Assembly: GCA_022448265.1 (NCBI GenBank)
Contig: JAKVCC010000007.1
Coordinates: 1-64,000, forward strand
DNA length: 64,000 nucleotides
From: Pirellulales bacterium
GTDB lineage: Bacteria > Planctomycetota > Planctomycetia > Pirellulales > Lacipirellulaceae
Reading direction: 5' to 3'
Shown here: piece after piece, positions 1-64,000 of the stretch
How positions within the stretch are numbered: position 1 is the first letter of the stretch
How the letters are laid out: every line of letters begins with the position of its first letter
Position numbers and translations under genes: made by a program
Notes under the pieces: generated by a model
Databases searched by the model: none
What the model saw: only the letters and a program-made list of their open reading frames with translations
What the model was told of the DNA's origin: nothing

Positions 1-361
1 CCACCGTCACCTTGTGCAGCAATTACACAAAGCATCGGCGGCTTTTTTGAATCTTCGCGGTAGTTGTAGGCTGCATTAGCGTTTCTCCATGTGACCTGAG
101 ATCGGAACTGCCCCAAGTGTATATAAGCGCCTGGGGTGGTGCAAAGGTTTTACGTACAGAAAGCCTGCAACGGCACGCGCCAACCACGCTTTTTGCCGAG
201 AAAACGGCCCTGGGTTGGCATTTCATCGCAACGTACAGAAGCAAGTGTGGTTTCGGCCATAACCCGCGATGATTCCGGCGGACCGTACAAAATGCTAAAA
301 TCGCCGTCCGAACGGTTATTGATGCCAAAATCGCCACGACGTGGCTGGCTAAGGACAAACA
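1..361. other. no gene recognised at window start
   Basis: Short overlapping ORFs exist on both strands, but none has a recognisable family motif and none is long. The stretch lies directly before a truncated ytoQ start and may hold its promoter or the flank of the tRNA-Gln element. Confidence 0.4.
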
Positions 362-508
362 ATGGAACTTACAGTTTGTCTATCGGGTGAGATTCACACG
401 GATTGGCGAGATGAGATCAAGCGAGGAGCCGCGGACTTGCGCAGCCTGGAAAAATCCACGCTGACATTCTCGCGCTCGCACAGGAACAGGAGCAACTTAC
501 CATGCTGA
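362..508 (+). pseudogene. truncated YtoQ-family 5' fragment
   Basis: The ATG at 362 opens a reading frame whose first 22 or so residues (MELTVCLSGEIHTDWRDEI, then KRG) match my memory of the YtoQ family N-terminus. Intact YtoQ proteins are about 150 residues. Here the likeness stops near position 430 and the frame ends after 48 codons, overlapping the ATG of the next gene. I read it as a gene broken when the tRNA-Gln element was inserted or deleted. The rest of ytoQ is not visible in the window. The assignment rests on a short N-terminal match only. Confidence 0.55.
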
Positions 509-1533
509 AAATCAACCGAGACAATCAGAGCTTCTCGTTGCTCAACACGCCGACGCTGGCCGATGTGTCGATAACGGAACGGTACGACCTGCAAGAGTTC
601 ATCTCGAACAGTCCGGATGCATTCTTCAAGGAGATCGGCCAGGAGTTATTCCTGGTCGGGAAGGAACTCGAACCGTCAAAGACCGTCCAGGACCGAATTG
701 ACTTGCTGGCAGTGGACAAGGAAGGTACTTGCGTTGTCGTCGAACTTAAGCGGGGCAACCACAAACTGCACATGCTTCAAGCGGTTTCTTACGCTGGGAT
801 GATCTCACAGTGGGAGCCGGATGACTTCCTGCAACTTCTCGACGATGATCAGCAAGAGGCGCTAATAGATTTCCTGGAAGTGGACCGGGAAGACATCAAT
901 CGGCAACAGCGAATAATTCTCATCGCGGAGGCATACGACTACGCGCTGCTCATTGGTGCAGAATGGCTCAGTGAGCAGTACGGCGTGGACATCACCTGCT
1001 GTCGAATCTCCGTAGCGACGGACTCAGCGACCAACTCCGAATATCTTGTTTGCTCGAATGTGTTTCCGGCACCTGAGCTGGCGAAGGAGGCTGTTTCAAG
1101 GGGTCTAAGACGCACTGGCACGGACAAGGTCAAATGGCCGGATTGGGAGGCGGCGCTATCAGTGGTGACGAATAGTGCGCTTGCCGCCTACTTCAAACAA
1201 GAGGTTGCAACCAGTCGAGAATCGTATCTTCGCAGGCGAACTCTTCGGTATCGAGTGGCTGGTAAGCGCCGATGGGGCATGCATGCACGAAATAATAATG
1301 CCTACGTCTGGCAGCTTGGTCGGTTTGACGCCGACATCGAGTTCTGGCAGCACGGCTTGAGCAAGCCGGAAGATGTGAAACCCGTTAAGAAAGGCAAGTG
1401 CTTGCGGCTGTACCTATACACCGAGGACGACTTCCAGTTTTTCCATAATGCCGCCACAGAGAAGCTGCAGGCGAGTGAGTGGCTCAGTGATGCGCCGGAA
1501 GAGGATTGGGAAGAAGCGGAGACAGAGAGTTAG
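502..1533 (+). CDS. PD-(D/E)XK endonuclease-like protein (NucS/DUF91-like)
   Basis: This 343-residue protein carries a PD-(D/E)XK nuclease core in its first third: an acidic residue near E32, D67 in RIDLLAVD, and the E81-x-K83 pair in VVVELKRG, followed by a LQAVSYAG helix with Q93. The arrangement resembles NucS/EndoMS and related DNA nucleases, in which D and ExK bind the metal. The C-terminal half (about 215-343) is rich in charged and aromatic residues and I cannot place it; it ends in an acidic tail. The gene sits between a broken ytoQ and a recombinase tail beside tRNA-Gln, so it looks like cargo of a decayed integrative element. A role in repair or phage defence is inference. Confidence 0.7.
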   Translation: MLKINRDNQSFSLLNTPTLADVSITERYDLQEFISNSPDAFFKEIGQELFLVGKELEPSKTVQDRIDLLAVDKEGTCVVVELKRGNHKLHMLQAVSYAGMISQWEPDDFLQLLDDDQQEALIDFLEVDREDINRQQRIILIAEAYDYALLIGAEWLSEQYGVDITCCRISVATDSATNSEYLVCSNVFPAPELAKEAVSRGLRRTGTDKVKWPDWEAALSVVTNSALAAYFKQEVATSRESYLRRRTLRYRVAGKRRWGMHARNNNAYVWQLGRFDADIEFWQHGLSKPEDVKPVKKGKCLRLYLYTEDDFQFFHNAATEKLQASEWLSDAPEEDWEEAETES

Positions 1534-1579
1534 GTACACGAGGCGCAGGCGGGCTATAGGACTCTCCGGCTGTGTGACA

Positions 1580-1993
1580 AGTGACAAGGATGCCATGCTC
1601 AAGCGGGTGGCTACCCATCAAGAAAAATTCAGTACGCAGGAGCGGGAACGAATTATTGACTTGGTGTGTGCTGCAAGCCTAAGTGACGATGCGAAATTAC
1701 TGGTCGAGGTGGGCAAGAAGGCTGGTGTTGTCGTGAACCCTAAGACCAAGAAGTGTGCATCGGCTCACGATCTGCGAAGGGCGTTTGGACAACGCTGGGC
1801 GACTCGCGTGATGCCTCAGATACTGATGCAGCTAATGCGGCACTCGGACATCACAACCACGATGAAGTATTACGTTGGCAGCGAGGCAGAGATCACTGCT
1901 GACATGCTCTGGGATGCCGTCGCAAAGGAAGAGTCGAATCTAGGTACCATCTTAGGTACCAGGCGGAAGAGGCCAATCAAAAAACCCCTATAA
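1580..1993 (+). pseudogene. tyrosine recombinase C-terminal fragment at tRNA-Gln
   Basis: The frame contains the C-terminal catalytic part of a phage-type integrase: ASAHDLRRAFGQRW holds the HxxR box, and LMRHSDITTTMKYYVG holds the second His and the nucleophile Tyr. The N-terminal arm-binding and core-binding domains and the first catalytic Arg are missing. The likeness begins around position 1580, and upstream the frame lies inside the nuclease gene. The stop (1991-1993) lies seven bases from the 3' end of the oppositely oriented tRNA-Gln, the usual position of an integrase gene next to its att site. It contains two GGTACC hexamers six bases apart near its end. It is probably inactive. Confidence 0.8.
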
Positions 1994-1999
1994 AACAAG

Positions 2000-2070
2000 C
2001 TGGGGAACTAGGATTTGAACCTAGACTGACGGATTCAGAGTCCGTAGTGCTACCGTTACACTATTCCCCA
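2000..2070 (-). tRNA. tRNA-Gln (CUG)
   Basis: The reverse complement folds as a tRNA. The acceptor stem pairs TGGGGAA with TTCCCCA, with discriminator G at 2000. The anticodon arm is ACGGA/TCCGT around loop CTCTGAA, giving anticodon CTG. The T-arm contains GGTTCAAATCC. U1-A72 and G73 are typical of tRNA-Gln. CCA is not encoded. The 3' end faces the recombinase fragment and probably served as an attachment site. Confidence 0.95.
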
Positions 2071-2499
2071 ATATTGCTCGACACTACTATATTTCTCTCA
2101 GTGCCTGCCAACAATGCCTTTGAATACCTCACAAAGCGTCCCATTGCCCCACGTTACTACCCAAGTGTCCGCAATACTCTCCCGATTACTCGCACATGGA
2201 CTGTCCCGCAGGCGGCACCGTGCCGGGCGCAGCTCCTGCCATAGTTGTATTGGATGACCCCGTCCAACACATCCTGTCATTTTCGACGCCATACCATTTT
2301 TTCACCGTACGTTCGGGCAAACAGGTCGTCAAGACGACCCCTTAGTTGACGGTCGGACAGGGCCAACCCTAAAATTGCAGCTTGGATAGCCCTTGGCCGA
2401 CAACGATCGCAAAAGCGCCCTGAAAGATGGCTGAGCGGAATGGCTTCCGCTAGGCCAACTCCAGTGAGCTCTAACACCATTTCTCCAATGAATGACTCT
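2071..2499. other. intergenic region, no gene seen
   Basis: It lies upstream of both the tRNA-Gln gene (minus) and the phosphatase gene (plus), so it should contain divergent promoters. I see no gene and no clear repeat. An in-frame ATG at 2440 could extend the next gene by 20 residues. Confidence 0.4.
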
Positions 2500-4170
2500 A
2501 TGGCGAACCTGAAGATTTTACAGGGAGCCGAGCCCGGACGCGAGTTTGATCTCAAGGGAGATCGCTGGGTGTTGGGTCGCAGTCCCGACTGCGACGTCGT
2601 ACTGGACGTCGCCGCTGTTAGCCGGCGCCACGTTATTCTTAGCAAGGAGGCTGGAGATTTTTTCGTACAGGACTTGGGGAGTCGTAACGGTACTTACATT
2701 AATAGGCAACGGGTGATTGATCGCGCGCAGCTCCATGACGGCGACAAAATACTCATCTGCGATGTCCTATTCGAATTTCGGCTCCCGCCTTCCGCACTGA
2801 GCGGCGTCAGTCCCGGCGGCTCCTCCCTGCTGGATCCCGTGAACCCCTCAGATGTCGGGGCGTCCACCATCATGGCGACAATTGATGTCAAGCGGGCAGG
2901 TGCCGCAGCTTGGAAGTCGTCGGCGAAACCGGAAACCCAATTGGCGGCGATGGTCGAAATCTCCAACGGCCTGAGCAACACGCTCTCGGTCAAAGAGATT
3001 CTTCCCAAGTTGCTCGACAGCTTATTCAAGATTTTTGTGCAAGCCGATCGGGGCTTCGTGATTATGCGGCCGTGCGCCGACGGTCCTCTGGTCGCTGTTG
3101 CTTCCAAAGCACGGCGAGCCAACCAGGAAGAAAGCATGCGGATTAGTCGCACGATCGTAGAACAGGCCATGGCAGATAAGAAGGCGATTCTCACGGCCGA
3201 TGCTGCCACGGATGAGCGATTTCAGATGGCCCAAAGCATCGCCGACTTTCAAATTCGATCGTTGATATGCGCCCCAATGATTAGCAGCGATGGAGAATCG
3301 CTCGGCGTCATTCAGATCGACACGCTGAATCAGCTAAGCCGATTTACGGATCAGGATTTGCAGGTGCTTGCCGGCGTCGCCAACCAAGCTTCGATCGCAG
3401 TCGATAACGCCCAAATGCACGAACAGGCCGTGCAGCAGCAGGCCCTCCAGCGCGATTTAGAAGTCGCTAGTCAAATGCAGCACGCCCTCCTGCCGTCTGC
3501 CTCTCCCAATGTTGCCGGCTACCACTTTTTTGAGTTCTACGAATCGGCTTACCGTGTGGGCGGGGATTACTACGACTATGTCCTTTTGCCGGATGATCGT
3601 TTTGCTGTGGTTGTGGGTGACGTGGCAGGAAAAGGCGTGTCGGCCGCAATTCTTATGGCAAAGCTTTCCAGCGACGTCCGTTTCTGGTTGGCGCGGGAGC
3701 CAGATCCGGCGCAAGCCTTGGGAAAAATCAATGAGGCCTTCTCGCGTCCAGAGTGGGACGACCGCTTCGTGACCATGATCGTGGCAGTGGTAGACCCACG
3801 AGCGCACGAGCTGACATTGATCAACGCCGGTCACATGCCGCCAATGCTGCGCGATGCCAGTGGCAACGTCTTGGAAATCGGCGGCGACCAAGCAGGCCTG
3901 CCTGTAGGAGTGGTCGATGACTTCGAATTTGAGACGTATCGACGTACCTTGCAGCCGGGCGACTTCGTCACGGTATTTACGGACGGTTTTAGCGAAGCGA
4001 TGAATTCCAAGCGAGAACTCTACGGCATCGAAAAACTAATCAAGGTCGTGGGCGACAAGAGCGTGGGTGCGCACGATTTAGGGCAACACGTACTCAGCGA
4101 CGTGCGCCAGTTTGCCGGCGACTTTCCCCAAAGCGACGACATGTGCCTAGTGTGCTTCGGAAGAGAGTGA
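2500..4170 (+). CDS. FHA-GAF-PP2C (SpoIIE/RsbU-type) protein phosphatase
   Basis: A predicted serine phosphatase with three parts. An N-terminal FHA domain has LGRSPDCDVVLD, then SRRH and GSRNGTYIN, the phosphothreonine-binding loops. A GAF sensor domain follows at about residues 145-305, then a short coiled linker (DLEVASQMQHALLP). The C-terminal PP2C/SpoIIE domain has GGDYYDY and GDVAGKGVSAA, with acidic metal ligands, and ends with FTDGFSEA and SDDMCLVCF. This layout is common in planctomycetes and suggests signal-controlled dephosphorylation of anti-sigma-antagonist type proteins, but no partner is adjacent. I prefer the ATG at 2500 (MANLKILQG, a typical FHA start); 2440 and 2488 are in frame. 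Confidence 0.9.
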   Translation: MANLKILQGAEPGREFDLKGDRWVLGRSPDCDVVLDVAAVSRRHVILSKEAGDFFVQDLGSRNGTYINRQRVIDRAQLHDGDKILICDVLFEFRLPPSALSGVSPGGSSLLDPVNPSDVGASTIMATIDVKRAGAAAWKSSAKPETQLAAMVEISNGLSNTLSVKEILPKLLDSLFKIFVQADRGFVIMRPCADGPLVAVASKARRANQEESMRISRTIVEQAMADKKAILTADAATDERFQMAQSIADFQIRSLICAPMISSDGESLGVIQIDTLNQLSRFTDQDLQVLAGVANQASIAVDNAQMHEQAVQQQALQRDLEVASQMQHALLPSASPNVAGYHFFEFYESAYRVGGDYYDYVLLPDDRFAVVVGDVAGKGVSAAILMAKLSSDVRFWLAREPDPAQALGKINEAFSRPEWDDRFVTMIVAVVDPRAHELTLINAGHMPPMLRDASGNVLEIGGDQAGLPVGVVDDFEFETYRRTLQPGDFVTVFTDGFSEAMNSKRELYGIEKLIKVVGDKSVGAHDLGQHVLSDVRQFAGDFPQSDDMCLVCFGRE

Positions 4171-4171
4171 G

Positions 4172-4399
4172 CTATCGCCAGTTGACTTCCAACTGGTTTT
4201 CAATTTTCTCAACGCCGTCCACGCGACGAACCAGCTCTTGGGCCATCTGTTTTTGGTAGAAGGTACCCACGGTACCATGTAGTCGGACGTAGCCGTCCGC
4301 AACGTCGGCGTGCACCTCACGGGACGAAAAATGTGAGCTATCGGTTAAAGCGCCGAGAACTTGGTCGTAGCAGGCGACGGGTGAAAGTGTAGCTTCCAT
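4172..4399 (-). CDS. small BON-domain protein
   Basis: About 75 residues from the ATG at 4399. The core VHADVADGYVRLHGTVGTF, then QMAQELVRRVDGVEKIENQL, is a BON domain: a strand, a turn with the hallmark G-V, and a helix ending in V-x-x-V-x-N. BON domains bind phospholipid or other ligands in the envelope or cytoplasm. There is no signal peptide from this start; a longer frame to 4501 exists but its extra residues look non-coding. The gene converges with the upstream phosphatase gene, one base separating the stops. Confidence 0.75.
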   Translation of the reverse strand: MEATLSPVACYDQVLGALTDSSHFSSREVHADVADGYVRLHGTVGTFYQKQMAQELVRRVDGVEKIENQLEVNWR

Positions 4400-4632
4400 A
4401 GGACTGATTCGTTGCAAAAAGGTGTGGGGGAGGGCCAATTTTCTGCAGGCAGGAAGCGACAGGTGGGAGGGCTTCGCGACCTGAATAAATATCGGTCGCA
4501 AAAAGGGTGGGAATCGCTGATCGACCGACCGCTGGTCAGGAAAAATGGAAAACCCGTCCGGTCATGCGGAGTCTGCGGGTTGGACGCCGAACTGCCCACC
4601 TCATGACCCGGGCCTTGACTACAAACGAACGG

Positions 4633-6261
4633 CTAAGACTGCAGCCAGACTGGCAATTCACCCGCTAACGGCAAGTGGATGACCCGGGCCCCGCTGATCG
4701 ACTCAAGCCGGCGAATGTCGTCGAGCGCCTCGGTCGAAGGTTCGCCATCAAGATTCAGCACGCCAATCGCGTCGCCCCCTTGCTGGTCTCCAGCGCGGCC
4801 TACCGCCATTTGGCCAATGTTCACGCCATGCTGGCCGCATATCGTGCCGACGCTGCCAATGATCCCCGGCACGTCTTTGTGCGTGAAAATTAACATACAA
4901 CCGTCCAGATAGGACTCCAGTCGGTAGTCGTCTATTGCCACCAGACGCGGCATGGACTCGCCAAACACAGTACCGGTCGCTTGATGTTTGATCTGTCCGG
5001 TAACCAATTCCACCGTGAGCGACGACCGCAAAGCGCCCATTTTGCTGGAGGCCTCGGTAGTCAAATCAATACCCCGCTCCCTAAGTATCAGCTCGGCATT
5101 CACCAGGTTGACCTCGTCTTCTAATGCGTTCTCAAGCAATCCGACTGCCAAGGCAGCCGTGAGCACCTTGGTATCGCGTCCGGCAATTTCACCCTGATAA
5201 ATGATTCGACACGACTTGGCGCCGCCGCTCAGGATTCCCGCCATCAGGCGGCCCATGCGATACGCCACGTCGAGGTAGCCGCGCAGCGAGTCGATCGTCT
5301 TCGCATCGAGAGGGGCTACGTTGACAGCGTGACGAATGGTACCGTTGGCCAGGTAGTCGGTTACCAGCCCCACAGCCTCCACCGCAACCTGGGTTTGGGC
5401 TTCCTCGGTGCTAGCGCCCAAATGCGGGGTGCAGAGGACGCCTGGCTTGCCAAACAGGCCGCTATCGACACACGGCTCTTCTGCAAACACGTCCAGTGCT
5501 ACCCCAGCGATCCTCCCAGAGTCGAGTCCCTGGAGTAATGCGTCTTCGTTATAGATACCGCCACGAGCGCAGTTGATCAGACGGATGCCAGGCTTGATAA
5601 TTTCGAGTTGCTCCACACCGATCAGATTGCTCGTTTCGTCCGTCAGGGGCGTATGGACTGTCAAGTAATCGACGATTGGCAACATCGCGTCAACGGTTTC
5701 GATCATGTCGATACCTAATTCTAGAGCGCGATCATTCGACATGAACGGATCGCAACCGACCACATTCATCTCCAATGCGTGGGCGCGCTGGGCGACGGCC
5801 AATCCAATCCGCCCCAAGCCGACAACTCCTAAGGTCTTCCCGGCAACCTGAGTGCCCATGTACTTCTTGCGATCCCAACGACCGTCGATCAGGCTCTGGT
5901 AAGCCGGCGCCACGTTGCGCGACAAGGCCAGCATAAGCGTTATCGTTTGCTCCGCCGTGCTGAGCGTATTGCCGGCAGGTGTGTTCATCACGACAATCCC
6001 GCTGCGCGTCGCTGCCGACTTATCGATGTTATCCGTTCCTACACCGGCACGCACAATCGCCTTGAGCCGCCGGTTACCTTCCAATACGTCGGACGTAAGA
6101 TTCACCCCGCTCCGACAAATGGCGCCGTCATATTCGGTGAGCACCTGGCGCAGCTCGTCTCCTTGGAGTCCAGTGCGCACGTCGAACTGAAATCCTTTCG
6201 CAGAGGCGAGAAGATCAAGTCCTTCTTGAGCCAGATCGTCGAGAACAATTACTTTGGGCAT
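4633..6261 (-). CDS. serA: D-3-phosphoglycerate dehydrogenase
   Basis: First step of serine synthesis: oxidation of 3-phosphoglycerate to 3-phosphohydroxypyruvate with NAD. The 542-residue length fits the long SerA type with an extra ASB domain and a C-terminal ACT domain. Visible are the Rossmann motif LGVVGLGRIG, the catalytic region INCARGGIYNEDAL, the His of PHLGASTEEAQ, and a C-terminal ACT-like segment (MLIFTHKDVPGIIG) that probably senses serine. serC lies just upstream on the same strand, so the two probably form a serC-serA unit, although about 110 bases separate them. Confidence 0.96.
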   Translation of the reverse strand: MPKVIVLDDLAQEGLDLLASAKGFQFDVRTGLQGDELRQVLTEYDGAICRSGVNLTSDVLEGNRRLKAIVRAGVGTDNIDKSAATRSGIVVMNTPAGNTLSTAEQTITLMLALSRNVAPAYQSLIDGRWDRKKYMGTQVAGKTLGVVGLGRIGLAVAQRAHALEMNVVGCDPFMSNDRALELGIDMIETVDAMLPIVDYLTVHTPLTDETSNLIGVEQLEIIKPGIRLINCARGGIYNEDALLQGLDSGRIAGVALDVFAEEPCVDSGLFGKPGVLCTPHLGASTEEAQTQVAVEAVGLVTDYLANGTIRHAVNVAPLDAKTIDSLRGYLDVAYRMGRLMAGILSGGAKSCRIIYQGEIAGRDTKVLTAALAVGLLENALEDEVNLVNAELILRERGIDLTTEASSKMGALRSSLTVELVTGQIKHQATGTVFGESMPRLVAIDDYRLESYLDGCMLIFTHKDVPGIIGSVGTICGQHGVNIGQMAVGRAGDQQGGDAIGVLNLDGEPSTEALDDIRRLESISGARVIHLPLAGELPVWLQS

Positions 6262-6374
6262 TTTTGCGGATCTTGGATTTGGGAATTACGGATTGAAGAT
6301 ATTGGACTGCGAAATATCTCTTATTGCAGCGTTGGCACGCGGGCGATTGAGCTCGTCGGCCCTTGGCAGTCCGC

Positions 6375-7469
6375 CTATGTGTTTTTTTTACGAAACTGGA
6401 TCATAAAGTCCCTCAATGCTTCTACGCCTTCCAGAGGCATGGCGTTGTAGATAGAGGCCCGGATGCCCCCTACCGAACGGTGGCCGACCAGGGCGGCAAG
6501 GTTTTGCTCTGCGGCCTCCTTGACGAAAGCTGCAGACAACGGGTCGCTGGTAAGGCGAAACACTACGTTCATTAACGATCGACAGTCAGCTTGGGCGTGA
6601 CCCTGGTAAAAGCCGCCACTCTGGTCGATGACCTGGTACAACATGTTGGCCTTTTTCTTATTCAGTGCATGCATCTCTTCCAGTCCACCGATGTCGTTCA
6701 GCAGCCAGTCCGTTACCAACCGCACAACGTAGATGGCAAACGTAGGAGCTGTGTTAAAAAGCGATCCCCCGTCGGCATGCGATTTGTAACTCAAGTACCC
6801 CGGCAATGCATCGCCTGACCGCGCGAGCAAATCATTGCGCATAATGACGATCGTCACTCCCGCCGGACCGATGTTCTTTTGTGCGCAGGCGTAAATTAAA
6901 CCGTATTGGCTAATATCCAGCGGCTTGTGCAGCAAATCGCTCGAGGCATCACACACCAGAGTGGAGTTCTGAGTTGCCGGCTCCGTAGCAAACTGCACAC
7001 CCTCAATCGTCTCGTTGGAAACAAAGTAGGTGTAACCAGACGAAGGGGAAGAGTCGATCTGGCTATCTGCGGGCGTGCAAACATAGTTGGCCTTGCTCCC
7101 ATCCCAGGCCATCCTCACATCGCCAAACTTGCGGGCTTCGGTAGCGGCATGTCGGCCCCACGAGCCCGTGACGATATAGTCAGCCTGTGCGCGAGGCCCG
7201 TCCAACAGGTTCATGGGGACCATGGAAAACTGTAGCCGGCTTCCACCTTGCAGAAACAGCACCGTATAGTTGTCAGGAATAGAGAGGAGTTGGCGAAGAT
7301 TCGTCTCTGCCGCTGCCATGATTTCCTTGAACGTGGCGCTGCGGTGACTAATTTCTAATATGGATGCCCGGGGGCCCGGCAAGGCCAGCAGTTCCCTCTG
7401 GACCCGCTCCAAGACGGGTACCGGCAACACGGCCGGTCCGGCAGAGAAATTGGTTGTCCTCTGGATCAT
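6375..7469 (-). CDS. serC: phosphoserine aminotransferase
   Basis: PLP enzyme converting phosphohydroxypyruvate and glutamate to phosphoserine. The 364 residues match SerC throughout: NFSAGPAVLP at the start, the HRS and GGSRLQF phosphate-binding parts, VCDASSD, the PLP lysine K198 in YACAQKNIGPAG, and GGIRASIYNAMP near the end. It lies upstream of serA in the same direction. The start ATG at 7469 gives MIQRTTNFSAG, typical for the family. Confidence 0.96.
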   Translation of the reverse strand: MIQRTTNFSAGPAVLPVPVLERVQRELLALPGPRASILEISHRSATFKEIMAAAETNLRQLLSIPDNYTVLFLQGGSRLQFSMVPMNLLDGPRAQADYIVTGSWGRHAATEARKFGDVRMAWDGSKANYVCTPADSQIDSSPSSGYTYFVSNETIEGVQFATEPATQNSTLVCDASSDLLHKPLDISQYGLIYACAQKNIGPAGVTIVIMRNDLLARSGDALPGYLSYKSHADGGSLFNTAPTFAIYVVRLVTDWLLNDIGGLEEMHALNKKKANMLYQVIDQSGGFYQGHAQADCRSLMNVVFRLTSDPLSAAFVKEAAEQNLAALVGHRSVGGIRASIYNAMPLEGVEALRDFMIQFRKKNT

Positions 7470-7989
7470 ATCCGCTCATCTTCCATCGAAGTCACCCCAG
7501 AAGATCCTAACTTAGGGCTCGGCGGGGCCTCGCTCAAAAAAACCATTTTAGTGGTTGGGGGTTCTCTTGGCGATAGGGCGGAATGACTAGCACTACCAGC
7601 GGCCAGCGACTCGCCCAAAATCTCAACACGCTCCTCTATCTCGGGGGGCACGCGGACCGTTTTCTTGCCCGGTACCGTTGGTTTCCTAGCCGGCTGCGAC
7701 ACGGTGTTTTTTACCTGGATGATAAATATCGTGTCTGTACTTGCGCGGGAATCCTGCTCTACAGCGATGTCATGTGACGCTATCGGCAAGAAATGCTGGC
7801 GAAGCATTAATCTATGCCGCAGAGCGGCAAGCCTCGCAGATCGTTGAAAGTACCGTGACATCCATCGAACGATCCCTCCAGACAAGCGAGGTAGTTTGCG
7901 ATAAGATGATGCCAACGGAGGTGGAGCACGCGGTGGTCCGCTCTCACCGTTTCATCCGCGCAAAAATGGAATGCCAAGGGCCACACGCA
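7470..7989. other. divergent region between serC and acnA
   Basis: About 520 bases separate the starts of serC and acnA. A 149-codon minus-strand frame (to 7915) and an upstream extension of acnA (from 7741) overlap each other here, and neither resembles a known protein. I see promoter space only. Confidence 0.4.
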
Positions 7990-10752
7990 ATGACCGCTCC
8001 CACTTCAAAAAAGGATCCCTTCCACGCGCGCGACACGTTTGAAACCGGTAATGGCCAGGCGGGGATTTACCGGCTATCGCAACTGGAAAAGGACCGACTG
8101 ACGACGATCGACGCGTTGCCTTTTTCGATTCGAGTGCTCCTAGAATCCTGCTTGCGCAATTGCGACGGCATCATCGTTAGCGAAGAAGACGTCAGCAACC
8201 TCGCCAAGTGGACCCACAGCTGCGGTGAGGGAAGCGAGACGGAAATTCCGTTCAAGCCCGCACGCGTGGTATTGCAGGATTTTACCGGCGTGCCGGCGGT
8301 GGTGGACCTAGCAGCCATGCGATCAGCAATGCAACGTTTGGGTGGCGACCCGAACAAAATTAATCCCCTGGTGCCGGCCGACCTGGTCATCGACCACTCG
8401 GTGCAAGTCGATCACTTTGCCTCGGATAGCGCGCTGGATCTAAATATTGAACTGGAGTTTAGCCGCAATAAGGAACGCTACGAGTTTCTGCGTTGGGGCC
8501 AGAACGCCTTTGATAATTTTCGGGTAGTGCCGCCCGGGACGGGAATCGTGCACCAGGTGAATCTCGAGTATCTGGCCAAGTGTGTCTTCTTGAGGGAAGA
8601 TTCCCAAGGACCGGTGGCAGTACCCGATTCGCTAGTCGGAACCGACAGCCATACCACGATGATTGATGGACTGGGCGTTGTCGGCTGGGGTGTTGGTGGC
8701 ATCGAGGCGGAAGGGGTGATGCTCGGCCAGCCAATCTATATGTTGATGCCCGAAGTGGTCGGCATGAAGCTGACCGGCCGTTTGCCCGCGGGTGCGACGG
8801 CGACCGACCTAGTGCTCACCGTGACAGAGATCCTGCGCAAGAAAAAAGTCGTTGGGAAATTCGTCGAATTTTTTGGCGAAGGCGTCTCCAACATGTCGCT
8901 AGCCGATCGCGCGACTCTCGCCAACATGTCGCCCGAATACGGAGCGACGATGGGATTTTTTCCAATCGATTTCGAGACACTTGCCTATCTGCGTCGCACA
9001 GGCCGTACCGAGGAGGAGGTGCAACTGGTCGAACGCTACACCAAGGAACAAGGTTTGTTCCGCACCGACGCGACGCCGGCACCCACGTTTACCAAAACAG
9101 TGGAACTGGATCTCTCTTCGGTCGAACCATGTCTGGCCGGGCCGAAACGGCCGCAAGATCGCGTGGCCCTGTCCCAGATGAAACAGTCGTTCAACGATTC
9201 GCTCCGAGCACCGATCGGTCCACAGGGTTTTGCGCTCGACGAGGCCAAACTTGATCGAACGGCATTGGTTGAAGACAACGGCCACTCGTCGACTATCACG
9301 CACGGCGCAGTAGCAATCGCCGCGATTACCAGTTGCACCAATACGAGCAACCCATCGGTGATGATTGCCGCGGGACTCGTGGCGAAAAATGCCGTCGAAA
9401 AAGGCCTCACGGTGCCGCCCCACGTGAAGACCAGCCTCGCGCCCGGTTCGCGGGTGGTAACCGACTATTTGGAAAAAGCCGGGCTGGACAAAGATCTCGA
9501 CGCGATCGGTTTCCAAACCGTGGGCTATGGCTGCACGACGTGTATCGGCAACAGCGGACCGCTGCCCGAGCCCGTGTCGAAGGCCGTGGTGGCGGGCGAC
9601 CTCATTGTATCTGGCGTCCTTTCTGGCAATCGCAATTTTGAGGGACGGATCAATCCGCACGTGAAGGCAAATTATTTGGCAAGTCCCCCACTAGTCGTTG
9701 CGTACGCGCTGGCGGGTACAACCGATATTGATTTGACGACAGAGCCACTCGGCAACGACGTCGACGGCAATCCCGTGTTGCTTGCCGACATTTGGCCAAC
9801 GCACGAGCAGGTACAGGGTGTCGTAGAAAGTTGCGTGCTTCCAGAAATGTTTCAGCACCAATACGACAACGTCTGGCAAAAAAACCCCAAGTGGAATGCC
9901 ATCGAACTCACCGGGGGTGAACTGTATAACTGGAACGATCAGAGTACCTACATCCAAGAGCCGCCGTTCCTGGTAGGACTGAAAAAGGAATGCGATCCGA
10001 TTGAGCCTATCCTTGGCGCGCGCTGCCTGGCGCTGCTCGGCGACTCTACTACAACCGACCACATCTCGCCCGCGGGAGCCATTGCGGCCGACAGCCCTGC
10101 CGGAAAGTTTTTGCAGGTCGCCGGCGTTGGGCCACGCGAGTTCAACAGCTACGGCAGCCGCCGCGGCAACGACCGGGTGATGACCCGCGGCACATTTGCC
10201 AATATCCGCATCCGCAACCAGCTCGCCCCTGGCACGGAGGGCGGCGTGACGCGATATTTGCCCCTTGATCTACAATCGCCGGAGGCGGGCGAAATCATGC
10301 CCATTTATGACGCGGCGATCAAGTACAAGGAAACCGGCACCCCTCTGGTCGTCTTGGCAGGTGCTGAGTATGGCACAGGCAGTAGTCGCGATTGGGCTGC
10401 CAAGGGCACGTTTCTGCTCGGCGTCCGAGCAGTGATCGCGGCCAGCTACGAACGGATCCACCGCAGCAACTTGGTGATGATGGGTGTGTTGCCGTTAGAG
10501 TTCGAGGCGGGCGCCACTTGGCAATCGCTAGGACTCACCGGGGAAGAAGTATTCGAGATTACCGATCTGGACGACGCGATTCAGCCGCGGCAGTCGCTAC
10601 GGGTCGCGGCGACCAGCAAAAATGGCGCACCGCGCCAGTTCATGACCACGGTACGCATCGATACGCCCGTGGAGCTAGACTATTACCGTAACGGCGGCAT
10701 TCTGCAGACGGTCCTGCGAAAACTATTGAATCAGAGTGGTCAAACACTTTGA
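7990..10752 (+). CDS. acnA: aconitate hydratase A
   Basis: TCA-cycle enzyme interconverting citrate and isocitrate through a 4Fe-4S cluster. From the ATG at 7990 it has 920 residues, the usual AcnA/IRP size. Cluster cysteines appear in [12 protein letters not shown] and [12 protein letters not shown]. The early HSVQVDHF and [13 protein letters not shown] segments and the C-terminal swivelling domain with [17 protein letters not shown] are all present. The frame runs on to 7741, but the 83 extra residues do not look like aconitase, so I use 7990. It is monocistronic, followed by a hairpin before a convergent gene. Confidence 0.96.
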
Positions 10753-10903
10753 TTACGCCTTGCCGCCAGCCTGCCATGTTCTTCAACCGGCGACGCCGGT
10801 GCTGGCTCTCCGAGCCTCAGCCGGGCCCCTGGGAGGATTGACTGAGGGCCAATGTCTGACAATACGGGTACCTGACTGCCAAACTGCAAACCAAGGTGCA
10901 CAG

Positions 10904-10933
10904 GTTTTTTTGCATCTTGTTTCACAAAAAAAC
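10904..10933. terminator. T-run/A-run hairpin between convergent genes
   Basis: GTTTTTTTG (10904-10912) pairs with CAAAAAAAC (10925-10933) across a 12-base loop. It sits between the ends of acnA (plus) and the hypothetical membrane protein (minus), so it could end transcription from both sides. A GC hairpin, ACCGGC-GAC-GCCGGT, lies about 100 bases upstream. Confidence 0.45.
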
Positions 10934-10985
10934 TGGGCGGGCGGAGGCGGGTTTGCCGTGACCGACGAAATGCGGTTTTAATGAA

Positions 10986-11468
10986 TTATTGTGTTGCAAT
11001 CCCCTGAATGGGCTGCAGACTGTCTTCAAAACGGGCGAGCGCCTCATGTGGCGTCAGGTTGAAAACGACGCGGCCGTCGGTTGTCCAGCAGCCTTGCCGA
11101 TGGACGAAGATCGCCGTGGCGGAACGAAGATTGCCGACCGCTTCCACCTCCTCCATGGCGCCCCCGGGAATCGCCTTGAAGCTGATCGTAGCGCCCACCA
11201 ACGCATAGAGTTCGCCTGTGGCCGGATTCAGTGCAAAGAGCTCTCCGTGCGCAAGATCACATTGCTTCCAAATCAGGCCGCGCGGTTTTCCCGTGGCAGC
11301 AGCGGCAGTTAGAAACTTCGCCTGCAGAACTGGACGAAGCTCGGGGAATTCCAAACATGCCAATTGCCGCTGGGCCCGCTGTTGGGACTTGCGCCAACGC
11401 CGCCAGAGCAGTTGAGCCACAAATACCAATGCGAACGCAACCACTAACACTTTTCCCGAATGCAGCAT
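10986..11468 (-). CDS. single-pass membrane-anchored hypothetical protein
   Basis: 160 residues. Residues 6-23 (KVLVVAFALVFVAQLLW) form an N-terminal transmembrane anchor, followed by a basic stretch (RRWRKSQQRAQRQ), so the rest is probably cytoplasmic. The remainder is a soluble domain with several beta-type segments (GELYALVGATISF, then AMEEVEAVGNLRSATAIFVH). I recognise no family. It converges with acnA and its own upstream region is gene-free. Coding is supported by length, a sensible N-terminus and composition. Confidence 0.65.
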   Translation of the reverse strand: MLHSGKVLVVAFALVFVAQLLWRRWRKSQQRAQRQLACLEFPELRPVLQAKFLTAAAATGKPRGLIWKQCDLAHGELFALNPATGELYALVGATISFKAIPGGAMEEVEAVGNLRSATAIFVHRQGCWTTDGRVVFNLTPHEALARFEDSLQPIQGIATQ

Positions 11469-12112
11469 AGTCCGCCAACCCTTTCAGGGAAAAAATCAAA
11501 CGGTTCAGGACTCGTTAATCCCCGGCCTACTAACCCAGGCCTTATTCATGCTGTCGATACACTCGAGAGTCTTGACCTTTTTGCATTTGCTTTTCTTAGG
11601 TCAACCACCTCACCTCCGGCACAGGTTGCCAGAGCCGGCAGGGATTCTTCGCTAATCGACATACTTAGCCAACGACACGCGCCCTTACAGAATACAACAG
11701 CGAAATACTCATCCCTTGATTTGGTCCCGCTCCGAGGTCAATCTGCATCCAACTAAATGTCGTCTGGTTTGTTCGACGGCAGGGCGGCCCGCACAAACAG
11801 GATCGTGCTGCTTGTACCAGCGTCGATATCATAAAACGCAAGTTCCGCATTGCCTGGGAATAGCGTTTCCCCGCCAGAGTATCGTGCTGACATCCAGGGT
11901 TATTCGCAGCCCCTGGCAAACTCTTGCCGAGCGTGGGGTAAATGCAACTAGCATGCTCAACTATCTGGATCGCCGGTGTCCATGTCAATCCGGCGAGACA
12001 AATCCCTCGATTCTCAAACCACAAACATGAACAGCTGCTCCTGCTGTGCCAACATAGTTAAGATAGCTGCGGCCTCTTATCATTTTGGTAACAGGCATGG
12101 AGGTGCGATGGG
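11469..12112. other. gene-free stretch
   Basis: Only short frames lacking family features occur here. It precedes the membrane-anchored protein gene (minus) and follows the ABC ATPase stop (minus), so it could contain one promoter and one terminator. I see no other structure. Confidence 0.35.
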
Positions 12113-12793
12113 TCACTCCCTCGTTTCTAGCCGGCCGGCATCCAGCCGTTCCCGGCGCTGCATGCGGGCAGCCTGAACCTCACTATGCGTTACCACAACC
12201 ATCATAGATCGCTGCTCTATCTGCAACTCTATCAAAAGTGAAATGATCTCGGTGGCAGTTGCTGCATCGAGATTACCGGTGGGCTCATCTGCGAGCAATA
12301 ATGCGGGCTGCCGCACCAAAGCCCGTGCGATGGCTGCCCGCTGTTTTTCTCCTCCAGAAAGCTGCGACGGCCGGTGCAGGCGCCTATCGGCCAATCCAAC
12401 CCGCTGGATAAGACTTTCCGCATAGGCAATTGCGTCGGCATCCGCCTTGCCGTCCGCAAGAAACGGCACCAACACGTTTTCCAAAACTGTGCATTGGGGC
12501 AGAAGGTGATGATCCTGAAACACGAAACCGATATACCGATTTCGGAACGCTGCCAAGGCTGGCTCCGACAACTGAAAGGGGTCGACTTCGCCCAGCGCAA
12601 CGCTGCCGCTGGTCGGCGTATCGAGAGTGCCCAGGATTGCCAGTAACGTGCTCTTCCCCGATCCGCTCGGGCCCACCACAGCAACATTCTCACCCGGCTC
12701 GAGCGTAAACGAAACATCAACCAGGATTTCGAGCGGATGGTCCGTCCCTGAGTGGTAGGTTTTCGAAAGGTGCGCAGCAATTAACGAATTCAT
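12113..12793 (-). CDS. ABC transporter ATP-binding protein, LolD/MacB-like
   Basis: A 226-residue ATPase of the LolD/FtsE/MacB class, which powers lipoprotein release or peptide/antibiotic export. It has Walker A GPSGSGKST, a Q-loop in FVFQDHHLLPQ, signature LSGGEKQR, Walker B LLLADEPTGNLD and the switch His in VVVTHS. The HHLLPQCTVLENV segment is characteristic of this class. No permease gene (LolC/E or MacB type) is adjacent, so the partner must be encoded elsewhere. I choose the ATG at 12793 (MNSLIAAHLSKTY); 12829 is also in frame. Confidence 0.9.
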   Translation of the reverse strand: MNSLIAAHLSKTYHSGTDHPLEILVDVSFTLEPGENVAVVGPSGSGKSTLLAILGTLDTPTSGSVALGEVDPFQLSEPALAAFRNRYIGFVFQDHHLLPQCTVLENVLVPFLADGKADADAIAYAESLIQRVGLADRRLHRPSQLSGGEKQRAAIARALVRQPALLLADEPTGNLDAATATEIISLLIELQIEQRSMMVVVTHSEVQAARMQRRERLDAGRLETRE

Positions 12794-12856
12794 AGGCACC
12801 ATTGTGACAAGGCCACGTCGCATCGCCAAGCAGAAACACTCTACGCCTCGGGCTCC

Positions 12857-13804
12857 TCACCCATTTTTTGCCTCGAGACTCTCCCAGCCATTCAGCAATC
12901 CCAGCGAGGCGATGCCATAAAATGAGTACTCCACATCGACGGCATTGTCCCAGCAGGCCGCCGAGAACCCCCCTGTTGGCTGCTGCAAGGTTCGCAAATA
13001 TCCAAGTACGGCCTGTGGATCCACACACCCACCGGCACCAACATCCTGCAAGGTTTGCAATCCGGTGTACGTGCTGAGCAAGTCGGCAATGGGAATCTGG
13101 GTATTCGCCCTCAGGCCTCCTTCGTCTGTGAAATTACCGACGAGATAATCGGCCGTGCGGCTCTGAAGCTGGGAGGTAATACGAGACGGCTCGAGAATTC
13201 GCAGTCCGCCAATTGCCGCGGCGGTGGGGTTAGTGCCGCTACGGCGCATCACGCCGATCTCCACGAACCCGCCATCCTCGCGCTGTTGCCCCAATAAAAA
13301 GTTGGCGGCCCGCTCGGCCTCCGGCAGCGGCAGCTCCAACAGCTCGTAGGCAATTGCCGTCAAGAAAGTCTGGTAAGTGCTGCTAGCGTGACCATCGGCG
13401 GATTTGGCATAGCCGCCATCGGGCCTACGCAATTGTTCCAGGACTGCGACCACCGAATGGGGCCAGTCACCGTCGCCGAATACGGTCTCGGCCATCCATG
13501 TTTCCAGCAGCCGCCCGGCCAATACGAGTGAAATAAGATCGATCACGCTCGCGCGACCGAGCATCTGCTGACGGAGATACCCTGCCGCCAGCTCCGCCCG
13601 CGAGCGATCTTCGTCGCCTAGCACGGCCAAGCCGCGCAAAGCAAATGCCGTGTAGTAGAGATCGCTTGCTTCGGTGCGTCCACAAAAGCCGCCATCCGGA
13701 CGTTGCTGCGACCAGAAAAATCTGCTCTGGAGGTCCCGTTCCGACTCGGTGAGTTGCTCAAGACCCGCACCCAATCGCTGGGTCAGCCCCACGAGATAAG
13801 ACAA
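12857..13804 (-). CDS. prenyltransferase/squalene-oxidase-repeat protein, protein prenyltransferase beta-like
   Basis: A chain of alpha-alpha repeats with QW-like signatures (QQRPDGGF, LRRPDGGYA, QQREDGGF, QQPTGGFSA) that resembles the beta subunit of eukaryotic Rab geranylgeranyl/farnesyl transferases more than terpene cyclases. In those enzymes zinc is held by an Asp-x-Cys pair and a later His. In my hand alignment the Asp is kept but the Cys is Leu (PIADLLSTYTGL), and the His position is Tyr (VDVEYSFYGIASLGLL), so the zinc site looks lost. The open frame extends to 13930, inside the thioesterase gene. I favour a TTG at 13804 or GTG at 13792 as start; this is uncertain. Function unknown. 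Confidence 0.8.
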   Translation of the reverse strand: MSYLVGLTQRLGAGLEQLTESERDLQSRFFWSQQRPDGGFCGRTEASDLYYTAFALRGLAVLGDEDRSRAELAAGYLRQQMLGRASVIDLISLVLAGRLLETWMAETVFGDGDWPHSVVAVLEQLRRPDGGYAKSADGHASSTYQTFLTAIAYELLELPLPEAERAANFLLGQQREDGGFVEIGVMRRSGTNPTAAAIGGLRILEPSRITSQLQSRTADYLVGNFTDEGGLRANTQIPIADLLSTYTGLQTLQDVGAGGCVDPQAVLGYLRTLQQPTGGFSAACWDNAVDVEYSFYGIASLGLLNGWESLEAKNG

Positions 13805-13836
13805 CGTAAACGTGATGTCAAAATCCTCTTTGGATG

Positions 13837-14256
13837 CTAAGCAAGGAACGGTTGCAACTTGCTCACCATGGATTCGGGAATAGGAACCGAAACGAGCGGC
13901 TCGCCCGGTTCGATACGACAGCAAACGCACGTGATCTGCCCCGTCGCCACTTCGCGCCCCGCGTGAGAAAACTCAAACCCATATGTCAGACTCTTGCCAC
14001 CGATGCGCATCAAGCGAAGCGCGACATCGAGTATCTCTTCGCAACGGGCCGGCGACTTAAACTCACAGCTCGCGGCAACACGGGGAAAACTCAGCCTGTC
14101 GCCGGGAACGAGCGAATGCACACTGAAGCCAAGCGAGCGAACAAACTCGTGCTCCACCGACTCCATGTAGCGGAACAGCGACCCGAAGTGCATGATGCCG
14201 GCCATGTCCGTATCGTGGAACTCGACCAGTCGCGTTGCGCGGAATGAGTCGGCCAT
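13837..14256 (-). CDS. acyl-CoA thioesterase, YbgC/4-hydroxybenzoyl-CoA type
   Basis: A 139-residue hotdog-fold thioesterase. VEFHDTDMAGIMHFGSLFRYME carries the typical catalytic Asp (T-D-x-x-G) of the YbgC/4HBT class, followed by SFPRVAASCEFKSPARCEE. It probably hydrolyses short or aromatic acyl-CoA esters in the cytoplasm. It lies upstream of the prenyltransferase-like gene with a small gap or overlap, suggesting co-transcription. The substrate cannot be told from the sequence. Confidence 0.88.
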   Translation of the reverse strand: MADSFRATRLVEFHDTDMAGIMHFGSLFRYMESVEHEFVRSLGFSVHSLVPGDRLSFPRVAASCEFKSPARCEEILDVALRLMRIGGKSLTYGFEFSHAGREVATGQITCVCCRIEPGEPLVSVPIPESMVSKLQPFLA

Positions 14257-14299
14257 TAGAGTCAGCCATTTAGGTCAGAGAAAATTCCGACCCGGTGAT

Positions 14300-14542
14300 T
14301 TAGCTCCCCTTGTAAGGCAACAAAGCCATGAAGCGGGCTCGTTTGATGGCCTTGGAAACGGCATGCTGACTAGCCGCCTGGCAACCTGTCTTGCGACGAC
14401 CAACAATTTTACCATGCCGATTGGTCAACTTGCTGAGCAAGTCGAGATCTTTGTAATCCACAAACATGGGCCGTGGACGGACGCCATCGACGCACACGGG
14501 ATCTTGCTTGGCAATCTTAGGGTTGTTATTGCGCTTGGGCAT
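14300..14542 (-). CDS. rpsR: 30S ribosomal protein S18
   Basis: About 80 residues with the S18 core: FVDYKDLDLLSKLTNRHGKI, GRRKTGCQAASQHAV, and the basic C-terminal helix KAIKRARFMALLPY. S18 binds the platform of the small subunit together with S6. Most bacteria have rpsF-(ssb)-rpsR-rplI; here rpsR stands alone, next to a thioesterase gene. An alternative ATG lies four codons upstream at 14554; I prefer MPKRNNN at 14542. Confidence 0.95.
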   Translation of the reverse strand: MPKRNNNPKIAKQDPVCVDGVRPRPMFVDYKDLDLLSKLTNRHGKIVGRRKTGCQAASQHAVSKAIKRARFMALLPYKGS

Positions 14543-14554
14543 ATTCAAATTCAA

Positions 14555-15332
14555 ACTGGGTTTCGTGGGAAGTCAAAGCCGGACAGGGGGCACGTGTTGG
14601 AAGTGCACCTAGCCATGAGGAAAGGACCCTACCAGCAAGCGTCTATTTTAGCGAGTCTCCGCCGAGATACAAGGCACCCTCAGGGATACGAACAGGTCGA
14701 TTTTGTGCTATTAACCGCGGCGCGGCCAATGGACACGTGCCGATGGCAACTGGCTGCCTCCCGCAAAACGGATGGGAACGGTAGCTCATTCACGGCGCAA
14801 AGATCAACGAGATTCCGAGCAATGCCTCATGGGCAAACAGGCCCACTACTATGAAAGATCCCACTTTGTCCAGAAAAAATCGGCTTGGTTTTGATTCCCA
14901 GCGGCCGACCGACAGAAGTGGTGCCAACGTCGAAGCGACCTCAGGTATCCTGGAATTTATTACTAGCGGGACCTGTGCACCTGTAATCCAAGTCCACCTC
15001 AGGACGTTGATCTCGACGTCTGCGACTACCACACGTCGGCTTCAGTAATTTCAGTGTCGTCGCCACAAAGAAATTTGACATCCCCGCCTGCCCATTCGCT
15101 GTTGCGGGCCCTGGCCAGGATGAGTTCTTGATTAACATGCCATTTTCTCAACGAGTTCGCTTAGCCAAGACTCTTGTGTTTTGTTGGCCGGCAGCAGGTC
15201 GCATTTGAACTTCACGACCATGCAGGGCAGTTTGTTGCAACCGCACGATACTGGAGATCGAGGCCCGTTGGTGCTACAGGGGTGCCTACGATGCACAAAA
15301 GTCGTGGCAGGCCCAAGAATTTGGTGAGCTCT
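14555..15332. other. gene-poor stretch between rpsR and a glycosyltransferase
   Basis: No supported gene. On the minus strand near 15026-15160 a roughly 40-codon frame reads smoothly (it contains LILARARNSEWAGGDVKFL), but I recognise no family and it is interrupted upstream by a stop. It could be a gene relic. Confidence 0.35.
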
Positions 15333-16637
15333 TTAGGGAGACTCCGGTGGGTTCAAGAGCTCGAGATAAAGGGATCGAGTCTGCTCAGCCATGGCGCCGG
15401 CGTGGTAGCGCGTCTGCACGGCTTGCTGACCAGCCAGACCAAGCGCTGTAGCACGGGGCAGGTCGCCGAGAAGTTCGGCAAGCTTTTCCGCCAGGTCGTC
15501 GGCCTGCTGTGGCAGGCAAAGCAGCCCTCCTCCGGTATCGGCGATCAGCTCCGGATAGGTCCCATGTGCAGGCACCACGGCCGGCACCGCATTGGCCCAC
15601 GCTTCTAAAAGTGGCAAGCCCTTGCTCTCGCGGTAGACCGACGGCGTGCTAAATACGTCTAACGATTGAAGAAATTGAATCTTTCCCTGCCGATCAATCT
15701 CTCCGTGATAATAAAACTTTCCGGCCAGAGGCCCTTGCGCTACGCGGCCTTGCAATTCCCTGAGATAACCTCGATCACCAGCCCCCAAATAGCCGGCCGC
15801 ATGGAGTTCGAACCGCGGCAGGTCTTTTCGCGACGCGAGCAACTCGCACGCCGCCACCAAAAGATGCAATCCCTTGTCTTCACAAATGCGCGCCAAATAA
15901 CCAATGCGGAGCGGCTCACCGTCGACCGGTTTGTTTCGGGCGCGGTGACCATCAAGGTGCAGGCCATGGGGGATGACATGGATCCGCCGACGATCGACAC
16001 TGAGATAGTCGGCCATACGATCGGCGTAGTAATGATTGAGCGCTGTGAACGCATGCGCGTCGTCCGCGCGCTCGACAAGCAGCCGCTTGGCATACTCGTA
16101 ATGGGGTGGTCGGAGCTTTTCCAGAAAAATATCTTCGCCCGAAAGGGAGCAAATCACGGGCGGTCCACACCGCTGCGCAATTATGCGGGCAAGACCCAAC
16201 ATCATGGCGTTCGAAAGATGCACGACATCGGGGCGCACCTCGTCCAGCAGCCAATCAACCAGTTTTTCGAGCTCTTTACGCTGGTTTCCAACTTCGCCAC
16301 GGAGCATCGAAACGGTCAAGTCGCCCAGTCGGGCCGGATCGACACTGGCACCAAAGCCGCCGACGAGACGGAGCAGGGCAGGGCGATCCCAAAGCTTGTC
16401 GAGCCAGGCCGGCGTGTGGCGAAACAGGCGAGACTTCTGCTGCAAATAGGCATTGATCGCGCCAAAGAACACCCGCTGTTCGCTGACGTCGCGTTCGTCG
16501 GTGCGGATGGGCGTGTAGATCGGCACCAAGACAACATCTTCGCCTAGTCCCAGGAGGGCCGCGGCCAAAGTATTGTCGTGCAAGCAGCTACCGCAGTACA
16601 TACCCGCGGCACCAGAAGCCAGGTAGGCGATTTTCAT
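15333..16637 (-). CDS. glycosyltransferase family 4 (GT-B fold)
   Basis: From the ATG at 16637 the protein starts MKIAYLASGAAGMYCGS, the usual GT4 N-terminal strand with a glycine loop. The C-terminal half has RIGYLARICEDKGLHLL and then VFSTPSVYRESKGLPLLEAWANAVP, the E-x7-E donor-sugar motif of GT4 enzymes. A 34-residue upstream extension in the same frame looks non-coding. Likely role: transfer of a nucleotide-activated sugar onto a surface glycan or lipid. Donor and acceptor are unknown, and no other cell-envelope gene adjoins it. Confidence 0.88.
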   Translation of the reverse strand: MKIAYLASGAAGMYCGSCLHDNTLAAALLGLGEDVVLVPIYTPIRTDERDVSEQRVFFGAINAYLQQKSRLFRHTPAWLDKLWDRPALLRLVGGFGASVDPARLGDLTVSMLRGEVGNQRKELEKLVDWLLDEVRPDVVHLSNAMMLGLARIIAQRCGPPVICSLSGEDIFLEKLRPPHYEYAKRLLVERADDAHAFTALNHYYADRMADYLSVDRRRIHVIPHGLHLDGHRARNKPVDGEPLRIGYLARICEDKGLHLLVAACELLASRKDLPRFELHAAGYLGAGDRGYLRELQGRVAQGPLAGKFYYHGEIDRQGKIQFLQSLDVFSTPSVYRESKGLPLLEAWANAVPAVVPAHGTYPELIADTGGGLLCLPQQADDLAEKLAELLGDLPRATALGLAGQQAVQTRYHAGAMAEQTRSLYLELLNPPESP

Positions 16638-16766
16638 AAAGCGATAAGCGATAGGCAGGAAGCGGAACGGCAGGTAATGGGTACTGAAGTGCCCAGCCAC
16701 ATTACCACGCAGTGCATCATACACCGTCAGCCGCGACACGTTTCCCTACAACGCGCGAAACGCGCA

Positions 16767-18338
16767 TCAATCGGCGAAGAATTTTTTCAAGGTTTCTGGT
16801 TTAGGCGGACGTGTCAAAAGGGAAGCAGCGACCATCGCAATTAGCGAAGCTAGAAAAATTGCGGCAACCGGCATGATTTCGTACGCTTCGCCGCCAAGAT
16901 TGAGTTTGAGCGTGTAGGTGCGGATGGGGCCCGGATTGCCGACCTTGATCGCCTGGCCAATGGCATCGCTGAAGAAATAGCCCCAGGTGGCCACCGTGGC
17001 GAGCACGGCTCCGTAGGCGCCCCACTTGGTAAGCCGTTTCCAATACAGCGCGGCGAACACCAGAGGAAACAGCGACGAAAATCCGCTAAAGCACCAGACT
17101 CCCAGCGCAAATACGCTCGGAGGCTTAAGCAACCCCAGCAAGTAGGTAAGCGTTACCACCGCAATGATAAAGCCGCGTGCCAACCTGATTTGGTTGGCAT
17201 CGCTGGCATCACGCTGAAAGTAGTGGCCCACGATATCTTTAGTAAACATCGTGCCCAAACAAAGAAACTGGCTGTCGAGCGACGACATAATCGCCGCCAG
17301 GATTCCCACGGCAAGAAATCCACCGAGCAGCGTGCCTGCTTGCGTCTTCACCAAAAATGGCAAGATTGCATTGGGATTGGCCGGCAACGGCGGCCTAGCT
17401 GGAACCAATTCGGTGGTTGCCCAGACACCGATCAGCACACAGGGAACCCAAACGATCATGATAAAAATGGGGTGTGCAACAACCGGTAGCTTAAAACTTT
17501 TGGCACTTTTCGCCGTCAGCCAATGTTGAAACAAGTGGGGAAACATGCCCACCGACAATGGCACCAGCAGGTAGGTCAAAAACTTTGTCTTCGACATGTC
17601 AGCGCGGGTGGCCCGGTTCTCAGGAATTGCTTCGCCCAGCACGCGCAGATTTTCCCAAAGGCTCTCCTGGCCCCCTAGCTTGTTGGCAATGACACCAAAA
17701 GTCGCGATCCCCAAAACCATGAAGACAAGTGTCTGAAACGCGTTGGCCCATGCTGTACCTCGCATGCCGCCGAAGAAAACATAGCAAAGCACGACCAGGC
17801 AGATCAGTAGCGAGCCCCATTGAGTCGGCAATCCACCCGAAGTGGCGATATTGTCCGTGGGGAACAAGTTCGGAAAAGCCCCTGCGGTCATCGTTTGCAT
17901 GACCACGCCGCTGGAGATCACGCCGATCAGCAGATAGGGGATGACCAAGCCGACGAGAATGGGAAACAGCAACAACCCGATTCGGTCACTGTCGAGCCGG
18001 TCCCGGAAAAATTGAATTTGCGTCTTGTAACCGTAGCGTTTTCCGAAGCCCCACAGCTTAACCCCGAGCAAGAAAAAACAGAGGGAATGAATTATTCCGC
18101 TGCTGGAGGCTAGCATCCCATAAACGCCAATACCCTCCTTGAACGCTTCGCCCGTTGAGCCCACCAACGCGAACGCTGTCATAGTGGTACCAAAAACGGA
18201 CATCAACAGCAAAAACGGGCCAATCGAGTGACTGGCGACCATGTAGTCGCTAGAGGTACCGCGAAACAGGCGACTAGCAAATAGCCCCAACAGTAGCAAT
18301 AGGCCAAGGTAGCCGAGGATGATCCAGAACTGTATCAC
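16767..18338 (-). CDS. sodium:solute symporter family protein
   Basis: A 523-residue polytopic membrane protein with roughly 13 hydrophobic segments, typical of the SSS/SLC5 family, which imports solutes with sodium. Recognisable pieces are the first helix (FWIILGYLGLLLLLG), the GTTMTAFALVGSTGEAF region, GGMRGTAWANAFQT, and ILAAIMSSLDSQFLCLGT, where SSLDSQ is the conserved sodium-site helix. It overlaps the upstream DUF3311 gene by four bases, a common pairing for this family. The substrate is not evident. Confidence 0.92.
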   Translation of the reverse strand: MIQFWIILGYLGLLLLLGLFASRLFRGTSSDYMVASHSIGPFLLLMSVFGTTMTAFALVGSTGEAFKEGIGVYGMLASSSGIIHSLCFFLLGVKLWGFGKRYGYKTQIQFFRDRLDSDRIGLLLFPILVGLVIPYLLIGVISSGVVMQTMTAGAFPNLFPTDNIATSGGLPTQWGSLLICLVVLCYVFFGGMRGTAWANAFQTLVFMVLGIATFGVIANKLGGQESLWENLRVLGEAIPENRATRADMSKTKFLTYLLVPLSVGMFPHLFQHWLTAKSAKSFKLPVVAHPIFIMIVWVPCVLIGVWATTELVPARPPLPANPNAILPFLVKTQAGTLLGGFLAVGILAAIMSSLDSQFLCLGTMFTKDIVGHYFQRDASDANQIRLARGFIIAVVTLTYLLGLLKPPSVFALGVWCFSGFSSLFPLVFAALYWKRLTKWGAYGAVLATVATWGYFFSDAIGQAIKVGNPGPIRTYTLKLNLGGEAYEIMPVAAIFLASLIAMVAASLLTRPPKPETLKKFFAD

Positions 18339-18553
18339 GATTCTCCGCCCGCTCCCGCTTCAGAATCGTGCGCAGACGGCCAACATTTTTTGACCGCGTA
18401 AAACCAGGCAAAGCTGGCCGCGACAGAAATGCAAGCCTGATAGAAAAGCCCCATGGGCATAAACCCAAAAACCAGCGTATCGTCGGTCCAAAACCAGTTG
18501 TCCTGGTGCAACACAAGCAAGACCAATACGATTGCCAGGAGCGAGCGGGGCAT
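18335..18553 (-). CDS. DUF3311-like small membrane protein, symporter partner
   Basis: 72 residues with two hydrophobic helices (SLLAIVLVLLVLH and FYQACISVAASFAWFYAV) around a short loop. Small proteins of this kind (DUF3311) are commonly encoded just before SSS symporters, and here the stop overlaps the symporter start by four bases, indicating translational coupling. It is probably an accessory subunit in the inner membrane. The ATG at 18553 is preferred because it starts just before the first helix; longer frames upstream look non-coding. Confidence 0.75.
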   Translation of the reverse strand: MPRSLLAIVLVLLVLHQDNWFWTDDTLVFGFMPMGLFYQACISVAASFAWFYAVKKCWPSAHDSEAGAGGES

Positions 18554-18587
18554 AAAACGAAAGTGGAGCGCGGAAAGGGATAGCCAA

Positions 18588-18618
18588 GTAGATTTATTTT
18601 CGTTTCGCTATAATCTAC
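18588..18618. promoter_or_regulatory. inverted repeat upstream of symporter operon
   Basis: GTAGATT (18588-18594) and AATCTAC (18612-18618) form a perfect 7-base inverted repeat with a 17-base spacer, 35 bases before the DUF3311 start. It may be an operator or part of the promoter; a TATAAT hexamer (plus strand) overlaps the right arm. Confidence 0.3.
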
Positions 18619-18664
18619 CAAGATTAGCCACGTGGCCATATGGCTGTCTGATCACAAATCCGGG

Positions 18665-19921
18665 CTAGCTGGGCATTTCGTCCGCCGCGCTGTGGCGGGC
18701 CTCGAGCCACGGTAACAGATCATCAAAAATGCGTCCTTGGCAACCGTCGAAGATGCGCCCAATAAGCAGATCGACCAATTCCTCGCGGTGCTCAGGGTAT
18801 TGCTCGATAAACTTCCCGACCCGGAACTCGCCCGAGTAAAAAGCCCCGACTAGCTGGCGCAGGAGTCCTGTTTGACGGGTAAATTTGGGCAGCCAGCGTC
18901 CCAAGACCGCAGCCGAAACGTCACCGCTGCGCAGGGCGTCGACTACGCAGTCGGCGGCCAACTCTGCGGACTTCAAGGCGAAGTAGACTCCGGTCGAATA
19001 GATCGGATCGATGAATCCCCAAGCATCACCGACCAACACCCAGCCATCGCCAGCAGAGCGGCTGGTTGTGTAGGAAAACTCCTTGGCAACCTGAAGCGAG
19101 TCGACGGGCTGGGCGTCCTTCAGCCAGTTCTTGAGCGTCGCACAATTTTCCAGCTCTTCGGCAAACACCTGATCCGGAGCGCCGCGACCCTGGAGAAGAT
19201 ATTCACTATCGCCCACCACGCCGACACTCACCACGCTATTACTCTGAGGAATGTGCCAAAACCAGGACTTCTGCTCCGCCGTATGCAGAATCGCCGTTTT
19301 AACGCCGCCGCCTTGCTCGTCTCGATATCCCCCGCGAAAATGTCCCCAGATCGCCGCCTTGCGAAAATCCGGGTTCACGGTGCGCAGGCCAAGCTTCGAG
19401 GCGAGCAGCGTTTGCTGCCCAGTCGCATCGACGACAATCTGGGCGGCAATTTGTCGCGTATCGCCGGCGGCCGACTTCAACCTAACACCGATCGCCCGGT
19501 CACCATCCAAAATCACATCGACAACGCGCGTGGCATCGCAGCAGGTGGCACCCTTGGCGGCCGCATTGTCAAAAAGCATCTGGTCAAACTCAGCCCGGTC
19601 CACGTGCCAAGTTTGGCTCGACGCGCGCGGGTCGTGCGAGCGAAAAAAAAACGGTGCGGATTCTCTGCCCGTGTGATTGACGAATTGGACACCCACTTTT
19701 TTTGCGTAGGAGCTTTTGCGCAGCGTCTCGAGCACGCCTAGACGCTCAAACACCCAATACGTTTCGGGCATCAGCGATTCGCCGACATGAGGTCGCGGAA
19801 AAGCATCGCGTTCGACCAACAACGTTTGCAAGCCCGCCTCGGCCACGAGGGCTGCCACAGTCGACCCTGCCGGACCGCCTCCCATGACCACGCAGTCGTA
19901 CGTCTCAAGAATATCGATCAT
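18665..19921 (-). CDS. FAD-dependent oxidoreductase, flavin halogenase / geranylgeranyl-reductase-like
   Basis: 418 residues with an N-terminal FAD-binding motif (VVMGGGPAGS, residues 12-20), then PHVGESLMPETYW, a late FAD contact in GDAWGFIDPIYSTGV, and the WxWxIP motif (WFWHIP, residues 220-225) that marks the flavin-dependent halogenase branch. A lysine pair at 74-75 sits where halogenases have the catalytic lysine in my rough alignment. It could be a halogenase, an epoxidase-like monooxygenase or a prenyl reductase. Its position at the downstream end of the terpenoid locus suggests modification of that product, but this is inference. The C-terminal 60 residues are not typical of geranylgeranyl reductases. 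Confidence 0.85.
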   Translation of the reverse strand: MIDILETYDCVVMGGGPAGSTVAALVAEAGLQTLLVERDAFPRPHVGESLMPETYWVFERLGVLETLRKSSYAKKVGVQFVNHTGRESAPFFFRSHDPRASSQTWHVDRAEFDQMLFDNAAAKGATCCDATRVVDVILDGDRAIGVRLKSAAGDTRQIAAQIVVDATGQQTLLASKLGLRTVNPDFRKAAIWGHFRGGYRDEQGGGVKTAILHTAEQKSWFWHIPQSNSVVSVGVVGDSEYLLQGRGAPDQVFAEELENCATLKNWLKDAQPVDSLQVAKEFSYTTSRSAGDGWVLVGDAWGFIDPIYSTGVYFALKSAELAADCVVDALRSGDVSAAVLGRWLPKFTRQTGLLRQLVGAFYSGEFRVGKFIEQYPEHREELVDLLIGRIFDGCQGRIFDDLLPWLEARHSAADEMPS

Positions 19922-19969
19922 AAGATTAAATGTTAATCAGCTTTCAAATTCGTTTGGTGCCTCGCATCA

Positions 19970-20026
19970 AATGACCAGGCGCTGGCGCGCCTAGCCCAAT
20001 CTCTGGCAATTGGGTCCCTGGTCATT
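19970..20026. repeat. nested inverted repeat (possible terminator or REP-like)
   Basis: AATGACCAGG (19970-19979) pairs with CCTGGTCATT (20017-20026), and inside it CCCAAT (19995-20000) pairs with ATTGGG (20009-20014). The double hairpin lies between the end of the chorismate-lyase-like gene and the start of the flavoenzyme gene, both on the minus strand. It lacks a U-run, so it may attenuate or stabilise RNA rather than terminate. Confidence 0.4.
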
Positions 20027-20038
20027 CGGTCCTACCCC

Positions 20039-20563
20039 TCATGCCTTCACAATCTCCAGTAATTCCACGGCCGGTTTGCCCGCCACCAAAATCCGCGCAG
20101 TGCGTCCATAGATATGGGCGTCTTCTTCCAAGCGCAGATGGGTGCGCAATTCGGATCCCGGTGCCACGCGGAACAACTGAACCAATTCGACTTCCCGCAT
20201 CAGGTGGTGGCGTATCATAATCCGTCCCAACGGCAAGGCCTGCGATTCGATTTCCAGTCGCACGACCTCCGGCAGGCCCTTCAAGTCAATCCGCATAATC
20301 CCAAACTGCACCACGTGGTGATCGCGTTGGAGGGCCAGCACGATCTTGCGGGCATAAGAATCGCCGTCTCGGTGTTCGGCCAACACGTGGACGTCCACCA
20401 TACTATTGTGCCACGCTTCGACAGTGACCGTCATATGGTCGTGGTGCGCCAGCAGCGCCTGGTAGGCCTCCGGCAAATCCGTCGCCTCGATGGCATGAAA
20501 CCGTCCCAACTCGGCAAGCGAGCTGTAGAACAGATTAGTGATCTGAACAATGGTAGAAGACAT
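20039..20563 (-). CDS. chorismate-lyase-like (UbiC/UTRA fold) protein
   Basis: A 174-residue protein whose second half resembles the chorismate pyruvate-lyase fold. ALPLGRIMIRH matches the PLG segment of UbiC, and YGRTARILVAGKPAVELLEIV matches the end of that fold, including a late Glu. UbiC releases 4-hydroxybenzoate from chorismate for quinone synthesis; whether this protein does so cannot be judged, since the likeness is distant. The related UTRA fold only binds ligands. It lies between the prenyl synthase fusion and the flavoenzyme on the same strand, so an aromatic-prenyl product is conceivable. The start at 20563 (MSSTIVQITNLF) is plausible. Confidence 0.6.
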   Translation of the reverse strand: MSSTIVQITNLFYSSLAELGRFHAIEATDLPEAYQALLAHHDHMTVTVEAWHNSMVDVHVLAEHRDGDSYARKIVLALQRDHHVVQFGIMRIDLKGLPEVVRLEIESQALPLGRIMIRHHLMREVELVQLFRVAPGSELRTHLRLEEDAHIYGRTARILVAGKPAVELLEIVKA

Positions 20564-20676
20564 AGGAAGGAGTCAGGAGTGAGCAGCGAAGATGGGCTGA
20601 AACGCGATTTGTCGGGAAAGTCACATTTCTTGCACGGTTTGCAACTCGTGCCTCGCGCCGTGTAACTGGGGGGCTC

Positions 20677-22668
20677 CTATTTTGAGCCTAGCGCCTCGGC
20701 CTGTATCACCGGCGTCACTAGCGCCATTTCTGCTTCTGGCGGCTTATCCAGGACCGTGTCGATCAGGTAGTACAATAAGCGACGCAGGCTTTCCGGTTCT
20801 ATGCCGTCAGCAATCCGCTCGGCTCGTTCCTGGTATTTGTCCACCAAATTGTGGGCCTTGTCGAATACGCCCGCCTCGCGGTAAAGCTGCTCGACTCGGG
20901 CTACGCGTTTGTCGGGTTGCGCTCCGCTACCGACAAGTTGCAGCAGCTCAGCCTGAACTTCCGGAGCGAGAGCTTCCAATGCCAACGCCCACAGCAACGT
21001 GGGGCGACCGCCCAGTGTATCCAGCCCCGCGGACAGCTTGTTGTCTTGGTCACCTTGCCAGTCTTTTAGATCGTTCAATATCTGAAATGCGATGCCCAGG
21101 TGCTTAGAAAATTGCTTCAAGGGCCCTTCGAGTTCGCCCAAAGGCTCGGCGCAACGGATTCCGCATAACAGGGCAGCTTCAAATGCAGGCGCAGTCTTAA
21201 GCGCATAGATCTTGAGTGCATCCAGGGGCTTAAGCTGCTTGTCGCAGCCGTCGCGCCATACAAGCTCCGCCCCTTGGCCTTCGCTCAACCGCAAGTGGGC
21301 GTCGGCCAGCCGGTCGAGAATCTCACCGGCTACTTCAGGACCTAAATTCGCCACATCGCGGCTAACGAGCCGATATCCTAAGCCGATCATATAGTCGCCT
21401 ACGTTAACTGCCGCAGGCACTCCCACCACACGGTGCATGGCTGGCTGGCCATAGCGGAAGTCGTCATCGTCCTCGATATCGTCATGGACCAGCGATGCCT
21501 TGTGAAACGTCTCGATCGAAAGCGCCACACGCCGAACCGCATCGGGCACCTGCTCGAGATGGCGCGCCCCATCGTGGGCCACGCCCTTGCCCCCGGTCAT
21601 CGCATCGTAAGCAGCTAGTGTAATAAATGGCCGTGCATACTTTCCGCCCTGCGCAATAAAGTCGTAAGCCATCTGCTCCGTAGCAGCCACCGGATCACCA
21701 AAAAACGGGGCAGACCTGCTTTCCACCCGGGTCTGGGCCTCCATTTCAGTATCACGGCCGGTCGGCGACGAGTCTCCCGTATGCGCCCCATCTAGGACAA
21801 CCATATCTCTTTCGGCCCCGTTTCTTTCCACCCCATTTACGTTAGCTTCTCTTTGTCGGGGTGCTAACTGGGCCAGATGGTCCGGCTCAAACAGCTGTCG
21901 CGCCAATCGCAATAGGTGCAAGTAGGTTGGCGACCGCTTGCTTGGCGCGTCGCGCCGTACGTGAATCAGCTCGTGCACCCAGTCCTCGTCGACTGAGGTA
22001 TTGCGACAATCGCTCGATAATAGGGGTACCGCCATCGAGGGCACCCCCGCCAGCAGCACTTTGTCGATTGCCTTTTCCAACACATTCAGGCAGGCGACGC
22101 CGATGATGGCATCGACATAGCCGCTGATAATGATCTTCATCACAATCGGCGAGCCCTCGGCAACCAGCACTTTGTAGCCAAGTTCCTCAGCTTGAATGCG
22201 AAAGTCGGCAATGCTGCAAGCGCCACACTTCTTGCAATCCAGCCCAAACTGATCGTAGTCCGCCGGGCACCCCTCTGCATGCTTCAAGCAATGGGGCAAC
22301 AGAAGTAGGCGACGACTCGGTGGTACCGCAGCCACTTGCTCGCGCCAAAACTCCGAAGAAAGCACGACCATCATCCAGCCGAGATACCCTTCTGGCTGCT
22401 TGTGCTCGGTTAGAAGCTCCCGAGCCACAACTTCCAACTCGTCTTTCGAAAATTGCTGGCTGCTATCGATTCGAGCTAAAGCCTGCTGACAAATCTCGCG
22501 CAGACGAATCCGCAAATCAAGCGAGGGGGGTACGTCTTTGAGATGGGCCGTCCGGCGCCGGCGCGGGCCCTTGCGCCGCTGCGGTGCCGCTGCGGCCGGA
22601 GAATCACCAGCGACATGGCCTTCGGCAAGCTCTAAATTTTCTGTAGTCTCCGTAGGTACGCTCGCCAC
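20677..22668 (-). CDS. DUF116-polyprenyl synthase fusion protein
   Basis: 663 residues in two parts. Residues 1-265 have a basic linker (30-40) and then a DUF116 domain with clustered cysteines: C127, C134, C145, C148 and C151 (LDCKKCGACS), plus C193 and C221. Residues about 320-663 are a trans-polyprenyl diphosphate synthase: GGKYARP at 341, first Asp-rich motif HDDIEDDDD at 395-403, and second motif NDLKDW at 532. The residues before the first motif (A391, S392) are small, which in this family usually allows chains longer than C15; this is inference. An upstream gap of 174 bases to the cyclase gene suggests one operon. The fusion is unusual to me. DUF116 has no established function; its cysteines suggest metal or Fe-S binding. 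Confidence 0.88.
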   Translation of the reverse strand: MASVPTETTENLELAEGHVAGDSPAAAAPQRRKGPRRRRTAHLKDVPPSLDLRIRLREICQQALARIDSSQQFSKDELEVVARELLTEHKQPEGYLGWMMVVLSSEFWREQVAAVPPSRRLLLLPHCLKHAEGCPADYDQFGLDCKKCGACSIADFRIQAEELGYKVLVAEGSPIVMKIIISGYVDAIIGVACLNVLEKAIDKVLLAGVPSMAVPLLSSDCRNTSVDEDWVHELIHVRRDAPSKRSPTYLHLLRLARQLFEPDHLAQLAPRQREANVNGVERNGAERDMVVLDGAHTGDSSPTGRDTEMEAQTRVESRSAPFFGDPVAATEQMAYDFIAQGGKYARPFITLAAYDAMTGGKGVAHDGARHLEQVPDAVRRVALSIETFHKASLVHDDIEDDDDFRYGQPAMHRVVGVPAAVNVGDYMIGLGYRLVSRDVANLGPEVAGEILDRLADAHLRLSEGQGAELVWRDGCDKQLKPLDALKIYALKTAPAFEAALLCGIRCAEPLGELEGPLKQFSKHLGIAFQILNDLKDWQGDQDNKLSAGLDTLGGRPTLLWALALEALAPEVQAELLQLVGSGAQPDKRVARVEQLYREAGVFDKAHNLVDKYQERAERIADGIEPESLRRLLYYLIDTVLDKPPEAEMALVTPVIQAEALGSK

Positions 22669-22842
22669 GCGCTGCCTCCTCGCCGCCCTGCCAAAAAGTT
22701 ACCAACGAAATCAGTTTCGACCAATTCGCTCCCTATCGAGAGCCCGGTCACTCTAGCGCCCTATCTCCCGGCGCCTTGCCCAAAAGCGCCACAAATCATC
22801 GCCTGGGCTTCTCGTTAATCCGCGCTACTGCACCCCCGTCAC

Positions 22843-24840
22843 TCAAACTCGCGCCGTCGATCCAACCACCGGCCCAACCCGCAGCCCGCCAGCAGCCCCC
22901 TGCGGCGCCACCTCGGCAGCCACCCGGTGCCGAGCCCTGGCCAATGCGCGCGTCACAAAAATCTGCGGGTACAGCCGCTCATAATACCATAATTTTGCAA
23001 AGTAAAAACCGATCGGCGCGGGCTCTTTCCAGCGGTCCTGCTCGACCGCATCCATCAACCAGGAAGCTCCCTGCTCAAAGCTCGCCGCAGCTTCTTGGGA
23101 GCTATCGGCAAAGGGAACTAGGGCCTCTACAGCCAAGGCCGTTTCTTCGACACTGCTCGTCGCGTCACCACAATCGGGCAGCGGCGTCACAGGCCCCCAG
23201 CCGCCATCGGCACACTGGCACTCCACCAACCACTGCAGCCCGCGGCGTGCCATCTTGCTGGCCCCCAATCCCAGCTCGTCACACATGATCAATACCATGG
23301 ACGTCCCATACACGGGATTGGCTTCTTGAGGATTGCGCTCGTTACCAAACCACAAAGGATTCCAATTACCGGCTGCCTCTTGCGCGGCTTCGATGTACTT
23401 GAGGCCTCGGTGAGTGGCAACTTCAATGCGCCCGGCAAGTTCCGCGTTCGAATTTCCCCCTTGCCACATGCTTTTCCACCGACGGAGCGCACGCAACACA
23501 TGCGCGCTAATGTCAACGCTACTGCGGTCAAAGGCCAACCTGCCCCAACCTCGACAGAAAGTCGGCCAACCCCCGTCTTTGTTTTGAAGCTGCAGCAACC
23601 AAAGCACGCCTTCCCGCGCGGCGCGGCGTATTTTGGACCGGCGATCTTGCGTCTTCGGCCCGACCGCTGAGGCCGGCGGATAGCAAGCGGCCAGCGCCAA
23701 CAAGGCTGCCGAGGTGTCGTCCGCATCGGGAACACCGCCGGACCGATCCGTCCAGGCCCAGCCACCAGATACCGCGCCCGTAAACGGGTGAGGATCCCAG
23801 TGTTGGCAGTCGAGCAACCAACGGACAGAATCCCAAAGCTCATTCTGCGAGGCCGGCTCCTGTGCCCTCTCTCCACCCGTGCCCCCCTCTGGATGACCCT
23901 CAAGCGAGGAAAGGGCGAGCGAAGTGTTCCAGGTAGCCAAATCTGAATCGATCGGCCAACTACCATCCGCCCGGACAGAAGACAACAAAAACTCCACACC
24001 GCGACGTACAATTCGGTGTTCCGAAAGTCCGACACTGGCAAGACTCATCACGATAAAACTGGTCAGAGGCGTCGCCTCCAAAAAACCACCACTGGCAGGC
24101 TGTATATCTTCGACAACGGCCAAGCTACGCTTTATCGCCCACCGGCGCAGCTGACGCATGAACGGATTCCGCGGCGGGCCGTGATGAAACCGGGCCTGTC
24201 CGACCGCGACCAGCGCGGGGATCGCATAGCTCACAACCGGCAGATTCAACCAGCGATACAAACTTTGTGGCAGACAAGCCAATTCAAAGGGCAGGGGGGG
24301 AACCCGGTGCCACGGAATCATGTCGGCCAGTGCACAGTTAGCTAAAATAGGCACGGCGAATGTTTTGTCCCCCGCGTAGCGCCGCTTCAGCGCCGCCACA
24401 CCACCTTGCGACTCAACGTATTGCTCTGCCCGCTCGAGCAAACTGGCATACTTGGCCGGCACACCTGTCAGGTGAAATGCCGCTTGCACCAACATGGTGG
24501 TGGCAATGTTGGAAAGACTGCGGTCCGTGTCGCCCCAACCGCCGTCGTCATTTTGTTGCTCGGCAAGCCAGTGCAACGACCGAACAATTTGTTCGCTCAG
24601 ATCGCCTCGAAAAATCTCATCTATATGCGAGGGCTCTTCACCCGGAGTATAGGCGGGCAGCCCCGACTTCATCCCAGCTTGTTCCGCCAACACTAGCGCA
24701 CTGATCGCGGTGGCCGTCGAAAGGGGTGAACTCGAAAGTTCGCCAGTCCAATGTGCGGCCGAGTTGCGTTCGGCCAGCAACTGCTTGTGAGCAGTTTGGT
24801 GAGCGGCAGCTAGCCGATCACGATCCACTTGAAGAGTCAT
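22843..24840 (-). CDS. shc: squalene-hopene cyclase family (class II terpene cyclase)
   Basis: 665 residues, the usual SHC length. The protonating DxDD motif is DADD at 372-375 (GVPDADDTSAALLAL). Several QW repeats are visible: QQNDDGGWG near 96, ADGSW near 291, QLQNKDGGW near 417 and CQCADGGWG near 541. FYFAKLWYYERLYP near 612 matches the conserved C-terminal aromatic segment. Such enzymes cyclise squalene or other linear isoprenoids in the membrane. No squalene-synthesis genes (HpnC/D/E type) are seen, so the substrate may be another polyprene supplied by the adjacent prenyl synthase. The last 30 residues are Ala/Gly-rich and variable. Start at 24840. Confidence 0.9.
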   Translation of the reverse strand: MTLQVDRDRLAAAHQTAHKQLLAERNSAAHWTGELSSSPLSTATAISALVLAEQAGMKSGLPAYTPGEEPSHIDEIFRGDLSEQIVRSLHWLAEQQNDDGGWGDTDRSLSNIATTMLVQAAFHLTGVPAKYASLLERAEQYVESQGGVAALKRRYAGDKTFAVPILANCALADMIPWHRVPPLPFELACLPQSLYRWLNLPVVSYAIPALVAVGQARFHHGPPRNPFMRQLRRWAIKRSLAVVEDIQPASGGFLEATPLTSFIVMSLASVGLSEHRIVRRGVEFLLSSVRADGSWPIDSDLATWNTSLALSSLEGHPEGGTGGERAQEPASQNELWDSVRWLLDCQHWDPHPFTGAVSGGWAWTDRSGGVPDADDTSAALLALAACYPPASAVGPKTQDRRSKIRRAAREGVLWLLQLQNKDGGWPTFCRGWGRLAFDRSSVDISAHVLRALRRWKSMWQGGNSNAELAGRIEVATHRGLKYIEAAQEAAGNWNPLWFGNERNPQEANPVYGTSMVLIMCDELGLGASKMARRGLQWLVECQCADGGWGPVTPLPDCGDATSSVEETALAVEALVPFADSSQEAAASFEQGASWLMDAVEQDRWKEPAPIGFYFAKLWYYERLYPQIFVTRALARARHRVAAEVAPQGAAGGLRVGPVVGSTARV

Positions 24841-25244
24841 ACGAGCCGAGAGGCTCCGGGGTTAGCGGGAAGCCGCCGGAAAATTAAGCCGACGAGCGCC
24901 CAATTCTATTCACGCCGATAGGCGCTGTCGAGGGTGGGCCCCCGGTAGGTCGAGGTTCCGTTTGCCCCCGCACTTGAAAAAAACGCCGGTGCCCAAATCA
25001 GCAATGAAAATTTCAAAAAAATCAGGGGCATTCGGCCTCTGGTCGAGGGTTGGCCTGGCATCGCATCGGCAGGTGGCTCCCTGAGAAAACCAATCCAAAA
25101 TTACCCTACGGCCCCGGAACTGCCACTTTACTACCCCACACACCATGGTTCTGAGACTGGTCCTAGTTTCTTCAACCTGAAGCAGACATAATTGGCACCA
25201 ATCGATTGCTCTGGCCCCTGGTGCCTCCCCGGAACCAATGCCCC
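24841..25244. other. divergent promoter region of the terpenoid locus
   Basis: About 400 bases separate the cyclase (minus) and the radical SAM gene (plus), so both promoters should lie here. Small frames inside it look non-coding. I see no strong operator. Confidence 0.4.
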
Positions 25245-26489
25245 ATGTACCTCCGCTACGCCAAACGGCTGCTGACCGAAACTGACAAGCGCCTGCTTTG
25301 GAAGCTCGCCTATAATTTCGCCTTCAAGGGGATGCGGGCAATTCGGCAGCACAAAAAACGGCTGGCCCGTGGCGACTTTTTTCCACCATTTCTCTACATT
25401 TCGATCATCAACAGTTGCAACCTACGATGTCAGGGATGTTGGGTAGACGTCGCCGCTAAACAAGAAAAAATCGAGGTCGACGCATTATCTCGCGTGATTC
25501 GCGAAGCCAATGAGCAGGGCAATTATTTCTTTGGCATTGTCGGCGGCGAGCCGTTCATGCACGCCGACATCTTAGATCTCTTTCGCCGCCATCCCGACTG
25601 CTACTTCCAGGTTTTCACCAACGGCCATTTTATTACGGACTCGGTTGCCGCTCAGCTCCGCAGTTGTGGCAACGTTACACCGCTCATCAGCGTCGAAGGA
25701 ACTGAGATTGTCAGCGATGAGCGCCGTGGTGGCCAGGAAGTACTAAGCAAAACAATGGAAGGCCTTCACAACTGCACCAGCCACAACCTGATTACCGGTG
25801 TCTGCACAAGCGTTTGCAAAACGAATCTCGACGACCTTGTAAACGAACCTTGGGTCGACCGCCTGATTGAACTGGGCGCGCTGTACATGTGGTATCATAC
25901 CTATCGGCCGATGGGCCCCGAGGCGGCGCCTCAGCTGGCTTTGTCACCAGAGGAACAACTCCGCATTCGCCGTTTTGTCGTCGAGATGCGCACGAAAAAA
26001 CCGATCGGCATCATCGACGCCTATTACGACGCCGACGGCCAGGCACTATGCCCTGCGGCAACCGGCTTCACGCATCACATTTCGCCCTGGGGCGACATCG
26101 AGCCGTGTCCGATCGTGCAATTTGCCGCTGAATCGATCTACGACGACCAGCCCCTGGCCGACACCTTCAATAACTCCCAGTTTCTCACAGATTTTCGCCA
26201 GTTGGCCGCATCGCATACCCGCGGGTGCATCGTCCTGGAGCGGCCTGATCTACTGCACGAACTCACGGTACTACACGGCGCCAAAGACACGACGGCCCGT
26301 AAGCAGGCGTCCGCAGAATTACAATCCATGGCACGACGGCCATCGCAATACAACCCAGCCAGCGAAGTGCCCGAAAAGAGTCTGGCCTACCGTTTTGCCA
26401 AACGGCATTTCTTCTCCGACTTCGGCGCGTACGACGCACCACAAAATCCGCTCGCGCGCAAAAACACTAAAACCAGTTCCAACACCTAA
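25245..26489 (+). CDS. radical SAM enzyme with SPASM-like C-terminus
   Basis: From the ATG at 25245 (MYLRYAKRLL) it has 414 residues. The radical SAM 4Fe-4S site is C58-x3-C62-x2-C65 (SCNLRCQGC), followed by GIVGGEPFMH, the SAM-binding GGEP motif. More cysteines occur in the C-terminal half (ALCPAATGF, DIEPCPIVQF, RGCIVLE), consistent with an auxiliary cluster as in SPASM/Twitch proteins. It is transcribed away from the cyclase. HpnH, which adds adenosine to hopene, is also a radical SAM enzyme, but the sequence around the cysteines here differs from my memory of HpnH (CNLACVGC), so I do not call it HpnH. A role in terpenoid modification is inferred from position. Confidence 0.82.
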   Translation: MYLRYAKRLLTETDKRLLWKLAYNFAFKGMRAIRQHKKRLARGDFFPPFLYISIINSCNLRCQGCWVDVAAKQEKIEVDALSRVIREANEQGNYFFGIVGGEPFMHADILDLFRRHPDCYFQVFTNGHFITDSVAAQLRSCGNVTPLISVEGTEIVSDERRGGQEVLSKTMEGLHNCTSHNLITGVCTSVCKTNLDDLVNEPWVDRLIELGALYMWYHTYRPMGPEAAPQLALSPEEQLRIRRFVVEMRTKKPIGIIDAYYDADGQALCPAATGFTHHISPWGDIEPCPIVQFAAESIYDDQPLADTFNNSQFLTDFRQLAASHTRGCIVLERPDLLHELTVLHGAKDTTARKQASAELQSMARRPSQYNPASEVPEKSLAYRFAKRHFFSDFGAYDAPQNPLARKNTKTSSNT

Positions 26490-27332
26490 AGTGGACCTTT
26501 CAATTCTCGAGAGCCTTGCCGCCGACTGATTGCTTGGGAATGGTTTCTAGTTACTAGAATGGAGGTTGCTGGCACCCTCTCGAAGTCGGTGCACGAAACT
26601 CTAGTGCCCAATAGGCTGCCGAAAAGCAGCTCCCATCTTCCATTCCCCACTAGTGGCAAGCGAAATACGATGCCGCACGAAATAGATACTTGCGGCTGCG
26701 ATTTAGTTGCACGTTTGCAAGAACCTACGAGCGCATTCTCGCTGACGCCAACTGCCGCTCTTTCGATACGATGAAACAATACCGCGAGCGGTGCAAAGCG
26801 AACCTTTCCCGCCGGCCATGTCATGGGCGCACTTAAATATCAACGAGCTGAGGAAAATAGGGCCGGTTCGCTTAATACGATGTCAAGTATTTTTTCCTCG
26901 GTAAGTCCGGCGACATTTTTCCGGATTTCCCAACACAACACAGCACGTTGATCTGTACGTCCCGAAGGATCTAGGCAACGGCCAAAGGATCACACATGCG
27001 CTGCAGTAACTAGGATTTGCACTTACTCAAATACAAATCGATGAGGTTGCATGCGGAAAATTCCTGTCCAACTTTAAGATGGCCCCTTTCATCTGGACTC
27101 GGTCTTTGCACCTGATGGCATCAAGCGATTTGAAGGGGCTGGAATTGCCGGGCAGAGAAGCAAGTGGGCGGGCCAAGGATGTAGAACCGCTGTCACGGCT
27201 GAAATCATTTCGCGACTATTTGGGTGTAGCACAAATATCAGATAGCCGACCGAACCATCAGGTCACCGGCTGCGTATGACAATACTAGACGGTTGAAAAA
27301 GCGTCGTGGGGGCAAATACGAGGAGTAAAACC
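26490..27332. other. gene-poor stretch after the radical SAM gene
   Basis: No frame longer than about 110 codons and none with recognisable motifs. Base composition is less GC-rich than the neighbouring genes. Together with the relics downstream it looks like decayed sequence. Confidence 0.35.
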
Positions 27333-27497
27333 ATGCTCATTAGTAAGGTTCACGGTTCGGTCTCTGCAGCCACTAGAAAAATTCGGGATCGCTGGAGTTG
27401 TGACGAGGCCCGCCGTCGCCAGGCCATGGCCGAAACGATGCAAGTTCATTTGCTGAAGTCCCTCAGATTCGTGCCGGCGCCAGCTTCCAATAGGTGA
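27333..27497 (+). CDS. small basic hypothetical protein
   Basis: A 54-codon frame with a good ribosome-binding site (CGAGGAG, eight bases before ATG). The product has a helix rich in charged residues (IRDRWSCDEARRRQAM, then VHLLKSL) that resembles small planctomycete proteins with a W-S-x-x-E-R type helix. There are no catalytic features. It stands alone in a degraded area, so expression is uncertain. Confidence 0.4.
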   Translation: MLISKVHGSVSAATRKIRDRWSCDEARRRQAMAETMQVHLLKSLRFVPAPASNR

Positions 27498-27703
27498 TTT
27501 GCGACGTTGCAAGAACGACACACCAACAATGTCGATGCAGGTGTGACCATCCAACGTGACAATCAGCGGACGGGGTGCGCAAACACCACTCAACCAGCGG
27601 CGCTAGCCGCGGGTAAATTACCAATGCGTTCACTGGCGTCAGGCAACTTGTAGCGCACCCGAGTCCAAAGTCTGCGCATCAGGTTCGCGCTGCTGCATCC
27701 TAC

Positions 27704-27970
27704 TCAGCAGATGTGACGAGCGGCAGCAAGCATTTCTTCAATCTGGGCAAGTTCGCGTCGACTGACCTTTCGGGTACCGGGGACGTGAACCGGATACTCG
27801 TCGAGCGAGCCGTCGAAAAAACGCTCTAAAAAAACGGCAGCCAGACCGCGGAGCGTTTTCTCTCGTTCGACCGTGGGCACGTAGACGTACGCCTTGCCTT
27901 GTCGACGATGCGAGACCAGGCCTGTCTGCTCCATTACCTGCAGCAGCACACTGCCCACGCATTTGGACAA
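27704..27970 (-). pseudogene. BlaI/MecI-type repressor, C-terminal remnant
   Basis: The frame reads LLQVMEQTGLVSHRRQGKAYVYVP, then the dimerisation part with SRRELAQIEEMLAAAR, which is the second half of a BlaI/MecI/CopY winged-helix repressor. The first 35 or so residues, including the start of the DNA-binding domain, are absent: a TAG lies immediately upstream of the first codon, and the apparent start is TTG. No BlaR-type protease gene is nearby. It is therefore a truncated relic and joins directly onto a second relic on the other strand. Confidence 0.6.
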
Positions 27971-27974
27971 CTAG

Positions 27975-28640
27975 AAAAATGGGCCAAGTACGTTACCAGC
28001 GACAAGGCTGGGATGAAGTCCAATCCTTTAGGAATATATAAGTGGGACGACAAGAGCTTCTTCAATCCCTACCAGAACAGTCATTCATGGAGGAGCGACT
28101 GGTGGCAGGGAGAAAGCGGGGGTTACTTGACAAATGCCTGGGCGGCATTCGTCGCGGCAAAGGCGTTGAATAGGCCCAAACTCCGCACATTAGGCTATAA
28201 CTTGATCAATTTTATCTGCAGAGCCAATCCGTTGGGCAATACTCTGACAAACAAAGTAGGGGGCAGTCCCCCTCCGCGAGTATATGGGCTGATCGGTGAG
28301 GACCGAGGAACCATTATCAACGGATTAGTGGCGAGCGCGGACGGTCGCCGCGACCCAAAGCACTTGCAGGGCCTCGAACTCGCGCTCGGTAGGTGCAAAT
28401 TTGTTCATCGCCCCTCCTACGGGGCAACCAGTAGAACAAGCGCGATTCTACGAGTTAGCCAGTCGTTGGCAGTTTTTCCCCGGGAATCACGAAAGGGACT
28501 CCTTGCTATGGGGCCCGGGCGAAATCCTCTGGCAAACGAATGAAAACTATGCATGGAACAAGCGCACAACCTATTCATGTCTTATGGGGGACGATCTGTT
28601 TCTGCCAGACGCCATCTGCGTGAATCATCTCAGACACTTC
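27975..28640 (+). pseudogene. relic of a GH9-like glycosidase, frameshifted
   Basis: One frame (about 27975-28400) contains FNPYQNSHSWRSDWWQGES, ALNRPKLRTLGY and ICRANPLGNTLTNKVGGSPP, resembling the C-terminal part of family 9 glycoside hydrolases with the N-P-x-G-x-S/T motif. The likeness then seems to move to another frame (28401-28640: GEILWQTNENYAWN). There is no start, no N-terminal catalytic Asp region and no continuous frame. I read this as a decayed 3' fragment; the GH9 assignment is tentative. Confidence 0.4.
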
Positions 28641-28759
28641 GCAGACCAGCGAGAAACGTTTTCACCGTCAACAGCGACATTGCCGCTGACAAGGGGTTCT
28701 GAGATAATCACAAATTGTTGTTGTATTTGCATCTATCGCTTGAGCCCCAAATCCCACCT

Positions 28760-31700
28760 ATGCCGCAACGTGACGTTACCGATCAACTCACCGCTCTGCT
28801 CGAAGAGCGGATTCTCGTACTCGACGGCGCCACCGGCACGCAAATACAAGCCCTCGACCTCGACGAGGCCGCCATTCGCGGCGAGCGGTTTGCCGACCAC
28901 GACAAAGATCTCAAGAACTTTGCCGACATTATTTGCCTGACACGGCCCGCCGATATGACGGCCATCCATAGCCGTTTTCTGGAGGCGGGCGCCGACATTA
29001 TCGAAACCAATACGTTTGGCGCCAGTCCCGTTGGTATGGAAGAGTTCAACCTGCCGCCAGAAATGGTGGTGGAAATCAACGTTGCCGCTGTGAATTGCGC
29101 GCGAATTGCTTGCAACAATTTTGCCGAAAAACATCCTGATCGGCCCTCCTTTGTGGCCGGCTCCATCGGCCCCACTACCAAGCAGACGGCCATCAGCACC
29201 AGTGTGGAAGACGCCAGCTACCGCGGCGTGACCTTCGATGAGATGGCCGAGTCCTACTTGGCCCAAGTCAAGGCTTTGGTGGAAGCGGGCGTGGATATCC
29301 TGTTACCGGAAACGGCGATCGACACCCTCAATCTCAAGGCTTGCCTGTTCGCAATTCAGCAATACTTCGACGATTCGGGAACGCGCGTCCCGGTGATGAT
29401 CTCAGCCACCTTCGACACGGGCGGCGGAACCTTTGTCTCGGGGCAAACCGTCGAGGCCTTTTGGCACGCAGTCTCTCATTTCCCATTGCTGTCGGTGGGT
29501 ATGAACTGCGCCTTGGGGCCCGATGTGATGCGGCCACACATCGAATTACTGCAAAAAACAGCGACCACCTATATTAGCTGCCATCCCAATGCGGGCCTAC
29601 CCAACGAGATGGGCCAATACGACTTGAGTCCCGCTGAAATGGCCGAACTCATTGGCGAATTCGCCGACAATGGCTGGCTCAACATCGTAGGCGGCTGTTG
29701 TGGTACTGGTCCCGAACACATCGCCGCCATCGCGGCGCGGGTCGAAGGCGTCCGTCCCCACAAGCGGATCGCAGCCAGCCCCCTATTACGGCTCAGCGGC
29801 ACGCAGCCCATGACGTTGCGTCCTGAAAGCAATTTTTTAATGATTGGCGAACGGACCAACGTAACCGGCTCGCGAAAATTTGCCCGGCTGATCAAAGAAG
29901 AAAACTACGAAGCAGCCATCGAAATTGCCCGCGGCCAAGTCGAAGGCGGCGCCAATATCATTGACGTCAACATGGACGAAGGTCTGCTGGACAGCGAAGA
30001 GGTGATGACCAGGTTTCTGCGGCTGATCGCGGGCGAGACTGATATTGCCGCGGTACCAGTGATGGTGGATAGCAGCAAGTGGTCGGTGCTCGAGACAGGC
30101 CTCCAAGCGATCCAAGGCAAGCCGATCGTCAACTCGATCAGCCTCAAAGACGGCGAAGAGGAATTTCTCCGTCGGGCCCGATTGTGCCGCCAATACGGCG
30201 CTGCAGTCGTGGTAATGGCCTTCGACGAAAAGGGGCAGGCCGCGACCGAGAGTGAAAAGGTGCGGATCTGCCAGCGGGCCTACCAGGTGCTCACCGAGAA
30301 GGTGGGCTTTCCGCCGGAGGATATTATCTTCGACCCCAATATCCTTACCGTTGCCACAGGCATGGACGAACACAACAACTACGCGGTCGACTTCATCGAG
30401 GCCACTCGGCAGATTAAGGCTACCTGCCCCGGCGTCCATATCTCTGGTGGCGTCTCAAACATTTCATTTTCTTTTCGTGGCAACAACACCGTCCGCGAGG
30501 CGATGCACTCGGCCTTCCTCTACCACGCCGTCCAGGCGGGCCTCGATATGGGCATTGTCAACGCCGGGCAGCTTGAGGTTTACGAAAACATCAAGCCGGA
30601 ACTCAAAGAGCTCGTCGAAGACGTACTACTCAATCGGCGGCCCGACGCCACCGAGCGACTGATCGAGTTTGCCGAGACGGTCAAAGGGGAGGGCGGCAAA
30701 GGGGCGACCCTCGACGAAGCGTGGCGCGCCGGCTCAGTGGAAGAGCGACTACAGCACGCGCTCCTGCGGGGCATCGTCAAGTACATCGATGACGATACAG
30801 AGGAAGCCCGTCAAAAATACACCACCTGCCTCGAAATTATTGAGGGGCCGCTGATGACCGCCATGGGTGTCGTGGGCGACCTGTTTGGCGCGGGGAAAAT
30901 GTTTTTGCCGCAAGTGGTCAAATCAGCCCGTGTGATGAAAAAATCGGTAGCCTATCTCACGCCCTTCATGGAGGCGGAGAAAGAGGCGGCTGGGACCACA
31001 GGGCAGGCCCGCGCCAAAATCCTGATGGCCACTGTCAAAGGCGACGTACACGACATTGGAAAAAATATCGTGGGCGTGGTGCTGGGTTGCAATAGTTTTG
31101 AGGTGATCGACCTGGGCGTGATGGCGGCGTGCGAAAACATTCTAGAGACGGCCGCGCGAGAAAATGTCGATGTGATCGGCCTATCAGGGCTGATTACGCC
31201 CAGTCTCAACGAAATGGTCCACGTTGCCCGCGAGATGAAGCGCACAGGCGTCAGCAAGCCGCTGCTGATCGGCGGCGCCACCACAAGTGCCAAGCATACG
31301 GCCGTGAAGATTGCGCCCTGCTACGACCATTGCGTCGCCCACGTGCTGGACGCGTCGCGTTCGGTAGGCGTAGTCGAAAAACTCATCAGTGCTGAAAACC
31401 GGCCCCAATTTGAGGCCGAAAACAGGGCCCTTCAAAAACAGCTTGTCGCCTCGCACGAAAAACGGCAGTCCGTCACGCTCATGCCCTACGCTAAGGCGCA
31501 GAAGAAGCGATTTCATTGCGACTGGGCTGCGGCCGACATCGCTCGCCCTGCCTTTACAGGGACACACATTTGCAAGGACTATTCACTGGCTGAACTGCGG
31601 GGCTACATCGACTGGTCGCCCTTCTTTCAGACATGGGAACTCAAGGGAAAGTATCCCGGAATTTTTGAGGATGCACGCATGGGCGCCGAAGCGCGCAAAC

Positions 31701-32458
31701 TGTTCGACGACGCCCAGGTGCTACTACAGCGGATCGTTGACGAAAACCTACTGCGCGCCTCTGGCGTCTACGGTTTCTGGCCCGCGGCTAGTTCCGGAGA
31801 CGACATCCTGGTATTTGGCGACGAGACGCGCTCGAACGAGTTGTGCCGTTTCCACGGCCTACGCCAACAGTGGGAGCGCAAAGGCCAAGACACGTTTTAT
31901 TCCCTGGCTGATTTTGTCGCACCTGTCGAGAGCGGGCGAGAAGACTACCTGGGTGCCTTTGCGGTGACAGCGGGCATAGGGTGCGAAGGACTGGCCCAGC
32001 ATTTTGACGCCGACCATGACGACTACAACTCGATCATGGTCAAAGCGATTGCCGACCGATTGGCAGAGGCATTTGCCGAATGCCTGCACGCCCGCGCTCG
32101 TCGCGACTGGGGCTACGGGCAGGACGAAAGCTTGACCAGCGAAGATCTCATCGCCGAAAAGTATCGCGGCATCCGCCCCGCGCCAGGCTACCCGGCGCAG
32201 CCCGACCATACCGAGAAGCGGATCTTGTTTGATTTATTGGAAGCCGAAAAACATACCGGCATCGAGTTGACCGAAAACTACGCCATGTATCCTGCTGCCA
32301 GCGTCTCGGGACTCTACTTCTCCCATCCTGAGGCCCGTTATTTTGCGGTCGACCGCATCACCCGCGAACAGGTCGAAGACTACGCCCGCCGCAAGAGCAT
32401 GAGTCAGGCAGAAATCGAGCGCTGGCTGGCCCCCAATCTGGGATATGAGCCTACGTAA
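28760..32458 (+). CDS. metH: cobalamin-dependent methionine synthase
   Basis: 1232 residues from the ATG at 28760, the full MetH length. It has the homocysteine-binding domain ([11 protein letters not shown]; zinc cysteines in NCALG and GGCCGT), the pterin-binding domain ([15 protein letters not shown], then [10 protein letters not shown]), the B12 domain ([15 protein letters not shown] with the cobalt-ligand His, then [13 protein letters not shown]) and the C-terminal activation domain ([15 protein letters not shown]). It methylates homocysteine using methyl-tetrahydrofolate. It is monocistronic, and I saw no cobalamin riboswitch upstream. The frame runs 15 codons further up, into relic sequence. 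Confidence 0.97.
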
Positions 32459-32464
32459 ACATAT

Positions 32465-32480
32465 AGGGTGAATACCCTTT
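32465..32480 (+). terminator. short hairpin after metH
   Basis: AGGGT-GAAT-ACCCT followed by TTT, seven bases after the metH stop. The stem is only five base pairs, so it is a weak candidate terminator. Confidence 0.35.
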
Positions 32481-32651
32481 GCAGAACAAGCCAAGCAACA
32501 TCTGAGTCCTCGCTATTAAGCATGGGGGACATGATGAATACCATGTAGCCATCACACTCTGTTTGATGTTTGCAGCGGGAAAATCGGTACGCGAACCCAA
32601 CTCACGACATGGCACTGGGGATCGTCCCCTAACTTCAAATGCGTCGCACCG

Positions 32652-33785
32652 CTACTTCTCGTCTGGCTTTTTCTCCACAAAGTTAAGCGCTGCTGAGTTC
32701 ATACAGTAACGCAGCCCGGTAGGCTTAGGCCCATCAGTAAACACGTGGCCTAAATGCGCGTCGCAGCGGGCACATCGGTTCTCCGTTACCACGCGAAAGA
32801 AACTGCGCTCCTCCTTATTCACGATGCGCTTCGGGCCGATGGGCTGATAGAAGCTTGGCCATCCGGTCCCAGAATCGTATTTCGTCGAGGAATCAAATAG
32901 GGGTAAACCGCAACAAACGCATTGATATACGCCCTCACGCTTAATGTCCCAATACGCGTTCTTGTAGGGGGGCTCCGTGCCATCCTCGCGCGTTACGTGG
33001 TACTGCAATGGCGTCAGCTTGGCCTTCCAATTCTGTCGCGACCAATCCACGTCGTCGCCGGCCAAAGGCGCGTCCGACGCCGGACTGTGCGTCTCAGCTG
33101 ATTTGAGCTTGCTTGCAAACACCTGGCGAAACTTGGCAAGTTTGGGCACGATCACTGCCTGACAATAGCCATTGCCCGAATTGAGTTCAAAGAAATTTTG
33201 GTGGTAGTCTTCAGCCGCTGTGAATTTTTTGAATGGACTGATCTCGGTTACGATCAGATTCTCGAAAGCACCCGACTGATCCAGTTTCTTTTTGTACTGC
33301 TCAGCCAATTGCTGCTGCTCCGGCGAATGGTAAAAAACTACGGATCGGTACTGAGGGCCCGTATCGGCCCCCTGACGATTGAGCGTCGTAGGATCATGTG
33401 TTTTCCAAAATACCTCGAGCAATTCCGGGTAGGAAACTTGCTGTGGATCGAAGTCGATTTGAACGACCTCGGCATGACCGCTGGTACCCGTGCCAACCTC
33501 TTTGTAAGTGGGGCGAGGTGATTTCCCGCCACTATATCCCGACACGACTTTGTAAACACCGCGCAACTCGTGGTACACCGCTTCGGTACACCAGAAACAG
33601 CCCCCACCAAAGGTGGCCTTCTCCGTAGTTGTTCCCGGGGGAATCGAATCGGTGGCCATCGGCTTACTCCTCTTCACTTCCTCGGCGTGCGACGAAAACG
33701 GAGATCTAGTGAAAACGATAAGGACTCCCAGTAGAACGACGCCTACTAAGAGAACAGTATTTTTTCTGTGCACAGCATTTGTCAT
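32652..33785 (-). CDS. msrAB: exported peptide methionine sulfoxide reductase MsrA-MsrB fusion
   Basis: 377 residues. The N-terminus (residues 10-26) is a hydrophobic signal anchor, so the enzyme works outside the cytoplasm. The MsrA domain follows, with catalytic C63 in [12 protein letters not shown] and the YHQNFF segment. The MsrB domain has [10 protein letters not shown], zinc cysteines in CVCC and [13 protein letters not shown], and the catalytic Cys in [13 protein letters not shown]. Together they reduce both stereoisomers of oxidised methionine in envelope proteins. The gene is monocistronic and converges with metH. Confidence 0.95.
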
Positions 33786-34290
33786 CGGTGAGCCTCCTCA
33801 AACCTATACCAGCGGCCAAACCTTATATTACTTTAGCCGTTTATCCTCGAAAAGGGACCCAAAGAGCAGATATTTCCTGCCCATTCATGCGGCAAGAGGG
33901 CAAGGAGTCTTTAGCGACACCAGCGTCCCAAACCGCTTCCCCGACACCGCCACTAATTCGATGCCAAACGAAAAATCCGCCGGAATCTCGAAATCTGCAG
34001 ACACATCGAAGAAACAGACTGGGCTGCAAGCGATGGTGATTTTCAGGCCACTATTCCACAGCAGCTTATCGTCACCCGTACAGTCCCATTCGCATTGGAT
34101 TGTCTTCCAGCAAACAATCGAAACGTACTACCGCGTTTTTTGAAATGCTGTTATTGGCAATCAACAAACTACCGTTGTCGCTTTCTGAAACACAATGGCG
34201 TTTGGTGACTTTGCTGTCCGAACTGCGCCGAAGTGAAGCACAGAAATCGCAGAGCTGGCACATCTCCAAGCAGGCCGTCTCGCGGCAGGA
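33786..34290. other. gene-free stretch upstream of msrAB
   Basis: It contains the msrAB promoter side. Overlapping short frames on both strands have no family features. Nothing else is seen. Confidence 0.35.
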
Positions 34291-34389
34291 TCAGACGAAC
34301 CAAAAGTAGCCCGTTAGCCCCGCAGATCCCCCGGCCATCACCAAACGGATTATTTCTGAAACGTATAGCGATGCCAAAAAACCAAACAT
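34291..34389 (-). CDS. 32-residue hydrophobic peptide
   Basis: A short frame starting MFGFLASLYVSEIIRLVMAG and continuing to YFWFV forms one or two hydrophobic segments. A strong ribosome-binding site (GAGGAG, six bases before the ATG) favours translation. It may be a small membrane peptide or a chance ORF. It is below the size at which coding can be judged from composition. Confidence 0.3.
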   Translation of the reverse strand: MFGFLASLYVSEIIRLVMAGGSAGLTGYFWFV

Positions 34390-34491
34390 GATTCGCTCCT
34401 CGTAGCCCATAACTAAAGACAATCGTCCCTTACGACCAGGCAAGGAACAACGAGGCCATCTGGCGAATATCAGCAGCACCTTTGGATGATG

Positions 34492-35304
34492 CTAGCGAAG
34501 CTTGAGGATTGAACGTTCGCCACTGGTTGCTTCCGGCTCTTCGGCCAGCGTGGGGGCGGGTAGAAGTTCAGCGCCAAGGTCAGAGTCAACTTCGCTCTCC
34601 TCTGCCCGGTCGACCTCGACGACCGCCTGTGCTTGTTGGACCTTGCCACCAGCCGGATCAACCAATCGGGGGCCGGCAAAACGCGAAACAATTTCCTGCA
34701 AGGCAGCATGGTTGGCGACAAAGCCACTCTGGCCAATAATTTTTCCATACTCGGGGTTGCTAGACACTTTGTCGAAACGGCCCAGCAGCGTTTTCCACCA
34801 GGCGATCTGCTTCTCGTCAGGGGCGATGCCATGCATACCCAGCAATTCGGGCTGAACACCCAAGTGACGCTGCCACCCAGCAGCGGTGCTGAGACGACCC
34901 AACTGCTGATGCAGCACGGCCCCGATATCGCGGCTGGTATTCAATAATGTTGCGTCATCCAAAGCCGCCAAATCAGCTGCGGTTGGAAGGAGACGCGGTG
35001 GAGTCTGGCTTGCAGCCTGCAGAACGAGCCCAGAACCTGCGACTTCTGGAGCCTGCAACGACTGCACACCGAACAAAAGAGCGCGGCGTCTGAGCGATAT
35101 CCGCTCGGCCAAACTCGGCGTTTGAACCACGACACCTTCATAGGGGGCTCCCTCTATCCGTACTATCGGAGGAGCAACTGCCAACCGGTTGCGAATAAAC
35201 CGGCGCAGCCTCTGCGCTTCGGCTGTGGCCGGGCACAAGCATAGAAGTGCGGAAACAATTCCCAATAACAGGCCCAGAAACGGGCAGCGTAATCTGAATG
35301 ACAT
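34492..35304 (-). CDS. secreted hypothetical protein
   Basis: 270 residues with a clear signal peptide (LLLGIVSALLCLCPATAEAQ, cleavage after AEA). The mature part is basic at first (RLRRFIRNRLAV), contains a helical central region (DDATLLNTSRDIGAVLHQQLG, with similar helices to about residue 215) and ends in an acidic, Glu-rich tail (VDRAEESEVDSDLGAELLP). I recognise no domain. It stands alone, flanked by gene-free sequence. Its location is probably the periplasm or cell surface. Confidence 0.7.
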   Translation of the reverse strand: MSFRLRCPFLGLLLGIVSALLCLCPATAEAQRLRRFIRNRLAVAPPIVRIEGAPYEGVVVQTPSLAERISLRRRALLFGVQSLQAPEVAGSGLVLQAASQTPPRLLPTAADLAALDDATLLNTSRDIGAVLHQQLGRLSTAAGWQRHLGVQPELLGMHGIAPDEKQIAWWKTLLGRFDKVSSNPEYGKIIGQSGFVANHAALQEIVSRFAGPRLVDPAGGKVQQAQAVVEVDRAEESEVDSDLGAELLPAPTLAEEPEATSGERSILKLR

Positions 35305-36540
35305 ATGTCAATCCTTGCGGAAGGGCGAAAGGCACGGCAATCGTCAGCGCCTCTAAAGTTGAGCGAAAGCCGCGCTGCCACGTAGCGTCTTACGTTGCCT
35401 CCCAGGGCAAACGCAGTAAGCGGCCTCGTGCACGTCATTCTACTCTTCAACCGGACACGAATGCAAACCGGATTTCTTGCGCTGCCAGCACGCCTGGCAA
35501 AGGACACAGGTTTAATTGGCTGTGGCTGGCGACTATTCGTCTTAGCCGTTCACAGGGCACCGGCGCCCCGTGACAGCGTAGCTTCCGTCCACTGATACCT
35601 GCTCATTTCTGTTGCATACATTGTCCAAACTCCCAAGCAACTCGTGGATGGGTCAGCGGAGGCGGCAACAGGTGCGCCGTAGAAAGCTTCGGTAAACGGC
35701 ATGCCTGAGAGCCTCGCCGGCAACTTCCACGAGTACCCATTTCAAAACTGACAAGATGGTACCCGCTTCCCACGAGACTTCGACGTACAAACCGCGCTAC
35801 GCACGAACAGTATGTAGTGAGCGAAAACAACTGCCGATACCAAGACATGAGCCGCGGCGTGCAGAATTATCAAATTGAACGAGGACCCGCGCCCGTAAGG
35901 GGCATCGCTAACCTGAGTGTGTCGAACCATGTCCACACGATGCTCTGGTACTATCACACCATGTGCAATTCCTCGCTCCCGCACGGATTCCAAAACAGTA
36001 TCTTTCGCTGCTGCGGCAACCAAGGTGGGCCATACAGGTACCCGCCCGCCGCAAACGACCTGGCCAACGATGTGCAATCCGTCTGCCTAAAGCCTCAAGA
36101 AGCAGGCTCCGTGGGAACCGCGTCGTCCGGATCGCGGAAGCGATAGTCAATACCCCGGATCAAGGAGTCGTGGGGAGCCGAGCTATAGGGGCGGCCAGGC
36201 ATGAACCACCGGCGGGATCGGAGATAGGCCTAAATTCAGAAGCGGCCGAAACTGGTCCGGTCCAAATACGGCTGGTTTGTTCAAAAACCGCAAATCAAGC
36301 TCCAGCGGGGCAAGCGGAAGCCACGCCCTATGGGCGTAGTCGATTAGAAAAAACGCCCTAGGTGCTTTACCAAAGCGTTGGAGAACGTTAGCTTCTAACA
36401 CCAATGGCGTGCTCTCCAATGGAAACTGCCGACTGTGTTGTCGGTGGGGGGTGACCATTTCACGTGACATCGCTGGCCAAGTGGGCCAAAAGGCGGCGTG
36501 GCACGTCTCATAGTCCGGTTTCTATAGGAGAAACACTACG
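35305..36540. other. 1.2-kb region without a supported gene, upstream of amt
   Basis: Several frames of 60-130 codons overlap on both strands but show no family motif, no good N-terminus and no consistent composition. It should contain the amt promoter near its right end (TTCTATAGGAGAAACACT just before the ATG, with a GGAG ribosome-binding site). It may be decayed sequence. Confidence 0.4.
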
Positions 36541-37935
36541 ATGAATACCAAAACTCGACTGGTGGTAGGAGTTTGTGCGTTGGGGTTGTTCTTAGCGCAA
36601 GGGGGAACAATTTGGGCACAAGAAGATTCCGTTGTAGAGGTAGCTGCCGAGACCGAAGAGGCGAGCGCCCCGATAACGGCCGAAATAACGGCCGAAACCG
36701 TCAAATTCATGGTGGACAATCTCTGGATCATGTTGGCCGGAGCTCTTGTGTTCATCATGCATCTGGGGTTTGCCACGCTCGAAAGTGGTTTGACTCGTCC
36801 AAAAAACACGGTCAACATCCTGTTCAAAAACGTGATGATCATCTGTATTGGCCTGTTAACCTACGCGTTGATTGGTTTTCATCTGATGTATCCGGGCGAG
36901 TTCAACGGATACTTTGCCAGTTCGGCATTCGACATCTTCAATAACGGTATTACCGTCGCACCCGAAGATGCCGCCCAAACCGCGAATCTGACTAGCGCCT
37001 ACGCGGACTACACATGGTACACCGACTTTTTCTTCCAAGCGATGTTCGCCGCCACCTGTGCCACCATCGTATCCGGTGCGGTCGCAGGCCGAATCCAACT
37101 GCGTTCCTTCCTGATCTTCGCCACCCTCTTCGTAACCTTCTGTTATCCCATTACGGGCTCCTGGAAATGGGGCGGCGGGTGGCTTGACCAACGGGGATTC
37201 TATGACTTTGCCGGGTCGACCTTGGTACACTCGGTCGGCGGTTGGGCGGCGCTGGTGCTGGCCTACCTCCTGGGCGCGCGTCTGGGCAAGTACAATAGCG
37301 ATGGAACTCCGAATGCCATTCCGGGCAGCAACATACCGCTGGTGGCGATCGGGGTTTTCCTTCTGTGGTTCGGTTGGTTCGGGTTTAATGGTGGTTCCGT
37401 TTTGTCCGCCGATCCAGCGTTGGTCTCGCTAGTGTTGGTTACGACGTCAATCGCTGCCGCAGCCGGTGGCGTGGCGGCCGGTTTGACCTCCTGGTTCTTT
37501 GGCAAACCCGATATCACCATGGCCTTAAACGGCATTTTAGCCGGCTTGGTTGGTATCACCGCAGGCGCCGACCAGATGTCGATCCTGGATTCGTTCTGGA
37601 TCGGTTTGATTGCTGGTGTCCTGGTTTATATGTTTGTCATCATCATCGATAAGAAAATCGACGATCCAGTCGGCGCGGTGAGCGTCCACCTGGTATGTGG
37701 TATCTGGGGAACCTTGGCCGTGGGCATCTTTGGCGCCATGGCAGGTGCCGAACAGCTGAAACACCAACTTGTGGGTGTCGTGTCGATCGGTGCGTTCACG
37801 GTTATCTTCACTCTCGTCGTGGGCATCATCCTGGACAAGACCATCGGGCTACGGGTGGGTGCCAGCGAGGAACAAGCTGGACTGGACCGCAGTGAAATGG
37901 GGATGGAGGCCTACGCGTCCGATTCGGTGGGCTAG
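36541..37935 (+). CDS. amt: ammonium transporter
   Basis: 464 residues. A signal sequence (VVGVCALGLFLAQGGTIWA) precedes the Amt core of 11 helices. Characteristic segments are WIMLAGALVFIMHLGFATLESG, NVMIICIGLLTYALIGF, GGGWLDQRGFYDFAGSTLVHS (with the first pore His), and WFGFNGGSVLSAD. The second pore His is in VGAVSVHLVCGIWGT. It moves ammonium/ammonia across the inner membrane. glnB follows 165 bases downstream on the same strand, the usual amt-glnK type pairing in which PII blocks the channel. Confidence 0.95.
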   Translation: MNTKTRLVVGVCALGLFLAQGGTIWAQEDSVVEVAAETEEASAPITAEITAETVKFMVDNLWIMLAGALVFIMHLGFATLESGLTRPKNTVNILFKNVMIICIGLLTYALIGFHLMYPGEFNGYFASSAFDIFNNGITVAPEDAAQTANLTSAYADYTWYTDFFFQAMFAATCATIVSGAVAGRIQLRSFLIFATLFVTFCYPITGSWKWGGGWLDQRGFYDFAGSTLVHSVGGWAALVLAYLLGARLGKYNSDGTPNAIPGSNIPLVAIGVFLLWFGWFGFNGGSVLSADPALVSLVLVTTSIAAAAGGVAAGLTSWFFGKPDITMALNGILAGLVGITAGADQMSILDSFWIGLIAGVLVYMFVIIIDKKIDDPVGAVSVHLVCGIWGTLAVGIFGAMAGAEQLKHQLVGVVSIGAFTVIFTLVVGIILDKTIGLRVGASEEQAGLDRSEMGMEAYASDSVG

Positions 37936-38040
37936 TATGGCGGTCATGCCAAATGAATATGTAACAAGCTAAACGACCTGCGGTGGTAGACTTACACTCA
38001 ATAGGGCTGCTGGTGATTCCCTCTGTCGTTTGCGGAGTGA

Positions 38041-38439
<399 letters not shown>

Positions 38440-38597
38440 CGCAGTTCAGTCACTGACATAACCGCGCAAGGTTCCCGGTAGCGACAGATCAACTCTTTAA
38501 TGAGACTGCATTGGAAGAAGTTTCTATGCGGAGCGGTCCCAGTGTGTCCAAATAAACCTACAATGTGATTAGGAAAAATACCTGTCGAGGAGTGGAA

Positions 38598-39179
38598 ATG
38601 CCGCGAACCCCTCGGCGGAACCTTCTGGGCCTTAAGGACTTCTTGCTAAATAAACGGCTGCTTTGGCTACTGGTGCTCACATTTGCATTGGGATGTCAAA
38701 AACCTGTCGGCACGGACACCGTGCATCTTTGGGGCAAGGTGACGATCGATGGCAAGAACTTGCCTAGCGACGCCGACGGAAACATTCTGTTCATGACCAC
38801 CGGCGTGGGCCAGGCCCCGCCGTCGTCGGTAGACATCCAGGGAAGCACTTACGACGCGGAGAGCGTTCCCAAGGGAAACGTCAACGTCATCTTCAACATT
38901 ACGCGGCTGACCGGACGCATGGTGCGTGAAGATAACGCGCCGGTGCCTGATGAAATCGCACGTTGCATATTGAAAGCAGATGTTTACGCATCAAACGATA
39001 TTCCACGTCCGGCTTGGGCGTCCCATACCAAGAAACAGGTGATCACGACAAGAAGTCATCACAGCGGCGGAGTCAACGCCTCGCGCTGTGACGGATCAGT
39101 TCAATTCGCCGCCAACGATATCGACGTTCATCTCTGGCGCGCGATGACCTCTGCAAGTGGTGAAGAGACTGATCTGTAG
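38598..39179 (+). CDS. chimeric ORF: lipoprotein N-terminus joined to a DUF1559 C-terminal tail
   Basis: From the ATG at 38598 (preceded by GAGGAG) it has a lipoprotein signal with lipobox FALGC. Next comes a beta-type segment typical of planctomycete lipoproteins (GKVTIDGKNLPSDADGNILF, to about residue 115). The last 40 or so residues (TRSHHSGGVNASRCDGSVQF, then DIDVHLWRAM) are the H-x-G-G-V-N / DGS end of DUF1559 pilin-like proteins, which normally follows a 250-residue domain missing here. So the frame looks like a fusion made by deletion. It ends 14 bases before a recombinase tail. It may be expressed or may be a relic. Confidence 0.55.
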   Translation: MPRTPRRNLLGLKDFLLNKRLLWLLVLTFALGCQKPVGTDTVHLWGKVTIDGKNLPSDADGNILFMTTGVGQAPPSSVDIQGSTYDAESVPKGNVNVIFNITRLTGRMVREDNAPVPDEIARCILKADVYASNDIPRPAWASHTKKQVITTRSHHSGGVNASRCDGSVQFAANDIDVHLWRAMTSASGEETDL

Positions 39180-39193
39180 CCGCTTGCCAGGTA

Positions 39194-39532
39194 TTGAGAA
39201 ACGTTCGACTGACGGCGCGAACACACCCGGAAGTGGCCTGCGAATGGATTGGCAACAGGGCTGCGATCGCCAGTCAGCACTACCTTACGGTCACCGACGC
39301 CCACTTCGCCAAGGCGGTCTGCACACCTGCCGACCAACGTGGCGCAAAATCCGGCGCACTTTCTGTCGAAAAGGGAGCGCAGCATACGCTCGCACCGACA
39401 AGCACAGAGACGAAAAACATAAAAAAAGCACGGAAAGACCAAGCTGTGGTGCAATTCCGTGCAACTGAATGCGACAGTGAATATGTATTCACAGTACCCC
39501 GTAGGGGAGTCGAACCCCTGTCTCCGCCGTGA
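39194..39532 (+). pseudogene. tyrosine recombinase C-terminal fragment at tRNA-Glu
   Basis: THPEVACEWIGNRAAIASQHYLTVTDAHFAKAV resembles the final catalytic segment of planctomycete phage-type integrases, in which W-I-G-N and H-Y-L hold the last part of the active site with the nucleophile Tyr. Nothing upstream encodes the rest of the enzyme. The frame continues into the 3' half of tRNA-Glu on the opposite strand and stops at 39532, the usual overlap of an integrase with its tRNA target. It belongs to a different integrase subfamily from the fragments at tRNA-Gln and tRNA-Leu. Confidence 0.7.
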
Positions 39533-39567
39533 GAGGGCGGTGTCCTGGGCCACTAGACGAACGGGGC
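39495..39567 (-). tRNA. tRNA-Glu (CUC)
   Basis: The reverse complement folds with acceptor GCCCCGT/ACGGGGT (first pair a G-U wobble) and anticodon stem CCGCC/GGCGG around loop CTCTCAC, giving anticodon CTC. The T-arm is AGGGG-TTCGACT-CCCCT. CCA is not encoded. The 3' end is overlapped by the recombinase fragment. Confidence 0.95.
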
Positions 39568-39690
39568 TTGAGGATGCCAGATTCTAGATTTGGGATTGAT
39601 GATTGTAAATGGCTGGTGGCAGATCTAGGATCTAGACACAGACTTCGAGAGCCCCCTTTCAAGAGCTGCCAGCTGAACGCTCAACACGGT

Positions 39691-40617
39691 TTACGATGTA
39701 ACCCCCTTCGTGAGCGTCATGAAAGCCGTCTCCAGGTTGATCTCTTCCTCGCAAAAACGCTTGATTGCCAGCCCCTTCTCGACCAGTGCGCTGGCCAACT
39801 GGCTATAGTCGTGGTCGCCGGCTAGCAACGTTACGCGCAAGCCTTCTTCGCCTATCTCTACCGAGTCGACCAAGTCATGATCTTCGAGAATGCGAATCGA
39901 CGTATCACGGTCGCCAACCACCTCGATCTGCAAGACCATCTGTTGGCGAACTTGTCGCATCACCTCGTTAACTTCAGCATTGTGCTTAAGCACACCCTGC
40001 TCAATGATGCCGATCTTGTTGCACACGTCAGCTAGCTCCGGCAAGATGTGGCTAGAGACCATGATCGTCTTGCCTAGGTTGCGAAGCTCTTTCAGAAGGC
40101 CGCGGATTTCGATACGCGCGCGTGGATCCAGACCGCTGGCCGGCTCGTCCAACAGCAAGACCTGCGGGTCGTGCAACAGGACGCGTGCCAGTCCAAGCCG
40201 CTGTGTCATACCGCGCGATAAGCTGGTGACCAGCTCGTCGCGCTTGTATCCCAAATCGACCAGTTGCAACACCTCGTCACAAATCTTGCGGCGATAGGGG
40301 CCTTTGATGCGGTAAGCGGCAGCAAAAAAATCGAGGTATTCGATCACCTTCATGTCGTCGTAAACGCCAAAAAAATCAGGCATATAGCCAATAATCCGCC
40401 GAATCTCTTTGGGCTTGGTGTAAATCGAATAACCGCCCACGTACGCTTCGCCCCATGTTGGGTTAAGAAGCGTCGCCAAAATACGCATCGTGGTCGTCTT
40501 GCCGGCCCCATTAGGGCCAATAAAACCAAACACGTCGCCGCGCTCCAGCTCGAGATCAATCTTATGGATCGCATACAGCTCGCCATACTTTTTTGTCAAA
40601 TCACGAAGTTCAATCAC
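39691..40617 (-). CDS. ABC transporter ATP-binding protein
   Basis: 308 residues of the CcmA/NatA-like export ATPase class. It has Walker A GPNGAGKTT, an altered signature LSRGMTQRL in place of LSGGQ, Walker B VLLLDEPASGLDP and the switch His in VSSHILPE. A 75-residue C-terminal extension (about 225-308) lies beyond the nucleotide-binding domain. The neighbouring 736-residue membrane protein, transcribed in the same direction upstream, is probably part of the same system, but no ordinary permease is present. Confidence 0.9.
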   Translation of the reverse strand: MIELRDLTKKYGELYAIHKIDLELERGDVFGFIGPNGAGKTTTMRILATLLNPTWGEAYVGGYSIYTKPKEIRRIIGYMPDFFGVYDDMKVIEYLDFFAAAYRIKGPYRRKICDEVLQLVDLGYKRDELVTSLSRGMTQRLGLARVLLHDPQVLLLDEPASGLDPRARIEIRGLLKELRNLGKTIMVSSHILPELADVCNKIGIIEQGVLKHNAEVNEVMRQVRQQMVLQIEVVGDRDTSIRILEDHDLVDSVEIGEEGLRVTLLAGDHDYSQLASALVEKGLAIKRFCEEEINLETAFMTLTKGVTS

Positions 40618-40686
40618 GGAAGTGGTCGGGGGCTAAGGGCGGGAGATAAGGGGGCTGCGGAAGCATGGGTTTCTTGCGACTGGACT

Positions 40687-42897
40687 CTAGTCTTCTCCTA
40701 CGGGCAACACAAAGCGGTAGTAGGTCCAGCGGCGGTCGCTACTACTTTGGAGTAGCTGCTCGTCGTCGAGCCACTGGCTACCCTTGGCTGAGACGCGGCA
40801 CAACAGGATCGCCAAATCGTCTTGTTCCAGCAAATAACTCAGATCGATAAACGATTGGTAGCGGTCAAGCAATCCCGTGTAGCGACGCCCATCGATAATA
40901 TCATAAAACATCATCACTTTTACCAGCCTGGCTACATCGGTTTTGGCGCGCGAAAAAGGCACCGCCCCATCATCAGCTGTTTGGATTTGACGTGCATCAC
41001 CTGCCGTGGCATTGGTGAGCAAGGTCTTTGCCCGCCGCGGCAACTTGGATTCGTTGATCCGTGCCACAGCACCCCCTGGAATAGGCCCCAAATAGTAAGC
41101 GTACCTGTCATAGAGCAAGTGGCAATCTTCCAGCGCGAATGCCGAAGTGTTGGTGAACTGGCCCGTCAATTGCTCACTGTCGCGTACGAGCTTAGATTGC
41201 AAGTCGATGTCGCTGGTGGCCGACCAGCGAGCAGTAATCGTTTTGGTCGACCAAACCTGCACCGAAACGTCGCGCAGCGAATCCAACTCGGGTGCATAAG
41301 TGTAACCCGTATTGAACACAGTGGTCTGCTCGGCACCAGCCTGCATTCCACCCAGGGAATAGCCCGGCTTGCCGAGCCAGGCAAGGAGCTTTTCTGAATC
41401 GGCGGCAGGGCGTCCCAGGATTTCTGGCTCGAAGGTTAGATCGTACTGATGCACGCGAGGCGTAAAAACATGCGTCCACGCCGTTCCGCGCACCTGACCA
41501 GTTGTCGTATCGATATCTACGACCTCCACCTGATTGACGCGAAGTTGATCTCCTTTCATCCAGTTTCCGAACCAATAGGCTAAGGCCGACGTGCCCAATA
41601 CGATTAACGGAAACGTCAGCCAAGTGAGTGCGGGGCGCCTCAAAATCCTTTTGACGAAAAAATAATCGCCCGGCCCGATCAAGAGGATGTACGCGGCGAT
41701 GAGTCCCGTGACGACACCAAAAGAAATAACCTCGACTCCCACAAACTTCGTGTCGAGTGCATCGCGAAGCAGGGTTACCAAGTCGTTGGGGTACTCGCCC
41801 GCACGGGCAGTTTCAAACCCGCGTTGGGTACGGGACTCCAGCGAAACAAGGACCTTTTTAAAAAAAACGTCGCGGGCCGACCAATCGCTGAGCGGCGATC
41901 GATCCCAATCTAGACCAACAAAAATCAGTTCGCCAAGGCCCAGACGAGCCCGAACTGCCAGCGGCAAGCTCGAATCGCGACCCCCGGCATCCAAAAGGAT
42001 TTTTCCGCTAATATTTTCTAAACGGGACACGGCTAGTTGAAGCCGACGGTTACGAGTTACCGGCTGATCGACGCCGCAATAGCTTTCCAGCGCATCCGAT
42101 CTGCGCAGCGCCAGCGTTTCGGAGTAAGTGCCGGGAATGAGTTTTTCTAAAGCGCCTCCCGGCGATAATAGCTCCTCGCCATGGGCGCCACAGAATACGG
42201 CCAGACGACCGCCGCGGTTGACCCACGCACGTAGCGCCTCCAGTCGACTCGGACTCTGCAAAAGAGGACGGTAAAGTTCAGGCGCCGATGTGGTGAGCAA
42301 TATCGCGTCGACGCCTTCGTAGCCAAACCAAGCGGTGGGCAATTCATCGGCCGTCTCGACGCCCAGCACGCGAATTCCAGATTCCTGACTATCGTGGGCT
42401 CTCACCAGCTCTGTAAGGTCGAGTGGCGGACCGAATTGCAGCACGATTTTTTCGGCCGCCGACATTCCTCCTGCGACCATACCGGGCCCCGGCGAGGAAC
42501 CTGCAAAAAAAGTTCGCTCACTTACTTGTTTGCCATCGGCGGTGAACTGAATCTTAATTGGGCTATTGGCCTGTCCAATGCGAACGAATAGCCGAGCTGT
42601 TGTCGTCTGGCCACGCTCAACACCCACCGAACGCGGCGAAACAACCGTGGTGGGCACACCGTCGCTGTCAGGAACGGTCACCGCCACGTGCCCCGTGTAG
42701 GCAAGCTGCTGGCCTTCCAACTCGACCGTAATAGGCGTCCAGCAGCCGAGTTTATAGACTCCGTGGAAACCGACCTGCACAGAACGGATGACCGGATCGA
42801 GCAGCGGCTCGGCCCGTGCCTGGCCCGAGGTCATCGACCCCACGGACGCCACAAGGACGGCAACACGGAAAAATCGCACCACGACTGGCCGGATCAC
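40687..42897 (-). CDS. large exported membrane protein, planctomycete ABC-system associated
   Basis: 736 residues. A signal peptide (VAVLVASVGSMTSGQARA) is followed by a beta-rich domain, then a GATase-like/DUF4350-type segment (AILLTTSAPELYRPLLQSPS, GRLAVFCGAHGEE) that resembles domains paired with gliding-type ABC systems. Two transmembrane helices lie near residues 380-435 (GVVTGLIAAYILLIGPGDYF; LTFPLIVLGTSALAYWFGNW), then a second extracytoplasmic region. It lies just upstream of the ABC ATPase and overlaps mazG by four bases. I think it is an accessory part of an ABC export or envelope system; the exact function is unknown. Confidence 0.75.
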   Translation of the reverse strand: MIRPVVVRFFRVAVLVASVGSMTSGQARAEPLLDPVIRSVQVGFHGVYKLGCWTPITVELEGQQLAYTGHVAVTVPDSDGVPTTVVSPRSVGVERGQTTTARLFVRIGQANSPIKIQFTADGKQVSERTFFAGSSPGPGMVAGGMSAAEKIVLQFGPPLDLTELVRAHDSQESGIRVLGVETADELPTAWFGYEGVDAILLTTSAPELYRPLLQSPSRLEALRAWVNRGGRLAVFCGAHGEELLSPGGALEKLIPGTYSETLALRRSDALESYCGVDQPVTRNRRLQLAVSRLENISGKILLDAGGRDSSLPLAVRARLGLGELIFVGLDWDRSPLSDWSARDVFFKKVLVSLESRTQRGFETARAGEYPNDLVTLLRDALDTKFVGVEVISFGVVTGLIAAYILLIGPGDYFFVKRILRRPALTWLTFPLIVLGTSALAYWFGNWMKGDQLRVNQVEVVDIDTTTGQVRGTAWTHVFTPRVHQYDLTFEPEILGRPAADSEKLLAWLGKPGYSLGGMQAGAEQTTVFNTGYTYAPELDSLRDVSVQVWSTKTITARWSATSDIDLQSKLVRDSEQLTGQFTNTSAFALEDCHLLYDRYAYYLGPIPGGAVARINESKLPRRAKTLLTNATAGDARQIQTADDGAVPFSRAKTDVARLVKVMMFYDIIDGRRYTGLLDRYQSFIDLSYLLEQDDLAILLCRVSAKGSQWLDDEQLLQSSSDRRWTYYRFVLPVGED

Positions 42898-43211
42898 GGT
42901 TTCTCCATGTCGTCACACGTGCAGGTGAATTTTCCACAACCGGGACAACCGGTCCCATACTTCTTGTGTACTGCCTCCGTTAAATCAATCTCCGCTACAT
43001 TGGCAATCGTAGCCAGCCACGCAAGGACATCGGCAAACTCGGCTGACTGCTCCGCGGCGCTGCCTTCGCGCAGTGCGGCCGCTAGTTCACCCACCTCCTC
43101 CATCAGCCACATAAAGGTGCCGTCGATACCGCGGGCAATGTCCTTTTCCGAGTACATCTCGCGGATCAACTGCTGGAATTGACGAAGGGTTGTCTCGGGA
43201 GGCATGGACAA
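42894..43211 (-). CDS. MazG-like nucleotide pyrophosphohydrolase with C-terminal zinc ribbon
   Basis: 105 residues. The MazG helix pair is visible: WLMEEVGELAAAL (E38, E39, E42) and EFADVLAWLATIA (E59, D61), the acidic residues that bind magnesium. The C-terminus adds CPGCGKFTCTC (C89, C92, C97, C99), a probable zinc site. MazG enzymes hydrolyse abnormal or regulatory nucleoside triphosphates. It overlaps the downstream membrane-protein gene by four bases. Confidence 0.85.
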   Translation of the reverse strand: MSMPPETTLRQFQQLIREMYSEKDIARGIDGTFMWLMEEVGELAAALREGSAAEQSAEFADVLAWLATIANVAEIDLTEAVHKKYGTGCPGCGKFTCTCDDMEKP

Positions 43212-43807
43212 TCTTGGATTGCGGATGTTGCCCTGAGAGGGCTTGGCTCGGAATTTCGAAATACAGATTGCTGGATCTCGAGGCTTTTCCGAGCGGAATG
43301 TCTTGCTTCAGGATAGTCGGCCCGGTTCGGTGGAACCAGGGCTGGATTGAGGAGAAGCTGGGCTTAAACCAACTGGGCAGCCGTAGATTAGGAGTCAGAC
43401 TGCCGAGGAAGCTGTCGATATGTGCGATAGCCTACGATAGAGGTCGATTGTGCGCAGGAAGCGGAGCGGTTTTGGCTCTCCGCAAGCTTCCGCCGAGGGA
43501 TTGTCCCGGCGCACGGCTAGCAGCCCAGGATCCTGCCCCATCGGCTGACGAAAAAACGGTGTCGCAAGTCAAGTTTGAACAATACCGATGTTGTGTTAGA
43601 TTGGATCGATCGTGCAGAGGATAGTGGCTGCCGGACCTTGATTTGGATTAAGTCTTTTCCAATTCTTGCATGAGTACCGCGCAGCTGTCCCGTATTTTTT
43701 TCTAGCCCCAAGCCTGCATCAAAAATATCGGCGGCCCGGTCCTGCAACCCTCTGCCCACCCCCACCTGGCACTAGATGCCCGTTTCTAGTCGTTTTCAAG
43801 ACTCCTC
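43212..43807. other. divergent promoter region between mazG and the Rieske gene
   Basis: About 600 bases with no supported gene; frames here lack motifs. The start carries a degenerate CTTGGATTGCGGATGTTG element similar to one found after the start codon end of serA and near tRNA-Glu. Confidence 0.35.
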
Positions 43808-44161
43808 ATGTCCCACTTCGTCACCGTCGCAAAGGTTGGCTCCATCCCGTCAGGCCAGGGTGCAACTTTTCCTATTGGTGATCAGCTGGTCGCTGTTTTC
43901 AACCGCGACGGCGCATACTCGGCGATTGACGACCTTTGCCCTCATATGGGCGCGTCACTGGGAGCCGGACAACTCGACGAGGAGGGTAAGGTAACGTGTC
44001 CCTGGCATGCGTGGCGATTCGACGTATGCGACGGCACTTGGTGCGACAATCCGAGTCTGAAGATCCAAGCCTTCGAAGTACGCGTCGCGGGCGATGAAAT
44101 TCAGGTGAAGATTCGTCCCAAGGATGAACGCGAAGGTAGGGACGAGGAACTTGCAGATTAG
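43808..44161 (+). CDS. Rieske [2Fe-2S] ferredoxin, NirD/aromatic-dioxygenase-ferredoxin type
   Basis: 117 residues with the two Rieske ligand boxes C44-P-H46 (DLCPHMGASLG) and C64-P-W-H67 (VTCPWHAWRFD), which bind a 2Fe-2S cluster through two Cys and two His. The small soluble form acts as an electron carrier for a reductase or oxygenase. No partner enzyme adjoins it. The C-terminus is charged (RPKDEREGRDEEL). Confidence 0.92.
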   Translation: MSHFVTVAKVGSIPSGQGATFPIGDQLVAVFNRDGAYSAIDDLCPHMGASLGAGQLDEEGKVTCPWHAWRFDVCDGTWCDNPSLKIQAFEVRVAGDEIQVKIRPKDEREGRDEELAD

Positions 44162-44211
44162 CGACTAGGCAACAGGGGCCGCGCTGCGGGCACTTAGAAC
44201 GAGCCTCGCAC

Positions 44212-45198
44212 CTACGGTTTCGCGCCAGAATCACTCGCGCCCCCGCCCTCAGGCTGCCCAGCCTCGACACGCTCCAGACTTACTTTCTGCACGATCTCCT
44301 GCTTAATCGGGTGATCCCCGGCGCTAATCTGCAAGGTCATGTACTGCTCAAGCGACGAGGATTGGAGCCGGCCTCGCGAACGATTGAAGATAAATTCGCC
44401 CCTAGTCTTTTGGTCATCGACAAGCGTTTCCGCAGCCGTGGCATCCTTGCCGCTATTAAAACGAAACTCCAGGTTGGGCTTAAAAACTTCCAGTATGTCG
44501 CCATCCACCGTCCGAGACCCTTCATATGTGTACGTCATGCTGGTCGTCACCTTGCCGAGCTGTGTACTGGAGGTTTCGGACGTGGTAGTCCACCGATGGC
44601 CCGGAACGAGATTCTCTGGCTTGGGCAACGTAATCGACAATCGCTGAATTGCGATCTGGAGTCCGTCGCCCGTAATCGTCTCGCCCATGAACTCGGCTCC
44701 TGGCAACCCAGCCAGGCTTTGCGTTATTTTCTCAGGAACATCAACCGAGGTGATCGCCCCCCGCGCGGTCATCTTCATGTTGAAGGGCAGTCCGATGAGG
44801 GCCTTCATGGTCGGAGCAACCATTGCGCCATACCCGACCGGCGCGTCTGCCGAGGCAGAGTCATAATCCATCTCCAACTCGCCCGGGGCTTGCATTTGCA
44901 TTTGCACCCGCAGCACTTCATGCGTCAGGTCTGCCGCCCCGGCTTCGTCAATTGCAGTGATTTTCCAAACCGTGTCGATGGTTTGGTGCATCCTTGCATT
45001 CATTTTGCCCACGGGCCCTAGATCCATAGCCGTCGTGGTAGCCTGCGTCAGTCGAAATTTATGCTCGTCACCAACTTCAAACTGCCAGCCAAGCGCATCG
45101 TCGGCGGCGCTGGCCTGCGTCACCCATCCCAAATTCATCCCTACGACACAACCCAACAGGGTCCAGCTCAACAAGACGCCAGATCGAGCTTGCAACAT
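44212..45198 (-). CDS. secreted protein, DUF6263-like
   Basis: 328 residues from the ATG at 45198, which has a GGGAG ribosome-binding site; a GTG at 45219 is also possible and would overlap the upstream stop. A signal peptide (VLLSWTLLGCVVGMNLGWVTQASA) precedes a beta-rich mature part with repeated Thr/Ser stretches (TTTSETSSTQLGKVTTSMTY). The pattern of a start YRF-like strand, a central VPEKI segment and a sum of quality-of-response strands recalls planctomycete DUF6263 proteins. The molecular role is unknown. It follows the MBL hydrolase and probably shares its transcript. Confidence 0.7.
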   Translation of the reverse strand: MLQARSGVLLSWTLLGCVVGMNLGWVTQASAADDALGWQFEVGDEHKFRLTQATTTAMDLGPVGKMNARMHQTIDTVWKITAIDEAGAADLTHEVLRVQMQMQAPGELEMDYDSASADAPVGYGAMVAPTMKALIGLPFNMKMTARGAITSVDVPEKITQSLAGLPGAEFMGETITGDGLQIAIQRLSITLPKPENLVPGHRWTTTSETSSTQLGKVTTSMTYTYEGSRTVDGDILEVFKPNLEFRFNSGKDATAAETLVDDQKTRGEFIFNRSRGRLQSSSLEQYMTLQISAGDHPIKQEIVQKVSLERVEAGQPEGGGASDSGAKP

Positions 45199-45215
45199 GG
45201 CACTTCTCCCACGGT

Positions 45216-45905
45216 TCACAACAAAAACTTTTCGCCTGGCTCGAGTACGATCGGCTCTGCCGCCGTCTGCGCTCGCACGCCGTCAGCCCACGCCTGCACA
45301 TCCTGTTCGATGGGTGGCCAGGTCCCGTAGTGACAGGGCACGACACGTTCGGGGTTTAGGAACTTGATGGCATCAATCGAGTCGTCTGGGCCCATCGTAA
45401 ACAAATCACCGATAGGCAACACGGCCAGTTTGAGGCCGCCCAGCCCAATCAGCTTCATGTCAAGATTTAGCGCTGTATCGCCGGCAAAGTAGGCGCGTCC
45501 CTCCGGCAGGCTCAAGTCGAAGCCGCCCGCCACTCCGCCATAGGTGCCGTCCGGCAAACTTGAACTATGCTGGGCACTGGTCATCTTGACCCGGCCAAAC
45601 GGCAAATGGCTGCTGCCCCCCGTGTTCATCGCCAGGATCTTCGTTTCGTCGACACCTTGGGTCTTCAGCCACTCGCCAATTTCGAAATTGGCGACGACCG
45701 TGGCCCCGGTACGCCCGGCGATTGCCGTTGCATCGGCCAAATGGTCGAAATGGGCATGCGTCAGCAGGATATACTCGGCGGCAATGTGCGCCGCCTTGAC
45801 GGGTGCCGTCGGCGAATCGTCAAGAAACGGATCAATCACCAGGCGGTGATCACCAGTGTGTACGGCAAAACAGGAGTGGCCAAGCCAGGTAATTTCCGTC
45901 GACAT
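45216..45905 (-). CDS. metallo-beta-lactamase-fold hydrolase, UPF0173 type
   Basis: 229 residues that match the UPF0173/YtkL family. It begins EITWLGHSCFAVHTGDHRLVIDPFL, with the metal motif THAHFDHLAD, then YFAGDTALNLDMKLI and VVPCHYGTWPP with the last His. Two metal ions are expected. Substrates for this family are poorly known. It lies between pgi (upstream, gap three bases) and the DUF6263-like gene, all on the minus strand, so the three may be co-transcribed. Confidence 0.9.
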   Translation of the reverse strand: MSTEITWLGHSCFAVHTGDHRLVIDPFLDDSPTAPVKAAHIAAEYILLTHAHFDHLADATAIAGRTGATVVANFEIGEWLKTQGVDETKILAMNTGGSSHLPFGRVKMTSAQHSSSLPDGTYGGVAGGFDLSLPEGRAYFAGDTALNLDMKLIGLGGLKLAVLPIGDLFTMGPDDSIDAIKFLNPERVVPCHYGTWPPIEQDVQAWADGVRAQTAAEPIVLEPGEKFLL

Positions 45906-45908
45906 CCG

Positions 45909-47336
45909 TTACTGCCCCCGCAAGATGGCATTCATGTTTTTTTTGTAGGCCTCCACGCCGGGTTGCCCATAGGGATTGATGCCGATCAGACGGCCTTCGA
46001 GTACCGTTGCGAGCATCAACATTTGCAACACCTGGCCCAACACATACTCGCTGAGGTTGGGAAGATGTAGTGTGGTCGTGGGACGGCCGTCGTCGTGGTA
46101 GGCCTGATTGGTACCGCGGGTGGCGGCGTCGAGGATGTCGGGCAGGCGCTTGTCGGCAAACTGGTTGAGCCCGTCTTGGTCCATTGCGCTGTGGCCCACC
46201 ACGACCGGATCGCGGCGGTTCGAACCCACCGTGATGTTGGTGACAAGCTTGTCGCGTTTACCTTCTTGATGCTGTTGGCCACGTGAATGCAAGTCGCGCG
46301 TATTGACCACCGTCAGCGGCATTGCGCCGCGCTCTTGCTTGCCAAGACTCTCTGAAAGAAGCTGGTCGTACCACAACCCGACCGCTTCGAGTTGTTTGCC
46401 CCATGTCGAAAGCAGCCGCACATCGCAGCCCCGCCGCGTCTCCATCAGGTGGCAAATGCCCGTATAATCGAGTACCACATTTTCGCCAACTGCGGCCGTG
46501 CGAAAATGTTCGTTCATAGCAGCCGCCCCTTCGAGCAACTGGATGATGTCGAGACCCATGATGGCCGCGGGCAACAGGCCCACGGCCGACAAGACGGAGT
46601 ATCGTCCGCCAACGCCATCGGGAACCTGGTAGATTTCTTCACACCCCAGAGCACTTGCCAGGTCAAACAACTTACCTGACGTGCCAGTTACTGGCACGAC
46701 CAAATCAGCCAGTCGCGGATCGCCCGCACCGCACGACCCGCGTAGCCGCTCAAGCAAGATTCTGAAAGCGGTCGCTGTTTCCAGTGTTCCACCGCTCTTG
46801 CTAATAACGACGATCGCCCATCGCTGGCCCACATCAGACGCAACGTTTTCGCCCGCGCTGCCCTCCAATAAATCGAACAGCCCCTGTAGGAAGTCGTTGT
46901 CGAGGTTATTGCCTTCAAACGTGATCCGCGGGCGATGGGCCCGGGCCGCGCGCGGCAACTCGTTGTGGTACGGATGGCAGCACGCCTCCATCAAGGCCCG
47001 CGCGCCCATGTACGAGCCGCCGATTCCGAGTACCACTGCGCGGTCAACTTCGCCAGCCAACCGGTCGGCAGTGGCCTGCAAACGCGCGATCTCGCTGTCG
47101 GCACCATGCCGCTGATGTTCTCGCAGCAGACGGTCGGGAAGTTGATGAAATCCGGCATCCAGAGGCACTTTTGCGTCAGAAACTGGCCCACCGGCGGCCC
47201 ACAATCGGGCATCCTCAAGTACCTCAGCCCGGCATGACTCCAACTGCGGCGCCAGCTGGGCAAGATCGTCAGGTTCCAGGCCATACTCAGGCAACACAGC
47301 ACCACTCGGATCGTAGGATATCAAATCAGAAGACAT
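45909..47336 (-). CDS. pgi: glucose-6-phosphate isomerase
   Basis: 475 residues. Conserved parts are GIGGSYMGARALMEA (sugar-phosphate loop), VISKSGGTLETATAF, GRYSVLSAVGLLPAAIMG with the catalytic segment, and the final INPYGQPGVEAYK with the catalytic Lys region. It interconverts glucose 6-phosphate and fructose 6-phosphate. It has the shorter bacterial form rather than the 550-residue E. coli type. The phosphoglycerate mutase gene lies divergently upstream. Confidence 0.95.
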   Translation of the reverse strand: MSSDLISYDPSGAVLPEYGLEPDDLAQLAPQLESCRAEVLEDARLWAAGGPVSDAKVPLDAGFHQLPDRLLREHQRHGADSEIARLQATADRLAGEVDRAVVLGIGGSYMGARALMEACCHPYHNELPRAARAHRPRITFEGNNLDNDFLQGLFDLLEGSAGENVASDVGQRWAIVVISKSGGTLETATAFRILLERLRGSCGAGDPRLADLVVPVTGTSGKLFDLASALGCEEIYQVPDGVGGRYSVLSAVGLLPAAIMGLDIIQLLEGAAAMNEHFRTAAVGENVVLDYTGICHLMETRRGCDVRLLSTWGKQLEAVGLWYDQLLSESLGKQERGAMPLTVVNTRDLHSRGQQHQEGKRDKLVTNITVGSNRRDPVVVGHSAMDQDGLNQFADKRLPDILDAATRGTNQAYHDDGRPTTTLHLPNLSEYVLGQVLQMLMLATVLEGRLIGINPYGQPGVEAYKKNMNAILRGQ

Positions 47337-47632
47337 ATGTTGCGCAACTCCCGGCTGCGGGGTGAAAACTGACCTAAAGCCAACAATTCTATCGCCAGGC
47401 CCTCAATTGCGTCAGGCCCTTGCGAGCAAACACCGGATCGCGACGATAGAAGGATTGTGGCCCACAGTCCAGAGTCTGGAGTCCAGAACCGAGAGGCAAG
47501 CCAAAATCGGCTTTTCCACGTGCCTCTAGACCCCAAACTCTAGATCGACAGCCCCACAGTCGACTTGTAACACTGTTATATGTGTGCCGACCAACGCACA
47601 CTCTGCTCTCCCCCTCAAGCTGAGTACTTCTC

Positions 47633-48838
47633 ATGGACATGCACGATCTCACGCGACAACTCCAGGTCAACAACGGCTCGAAAATTGTCATGCTCGTGGC
47701 CGATGGCTTGGGCGGGTTGCCACTAGAGCCCGGCGGGCAAACCGAGCTGGAGACTGCGTCCACTCCCCATCTGGATGCACTGGCGAAACAGGGTATTTGT
47801 GGCGGCAGCATTCCGGTCAAACCGGGCATCAGCCCCGGCAGCGGCCCCGGCCATCTTGGGCTATTTGGCTACGATCCGCTGGAATATCTCATTGGCCGCG
47901 GCGCGCTGGAGGCCACGGGAATTGGCTTCGAGTTGCAAGAGGGCGACGTGGCCATCCGCTGCAATTTTTGTACGCTCGATGCTGACGGAAATATTTCCGA
48001 CCGTCGTGCAGGCCGAATTCCGACCGAGCAGAGCGGGCCCCTGGCAATCAAGCTCCGGCAGGTATCAATTGCTGGAGTCGAGGTTTTTGTGGAGCCTGTC
48101 AAAGAGCACCGCTTCGTTGTCGTCTTTCGTGGAAAGGGACTGGGCGGCAACGTGGCCGATACAGATCCGCAGGCGACAGGTATTCCGCCGTTGGCCCCAC
48201 GAGCCACACATACCGACAGCGAAAAAACGGCCCAGGTTGCCGCTGAATTTGTCCGTCAGGCCCGCGAGCTATTGGCAGACGAGCCCCAAGCCAATTGCTG
48301 CACCCTCCGCGGCGTGTCGCCCAAGCCCAGTCCACCGAGCTATGAAGACGTCTACGGACTGCGGGCGGCTGCAATCGCTGTTTATCCGATGTATAAGGGG
48401 CTTGCTCAACTTGTCGGCATGGACGTACTCGGCCAGGCGCAAACACTTGACGAGCAAATGGGTGTGCTTGAAAAGAACTGGCACAACTACGACTTCTTCT
48501 TCATTCATTTCAAGTACACCGACAGCACAGGCGAAGACGGTAACTTTGACGCGAAGGTCGAGAAGACCGCCGAGGTCGATACTTGTGTGCCGCGGATTAT
48601 GGCGCTCGATCCCGACGTATTTATTTGCACAGGCGATCACAGCACCCCCGCGATGCTAGCCAGCCATAGTTGGCATCCCGTGCCGACACTGATTTGGGCC
48701 AAGCATTGCCGCACAGACGCTTGCCAGTCGTTTGGCGAAACAGAATGCCTGCGGGGCGGCTTGGGGCAATTCGAGGCCAAGTACCTCATGCCGCTGGCGC
48801 TCGCCAATGCCGGAAGGCTGGCAAAGTTTGGGGCGTAG
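47633..48838 (+). CDS. apgM: 2,3-bisphosphoglycerate-independent phosphoglycerate mutase, archaeal type
   Basis: 401 residues of the archaeal-type iPGM family within the alkaline phosphatase superfamily. It has metal ligands in MLVADGLGGLP near the start, the catalytic Ser region GISPGSGPGHLGLFGYDPL, and the late metal motif FICTGDHSTPAMLASHSWHPVP. It interconverts 3- and 2-phosphoglycerate in glycolysis and gluconeogenesis using divalent metal. It is divergent from pgi. Confidence 0.95.
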   Translation: MDMHDLTRQLQVNNGSKIVMLVADGLGGLPLEPGGQTELETASTPHLDALAKQGICGGSIPVKPGISPGSGPGHLGLFGYDPLEYLIGRGALEATGIGFELQEGDVAIRCNFCTLDADGNISDRRAGRIPTEQSGPLAIKLRQVSIAGVEVFVEPVKEHRFVVVFRGKGLGGNVADTDPQATGIPPLAPRATHTDSEKTAQVAAEFVRQARELLADEPQANCCTLRGVSPKPSPPSYEDVYGLRAAAIAVYPMYKGLAQLVGMDVLGQAQTLDEQMGVLEKNWHNYDFFFIHFKYTDSTGEDGNFDAKVEKTAEVDTCVPRIMALDPDVFICTGDHSTPAMLASHSWHPVPTLIWAKHCRTDACQSFGETECLRGGLGQFEAKYLMPLALANAGRLAKFGA

Positions 48839-48911
48839 CGAGTGTCGCTTTTGATCGCCGACAACATTTGCTACCCTCGACAAGCCTTGAGGCTGCCGTT
48901 TGCGCAAATCG

Positions 48912-50183
48912 CTATTTTTGTTCGGCAGCCTCCGCTACAGCTTCATCCGTTTTCGCTATAGCATCGCCTTCCTTGGCTGCTTCCTCGCCGCCTGGCTTCT
49001 TTTTCCCGTCCAGCACGTCAAGCTGCCCCTGGATCTCCTCCAGCCGCTTGTTGATGTCTTCGCTACGCTTCGTAGCCCGTTCAAACCCCAACTTGGCCGC
49101 TTGCAGTTCGGTGGCTGCCTCTTTGATTTGCTCCTGCGTTTGCTCCAACTGCTTGGTAAGCCGCTTGCGCGCGACCACAGGATGGTCGAAACCAAGATTC
49201 ACCATCAACCCCGCCCGCTTTTCCTCCATCGCCCGCGCAACATCGTAGGAAACCTTCGTCTTCCATACATACAGTTTCTTCAATTGCTCCAAACCTTCGA
49301 GATGCTTAAGCCCGGCATCAGTGATTGCTGTGCCATAGACATTCAGATACCGCAAACTGGCCAAACCGCTCAGGTGCACCAAGCCGCTATCGGTGACCGA
49401 AGAATTTTCGAGATGCAATTGCCTGAGGTTTTTCAGCTGCGACAACACGGCCAAGCCCTGATCCGATAGCTGAGATTTCGCCAGGTTGAGCGAGTAAACT
49501 TGCTCCGCCACTGCGGCCAAGGGTGCCACATCCGCATCGGTAGCCGACTCGCCACTCAAGGCGTAAGAAACTTGCAATAACGAACTACCAGCGTAAAGCA
49601 CGGATACTTGAGCACCGGCTTCAGTCAATTTTTCGATGGCTCCGGGATCGGCTGAGGCTACCTCGGGAAGCGGCACCTCTTCCAGATTTGCTGCTTCCTC
49701 TCCGGAATGCCCATGACCATGCTCCTCGGCCTCCTGCGACGCCGACTGCTCGGACACAGTCGCATCGGACGCAGGTATTGCCACTAACGTGAATAGGGCT
49801 CCTTGCTCAATCCAAAGACGAATTACCTCCATCTCCTTTTCGGAAAGGGGGTCCGCTTTCTTGGGCATCCTTTTCTTGTGATCCTTGGGCAGGATGAGCC
49901 GACCATACAATTCGCTGTTGTCCGGGTCTCCCTCGACAATCAAATGTTCGTCTTCGGCAGCCTTTTTTTTGATGGCCTCCACGGTATGCAGCCGCAATTT
50001 TCCCAAACCTTTTTTCTTGCCATGGCATGCCGTGCAGTGCTCTTCAAATATAGGCACCACGTCCTTCGTAAAATCAATATCGGCGGCGTTCGATCGCTCG
50101 GCAACACACCAGAAGCCGGTAAGACACCAGAAGATGACCAGCTTTAAAAAAAACAGTTGCCGAAAATACAGCTGCCACCACAT
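48912..50183 (-). CDS. secreted c-type cytochrome domain with leucine-rich repeats and coiled coil
   Basis: 423 residues. A signal peptide (FLKLVIFWCLTGFWCVAE) is followed by a PSCyt1-type haem-c domain, with C50-T-A-C53-H54 as haem-binding site and KKRMPKKADPLSEKE as part of its fold. A His-rich linker (EEHGHGHSGEEA) leads to about four leucine-rich repeats (residues 225-330, e.g. LKNLRQLHLENSSVTDSGL). A Lys/Glu coiled coil then runs to the end. This haem-plus-LRR layout is typical of planctomycetes and suggests surface redox or binding roles. It stands alone. Confidence 0.85.
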   Translation of the reverse strand: MWWQLYFRQLFFLKLVIFWCLTGFWCVAERSNAADIDFTKDVVPIFEEHCTACHGKKKGLGKLRLHTVEAIKKKAAEDEHLIVEGDPDNSELYGRLILPKDHKKRMPKKADPLSEKEMEVIRLWIEQGALFTLVAIPASDATVSEQSASQEAEEHGHGHSGEEAANLEEVPLPEVASADPGAIEKLTEAGAQVSVLYAGSSLLQVSYALSGESATDADVAPLAAVAEQVYSLNLAKSQLSDQGLAVLSQLKNLRQLHLENSSVTDSGLVHLSGLASLRYLNVYGTAITDAGLKHLEGLEQLKKLYVWKTKVSYDVARAMEEKRAGLMVNLGFDHPVVARKRLTKQLEQTQEQIKEAATELQAAKLGFERATKRSEDINKRLEEIQGQLDVLDGKKKPGGEEAAKEGDAIAKTDEAVAEAAEQK

Positions 50184-50830
50184 AGAAAATCCCCTTATCG
50201 CTTGTCGGAAAATGTTCGGTAACGTTGGTCACTATAGTCTCGTTTGTCACTATCTTTCAAGATTGTAACTCAATTGGCAGCAGACTCCAGCAATTACCCC
50301 CCAGCACATCCCCTTGCTGGGACCCTAGCGATCGCGACGGTACGTTCCGTCGTCCTTGACGAGTAGGTCCGTCGCTCGTTTGAACTACTGTAAAACGAGG
50401 ACTTTCCCTTCTTGGGAACGGCCCCGGTTGATTGACGACCGCGGCTGAAGACAAAAAATGAAGATCTCAGGGCGTTGCGTTTTTTTTCTTTTCTCTGAAG
50501 GTTTCATCATAGATTTTACTCGGCATGGGTAAAACCTTCCGCGAAGTGCTAGGAGAAACATGCGCGTCGTGGCACCGAATGGCGATCGCCAACAGTGAAT
50601 TGGAATTCGCTTTCCCGTGATATTTGCAGCAAGCGCCCTGGACCTCATAGCGACTGGTCACCAACCTGGATTTGTCAGGCACCGACGGCAGCAAAACGCC
50701 AGAAAAGGTCCGGCGTGTGCAAAGGGTGCGCGTCGTGCGAATCGGCAGTGGGCCCTATGTGGTTTGACCTGAATAGCCCGGTTAAGCCAGCGGGTGCCGC
50801 TCCGACGAAAGGCCTTCCACCCACCTCAAT
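50184..50830. other. intergenic region, no gene seen
   Basis: Sequence between the cytochrome gene start and the end of ilvD, both on the minus strand. It should hold the cytochrome promoter. A T-run with a partial hairpin near 50480-50500 is weak. No gene supported. Confidence 0.35.
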
Positions 50831-52522
50831 CTACTCATCGGTCACACACCCCTCGCTCGCGCTCTTGACATTCTTGATGTATTTATAGAGCGTGCCGCGC
50901 GTCGCTTTGTATGCAGGTGCCGTCCAAGCCGTTCGGCGCTGTTGCCACTGGTCGTCGGCAATGCCAACGTCGATAGTGTTCGCCTCGGCATCGATAATGA
51001 TCGTGTCCCCATTTTGCACCAACGCAATCGGCCCGCCAACCTGCGCCTCAGGCGTAATGTGCCCCACGATAAACCCATGCGAGCCGCCGCTAAATCGACC
51101 GTCGGTCATCAACGCAACATCGCTACCCAAACCGGCTCCCACAATTGCGCTGGTAGGAGTGAGCATTTCCGGCATACCCGGACCACCCTGGGGGCCTTCG
51201 TAGCGAATGATAACCACGTCGCCCTTGTTGATCTGCTTGTTCTCCAACGCCACGAGCATCTCTTCCTCCGAGTCAAACACGTTCGCCGGTCCGCGAAACT
51301 GCAGGCCTTCCTTACCGGTAATCTTGGCCACCGCGCCATCGGGACATAAATTGCCGCGCATAATTCGCAAATGGCCCGTCGCCTTGATGGGATTTGTAAG
51401 CGGACGCACCACTTCTTGGCCGGCCTGCAGTCCCGGCAAGTCCGCCAGATTTTCGGCAACCGTTTTCCCAGTGACTGTTAAGCAATCACCTTGCAGGAGG
51501 CCCGCCTCCAGGAGCAGTTTCATAACCGCCGGCGTCCCGCCCACCGCATGCAATTCTTCCTGGACAAACCGTCCGCTTGGCTTCAAATCGGCCAGCAACG
51601 GGGTCCGGTCGCTTACCGACTGGAAATCATCAATCGTCAAAGGCACCTCGACGCTGCGGGCCATGGCCAGCAAATGCAACACGGCATTGGTCGAACCACC
51701 GACAACCATCAACAGAACCAGCGCATTTTCAAACGCTTCGCGCGTCATGATGTCGCGCGGCTTGATATCGCGCTCCATGCAGATCCGCAGCGCCTCGCCC
51801 GCCTGCAGGCATTCGGCCAGCTTGTCGGGGTCTTCCGCCGGGATTGAGGAACTGTAGGGAAGCGACATACCCATCGCTTCGATGGCCGACGCCATCGTAT
51901 TAGCGGTGTACATACCGCCACACGCGCCAGCCCCGGGGCAACTATGGCGAACAATCTCTTTGCGCTCCGCCTCGGTTATCTTGCCGGCCAAGAACTCGCC
52001 GTAGCACTGGAAGGCACTAACCACATCTCGCTTTTGCTCGCCCCCGTCAAAATGCGTAAAGCCGGGTTTGATCGTGCCCCCATAGACCATCAGGCTTGGA
52101 CGATTCAGCCGTCCCATTGCCATGATACATCCGGGCATATTTTTGTCGCAGCCGGGCAGAGTTATGCACCCGTCATACCACTGGCCGCCCATCACTGTTT
52201 CGATCGAGTCGGCAATGAGGTCGCGCGACTGCAGCGAAAAACTCATGCCGTCGGTGCCCATGGAAATACCATCCGACACGCCCACCGTGTTGAATCGCAT
52301 GCCGACCATGCCATGGGCAGCAACGCCCTCCTTGACTTTGGCCGCCAAATCTAAGAGGTGCATATTGCACGGGTTTCCCTCGTACCAAACGCTGGCAATT
52401 CCAATCTGGGGTTTTTGAAGATCTTCTTCGGTAAGCCCGGTACCCATGAGCATGGCTTGCGATCCGCCCTGCGATTTGGGTTGGGTGATATGATGGCTGT
52501 ATTTGTTAAGGGGCTCGGACAA
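50831..52522 (-). CDS. ilvD: dihydroxy-acid dehydratase
   Basis: 563 residues if translated from the TTG at 52522 ([13 protein letters not shown], the usual IlvD start). Fe-S cysteines are in GCDKNMPGC and [16 protein letters not shown], and the C-terminal domain has [13 protein letters not shown]. It makes 2-oxoacids for valine and isoleucine synthesis. The open frame runs 45 codons further, to an ATG at 52657, but those residues look like non-coding sequence. A TTG start is therefore my preferred reading. No other ilv gene is adjacent. Confidence 0.95.
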
Positions 52523-53428
52523 GGGGATGGGTCCTTTGAGATTCAAAGTAAGGAAAATCTGCACTAGCAGAAAAAAACCATTGTACCCAATGCAATAGAA
52601 TGACCAATGACCAATGACCACGGTCCCAGTGACCATGTGGCCAGCTGCCAGACACACTTATTTGAGCACTGACTCATGGAACTTGGGCGTATCGGCGCCC
52701 ATGCCGGCGTAAAAACCCGACTTTTCGGACCTCGCGCCCCTTCGGTGCGGCCTGGCAACGGTTCGCATACTATGTCTGAAATAGACTAACCCCCATTTCA
52801 AATCATCATTCGGCCTCAAGATCGCCGAGAATTGTGGCCCCAAACCAGGTTTTAAAACTGGTTCTCGTCTATTCACAGTTCAAAACCGGACTTCCATGCT
52901 CACCACACGCCTCCGCCGGAAAACCTATTGCAGGCTACGTCGGCACAGGAATTCATGCTGGCGGACATTTTGCAGGGCACCATTTCGAGACCAAGCCGCG
53001 CAGAAATGCACTAGATCCAATGACAGTAAGAGCAAATTCTTTTTCTAGCCATTACATTCGTTTGCCAAAAGATCGGAAGAGCATTCGCTGGTTATCAGCC
53101 AGGTCTACAACTAGGTGTGTACACTCCTCATGGCACAGCAGAAAGATATATGCCAGTCCGCCGGTGATGGTGCTCGAGCACATCTGCCCGGACAAAATCT
53201 CTGACTACCTAGCCTGCGTCCACAAGCTGCTCATCGCTGGCAGGCTTCAAACGGATAGCGACACTGCTTGTTGTAAGTAAGAAACGCATTTATTTAACTA
53301 GCGGTGGTGGCCGAATAGCCAAACAGATAGTCGCACCGCTACTGGAACACCTACCGTTGGGGCCAGCTACACTGCGGTGCCGCAGCCTGGGCATGCCATG
53401 ACGATTGCCACCAAGTAGCCTGCGCCAG
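52523..53428. other. gene-poor stretch upstream of ilvD
   Basis: The first part is the ilvD promoter region with three tandem TGACCAA-type units. A 148-codon plus-strand frame (52834-53280) shows no domain and an odd composition, so I do not call it. Otherwise nothing is seen. Confidence 0.35.
52601..52620. repeat. short tandem repeat, 7-base unit
   Basis: TGACCAA-TGACCAA-TGACCA, nearly three copies, with a further TGACCA ten bases on. It lies about 80 bases upstream of the proposed ilvD start. Confidence 0.5.
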
Positions 53429-54208
53429 TCAGGCGACCGCCGGACGCCGAGGCGCTTTTAAGATTCGGCCATCGCAATCGATCATCCGCGCCAGGCGCAT
53501 CTTGGCAACGGCCAGGCGCTTGCAGTCACGAACTGAATCAGCCACAGGTGTCTTGGAGCGATCGTTCCATAGCCAGACACTCACTTCCGGTACAACGCCC
53601 ACTCGCAAACCCCGGCGCTGGGCACGCACAAAAAACTCTGCCCGCTCGTCATTGCCCAGTTCCTCGTCCCATCCTCCCAATGCGCGAACTTTTTCGGTGC
53701 GAGCTACAAAAAAATTACCAACGAAATCACACCAGTAAAAACCTTCGCCGCGGGAGCGATAGCCGCGAGTAAACGTAATCTGGTCGCCTGAAATTTCCAT
53801 CAATCCATGTTCGGATTGAGGCCCACGCTTGACCAGCAACCAAAACTTTCGCTGGCACCCAACTAGGTCGCCAGCCGCCACGTCGAGCATGTTGTTGGCA
53901 ACTAGAGCATGCAAGGGCGCCAGCGAAGTCTCGCCAGACAGCTCACATTGATCGTTGAGCAGAAGAAAATAGGGCGTCCTCACCCGCGCCAGCAGTGCAT
54001 TGCACCCTGCGCTGCGGCCCGACCCCGCGGGAAGCCGTATCGACTCGATACCAGGCTGCTGCCGCGACGGCTCACAACTTGCATCGGCAACAAAAATCCG
54101 TAGCTCAGGATAGCCGCGTCGCAGGCTCCGTACGAGCCGCCGCAACGACTTGGGCCGATCGGCGGTACTGATGATAGCAGTGAGTTGCGAGAGGTCAGCG
54201 GCGGGCAT
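53429..54208 (-). CDS. glycosyltransferase family 2-like protein
   Basis: 259 residues with a GT-A type fold. It has an N-terminal strand LTAIISTADRPKSLRRLV, a Asp in IFVADASCEP, an N-D pair in FLLLNDQCEL in place of DxD, and the acceptor-side segment GGWDEELGNDERAEFFVRA, which resembles chondroitin/beta-1,4-GalNAc transferases. Substrates are unknown. It may modify surface glycans. The C-terminal 50 residues are basic. It is monocistronic in a gene-poor region. Confidence 0.8.
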   Translation of the reverse strand: MPAADLSQLTAIISTADRPKSLRRLVRSLRRGYPELRIFVADASCEPSRQQPGIESIRLPAGSGRSAGCNALLARVRTPYFLLLNDQCELSGETSLAPLHALVANNMLDVAAGDLVGCQRKFWLLVKRGPQSEHGLMEISGDQITFTRGYRSRGEGFYWCDFVGNFFVARTEKVRALGGWDEELGNDERAEFFVRAQRRGLRVGVVPEVSVWLWNDRSKTPVADSVRDCKRLAVAKMRLARMIDCDGRILKAPRRPAVA

Positions 54209-54589
54209 AGCAATATTGGGGCAAGAGGATTTGAAATGTGCGGGTGCCTACTCTTTTCAGATCGCCCGCTGCGAGGCACAAATCCAAAGAAGCTGCCTCA
54301 GGCAGCCTGCATGCCTCCAAATCCACCAAAGCCCCAATCAAGCAGGCCCTTCGCAGATTGCCCCCGCTGCCAAATGGCCAGCCAAAGTGGAGAGGACGAA
54401 GACGCCACACCATAAGAGATAGCATGAGGCGAAAATCCCTACAGATACCTGTCGACAAGCGCGCAGCGCAGAATCTGGCACAGGGCTGACCTCTAGCGCC
54501 GTCACTCGTTTACGGCTCGTGGTGCGCCCACGCTGCGTGCCAACGCAGCTGCCGGCCCATCGCAAGCCGACAATCCGTCCATCGACCGG
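54209..54589. other. intergenic region, no gene seen
   Basis: It lies upstream of the GT2 gene and downstream of the C45-type gene (both minus). Short frames only. Confidence 0.35.
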
Positions 54590-55765
54590 TCAATCCCTGC
54601 TCTCCGCTTCAAATTCCAACAGGTCTCTCAGCTCGATCCGCTTAAGGGGCAGGGCAGAGGAGGGGGGCCGGCCAACCGCCAAATGCAAGACCAACTCGCG
54701 CGGCTCAAACACCATCGTTTGCAGCGTCAGTTCGCCTTGGTTAGCCTCATGCAGATGTCGATGCACGGCTGCCACGTCGTGCGACGACCCGGTGGCAGCC
54801 TTCTGCAAACTTTCATAACGCGCGCACCGAGTATCCACGGCCAATCCCTCCGTGCGAAAGTGATTGGTGCATGGCAAAATCGCACTGTTCGGGTCCCGCC
54901 GCGTGACCTCGGTAGACGTGATCTCGAAAACCGCGCCGCCTATACGGTCGCATACCGCCAGATTAGCCCATGTCGTAGCTTTCGTGCGTCTGATTAGCGC
55001 TTCCGCCTCGGCCACGGTCGTGCACTCTTCCAGGATCTGCCGAAAGACCAACAATAGGGGCACCCCGCTCAGGTCCAGTGGTGGCGATCGGTTACCCGCT
55101 TCGTACACATCAAGCGTGGCGACAGCCAGTCCGGCATCGTTGATCCCTGACAACACGCCCAACAAACCCGGATAACCGACCGCCGCAAAACTATGGTAAC
55201 CGGCTGGCTGGACGATCATCAACAGGTTGTAGTTCTCCAGCAAGCCGAGCGACGGAAAATCGAAATTTCGTCCGAAGAGTGGGCCGCCTGTTGCGCTCCG
55301 CCCGGGTTCAACAATCAACGTCGAGCAGCCAAGTCGGCGCAGTTCGAGCAGAGTGTTGGCCAAAGCCAACTTATTTCTATCCAAAGCGGCGTGCTCAGCC
55401 ACCGCCGCCAGCTCGTCTAGGTAGCGTTGCGGCGCTTGCGCCAAAAGCCGGCTACTTGTGGCGATCGCCAGCGGCCACGACTCATACGCCCCTTCCTCCG
55501 AAAGCAGCTCTCCAGGGTACTTGAGCAGCGCAGCGGCTGGCTTCGCCAATAAGGCCGCATGCTGCGCGCCAATCTCGCGGCCAGTTCCCGCCAAGAAGAC
55601 TACTGGCAAACCTTCAATGGTTTGCAACTTGCCCAGACCGTGCCGGCCAACAGAAAAAACCGGCTCCTTGGCGCGCGCAACCTCGGTGAACCCAACAATG
55701 CAGAACAATCCAAGAAAAAGTCGCAGCAAAACCGCCTCGCTTCGTAGCCGCCTCCCCTTACACAT
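54590..55765 (-). CDS. secreted Ntn-hydrolase, C45 / acyl-transferase-like peptidase
   Basis: 391 residues. A signal peptide ([20 protein letters not shown]) is followed by an Ntn-hydrolase of the C45/penicillin acyltransferase family. C147 in [10 protein letters not shown] would become the N-terminal nucleophile after self-cleavage, followed by [14 protein letters not shown] with the expected Arg and Asp, then [16 protein letters not shown]. It should cleave amide bonds of an acylated substrate outside the cell. It overlaps the end of xylA by eight bases, so translational coupling is likely. The C-terminus has a Glu-rich tail. Confidence 0.85.
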
Positions 55766-57068
55766 AACAATTGATCAAGTTCTCCAGCATCTCCTGGCGA
55801 CCGCTAACATTCTTTGCTGCGTCGCCTTGATCAAGCATGATTTTTTCGAGCGACGCAAAACTGTGCTTGCCAGATTCGATTTCCGCGCCCAAGCCACTGT
55901 CCCAACTCGCATAGCGGCCGGTGAGCAACCCTTCCAAGCGTTGGTCGGCCCGAATGGCAGCGGCAATTTTTAATCCCCGCGCAAACGCGTCCATGCCACC
56001 GATGTGAGCGTAAAACAAATCGACCGGTTCAAAGCTCTCGCGGCGCACTTTGGCATCAAAGTTCACGCCACCAGGATTGAGCCCGCCAAATTTGAGCACC
56101 GAAAGCATGCACTGCGTAGTCAGGTAGATGTCAGTAGGAAACTGATCGGTATCCCAGCCCAAAAGCATGTCGCCCGTGTTGGCATCGATCGAGCCCAGTG
56201 CCCCGGACGAGCCAGCTACCTCCATTTCATGCTGCATCGAGTGACCGGCCAGGGTGGCGTGGTTCGTTTCCAGATTCAGCTTCAAGGAATCCATGAGGTC
56301 GTACTGCCGCAAGAAGTTGAGGCAGGCGGCCGCATCGCTATCGTACTGGTGCTTCGTTGGCTCCTTTGGCTTGGGCTCGATATAGAACTGGCCCGTAAAT
56401 CCAATTTCTTTGGCATAGTCGACCGCCATGTGCAAAAACTGACCCAGATGGTCCAGCTCGCGCCGCATGTTGGTATTCCAAAGGTTTTGGTAGCCTTCGC
56501 GCCCACCCCAAAAAGTATAGCCCTCACCACCCAGTGACAGCGTGACTTCCAAGGCCTTCTTCACCTGCGCTGCAGCAAAAGCAAACGCGTCGCAGTTGGG
56601 ACTCGTCGCCGCTCCATGCACGTAGCGAGGATTGCTAAACAAATTAGCCGTGCCCCACAACAGCTTGATACCCGTGCGCTGCTGCTCTTCGCCGAGCACC
56701 TCGACCACCGCGTCGAGATTCTTATTGGTCTCAGCAAGCGACGATCCTTCTGGCGCAACGTCTCGATCATGAAAAGCGTAGTAGGGCGCGCCTAGTTTCT
56801 CCATAAACTCAAAAGCAGCGCGGACCCGATTTTGGGCGTTTTCCACCGAGTCGCTGCCATCTTCCCAGGGCCGCACCGCGGTGCCCGGCCCAAAGGGATC
56901 GGCCCCTTGGCCACGGAACGTGTGCCAATAGACTACGCTAAACCGCAAGTGGTCGCGCATCGCCATACCCTCGACCTGCTCATTGGGATCGTAGTGACGG
57001 AAGGCGAGCGGGTTCTTACTGTCCGGGCCTTCAAAGGGGATCCGATCGATTTCAGGAAAAGCGGACAT
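55758..57068 (-). CDS. xylA: xylose isomerase
   Basis: 436 residues of the class II XylA type. The active-site His is in [13 protein letters not shown], metal ligands in [16 protein letters not shown] and [17 protein letters not shown], and the final metal Asp in [22 protein letters not shown]. It converts xylose to xylulose, and glucose to fructose weakly. No xylulokinase gene is nearby; downstream lies the C45-type hydrolase, overlapping by eight bases. Confidence 0.96.
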
Positions 57069-57348
57069 TTACGACTCCTAACAAATATGGGGCGAAGTAG
57101 TCTGATCACTCAAATTGCAGGCAAAGCCGCATCTAGTGGCACGAACCGCATTGCCTGAGTTCTGAATATTACGAGGCCCCTTATTCTAGTGATTCTGCGG
57201 CCTTTGAGCAGGGCCCATTTCGTGGACAACAACTACAATGTCGACTACTATCAAGGGGGGCAGGCGGTTCCTTACATTACGCCTGAGGAATGGACTTCTC
57301 GCGCCGATGCTCGGCAGCCTCTTTTCATTTCTCCTTACGAATGCTTCG

Positions 57349-58275
57349 ATGGCAATCTGTAGACTGACCGCCGGCCGGCTGCTCGTGGCCATTCTATTGT
57401 TTTCGCCAGCACTGGCTGAACGCTCGACGGCTACCGTTGTCCGTTTCGATACCAATCTGGGGGATGTCGACGTGCGTCTCTACGACACGGCGACACCACT
57501 TTCGATCGCTAATTTTCTCAGCTACGTCAATACCGACCGTTGGGATGGCACGTTTATCCATCGAAGCGTTCCTGGCTTTATCGTTCAGGGAGGCGGCTTC
57601 AGTCTCACGCCTGATATTTTCAACACGACCGACGTAGTCACCGACCCTCCCGTACTCAACGAACCTGGCATCTCAAACCTCCGCGGGACGATCGCGTACG
57701 CTAAGATCGGTGGAAATCCAGATAGTGCCACGAGCCAATGGTTTTTTAATTTGGCAGATAACTCGAGCAATCTCGACAATCAGAACAGTGGCTTCACAGT
57801 ATTTGGCCGAGTCGTCGGAGGCGGAATGGACGTGGTAGACAGCATCGCAGCGCTTTCGAAGGTAAGCGCGGGCGGCCCGTTTACAGATGTCCCGGTGACC
57901 GACTACGACCAAGTGATTGCACAGCAAAACATTTTTAACTCAGAGGCGGTCCTTATCAACGATGTCTTTGTGCTAGGTACACCAGACGGGGACTACGACT
58001 TCGACGGAGATGTCGACGCCGACGACTATCTGATTTGGCAGCGGGGTTTTGGCTCAACCACCGATGTGACGGCAGACAACAACGGCGACGCGATCGTCGA
58101 CGCCGACGACTTGACGCCATGGATCAACAACTTTGGCACCGTGCTTGCTTCGACTGCGACGATCTCTGCCGTCCCCGAGCCCTCCACCCTGACACTTCTG
58201 GGTCTCGCCGCTCTGATAGCGCTCCGACAGGCCCGCCGCGCAAACCGGCAAGGGCCCGCGTCGACAGCCCTATGA
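57349..58275 (+). CDS. secreted cyclophilin (peptidyl-prolyl isomerase) with dockerin-like and PEP-CTERM parts
   Basis: 308 residues from the ATG at 57349, which gives a clean signal peptide (LLVAILLFSPALA). A cyclophilin domain follows: NLGDVDVRLYDTATPLSIANF, FIHRSVPGFIVQGGGF, and SATSQWFFNLADN with the FxxQ/Q-W-F region. Next come two calcium-loop repeats like dockerin (DYDFDGDVDADDYLIWQ and NNGDAIVDADDLTPW). A C-terminal VPEPSTLTLLGLAALIAL then RQARR is a PEP-CTERM sorting signal. It should fold proteins at the cell surface or exopolymer. The frame runs on to 57238 with no better start. Confidence 0.88.
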   Translation: MAICRLTAGRLLVAILLFSPALAERSTATVVRFDTNLGDVDVRLYDTATPLSIANFLSYVNTDRWDGTFIHRSVPGFIVQGGGFSLTPDIFNTTDVVTDPPVLNEPGISNLRGTIAYAKIGGNPDSATSQWFFNLADNSSNLDNQNSGFTVFGRVVGGGMDVVDSIAALSKVSAGGPFTDVPVTDYDQVIAQQNIFNSEAVLINDVFVLGTPDGDYDFDGDVDADDYLIWQRGFGSTTDVTADNNGDAIVDADDLTPWINNFGTVLASTATISAVPEPSTLTLLGLAALIALRQARRANRQGPASTAL

Positions 58276-58363
58276 CGACCCCAAGAATTGCCGTAAACTA
58301 GGCTTCGAAAGCCATGCGCTTTACGAACATCAAAATGCGCTCTTCAGGCTTCGAAGAGCACAA

Positions 58364-58447
58364 GCCGGAGTGGCGGAATTGGCAGACGCGCTGGATTCAA
58401 AATCCAGTGACCGCAAGGTCGTGGGGGTTCAAGTCCCCCCTCCGGTA
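58364..58447 (+). tRNA. tRNA-Leu (CAA)
   Basis: Class II tRNA of 84 bases: acceptor GCCGGAG pairs with CTCCGGT (first pair G-U), discriminator A, anticodon stem CTGGA/TCCAG around loop TTCAAAA giving anticodon CAA, a long variable arm (TGACCGCAAGGTCG), and T-arm GGGGG-TTCAAGT-CCCCC. CCA is not encoded. A recombinase fragment ends inside its 3' part. Confidence 0.95.
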
Positions 58448-58638
58448 CTTTGAAAACAGGGTTTTTCTGATTCGCCCTGCTGCTCATCTTGGGCAATGGT
58501 ACCTAAAGTGGTACCCAAATCGCCTTCGACCGCTGCCCATAACTCATCGGCTGTCGCTTCGGCATTCGCGCCAACGTAATACTTCATGGTCGTGGTGATG
58601 TCGGAATGACGCATTAGCTCCCGCAAGACGGTCGGCAT
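58429..58638 (-). pseudogene. tyrosine recombinase C-terminal fragment at tRNA-Leu
   Basis: VMPTVLRELMRHSDITTTMKYYVG then ATADELWAAVEGDLGTTLGT is the end of a phage-type integrase, close in sequence to the fragment at tRNA-Gln (they share LMRHSDITTTMKYYVG and LGTxLGT). The likeness begins just upstream, at W-R-V. The catalytic HxxR box and the rest of the protein are missing. The stop lies inside the 3' end of tRNA-Leu, on the opposite strand. Confidence 0.78.
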
Positions 58639-58708
58639 GACCCGCCAAAGAATCGAAAGAGTCTGATAAATATGGCCTCAACAAAGAGGTATACAAATCC
58701 CAATCTCA

Positions 58709-58837
58709 TCAGCCTACCTCGTTGTCTAATTCTCGTTTCGTCCATTCTTCTCGCAAGTGCCGTCGCATGATCTTGTTGGACGCCGTACGGGGCAGACGCT
58801 CAACGAGCACCACATCGTGCCGCATTTGGCGGTTCCC
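58709..58837 (-). pseudogene. C-terminal tail of an AMP-dependent acyl-CoA synthetase
   Basis: A minus-strand frame reads VVLVERLPRTASNKIMRR, then HLREEW, ending at TGA 58709. This is the last segment of acyl-CoA synthetase/ligase proteins, with the catalytic Lys in T-A-S-N-K. Upstream the frame loses similarity after about 40 residues, and no AMP-binding domain is present. It is a relic at the tRNA-Leu site. Confidence 0.65.
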
Positions 58838-59084
58838 ACCCGAGTGTCTTCATGGCCGTGCGGGCCGATGGTTCCGTAAGGCCAGTCAGGTTCGACGTGG
58901 ACTTGGCCGTGTTCAAAGCGTTCTGCTCGCGGGATGATGGAGGTGTGGTGGATTCGGAAGACTTATAAGCCAGGGTGAGTAACTTGCAAACTTGCCGCCC
59001 CTTTATCTATCCTGGGTGCAGCGAGGAATTGCCGGCACCAGCATGAGATGTTTTACTCAAACTCACAAGGAACGAGAGATCGCA

Positions 59085-59528
59085 ATGGCATGTATTCACC
59101 AACACTCATATTGCCAGTGCCTAGTAGCCATCTGGCACGTGTCAACCGCACTAGCCCTCGGGAGCCTGATCACCGGCTGCAGTGGAGACTCTGGACCCAA
59201 GCGATACGAATTGAGCGGCGAGGCCAAGGTCGAAGGCCAACCAATTCCGGTCGGTTACATCACATTTACCCCGGACACCAAGGCCGGTAACAGCGGCTCG
59301 GGAACTCATGCCGAGATCAAGGATGGGCGCTATCGCACCGAACCTGATCGAGGCACGGTGGGTGGTCCTCACGTGGTATCCGTCAGCGGGTTCGACGGGA
59401 AAAAGATTCAACACGGTCCGGAGTTGAACCCGATGGGCAAGCCGCTGTTTCCCGACACCTCGTTCCATGTAGACCTGCCGAAAGAAGCGAGCACCAAAGA
59501 TTTCGAGGTCCGCAAGAACAGGAAGTAG
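59085..59528 (+). CDS. planctomycete lipoprotein, carboxypeptidase-regulatory-like
   Basis: 147 residues from the ATG at 59085. Residues 1-27 form a lipoprotein signal ending in lipobox SLITGC. The mature part is one beta-sandwich-type domain (SGEAKVEGQPIPVGYITF, then GTHAEIKDGRYRTEPDRGTV, then GPHVVSVSGFDG). Proteins of this type are plentiful in planctomycetes, often beside DUF1559 genes, and their role is unknown. Its N-terminal domain is of the same kind as that of the chimeric ORF at 38.6 kb. The frame extends upstream to a TTG, but the lipobox favours this start. Confidence 0.8.
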   Translation: MACIHQHSYCQCLVAIWHVSTALALGSLITGCSGDSGPKRYELSGEAKVEGQPIPVGYITFTPDTKAGNSGSGTHAEIKDGRYRTEPDRGTVGGPHVVSVSGFDGKKIQHGPELNPMGKPLFPDTSFHVDLPKEASTKDFEVRKNRK

Positions 59529-59656
59529 CCTGTTGGGCGTCTGGGGAAAATACCCTTTTGGGACCGACGCTCGTCTGCTTCACTGCCGCAGTCTGCTCCC
59601 AGCTTCCCACCATTGCAGCGCAAAGCCCACTTGAAATCAAGTTGCCTACGGCCCCT

Positions 59657-60367
59657 CTATTTATTCAACTCCAGCTCCAGCAGTTTAATGTTCTTATACC
59701 AAACTTTGTGACCGTGATCTTGAAACCCTAGCAGGCCTTTGCGAGCGAAGTCTCTTACTGCGCGCGGTCCGTCACTGAGTTTGTACTTATGCTTCGTGCC
59801 ATCAGGGCAGATCCCTGGTCGGTCGAAATTGTCGCAATTCATTGCAACTACCAGATCACCGTTTATTTTGACGTCAATGTTGGGACCGTGACACCTGAGT
59901 TCGACCGTGTTCCACTGGCCGGTTGCCTTGCCGGCATTCCTGGTAGTGGCCGCAAGATCGTAAATCGCGCCGAACTGGTGCTTGCCAACTTTTGTGCCGC
60001 CCATCACCTGAACCTCGAAACCCGTGTGTACAGGATTGTTGGGGTCTTCGACACGGAAGAAGATGCCAGAATTGCAGTGAGGGTCTTCCCAGAGGACATC
60101 GCATTTCAGGACAAAATTTTCGAAATGGCGCTCGTGTAGAACAAGGTAACCACCCGACTTGTAGGGAACAATCGCCCCATCTTCCACCGGCGCCGCGATC
60201 GGCTTACCGTTATTGCACCTCCAGCCCGTCAGATCCTCGCCATTAAACAGCAGCAGCCAACCGGCCATTTTTTCGTTGTCGGAAAGTTCGTTGTCACGGG
60301 CTACGGCTGACAAGGCCAGACTTAGCACGGCGACAATCGCGGTGACCAACTGTAGACTTCGAACCAT
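59657..60367 (-). CDS. DUF1080 protein (3-keto-disaccharide hydrolase family)
   Basis: 236 residues from the ATG at 60367. A signal peptide (LQLVTAIVAVLSLALSAVA) precedes a concanavalin-like domain: GWLLLFNGEDLTGWRCNNGK, GYLVLHERHFENFVL, CNSGIFFRVEDP, VQVMG near 140 and GLLGFQDHGHKVWYKNIKL at the end. Family members act on 3-keto-glycosides or bind carbohydrate. It is divergent from the PSCyt1 gene. Its place in a DUF1080/PSCyt1/DUF1501 group suggests extracellular polymer use, which is inference. Confidence 0.9.
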   Translation of the reverse strand: MVRSLQLVTAIVAVLSLALSAVARDNELSDNEKMAGWLLLFNGEDLTGWRCNNGKPIAAPVEDGAIVPYKSGGYLVLHERHFENFVLKCDVLWEDPHCNSGIFFRVEDPNNPVHTGFEVQVMGGTKVGKHQFGAIYDLAATTRNAGKATGQWNTVELRCHGPNIDVKINGDLVVAMNCDNFDRPGICPDGTKHKYKLSDGPRAVRDFARKGLLGFQDHGHKVWYKNIKLLELELNK

Positions 60368-60424
60368 GAGAACCTCCCGCTGGTAATTGGAATAAACAAA
60401 CGGATATTGTAGCACCCCAAGCAT

Positions 60425-60792
60425 ATCCGCTTCCGCTCGCGTAAATTGTCTCGTATGCGCTGAAATTTTTCATCAGTCCGCCTGGCAACTGAGTCCAGAC
60501 ACGGCTATTCCAGTCGTCAAGCATGCCATATGCAATTGTGATGGATTATAATACTTACACCGTGTAAAATGACAATTCCATAACAAAATACAACTGCGTT
60601 TCGCCTGCCGCTGATGAGGACTTTCAGTCCTGACATCTAAAGCCGTTTTAGCAACCGCTTTTAGTCAACCTTTGACATTGCAACCGCCTATTGTTCCTTG
60701 ATGCAATGCTAGATGAACTGACGTAGTCGGCGCAGTTCTTCCAGCGATCTTCAGGCAAACAAATTTTTCTCGTTACAAATCCATAATCAACT
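60425..60792. other. divergent promoter region
   Basis: It serves the DUF1080 gene (minus) and PSCyt1 gene (plus). Apart from the dyad noted separately it shows no gene. Confidence 0.4.
60547..60567. promoter_or_regulatory. -10-like hexamer with adjacent perfect palindrome
   Basis: TATAAT at 60547-60552 is followed by TTACAC-C-GTGTAA (60555-60567), a perfect 6-1-6 dyad, as for a repressor operator near a transcription start. No matching -35 is clear. The region lies about 180 bases before one gene and 240 before the other. Confidence 0.35.
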
Positions 60793-63177
60793 ATGCAACA
60801 CCGATTTGCACGACTGCTTATCCTCAGCGGGTCAACCCTCCTCGGGTCGGCTTTCTCCGTACCGGGTGCGGAGGTGAAACAGGAAAACGCCGTTTTTTTT
60901 GAAAAACATATCCGGCCTATCCTCGTCGAGCACTGTTATGAGTGCCACTCTGAGCAGGCCGGCAAGCGTAAGGGCGGACTCTTGCTGGATCGCAAGGCCG
61001 GCTGGGAAACGGGCGGCGACTCAGGCCCAGCTATCGTGCCAGGCGATGCGGCAGACAGCCTGCTGATCGAAAGCGTGCACTACGAAGCCTATGAAATGCC
61101 GCCCGAGGGAAAACTGCCTGACAAAACTATCGCTCTCCTAGAGGAATGGGTTCGTCGCGGCGCGTTCGACCCGCGCTTAGCCCCCGGCCCAGCGGCCAGG
61201 GAAGAAATCGACATTGAAGCGGGACGCCAGTTCTGGTGCTTTCAGCCGGTGACCAGACCAACGATCCCTGTAGTGACGGACAAGGCCTGGCCGCTGGGCG
61301 ACATCGATCACCTCATCCTTGCCAAACTGGAGGACGCTGAGATCACGCCGGCCCCAGACGCAAATCGTGAAGCGATCCTACGCCGAGTTACGCTCGCCCT
61401 AACCGGGCTCCCTCCAACCGTTGCCGAGCAGGACGCCTTTCTTGCAGATCAGTCGCCTGGCGCATTTGAAAGAGTCGTCGACTACCTGCTCGAGTCCGAC
61501 GCCTTTGCCGAGTGCTGGGCACGGCATTGGCTCGACATCATACGCTATGCCGACTCTGTTGGAGGTGGCGGTAGCCAGGTTCTGAAGGATTCCTGGCGAT
61601 TGCGCGACTACGTCATCGACTCCTTTCGGAGGGATAAGCCGCTCAACAAAATGATCCGCGAACATATCGCCGGGGATCTCCTGCCGTTTTCGAGCTACCG
61701 GGAGCAAGTTGAGCAGCTCACGGCGACCGGTTTCCTCGTCCTCGGACCACATAACTATGGAGGGCAGGACAAGGATCTAATCGCCCTGGACATTGCCGAT
61801 GAGCAAATTGACACGATCGGCAAGGCCTTTCTCGGCATGACAATCGGCTGCGCGCGATGCCACGATCACAAGTTCGATCCCATTCCGACCAGCGACTATT
61901 ATGCGCTCGCCGGAATTTTTTTAAGCACCAAATCGGTCTCCAACAAACACTTTTCTTCGTGGTTCACTCGCACCTACCCCATGTCTCCCGAACAGAAAGC
62001 GGAGCTGGACGCAGGCAGGGCCAAAGACAAGGCCAAAATAGTCTCATTGACCAACCACGTCGCCGAGTTGAAGAAGCGAATTAAAGCGGTGGACAAGAAG
62101 GCGAATCCCGCAGCCGGGGCGTCGCTCAGGACCGAGTTGCAGGAGAAGCAGGTCAGTCTTAAGGGGTTGCAGAAGAAGAAACCGCCTAAGCAACCGACGA
62201 TCATGTGCGTAGGAGAGGTCGATGAGCCCAAGGACACGCCGATTCGTGTGCGTGGCCAGCCGAGAAATATCGGCGAGACCGTTTCGCGCGGCTTTCTTCA
62301 AGTCGCGATGTCGCCAGACAAGCCTGCCCCGAAACTTGACGAAGGCAGTGGGCGATTGGAATTGGCGCATTGGATTGCCAGCGATGAAAATCCACTTACC
62401 GCTCGCGTGCTCGCCAACCGCATTTGGCAGCACCTGTTGGGCCACGGCATTGTTCGATCCTCAGACAACTTCGGTAACAGCGGCAATCTGCCCACCCATC
62501 CCGAATTGCTCGATTACCTAGCTGTGCGGTTGATCCAAAACGGCTGGTCCACCCGCCAGCTCGTGCGGGAGATTGTCCTCTCCCGAACGTGGCGCATGGC
62601 CAGCGAAGGAGGTGATCCCGATGGCGACAGGCTCGACATAGAAAACGAGTTGCTGTGGCGCGCCCACAAGCGCCGCCTCAACGCCGAAGCCCTGCGGGAC
62701 TCAATACTGATGCTTTCTGGAACACTCGACTCGGACTCGGAGAAAGGCGGGCCCAGCCTGCCGCCCGGTTTAAAATCCGCGATCGATTTTGAATTCACGT
62801 CCATGAAGCGAAGTATCTACATTCCCGTCTTCCGCAACCGGCTGTACGAAATCTTCGGCACCTTCGACTTCGCCAACCCCAACTTTGTAGTCAGCAAACG
62901 GTTCGAAAGCACCATCCCCACGCAGTCGCTCTACCTCATGAACAGCCCTTTCATACACCATCAGGCGCAGGTGGCCGCTCAGCAATTCCTTGAAAAACCG
63001 GCCGATACCGCAGCCGCCACACGATGGACCTACCGCCACATCCTTTGCCGCAGCCCGAGCGATGAGGAAATGGCCCTGACACATGAGTTCCTGGAGTCCG
63101 AAGACTTTTCCAGTGAAGCCTGGGCTAGCCTGATTCAGAGTTTGTATAGCTGCGTCGATTTTCAATATATTCACTAA
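60793..63177 (+). CDS. PSCyt1-DUF1549-DUF1553 protein
   Basis: 794 residues. A signal peptide (LLILSGSTLLGSAFSVPGA) is followed by PSCyt1 with haem site C48-Y-E-C51-H52 and the EMPPEGKLPD Met-ligand segment. A DUF1549 domain follows (about 150-355, DRVVDYLLESDAFAECWARHW-like in style), then a coiled Lys-rich insert (about 405-470), then DUF1553 (about 520-775; ANRIWQHLLGHGIV, and RRLNAEALRDSILMLSG). It is the typical planctomycete three-domain protein, exported and probably redox-active. DUF1501 follows directly, as usual. Confidence 0.93.
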   Translation: MQHRFARLLILSGSTLLGSAFSVPGAEVKQENAVFFEKHIRPILVEHCYECHSEQAGKRKGGLLLDRKAGWETGGDSGPAIVPGDAADSLLIESVHYEAYEMPPEGKLPDKTIALLEEWVRRGAFDPRLAPGPAAREEIDIEAGRQFWCFQPVTRPTIPVVTDKAWPLGDIDHLILAKLEDAEITPAPDANREAILRRVTLALTGLPPTVAEQDAFLADQSPGAFERVVDYLLESDAFAECWARHWLDIIRYADSVGGGGSQVLKDSWRLRDYVIDSFRRDKPLNKMIREHIAGDLLPFSSYREQVEQLTATGFLVLGPHNYGGQDKDLIALDIADEQIDTIGKAFLGMTIGCARCHDHKFDPIPTSDYYALAGIFLSTKSVSNKHFSSWFTRTYPMSPEQKAELDAGRAKDKAKIVSLTNHVAELKKRIKAVDKKANPAAGASLRTELQEKQVSLKGLQKKKPPKQPTIMCVGEVDEPKDTPIRVRGQPRNIGETVSRGFLQVAMSPDKPAPKLDEGSGRLELAHWIASDENPLTARVLANRIWQHLLGHGIVRSSDNFGNSGNLPTHPELLDYLAVRLIQNGWSTRQLVREIVLSRTWRMASEGGDPDGDRLDIENELLWRAHKRRLNAEALRDSILMLSGTLDSDSEKGGPSLPPGLKSAIDFEFTSMKRSIYIPVFRNRLYEIFGTFDFANPNFVVSKRFESTIPTQSLYLMNSPFIHHQAQVAAQQFLEKPADTAAATRWTYRHILCRSPSDEEMALTHEFLESEDFSSEAWASLIQSLYSCVDFQYIH

Positions 63178-63188
63178 GGACTACCGTT

Positions 63189-64000
63189 GTGACTAACCGC
63201 TTCAGATTTTCACGCCGCCAGCTTTTGAAGACTGCCGCTTGTGGCTTCGGTCACGTGGCCTTTGCCGGCATTGCCAATGCCACTTCTAAGAATCCGTTGG
63301 CTCCGAAACCGGCCATGTACGGGGCAAGGGCCAAGCGCGTGATTTTTCTTTTTATGCAGGGCGGTCCCAGTCAGATAGACACTTTTGACCACAAGCCTGA
63401 ACTGGTCAAGTGGGACGGGAAAATGACAGATTTCGCGCATCGCGGCAACAACAAGCCTATGAAGGTGCTGAAGCACATGTGGGACTTCCGGCGTCACGGC
63501 CAGTGCGGCCAAACGGTTTCCAGTCTATTTCCTGAAATAGCCAAACACGTCGACGACATTTGCTTCCTCCAGGGCATGCACACCGAAGGCGTCGCCCATG
63601 GCCCGGCGACACTCTTCCTGCACACGGGTGCGACAAACCTCGTGCGTCCATCGATGGGCGCGTGGATCAGCTATGGACTGGGTAGTGAGAACGAGAACCT
63701 GCCTGCTTTCGTCACCGTGAATCCGCCGGCAAACAAAGGGGGTCCGCGACACTACAACAATGCTTTCCTGCCCCCCATCCACCAGGGCACTGTCCTGGGG
63801 CAACCAGGCAACCGCAATGCCGTGCCCAAGCTGGCCAACCTGGAAAGCCTCCTCTCCGCCGAGGCCAGTCAGAAGCAACACGAATTCCTCCAACGACTTA
63901 ACCACATTCAAGCCGGTCCCCAACCCGACACCGCAGTGGAGGGTGCGATCAATTCGCTCGAGATGGCTTGGCGCATGCAGAACCACACCAGCGAGCTGGT
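63189..64000 (+). CDS. DUF1501 protein, partial (cut by the window end)
   Basis: Starts at GTG 63189 with VTNRFRFSRRQLLKTAAC, a twin-arginine (Tat) signal, so the protein is exported folded. It then reads IFLFMQGGPSQIDTFDHKPE, the DUF1501 signature shared with sulfatase-like phosphatase-superfamily enzymes, and continues with GVAHGPATLFLHTGAT. The frame is open to the last base of the window; usual length is 430-480 residues, so about 55% is present. It is 11 bases from the PSCyt1-DUF1549-DUF1553 gene, a classic pair. Confidence 0.92.
   Translation, partial: MTNRFRFSRRQLLKTAACGFGHVAFAGIANATSKNPLAPKPAMYGARAKRVIFLFMQGGPSQIDTFDHKPELVKWDGKMTDFAHRGNNKPMKVLKHMWDFRRHGQCGQTVSSLFPEIAKHVDDICFLQGMHTEGVAHGPATLFLHTGATNLVRPSMGAWISYGLGSENENLPAFVTVNPPANKGGPRHYNNAFLPPIHQGTVLGQPGNRNAVPKLANLESLLSAEASQKQHEFLQRLNHIQAGPQPDTAVEGAINSLEMAWRMQNHTSEL

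Follow-up and report, generated by a model that had tools for sequence, protein, structure and literature searches.

Integrase gene tails at the 3' ends of tRNA genes in a Pirellulales genome are very probably the att-site ends of lost integrative elements

Results

Each of the three tRNA genes has the end of an integrase gene at its 3' side

The window, by which is meant the whole stretch of 64,000 nucleotides that was analysed, contains exactly three tRNA genes according to ARAGORN, which are tRNA-Gln(CTG), tRNA-Glu(CTC) and tRNA-Leu(CAA) (Table 1). When the 3' flanks of these genes are matched with profiles built from full-length integrase relatives, the C-terminal tail of a tyrosine integrase is found on the opposite strand at each of them, as the original prediction had claimed, with E values of 1e-39 at tRNA-Gln (profile positions 295-380 of 401), 4e-19 at tRNA-Leu (positions 336-394 of 401) and 2e-16 at tRNA-Glu (positions 335-409 of 433). 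All three fragments can also be aligned with full-length integrases, where the segments LMRHSDITTTMKYYVG and WIGNRAAIASQHYL fall on the C-terminal motif of the catalytic domain, including the nucleophile tyrosine. Two integrase families are present, family A at tRNA-Gln and tRNA-Leu and family B at tRNA-Glu, in agreement with the earlier assignment of the Glu fragment to another subfamily. The near-identity proposed for the Gln and Leu tails holds for the motif LMRHSDITTTMKYYVG, which is common to both, but not for the whole tails, which are only 52% identical.

The open frame of the tRNA-Gln tail reaches upstream to position 1448, with clear homology only from about 1682, and its stop lies 6 nt short of the tRNA gene. 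The other two frames enter their tRNA gene, by 38 nt at tRNA-Glu, as in the intact relatives, and with a stop at 58429 at tRNA-Leu. About 40-100 C-terminal codons are kept in the tails, so that none of them is a complete PF00589 integrase gene, and the Pfam model PF00589 recognizes only the Gln fragment of the three, at 21.8 bits, which is below the cut-off of 27.1 bits. At all three loci, as in tRNA-integrated islands, integrase sequence lies beside the 3' end of a complete tRNA gene.

The fragment of an acyl-CoA/AMP ligase gene that abuts the stump at tRNA-Leu is further decayed DNA of the element side. At tRNA-Gln, an ORF of 343 residues (502-1533) that lies to the element side of the stump has weak similarity to NucS endonucleases (NCBIfam, E 1e-4, far below the cut-off; Pfam NucS_C, E 0.04) and is possibly leftover cargo.

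Table 1. Features of the three tRNA loci in the window
Feature	Position	Strand	Remark
tRNA-Gln(CTG)	1999..2070	-	probable restored target gene
tRNA-Glu(CTC)	39494..39567	-	probable restored target gene; intact family-B integrase here in three congeners
tRNA-Leu(CAA)	58364..58448	+	probable restored target gene
Family-A tyrosine integrase, C-terminal fragment, facing tRNA-Gln	1682..1993	+	profile match
Family-B tyrosine integrase, C-terminal fragment, at tRNA-Glu	39197..39532	+	profile match
Family-A tyrosine integrase, C-terminal fragment, facing tRNA-Leu	58449..58644	-	profile match
Acyl-CoA/AMP ligase gene, C-terminal fragment, abutting the tRNA-Leu integrase fragment	58709..58846	-	NCBIfam E 8e-5
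Direct-repeat pair, 12-bp spacing, GGTACC 1943-1948 and 1955-1960	1941..1961	+	candidate arm-type sites in integrase codons
Direct-repeat pair, 12-bp spacing, GGCGCA 39341-39346 and 39353-39358	39341..39358	+	candidate arm-type sites
Direct-repeat pair, 12-bp spacing, GGTACC 58498-58503 and 58510-58515	58497..58515	-	candidate arm-type sites

Integrase remnants are found at other tRNA genes of the genome

The full set of tRNA genes numbers 46, and the flanks of each were scanned with the integrase profiles, as the original prediction had proposed. An integrase remnant is present on the 3' side of eight of the 46, and nearly all remnants are on this side and on the opposite strand; the three truncated integrases noticed at first are real, but they do not represent the full extent. 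Remnants with E <= 1e-13 are seen at tRNA-Gln(CTG), tRNA-Leu(CAA), tRNA-Asp(GTC), tRNA-Met(CAT), tRNA-Glu(CTC) and tRNA-Val(CAC), and weaker ones, with peptide and arm repeats that are still readable, at tRNA-Arg(TCT) and tRNA-Lys(TTT). The integrase at tRNA-Val(CAC), which lies at a contig end, could be complete, and the other seven remnants are truncated or decayed. The earlier statement that only the C terminus remains is correct for the three window genes but is not a rule, as the remnant at tRNA-Met corresponds to profile positions 20-164, which is the N-terminal half, with the catalytic part lost.

The only intact PF00589 genes found in this genome are XerC and XerD, both above the curated cut-offs. 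In 13 congeners the number of PF00589 matches varies from 2 to 23 per genome, and these are mostly long frames. The absence of an intact copy, which had been called unusual, is indeed unusual when compared with most congeners; the assembly, however, is a draft of 87 contigs, in which several tRNA 3' flanks stop at contig ends, and islands, which are easily lost from such assemblies, may be missing.

A decayed integrase with its N-terminal and catalytic parts in different frames (C87:152845-153640, L039) lies near tRNA-Arg(CCT) and tRNA-Ser(TGA) and faces no tRNA 3' end. A family-A tail is also found on the 5' side of tRNA-Arg(TCT) (C15:24290-24500; L009, L199), whose 3' side has a tail as well; the 5'-side tail is fused to a repeat of about 300 bp (described below) at the same residue as the tail at tRNA-Asp.

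Intact relatives in the order have the same layout

Relatives of both families were searched for in 146 genomes of the order, and many were found. At most of the 60 loci that were inspected closely, a tRNA gene faces the 3' end of the integrase gene. The stop codon of family-A genes mostly lies no more than a few tens of nucleotides from the tRNA gene, family-B frames mostly enter it by about 30-70 nt, and relatives integrated next to a tRNA gene have complete frames of about 390-530 residues. Judged from these sequences, a tail facing a tRNA gene is the normal anatomy of these integrases, and truncation the abnormal part. Short frames make up about three-tenths of the family-A matches in the order (counted by eye), so that decay is common; losing every intact integrase is less common than decay itself.

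The tails form no single group, most of them being closer to integrases of other species than to one another. The nearest relative of the tRNA-Leu tail is the integrase L065, which in another genus occupies the corresponding tRNA-Leu(CAA), the nearest relative of the tRNA-Lys tail is L053, with which it has arm repeats in common, and the tRNA-Gln tail is nearest to integrases other than these two. These separate lineages, together with the intact relatives that face tRNA genes, bear out the earlier proposals of an integrase origin, of a position on the att side and of repeated, independent integration. The differences between the tails and functional relatives are mostly at codon position 3 (for the tRNA-Leu tail and L065, there are 7, 6 and 22 differences at codon positions 1, 2 and 3, respectively), so that the tail genes were for the most part of their past constrained at the protein level, and truncation came late.

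The same tRNA sites differ in occupancy among related genomes

The sister groups of this genome are Lacipirellulaceae and other Pirellulales, and the orthologous tRNA genes were taken from 29 related genomes. At the tRNA-Glu locus, where the 5' neighbour is in each case the ABC-transporter gene, a complete family-B integrase is present in G152, G151 and G103, only the tail is present in this genome, its DNA being about 70% identical to the intact copies, and no integrase is recognizable in G131, G115, G127, G149, G147, G153 and G154. At the tRNA-Leu site, integrases of families A or B occur in two other genomes among the 29, and at the tRNA-Gln site in no other genome of this set. In a wider named survey of tRNA-Glu, the tRNA gene lies beside the ABC gene in 12 of the 80 loci, none of them with a family-A or family-B integrase. 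On the 3' side, zero genes are common to this genome and its relatives, and the borders of the elements can therefore not be drawn.

In G131 (L180), G115 (L181) and Lacipirellula limnantheis (L222), about 75 nt of the tRNA-Glu 3' flank, including a terminator-like hairpin, resemble the element-bearing flanks, without an integrase. These flanks are either older scars or a common native flank, and since this stretch is shared with element-bearing congeners, the exact border between host and element DNA is uncertain at tRNA-Glu.

A check for direct repeats of the tRNA 3' ends, also proposed originally, gave no displaced copy for the three window tRNA genes within the window. Outside it, in an assembly-wide search covering copies of at least about 40 bp, there is no partial copy of tRNA-Gln or tRNA-Glu at E <= 1e-12, and the sole match of tRNA-Leu is another tRNA-Leu gene. 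The window loci thus have, in this search, neither the displaced tRNA end of a tRNA-integrated genomic island nor the second att site that would make them CIMEs (attL and attR without an integrase). In the congener G103, 57 bp from the 3' part of tRNA-Leu recur with 96% identity and without the rest of the gene (G103:C76:3682-3738, L172), as would be expected at the far end of an integrated element.

Direct repeats with 12-bp spacing are embedded in the tails

The direct-repeat pairs of the tails (Table 1) have the form GGTACC-N6-GGTACC at tRNA-Gln and tRNA-Leu and TGCGCC-N6-TGCGCC at tRNA-Glu. In the flanks of the 46 tRNA genes of this genome, period-12 repeats of at least 6 nt are found in 12 of the 3' flanks versus three of the 5' flanks, with about three expected, and when at least 7 nt are required the counts are nine and one, with about one expected; among the other periods from 8 to 20, none is as prominent in these flanks. 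The period-12 repeat is also present at 36 of the 48 integrase-bearing loci elsewhere, and in several congeners pairs with 11-bp spacing occur at fixed distances, for example at +62 to +64 at tRNA-Leu(CAA) in five genomes. In family B there are two codon phases for the word GGCGCA, even inside one gene (AAQNAAQ and GAxSGA), which argues that it is kept as DNA and not as protein.

Arm-type sites are direct repeats near the att core that are bound by the N-terminal domain of the integrase, and the 12-bp-spaced repeats sit where such sites are expected. It is probable from their arrangement that the repeats in the last integrase codons are arm-type sites, which the integrase would bind. At tRNA-Cys, tRNA-Pro(GGG) and tRNA-Ser(GCT) the repeat is present and little or nothing is left of an integrase; such flanks, and the 11-bp-spaced pairs of the congeners, look like older scars, and the occupancy by recognizable integrases then understates past integration.

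Discussion

The tails as probable remains of integrative elements

The integrase fragments are very probably the att-site ends of former integrative elements, which resided in the 3' parts of the tRNA genes and were later lost by deletion. An element (a genomic island, integrative element or prophage) would have entered the 3' part of the tRNA gene by site-specific recombination, with its integrase gene convergent with the tRNA gene, such that the last integrase codons came to adjoin or overlap the 3' end of the tRNA gene. The elements would then have been lost from this lineage through deletions. The separate integrase lineages and the absence of a displaced tRNA end point to decayed integrative elements. 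Deletion, as originally proposed, is suggested by the intact elements at tRNA-Glu in three congeners and by the codon-position-3 bias of the tails. The accompanying idea that deletion spares the integrase 3' end does not hold in that form, as the tail is merely the part adjacent to the tRNA gene, and the opposite outcome is seen at tRNA-Met. The tail would often be the last recognizable piece because a viable deletion must stop before the indispensable tRNA gene, and a special mechanism is unneeded.

It is conceivable, although unlikely, that the tails are kept by selection, because the element brought a transcription terminator for the tRNA gene on the other strand of the last integrase codons. 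At tRNA-Glu, the kept region includes a hairpin with a T run behind it, both here and in G103, similar sequence persists in the integrase-free flanks of G131, G115 and Lacipirellula limnantheis, and terminator selection is possible at this locus. However, terminator-like sites are limited to 2 of 21 flanks in family A and to 10 of 27 in family B, where several of them consist of arm repeats, and there is no such site at tRNA-Gln or tRNA-Leu, so that terminator retention is not a general cause of the tails.

Less credit still is given to the stumps being non-autonomous elements, in which stump and att arm would belong to a two-att element that relies on a complete integrase acting in trans, in the manner of CIMEs or trans-mobilized islands. 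The stumps do retain the tRNA-side att region with the candidate arm sites, and both at tRNA-Asp and 5' of tRNA-Arg(TCT) a family-A tail is joined, at one and the same residue, to the repeat of about 300 bp. What makes this reading very improbable is that the three window tRNA genes have no second copy of their 3' end and that the tails belong to different integrase lineages. For most loci these lineages also rule out the copying of one mini-element to many tRNA genes, which is possible solely for the pair at tRNA-Asp and the 5' side of tRNA-Arg(TCT).

That integration itself split the genes into int(N) and int(C), leaving fragments at tRNA genes without any deletion, as suicidal (SSV-type) integrases do, can practically be dismissed: family-B frames overlap the tRNA gene and hence have att inside the gene end, but the complete frames of integrated tRNA-adjacent relatives, in which integration restores the gene end, refute such splitting, and according to the literature suicidal integrases occur in archaea only (PMC8371274). 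The likeness to the archaeal integrases of SSV, pTN3 and pT26-2 (PMC8371274) lies in the position of att within the integrase gene, whereas here the overlap with att is limited to the last codons and the gene is complete in integrated relatives.

Relation to known systems

As probable att-site ends of lost elements, the tails resemble several known systems in part. CIMEs are cis-mobilizable, integrase-less derivatives of ICEs in which both att sites are kept. As in CIMEs, the integrase has been lost from an integrative element and att-side DNA is retained, but no second att site was found at the window loci. In KplE1/intS-type prophages it is reportedly the integrase promoter that overlaps attL, whereas here it is the 3' coding end that overlaps att DNA. 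The two have in common that attachment-site DNA of a tRNA-associated element overlaps integrase gene sequence (PMC2951348). Islands of the Islander class, which target tRNA genes and are recognized by an integrase and a displaced tRNA fragment, likewise restore their tRNA target and have a tyrosine integrase gene at the tRNA end; the present loci differ in that the integrase is truncated and a displaced fragment was not found, which marks them as remnants (PMC4383910). Integrases at tRNA genes, tRNA-restoring islands and integrases that extend across attP, such as those of Mx8 and SSV, are known already (PMC4383910).

Integrase scars at tRNA genes are thus well known, and the new detail is the 12-bp-spaced repeats, which are embedded in the last codons and persist in the stumps; a partial search of the literature gave no account of such arm-like repeats in the 3' coding ends of planctomycete integrases. 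A repeat with 12-bp spacing about 35-140 nt after a tRNA gene could serve as a cheap fossil signature of past integration, whether or not the integrase is still recognizable. By this hidden repeat, a scar is recognizable at roughly a quarter of the tRNA genes of this genome, and with the signature the gain and loss of elements at tRNA genes could be tallied across this phylum, in which islands seem to be little studied. Genomes that are poor in elements can be former hosts of many.

A further-reaching proposal, to which only a small chance is given, is that the last codons of Pirellulales integrases also serve as arm-type sites of the integrase itself, with hexamers 12 bp, or four codons, apart, and that the stumps are att arms usable by an incoming related integrase. 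If this is true, stump-bearing tRNA genes would be favoured landing pads.

A repeat of up to about 300 bp near tRNA genes

Window positions 1-218 and contigs C13, C15, C6, C7, C17, C67 and C78 of this genome, G000, carry copies of a repeat that is at most about 300 bp long (L199-L205, L206-L218). It has 12-13 copies in the genome, several of them 3' of tRNA genes, and among the congeners a single, weak match is seen in G131, with no match in 12 others. Within the repeat there are a very short ORF (MQPTTTAKIQKSRRCFV) and a palindromic stretch with T runs, and as an RNA family the repeat has no Rfam match. The start of the window contig (1-218) and the end of C13 (C13:69136-69330; L201, L210) share about 156 bp with 98.7% identity, which indicates that both are interrupted at this repeat and may be adjacent in the genome.

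What the first reader, a model, noticed from the sequence alone, without database searches (positions are those of the whole stretch)
12857..13804. Protein-prenyltransferase-beta-like protein with a lost zinc site
The alpha-alpha repeat protein aligns to Rab geranylgeranyltransferase beta, a eukaryotic signature fold. My hand alignment shows Asp kept, Cys changed to Leu and His changed to Tyr, so the zinc needed for thiolate activation seems absent. It might bind lipids or peptides without transferring prenyl groups, which fits the eukaryote-like traits of planctomycetes.
Basis: partly seen in the sequence, partly recalled or inferred. Interest (0 to 1): 0.5.

Follow-up and report, generated by a model that had tools for sequence, protein, structure and literature searches.

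The report
Zinc-free prenyltransferase-fold protein in terpenoid cluster
A planctomycete gene encodes a protein shaped like the enzymes that attach lipid tails to proteins, but it has neither their zinc site nor the acid motif of terpene cyclases, and it keeps company with a cyclic-terpenoid gene cluster that may not need squalene.

Summary
The gene at 12857-13804 (-, TTG start) encodes a 315-aa alpha-alpha barrel (model pLDDT 96). Structural comparison puts it on RabGGTase beta in linear register (Z 27.7, 268 residues). The zinc ligands Asp238/Cys240/His290 fall on Asp241/Leu243/Tyr293. Leu243 and Tyr293 are invariant in 73 of 73 planctomycete homologues aligned, with no conserved Cys or His column, so the zinc-free state is ancestral within this family.

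Rather than a eukaryote-like trait, the protein is linked to a bacterial terpenoid cluster: a polyprenyl-diphosphate synthase fused to DUF116, a squalene-hopene-cyclase-like enzyme with intact DxDD, and a radical SAM enzyme. Across 146 Pirellulales genomes it tracks that cyclase (74 both, 2 alone, 12 cyclase only, 58 neither; not corrected for ancestry) but not squalene/phytoene synthase; 21 of the 74 have no match to the latter. In the best profile register its DxDD-equivalent is an invariant DxYY.

Best explanation: a zinc-free, prenyl-handling barrel acting with the SHC-like cyclase in a terpenoid pathway that, at least in those 21 genomes, seems squalene-independent, probably through a new Asp/Glu/Tyr site. 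Catalysis, substrate and product are inferred.

The parts
12857..13804 (-). prenyltransferase-fold protein (PT-like), 315 aa, TTG start, alpha-alpha barrel
13070..13084 (-). codons for D241-L-L243-S244-T245, equivalent of the zinc Asp-x-Cys of RabGGTase beta (Cys replaced by invariant Leu)
   Evidence: D241, L243, S244 73/73
12923..12937 (-). codons for D290-V-E292-Y293-S294, equivalent of RabGGTase beta D-P-F289-H290-T; His replaced by invariant Tyr, pocket Phe289 by invariant Glu
   Evidence: D290, E292, Y293 73/73
13649..13663 (-). codons for D48-L-Y50-Y51-T52, position of the class II cyclase DxDD(T) motif in the best profile-profile register; acid pair replaced by invariant Tyr-Tyr
12113..12829 (-). 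LolD/MacB-type ABC ATPase, 27 bp downstream of the PT-like gene, frequent neighbour (34 of 73 loci)
13837..14256 (-). 4HBT (hot-dog) acyl-CoA thioesterase-like protein, 32 bp upstream of the PT-like gene (28 of 73 loci)
15333..16739 (-). GT4-type glycosyltransferase
16767..18338 (-). sodium:solute symporter family protein
18665..19921 (-). FAD-dependent oxidoreductase of the tryptophan-halogenase / geranylgeranyl-reductase type
20039..20563 (-). 174-aa protein without Pfam match; model resembles DUF98, GntR effector (UTRA-type, recalled name) and chorismate lyase folds
20677..22668 (-). DUF116 fused to a polyprenyl-diphosphate synthase (DDIED and NDLKD motifs present)
22843..24840 (-). squalene-hopene-cyclase-like class II terpene cyclase, DADDT motif intact (residue 372)
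25206..26489 (+). radical SAM enzyme (CNLRCQGC), divergently oriented

Best explanation
The protein is a zinc-free, single alpha-alpha-barrel member of the prenyltransferase/terpene-cyclase superfamily. It works in a planctomycete terpenoid pathway, as a dedicated partner of the SHC-like class II cyclase; where no squalene synthase is present that pathway must use another prenyl substrate. SHOWN: predicted fold, absence of the zinc triad, replacement of DxDD in the best profile register, near-invariance of polar residues at or just before the inner-helix starts (R43, D48, Y50, Y51, Y144, D241, S244, D286, D290, E292, Y293, Y296), gene linkage, co-occurrence with the SHC-like gene. INFERRED: the DUF116-fused synthase makes a polyprenyl diphosphate; its chain, possibly on an aromatic head in the window's lineage, is bound in the PT-like barrel, where the D241/D290/E292/Tyr site performs or assists a step (proton transfer, double-bond isomerisation or cyclisation) that the SHC-like enzyme precedes or follows. 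The Asp241-Tyr293 pair probably takes the place of the zinc site, and Glu292 stands where RabGGTase has the pocket residue Phe289.
For: Fold and register. Zinc site absent, replacements invariant: (73/73). DxDD position = DxYY: (best of four registers, E 1.2e-8; next 7.9e-7). Precedent that one barrel can be a class II terpene cyclase: MstE entries and 8paj/8pak in the Foldseek list; passages in PMC12365925 and PMC13290415. Linkage: 30 of 73 PT-containing loci hold the SHC-like, DUF116-PPS or radical SAM gene on the fragment read; in the compact clade of the tree 19 of 19 loci hold DUF116-PPS and 16 of 19 SHC-like, in the other clade 11 of 54 hold one of the three. Co-occurrence in 146 genomes: PT/SHC-like 74/2/12/58 against PT/SQS_PSY 53/23/46/24. 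DxDDT in 28 of 29 SHC-like proteins, the other being a 309-aa fragment. No SQS_PSY match in the own genome.
Against: No assay, product or ligand is known. In 43 of 73 loci no SHC/PPS/rSAM gene lies on the fragment read (fragments are about 5-26 kb and some end at contig ends), and in the 8 loci L089-L096 none was near; whether those genomes carry an SHC-like gene elsewhere was not tested. Co-occurrence is not corrected for shared ancestry. 12 genomes have the SHC-like gene without PT, so PT is not obligatory for it everywhere. The model is a predicted apo monomer and pocket geometry was not measured. The DxDD register is one of several in a repeat protein. Invariant residues could serve binding rather than catalysis. 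53 of 76 PT genomes do have SQS_PSY genes, so squalene independence rests on the 21 that do not, and PMC8303584 (passages) assigns such clusters in Adhaeretor mobilis and others to carotenoid or hopanoid pathways.
Confidence: 0.55

Rival explanations
1. Non-catalytic pseudoenzyme: the barrel only binds or carries the hydrophobic prenyl chain or cyclised product, or scaffolds the SHC-like cyclase, without chemistry of its own.
For: Both catalytic signatures of the superfamily are gone; close co-occurrence with a complete SHC-like cyclase; LolD-type ATPase gene in 34 of 73 loci would suit hand-over to an exporter.
Against: Charged and tyrosine residues at the inner-helix starts (D241, D290, E292, Y50, Y51, Y293, Y296) are 73/73 conserved, more than passive lipid binding would be expected to demand.
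Confidence: 0.27
2. Prenyltransferase in disguise: transfers a prenyl group to a non-thiol acceptor (peptide or small molecule) without zinc.
For: Closest fold is RabGGTase beta; a polyprenyl-diphosphate synthase gene is nearby; residue 236 is Arg in 34 of 73 homologues and could contact a diphosphate.
Against: Arg232 and Lys235 equivalents replaced in the window protein; no PPTA match found; UbiA-type prenyltransferases are present elsewhere in the genome.
Confidence: 0.06
3. Carboxylate metal site: D241, D286, D290 and E292 bind Mg2+/Mn2+/Fe2+ instead of zinc and activate a substrate.
For: Invariant or nearly invariant acids at and beside the former zinc position (residue 286 is Asp or Glu in 73/73).
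Against: Geometry not measured; D241 and E292 lie on different repeats; no metal evidence.
Confidence: 0.05
4. The terpenoid genes are bystanders: the protein serves lipoprotein or cell-envelope traffic with LolD and the thioesterase.
For: In the larger clade 34 of 54 loci hold LolD and 28 the thioesterase, against 11 with SHC-like, DUF116-PPS or radical SAM.
Against: In the compact clade 0 of 19 loci hold TE or LolD while 19 of 19 hold DUF116-PPS; co-occurrence with SHC-like persists when the genes are unlinked.
Confidence: 0.07

Closest known systems
Rab geranylgeranyltransferase beta subunit (and FTase / GGTase-I beta)
   Same: alpha-alpha barrel, linear register over 268 residues, Z 27.7; Asp238 equivalent kept
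   Different: Cys240 and His290 are Leu and Tyr in 73 of 73 homologues; Arg232/Lys235 equivalents replaced in the window protein; Phe289 is Glu; no alpha-subunit match; bacterial terpenoid gene context
Monodomain class II terpene cyclases (MstE; the 342-345-residue proteins 8paj/8pak)
   Same: single barrel of similar size, found by Foldseek; terpenoid context
   Different: DxDD acid motif is DxYY here in the best register; the possible acid is a Glu in the last repeat
Second (DxDD) domain of squalene-hopene cyclases, and drimenyl-diphosphate synthases (7xq4, 8zg5)
   Same: profile similarity, E about 1e-10 to 7e-18; an SHC-like protein is the genomic partner
   Different: stand-alone barrel, no DxDD

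Membership tests
Pfam PF00432 Prenyltrans (alpha-alpha toroid) | profile score above the curated cut-off | tested here: met
   66.4 bits against 26.5 for the window protein; 37 of 37 rows of A1 match at E<=0.001
Protein prenyltransferase beta subunit | alpha-alpha barrel fold superposing in linear register | tested here: met
   Z 27.7, rmsd 2.5, 268 aligned to 1dce_B
Protein prenyltransferase beta subunit | zinc triad Asp-x-Cys ... His | tested here: not met
   D241, L243, Y293; 0 of 73 have Cys or His at the last two; no conserved Cys/His column elsewhere
Protein prenyltransferase beta subunit | Arg232/Lys235-type contacts to the prenyl diphosphate | tested here: not met
   equivalents N234 and P238 in the window protein; but residue 236 is Arg in 34 of 73 homologues
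Protein prenyltransferase beta subunit | alpha subunit (PPTA repeats) in the genome | tested here: inconclusive
   no PF01239 match in a 97%-complete genome, but no control genome passed the cut-off, so the sensitivity of the search is not shown
Protein prenyltransferase beta subunit | prenyl transfer to protein cysteine | not testable with these tools
   needs an assay
Monodomain class II terpene cyclase | single stand-alone barrel | tested here: met
Monodomain class II terpene cyclase | DxDD (general acid) motif | tested here: not met
   aligned stretch in the best register is D48-L-Y50-Y51-T; Y50 and Y51 73/73
Monodomain class II terpene cyclase | protonation-initiated cyclisation of a prenyl chain | not testable with these tools
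   needs an assay
Class II cyclase (SHC-like), for the neighbour at 22843-24840 | SQHop_cyclase domains and DxDD | tested here: met
   NCBIfam hopene_cyclase only 95.7 bits against a cut-off of 431
Hopanoid pathway, for the neighbour at 22843-24840 | squalene supply by an SQS_PSY-type synthase in the same genome | tested here: not met
   no match in own genome (7 of 14 control genomes ring); 21 of 74 genomes with both PT and SHC-like have none, 53 of 74 do

The most novel reading that the evidence does not exclude
Planctomycetota carry an old, squalene-independent polycyclic-prenoid pathway (DUF116-polyprenyl synthase, radical SAM, SHC-like cyclase) whose second barrel, this protein, is a new kind of terpenoid enzyme. 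It has neither PTase zinc nor DxDD, and uses an invariant DxEY/DxYY/D-L-L-S rim to act on the polyprenyl chain, so that 'squalene-hopene cyclase' genes of this type do not mean hopanoids.
Probability: 0.35. Interest if true: 0.78.

Novelty: new variant of a known kind. Interest (0 to 1): 0.52.

Why it matters
Hopanoid synthesis in a planctomycete has been suggested from a squalene-hopene-cyclase gene (PMC7783415 passage), and isoprenoid clusters of Pirellulales isolates have been assigned to carotenoid or hopanoid pathways (PMC8303584 passage). If this SHC-like enzyme and its zinc-free barrel partner act on another substrate, such inferences need correction and an uncharacterised lipid of these bacteria becomes testable. 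It would also show how the barrel fold shared by protein prenyltransferases and terpene cyclases can be refitted with a third kind of active site.

Tried and rejected
Zinc site in another register: rejected, no conserved Cys/His column in 73 sequences. Chance similarity: rejected by Pfam, model and Z. True class II cyclase by DxDD: rejected, DxYY in the best register; an early guess from residue proportions put DxDD opposite repeat 2, and other registers are weaker but not excluded. Archaeal outgroup: the only non-planctomycete locus (L044, Bathyarchaeota) matches in pieces only and gave no zinc-site comparison; a search around it was not accepted. So 'lost' versus 'never had' is undecided. 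The model's coordinates were not among the files of the script box (listing), so no distances were measured.

Literature. Searches: DUF116 (24 papers, 15 listed, off topic by title); planctomycete/SHC/polyprenyl synthase/radical SAM, three of four (2; one of them, PMC8692599, seen in passages: an antiSMASH survey of soil metagenomes; in the passages shown the SHC and polyprenyl-synthase clusters named belong to other phyla); planctomycete with terpene cyclase, squalene-hopene and gene cluster (0); protein prenyltransferase with planctomycete (1, sponge metagenome, listing only); MstE/monodomain (16, 8 listed); planctomycete squalene/hopanoid terms (27, 12 listed); SHC or DUF116 with planctomycete (13, 10 listed); bacterial PTase-beta with zinc ligand (0); RabGGTase zinc residues (1); Pirellula/hopanoid terms (24, 10 listed). 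No listed title or abstract start, and no passage I saw, describes this protein or its cluster; the library is open-licence only, and PMC7306690 on planctomycete triterpenes was not held.

Thresholds and dropped rows. Co-occurrence: PT at least 200 bits (76 of the 98 genomes with a match at E<=0.001; 22 weaker ones dropped) and SHC-like best E below 1e-90 (86 of the 89 at E<=1e-40; G019, G143, G153 dropped). Alignment: of 75 PT rows, two identical over the compared core to others were dropped. Linkage: L033 and L034 (same genomes as L046 and L050) were left out; the four SHC-centred loci L125-L128 hold no PT. Regions were read for 20 of the 65 matching genomes and for 16 further PT places, chosen by me for spread, besides the loci.

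Full report
What is there. The minus-strand ORF 12857-13804 (TTG start) encodes 315 residues. It lies 32 bp after a 4HBT thioesterase-like gene and 27 bp before a LolD/MacB-type ATPase gene. The contig belongs to a 3.64-Mb, 97%-complete genome.

Fold and register. Pfam PF00432 matches at 66.4 bits. Using 37 homologues, AlphaFold2 gave pLDDT 96.1 and pTM 0.93. Foldseek's first eleven hits are RabGGTase or GGTase-III beta chains; single-barrel cyclases, FTase and GGTase-I follow. VIA aligns it to 1dce_B with Z 27.7, 2.5 A over 268 residues, model 17..309 on chain 17..304. The 50 rows shown are all protein prenyltransferases, so that list does not test other families. Sequence profiles alone also propose permuted registers, as expected of repeats; the structural one is linear.

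Zinc site. RabGGTase zinc ligands are Asp238, Cys240 and His290 of beta (PMC9141697 passages). Across 73 distinct homologues from the phylum, D241, L243 and Y293 are 73/73, and no Cys or His column is conserved. The tree has two deep clades joined by a 100/100 branch, and the replacement is fixed in both. The zinc-free state is therefore ancestral within the family; whether an older ancestor had zinc is not decided. Arg232 and Lys235, which contact the diphosphate, correspond to N234 and P238 across a one-residue gap. Against a clean loss, residue 236 is Arg in 34 of 73 homologues, though Gln here. No alpha-subunit match was found in the genome, in a search without a positive control over the cut-off.

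What replaced it. Invariant in 73/73 are Y50, Y51, F54, D241, L243, S244, D290, E292, Y293 and Y296. Nearly so are R43 72/72, Y144 72/73, D48 69/73 and D286 68/73 with Glu in the other five. By the model's helix limits these lie at or just before inner-helix starts, where PTases carry the zinc ligands. E292 takes the place of Phe289, listed among the aromatic residues around the RabGGTase lipid. Comparing the family profile with the second domain of the neighbouring SHC-like protein, the best alignment (E 1.2e-8) puts the cyclase's D-A-D-D-T on D48-L-Y50-Y51-T52; three other registers are weaker. So both known chemistries of this fold, zinc-thiolate and DxDD protonation, appear absent, yet the rim is strictly kept.

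Neighbourhood. Profiles made from the neighbours show two arrangements. In the compact clade of the tree (19 loci) the fullest order is GcvH-like, CobW-type GTPase, small protein, 4Fe-4S protein, radical SAM, DUF116-polyprenyl synthase, PT-like, SHC-like, cysteine desulfurase (this last name by eye, no family scan), with variations; DUF116-PPS is present in 19, SHC-like in 16, radical SAM in 16, TE or LolD in none. In the other clade (54 loci) TE occurs in 28, LolD in 34, and SHC-like, DUF116-PPS or radical SAM in only 11; the window has the full set: radical SAM, SHC-like, DUF116-PPS, chorismate-lyase-fold protein, FAD enzyme, symporter, glycosyltransferase, thioesterase, PT-like, LolD. In sum 30 of 73 loci hold SHC-like, DUF116-PPS or radical SAM genes. 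All 12 loci L097-L108, from other parts of the phylum, do; L089-L096 (8 loci) do not. The PT-like family itself was found in 65 of 294 genomes sampled across the phylum at E<=1e-20. The SHC-like proteins keep DxDDT in 28 of 29, the exception being a fragment.

Co-occurrence. In the same 146 Pirellulales genomes, PT-like and SHC-like are both present in 74, PT alone in 2, SHC-like alone in 12, neither in 58 (Fisher p 7e-26; not corrected for ancestry; thresholds under Tried and rejected). The control is squalene/phytoene synthase: with PT-like 53/23/46/24 (p 0.72), with SHC-like 59/27/40/20 (p 0.86). Twenty-one genomes with both barrels have no SQS_PSY match, including the window's own and the single-contig genomes G025 and G029. 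The own genome's best SQHop_cyclase_C match is this SHC-like gene, 83 bits against 28 for the next. The SHC-like enzyme of these 21 genomes thus probably does not cyclise squalene; for the other 53 the question is open, and PMC8303584 (passages) assigns such clusters to carotenoid or hopanoid routes.

How it probably works. The polyprenyl synthase keeps DDIED and NDLKD motifs. The product length is unknown; small residues before the first motif would allow more than C15 (rule recalled). The PT-like barrel would hold the prenyl chain with its reactive end at the D241/D290/E292/Tyr rim and either do a proton-transfer step or present the chain to the SHC-like cyclase. MstE shows that one barrel can be a class II terpene cyclase (passages). 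In the window's lineage the 174-aa protein models as a DUF98/GntR-effector/chorismate-lyase fold (E 1e-7 to DUF98 2nwi, 1e-3 to chorismate lyase 1fw9), which would fit an aromatic head group; this is a hint only, as better hits are not chorismate lyases.

Verdict. Observation confirmed; zinc-free state ancestral to the family; interpretation shifted from eukaryote-like lipid binder to likely component of a bacterial terpenoid pathway. Membership in protein prenyltransferases fails on two tested features (zinc triad, Arg/Lys contacts), the alpha-subunit test being inconclusive, and membership in DxDD cyclases fails on one. It is a variant of a known superfamily with a new active-site pattern and an unassigned reaction.

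Noticed in passing
window 20039-20563 (-): 174-aa protein without Pfam or NCBIfam match; its model resembles DUF98, GntR effector domains and, more weakly, chorismate lyase, hinting at an aromatic-acid step in the cluster.
   Followed up: partly
window 20677-22668 (-): DUF116 fused to a polyprenyl-diphosphate synthase; 97 of 146 Pirellulales genomes match the query at E<=1e-40, not all over both halves. The DUF116 literature search gave nothing on topic by title.
   Followed up: partly
window 22843-24840 (-), own genome: SHC-like cyclase in a genome with no squalene/phytoene synthase match; 21 of 74 genomes with both barrels share this.
   Followed up: yes
L067-L071, L097, L098, L111: GcvH-like, CobW-type GTPase, small Cys protein, 4Fe-4S protein, radical SAM and (by eye) cysteine desulfurase genes beside the prenoid genes: an Fe-S/radical module of unknown purpose.
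   Followed up: partly
L033, L034, L035, L048, L049, L051, L058 (between GT or contig end and thioesterase): PAS histidine-kinase-like and FixJ-like response-regulator genes (named by eye) inserted in the cluster in relatives; the window has no assigned gene at 14257-15332.
   Followed up: no
L053, L056, L063, L072 downstream of LolD: Large FtsX-type permease (named by eye) near LolD in relatives; none was seen next to LolD in the window.
   Followed up: no
G000:C5 (L002): The only other PF00432 match at E<=0.001 in the genome: a 420-aa frame with DG-type repeats, not examined further.
   Followed up: no
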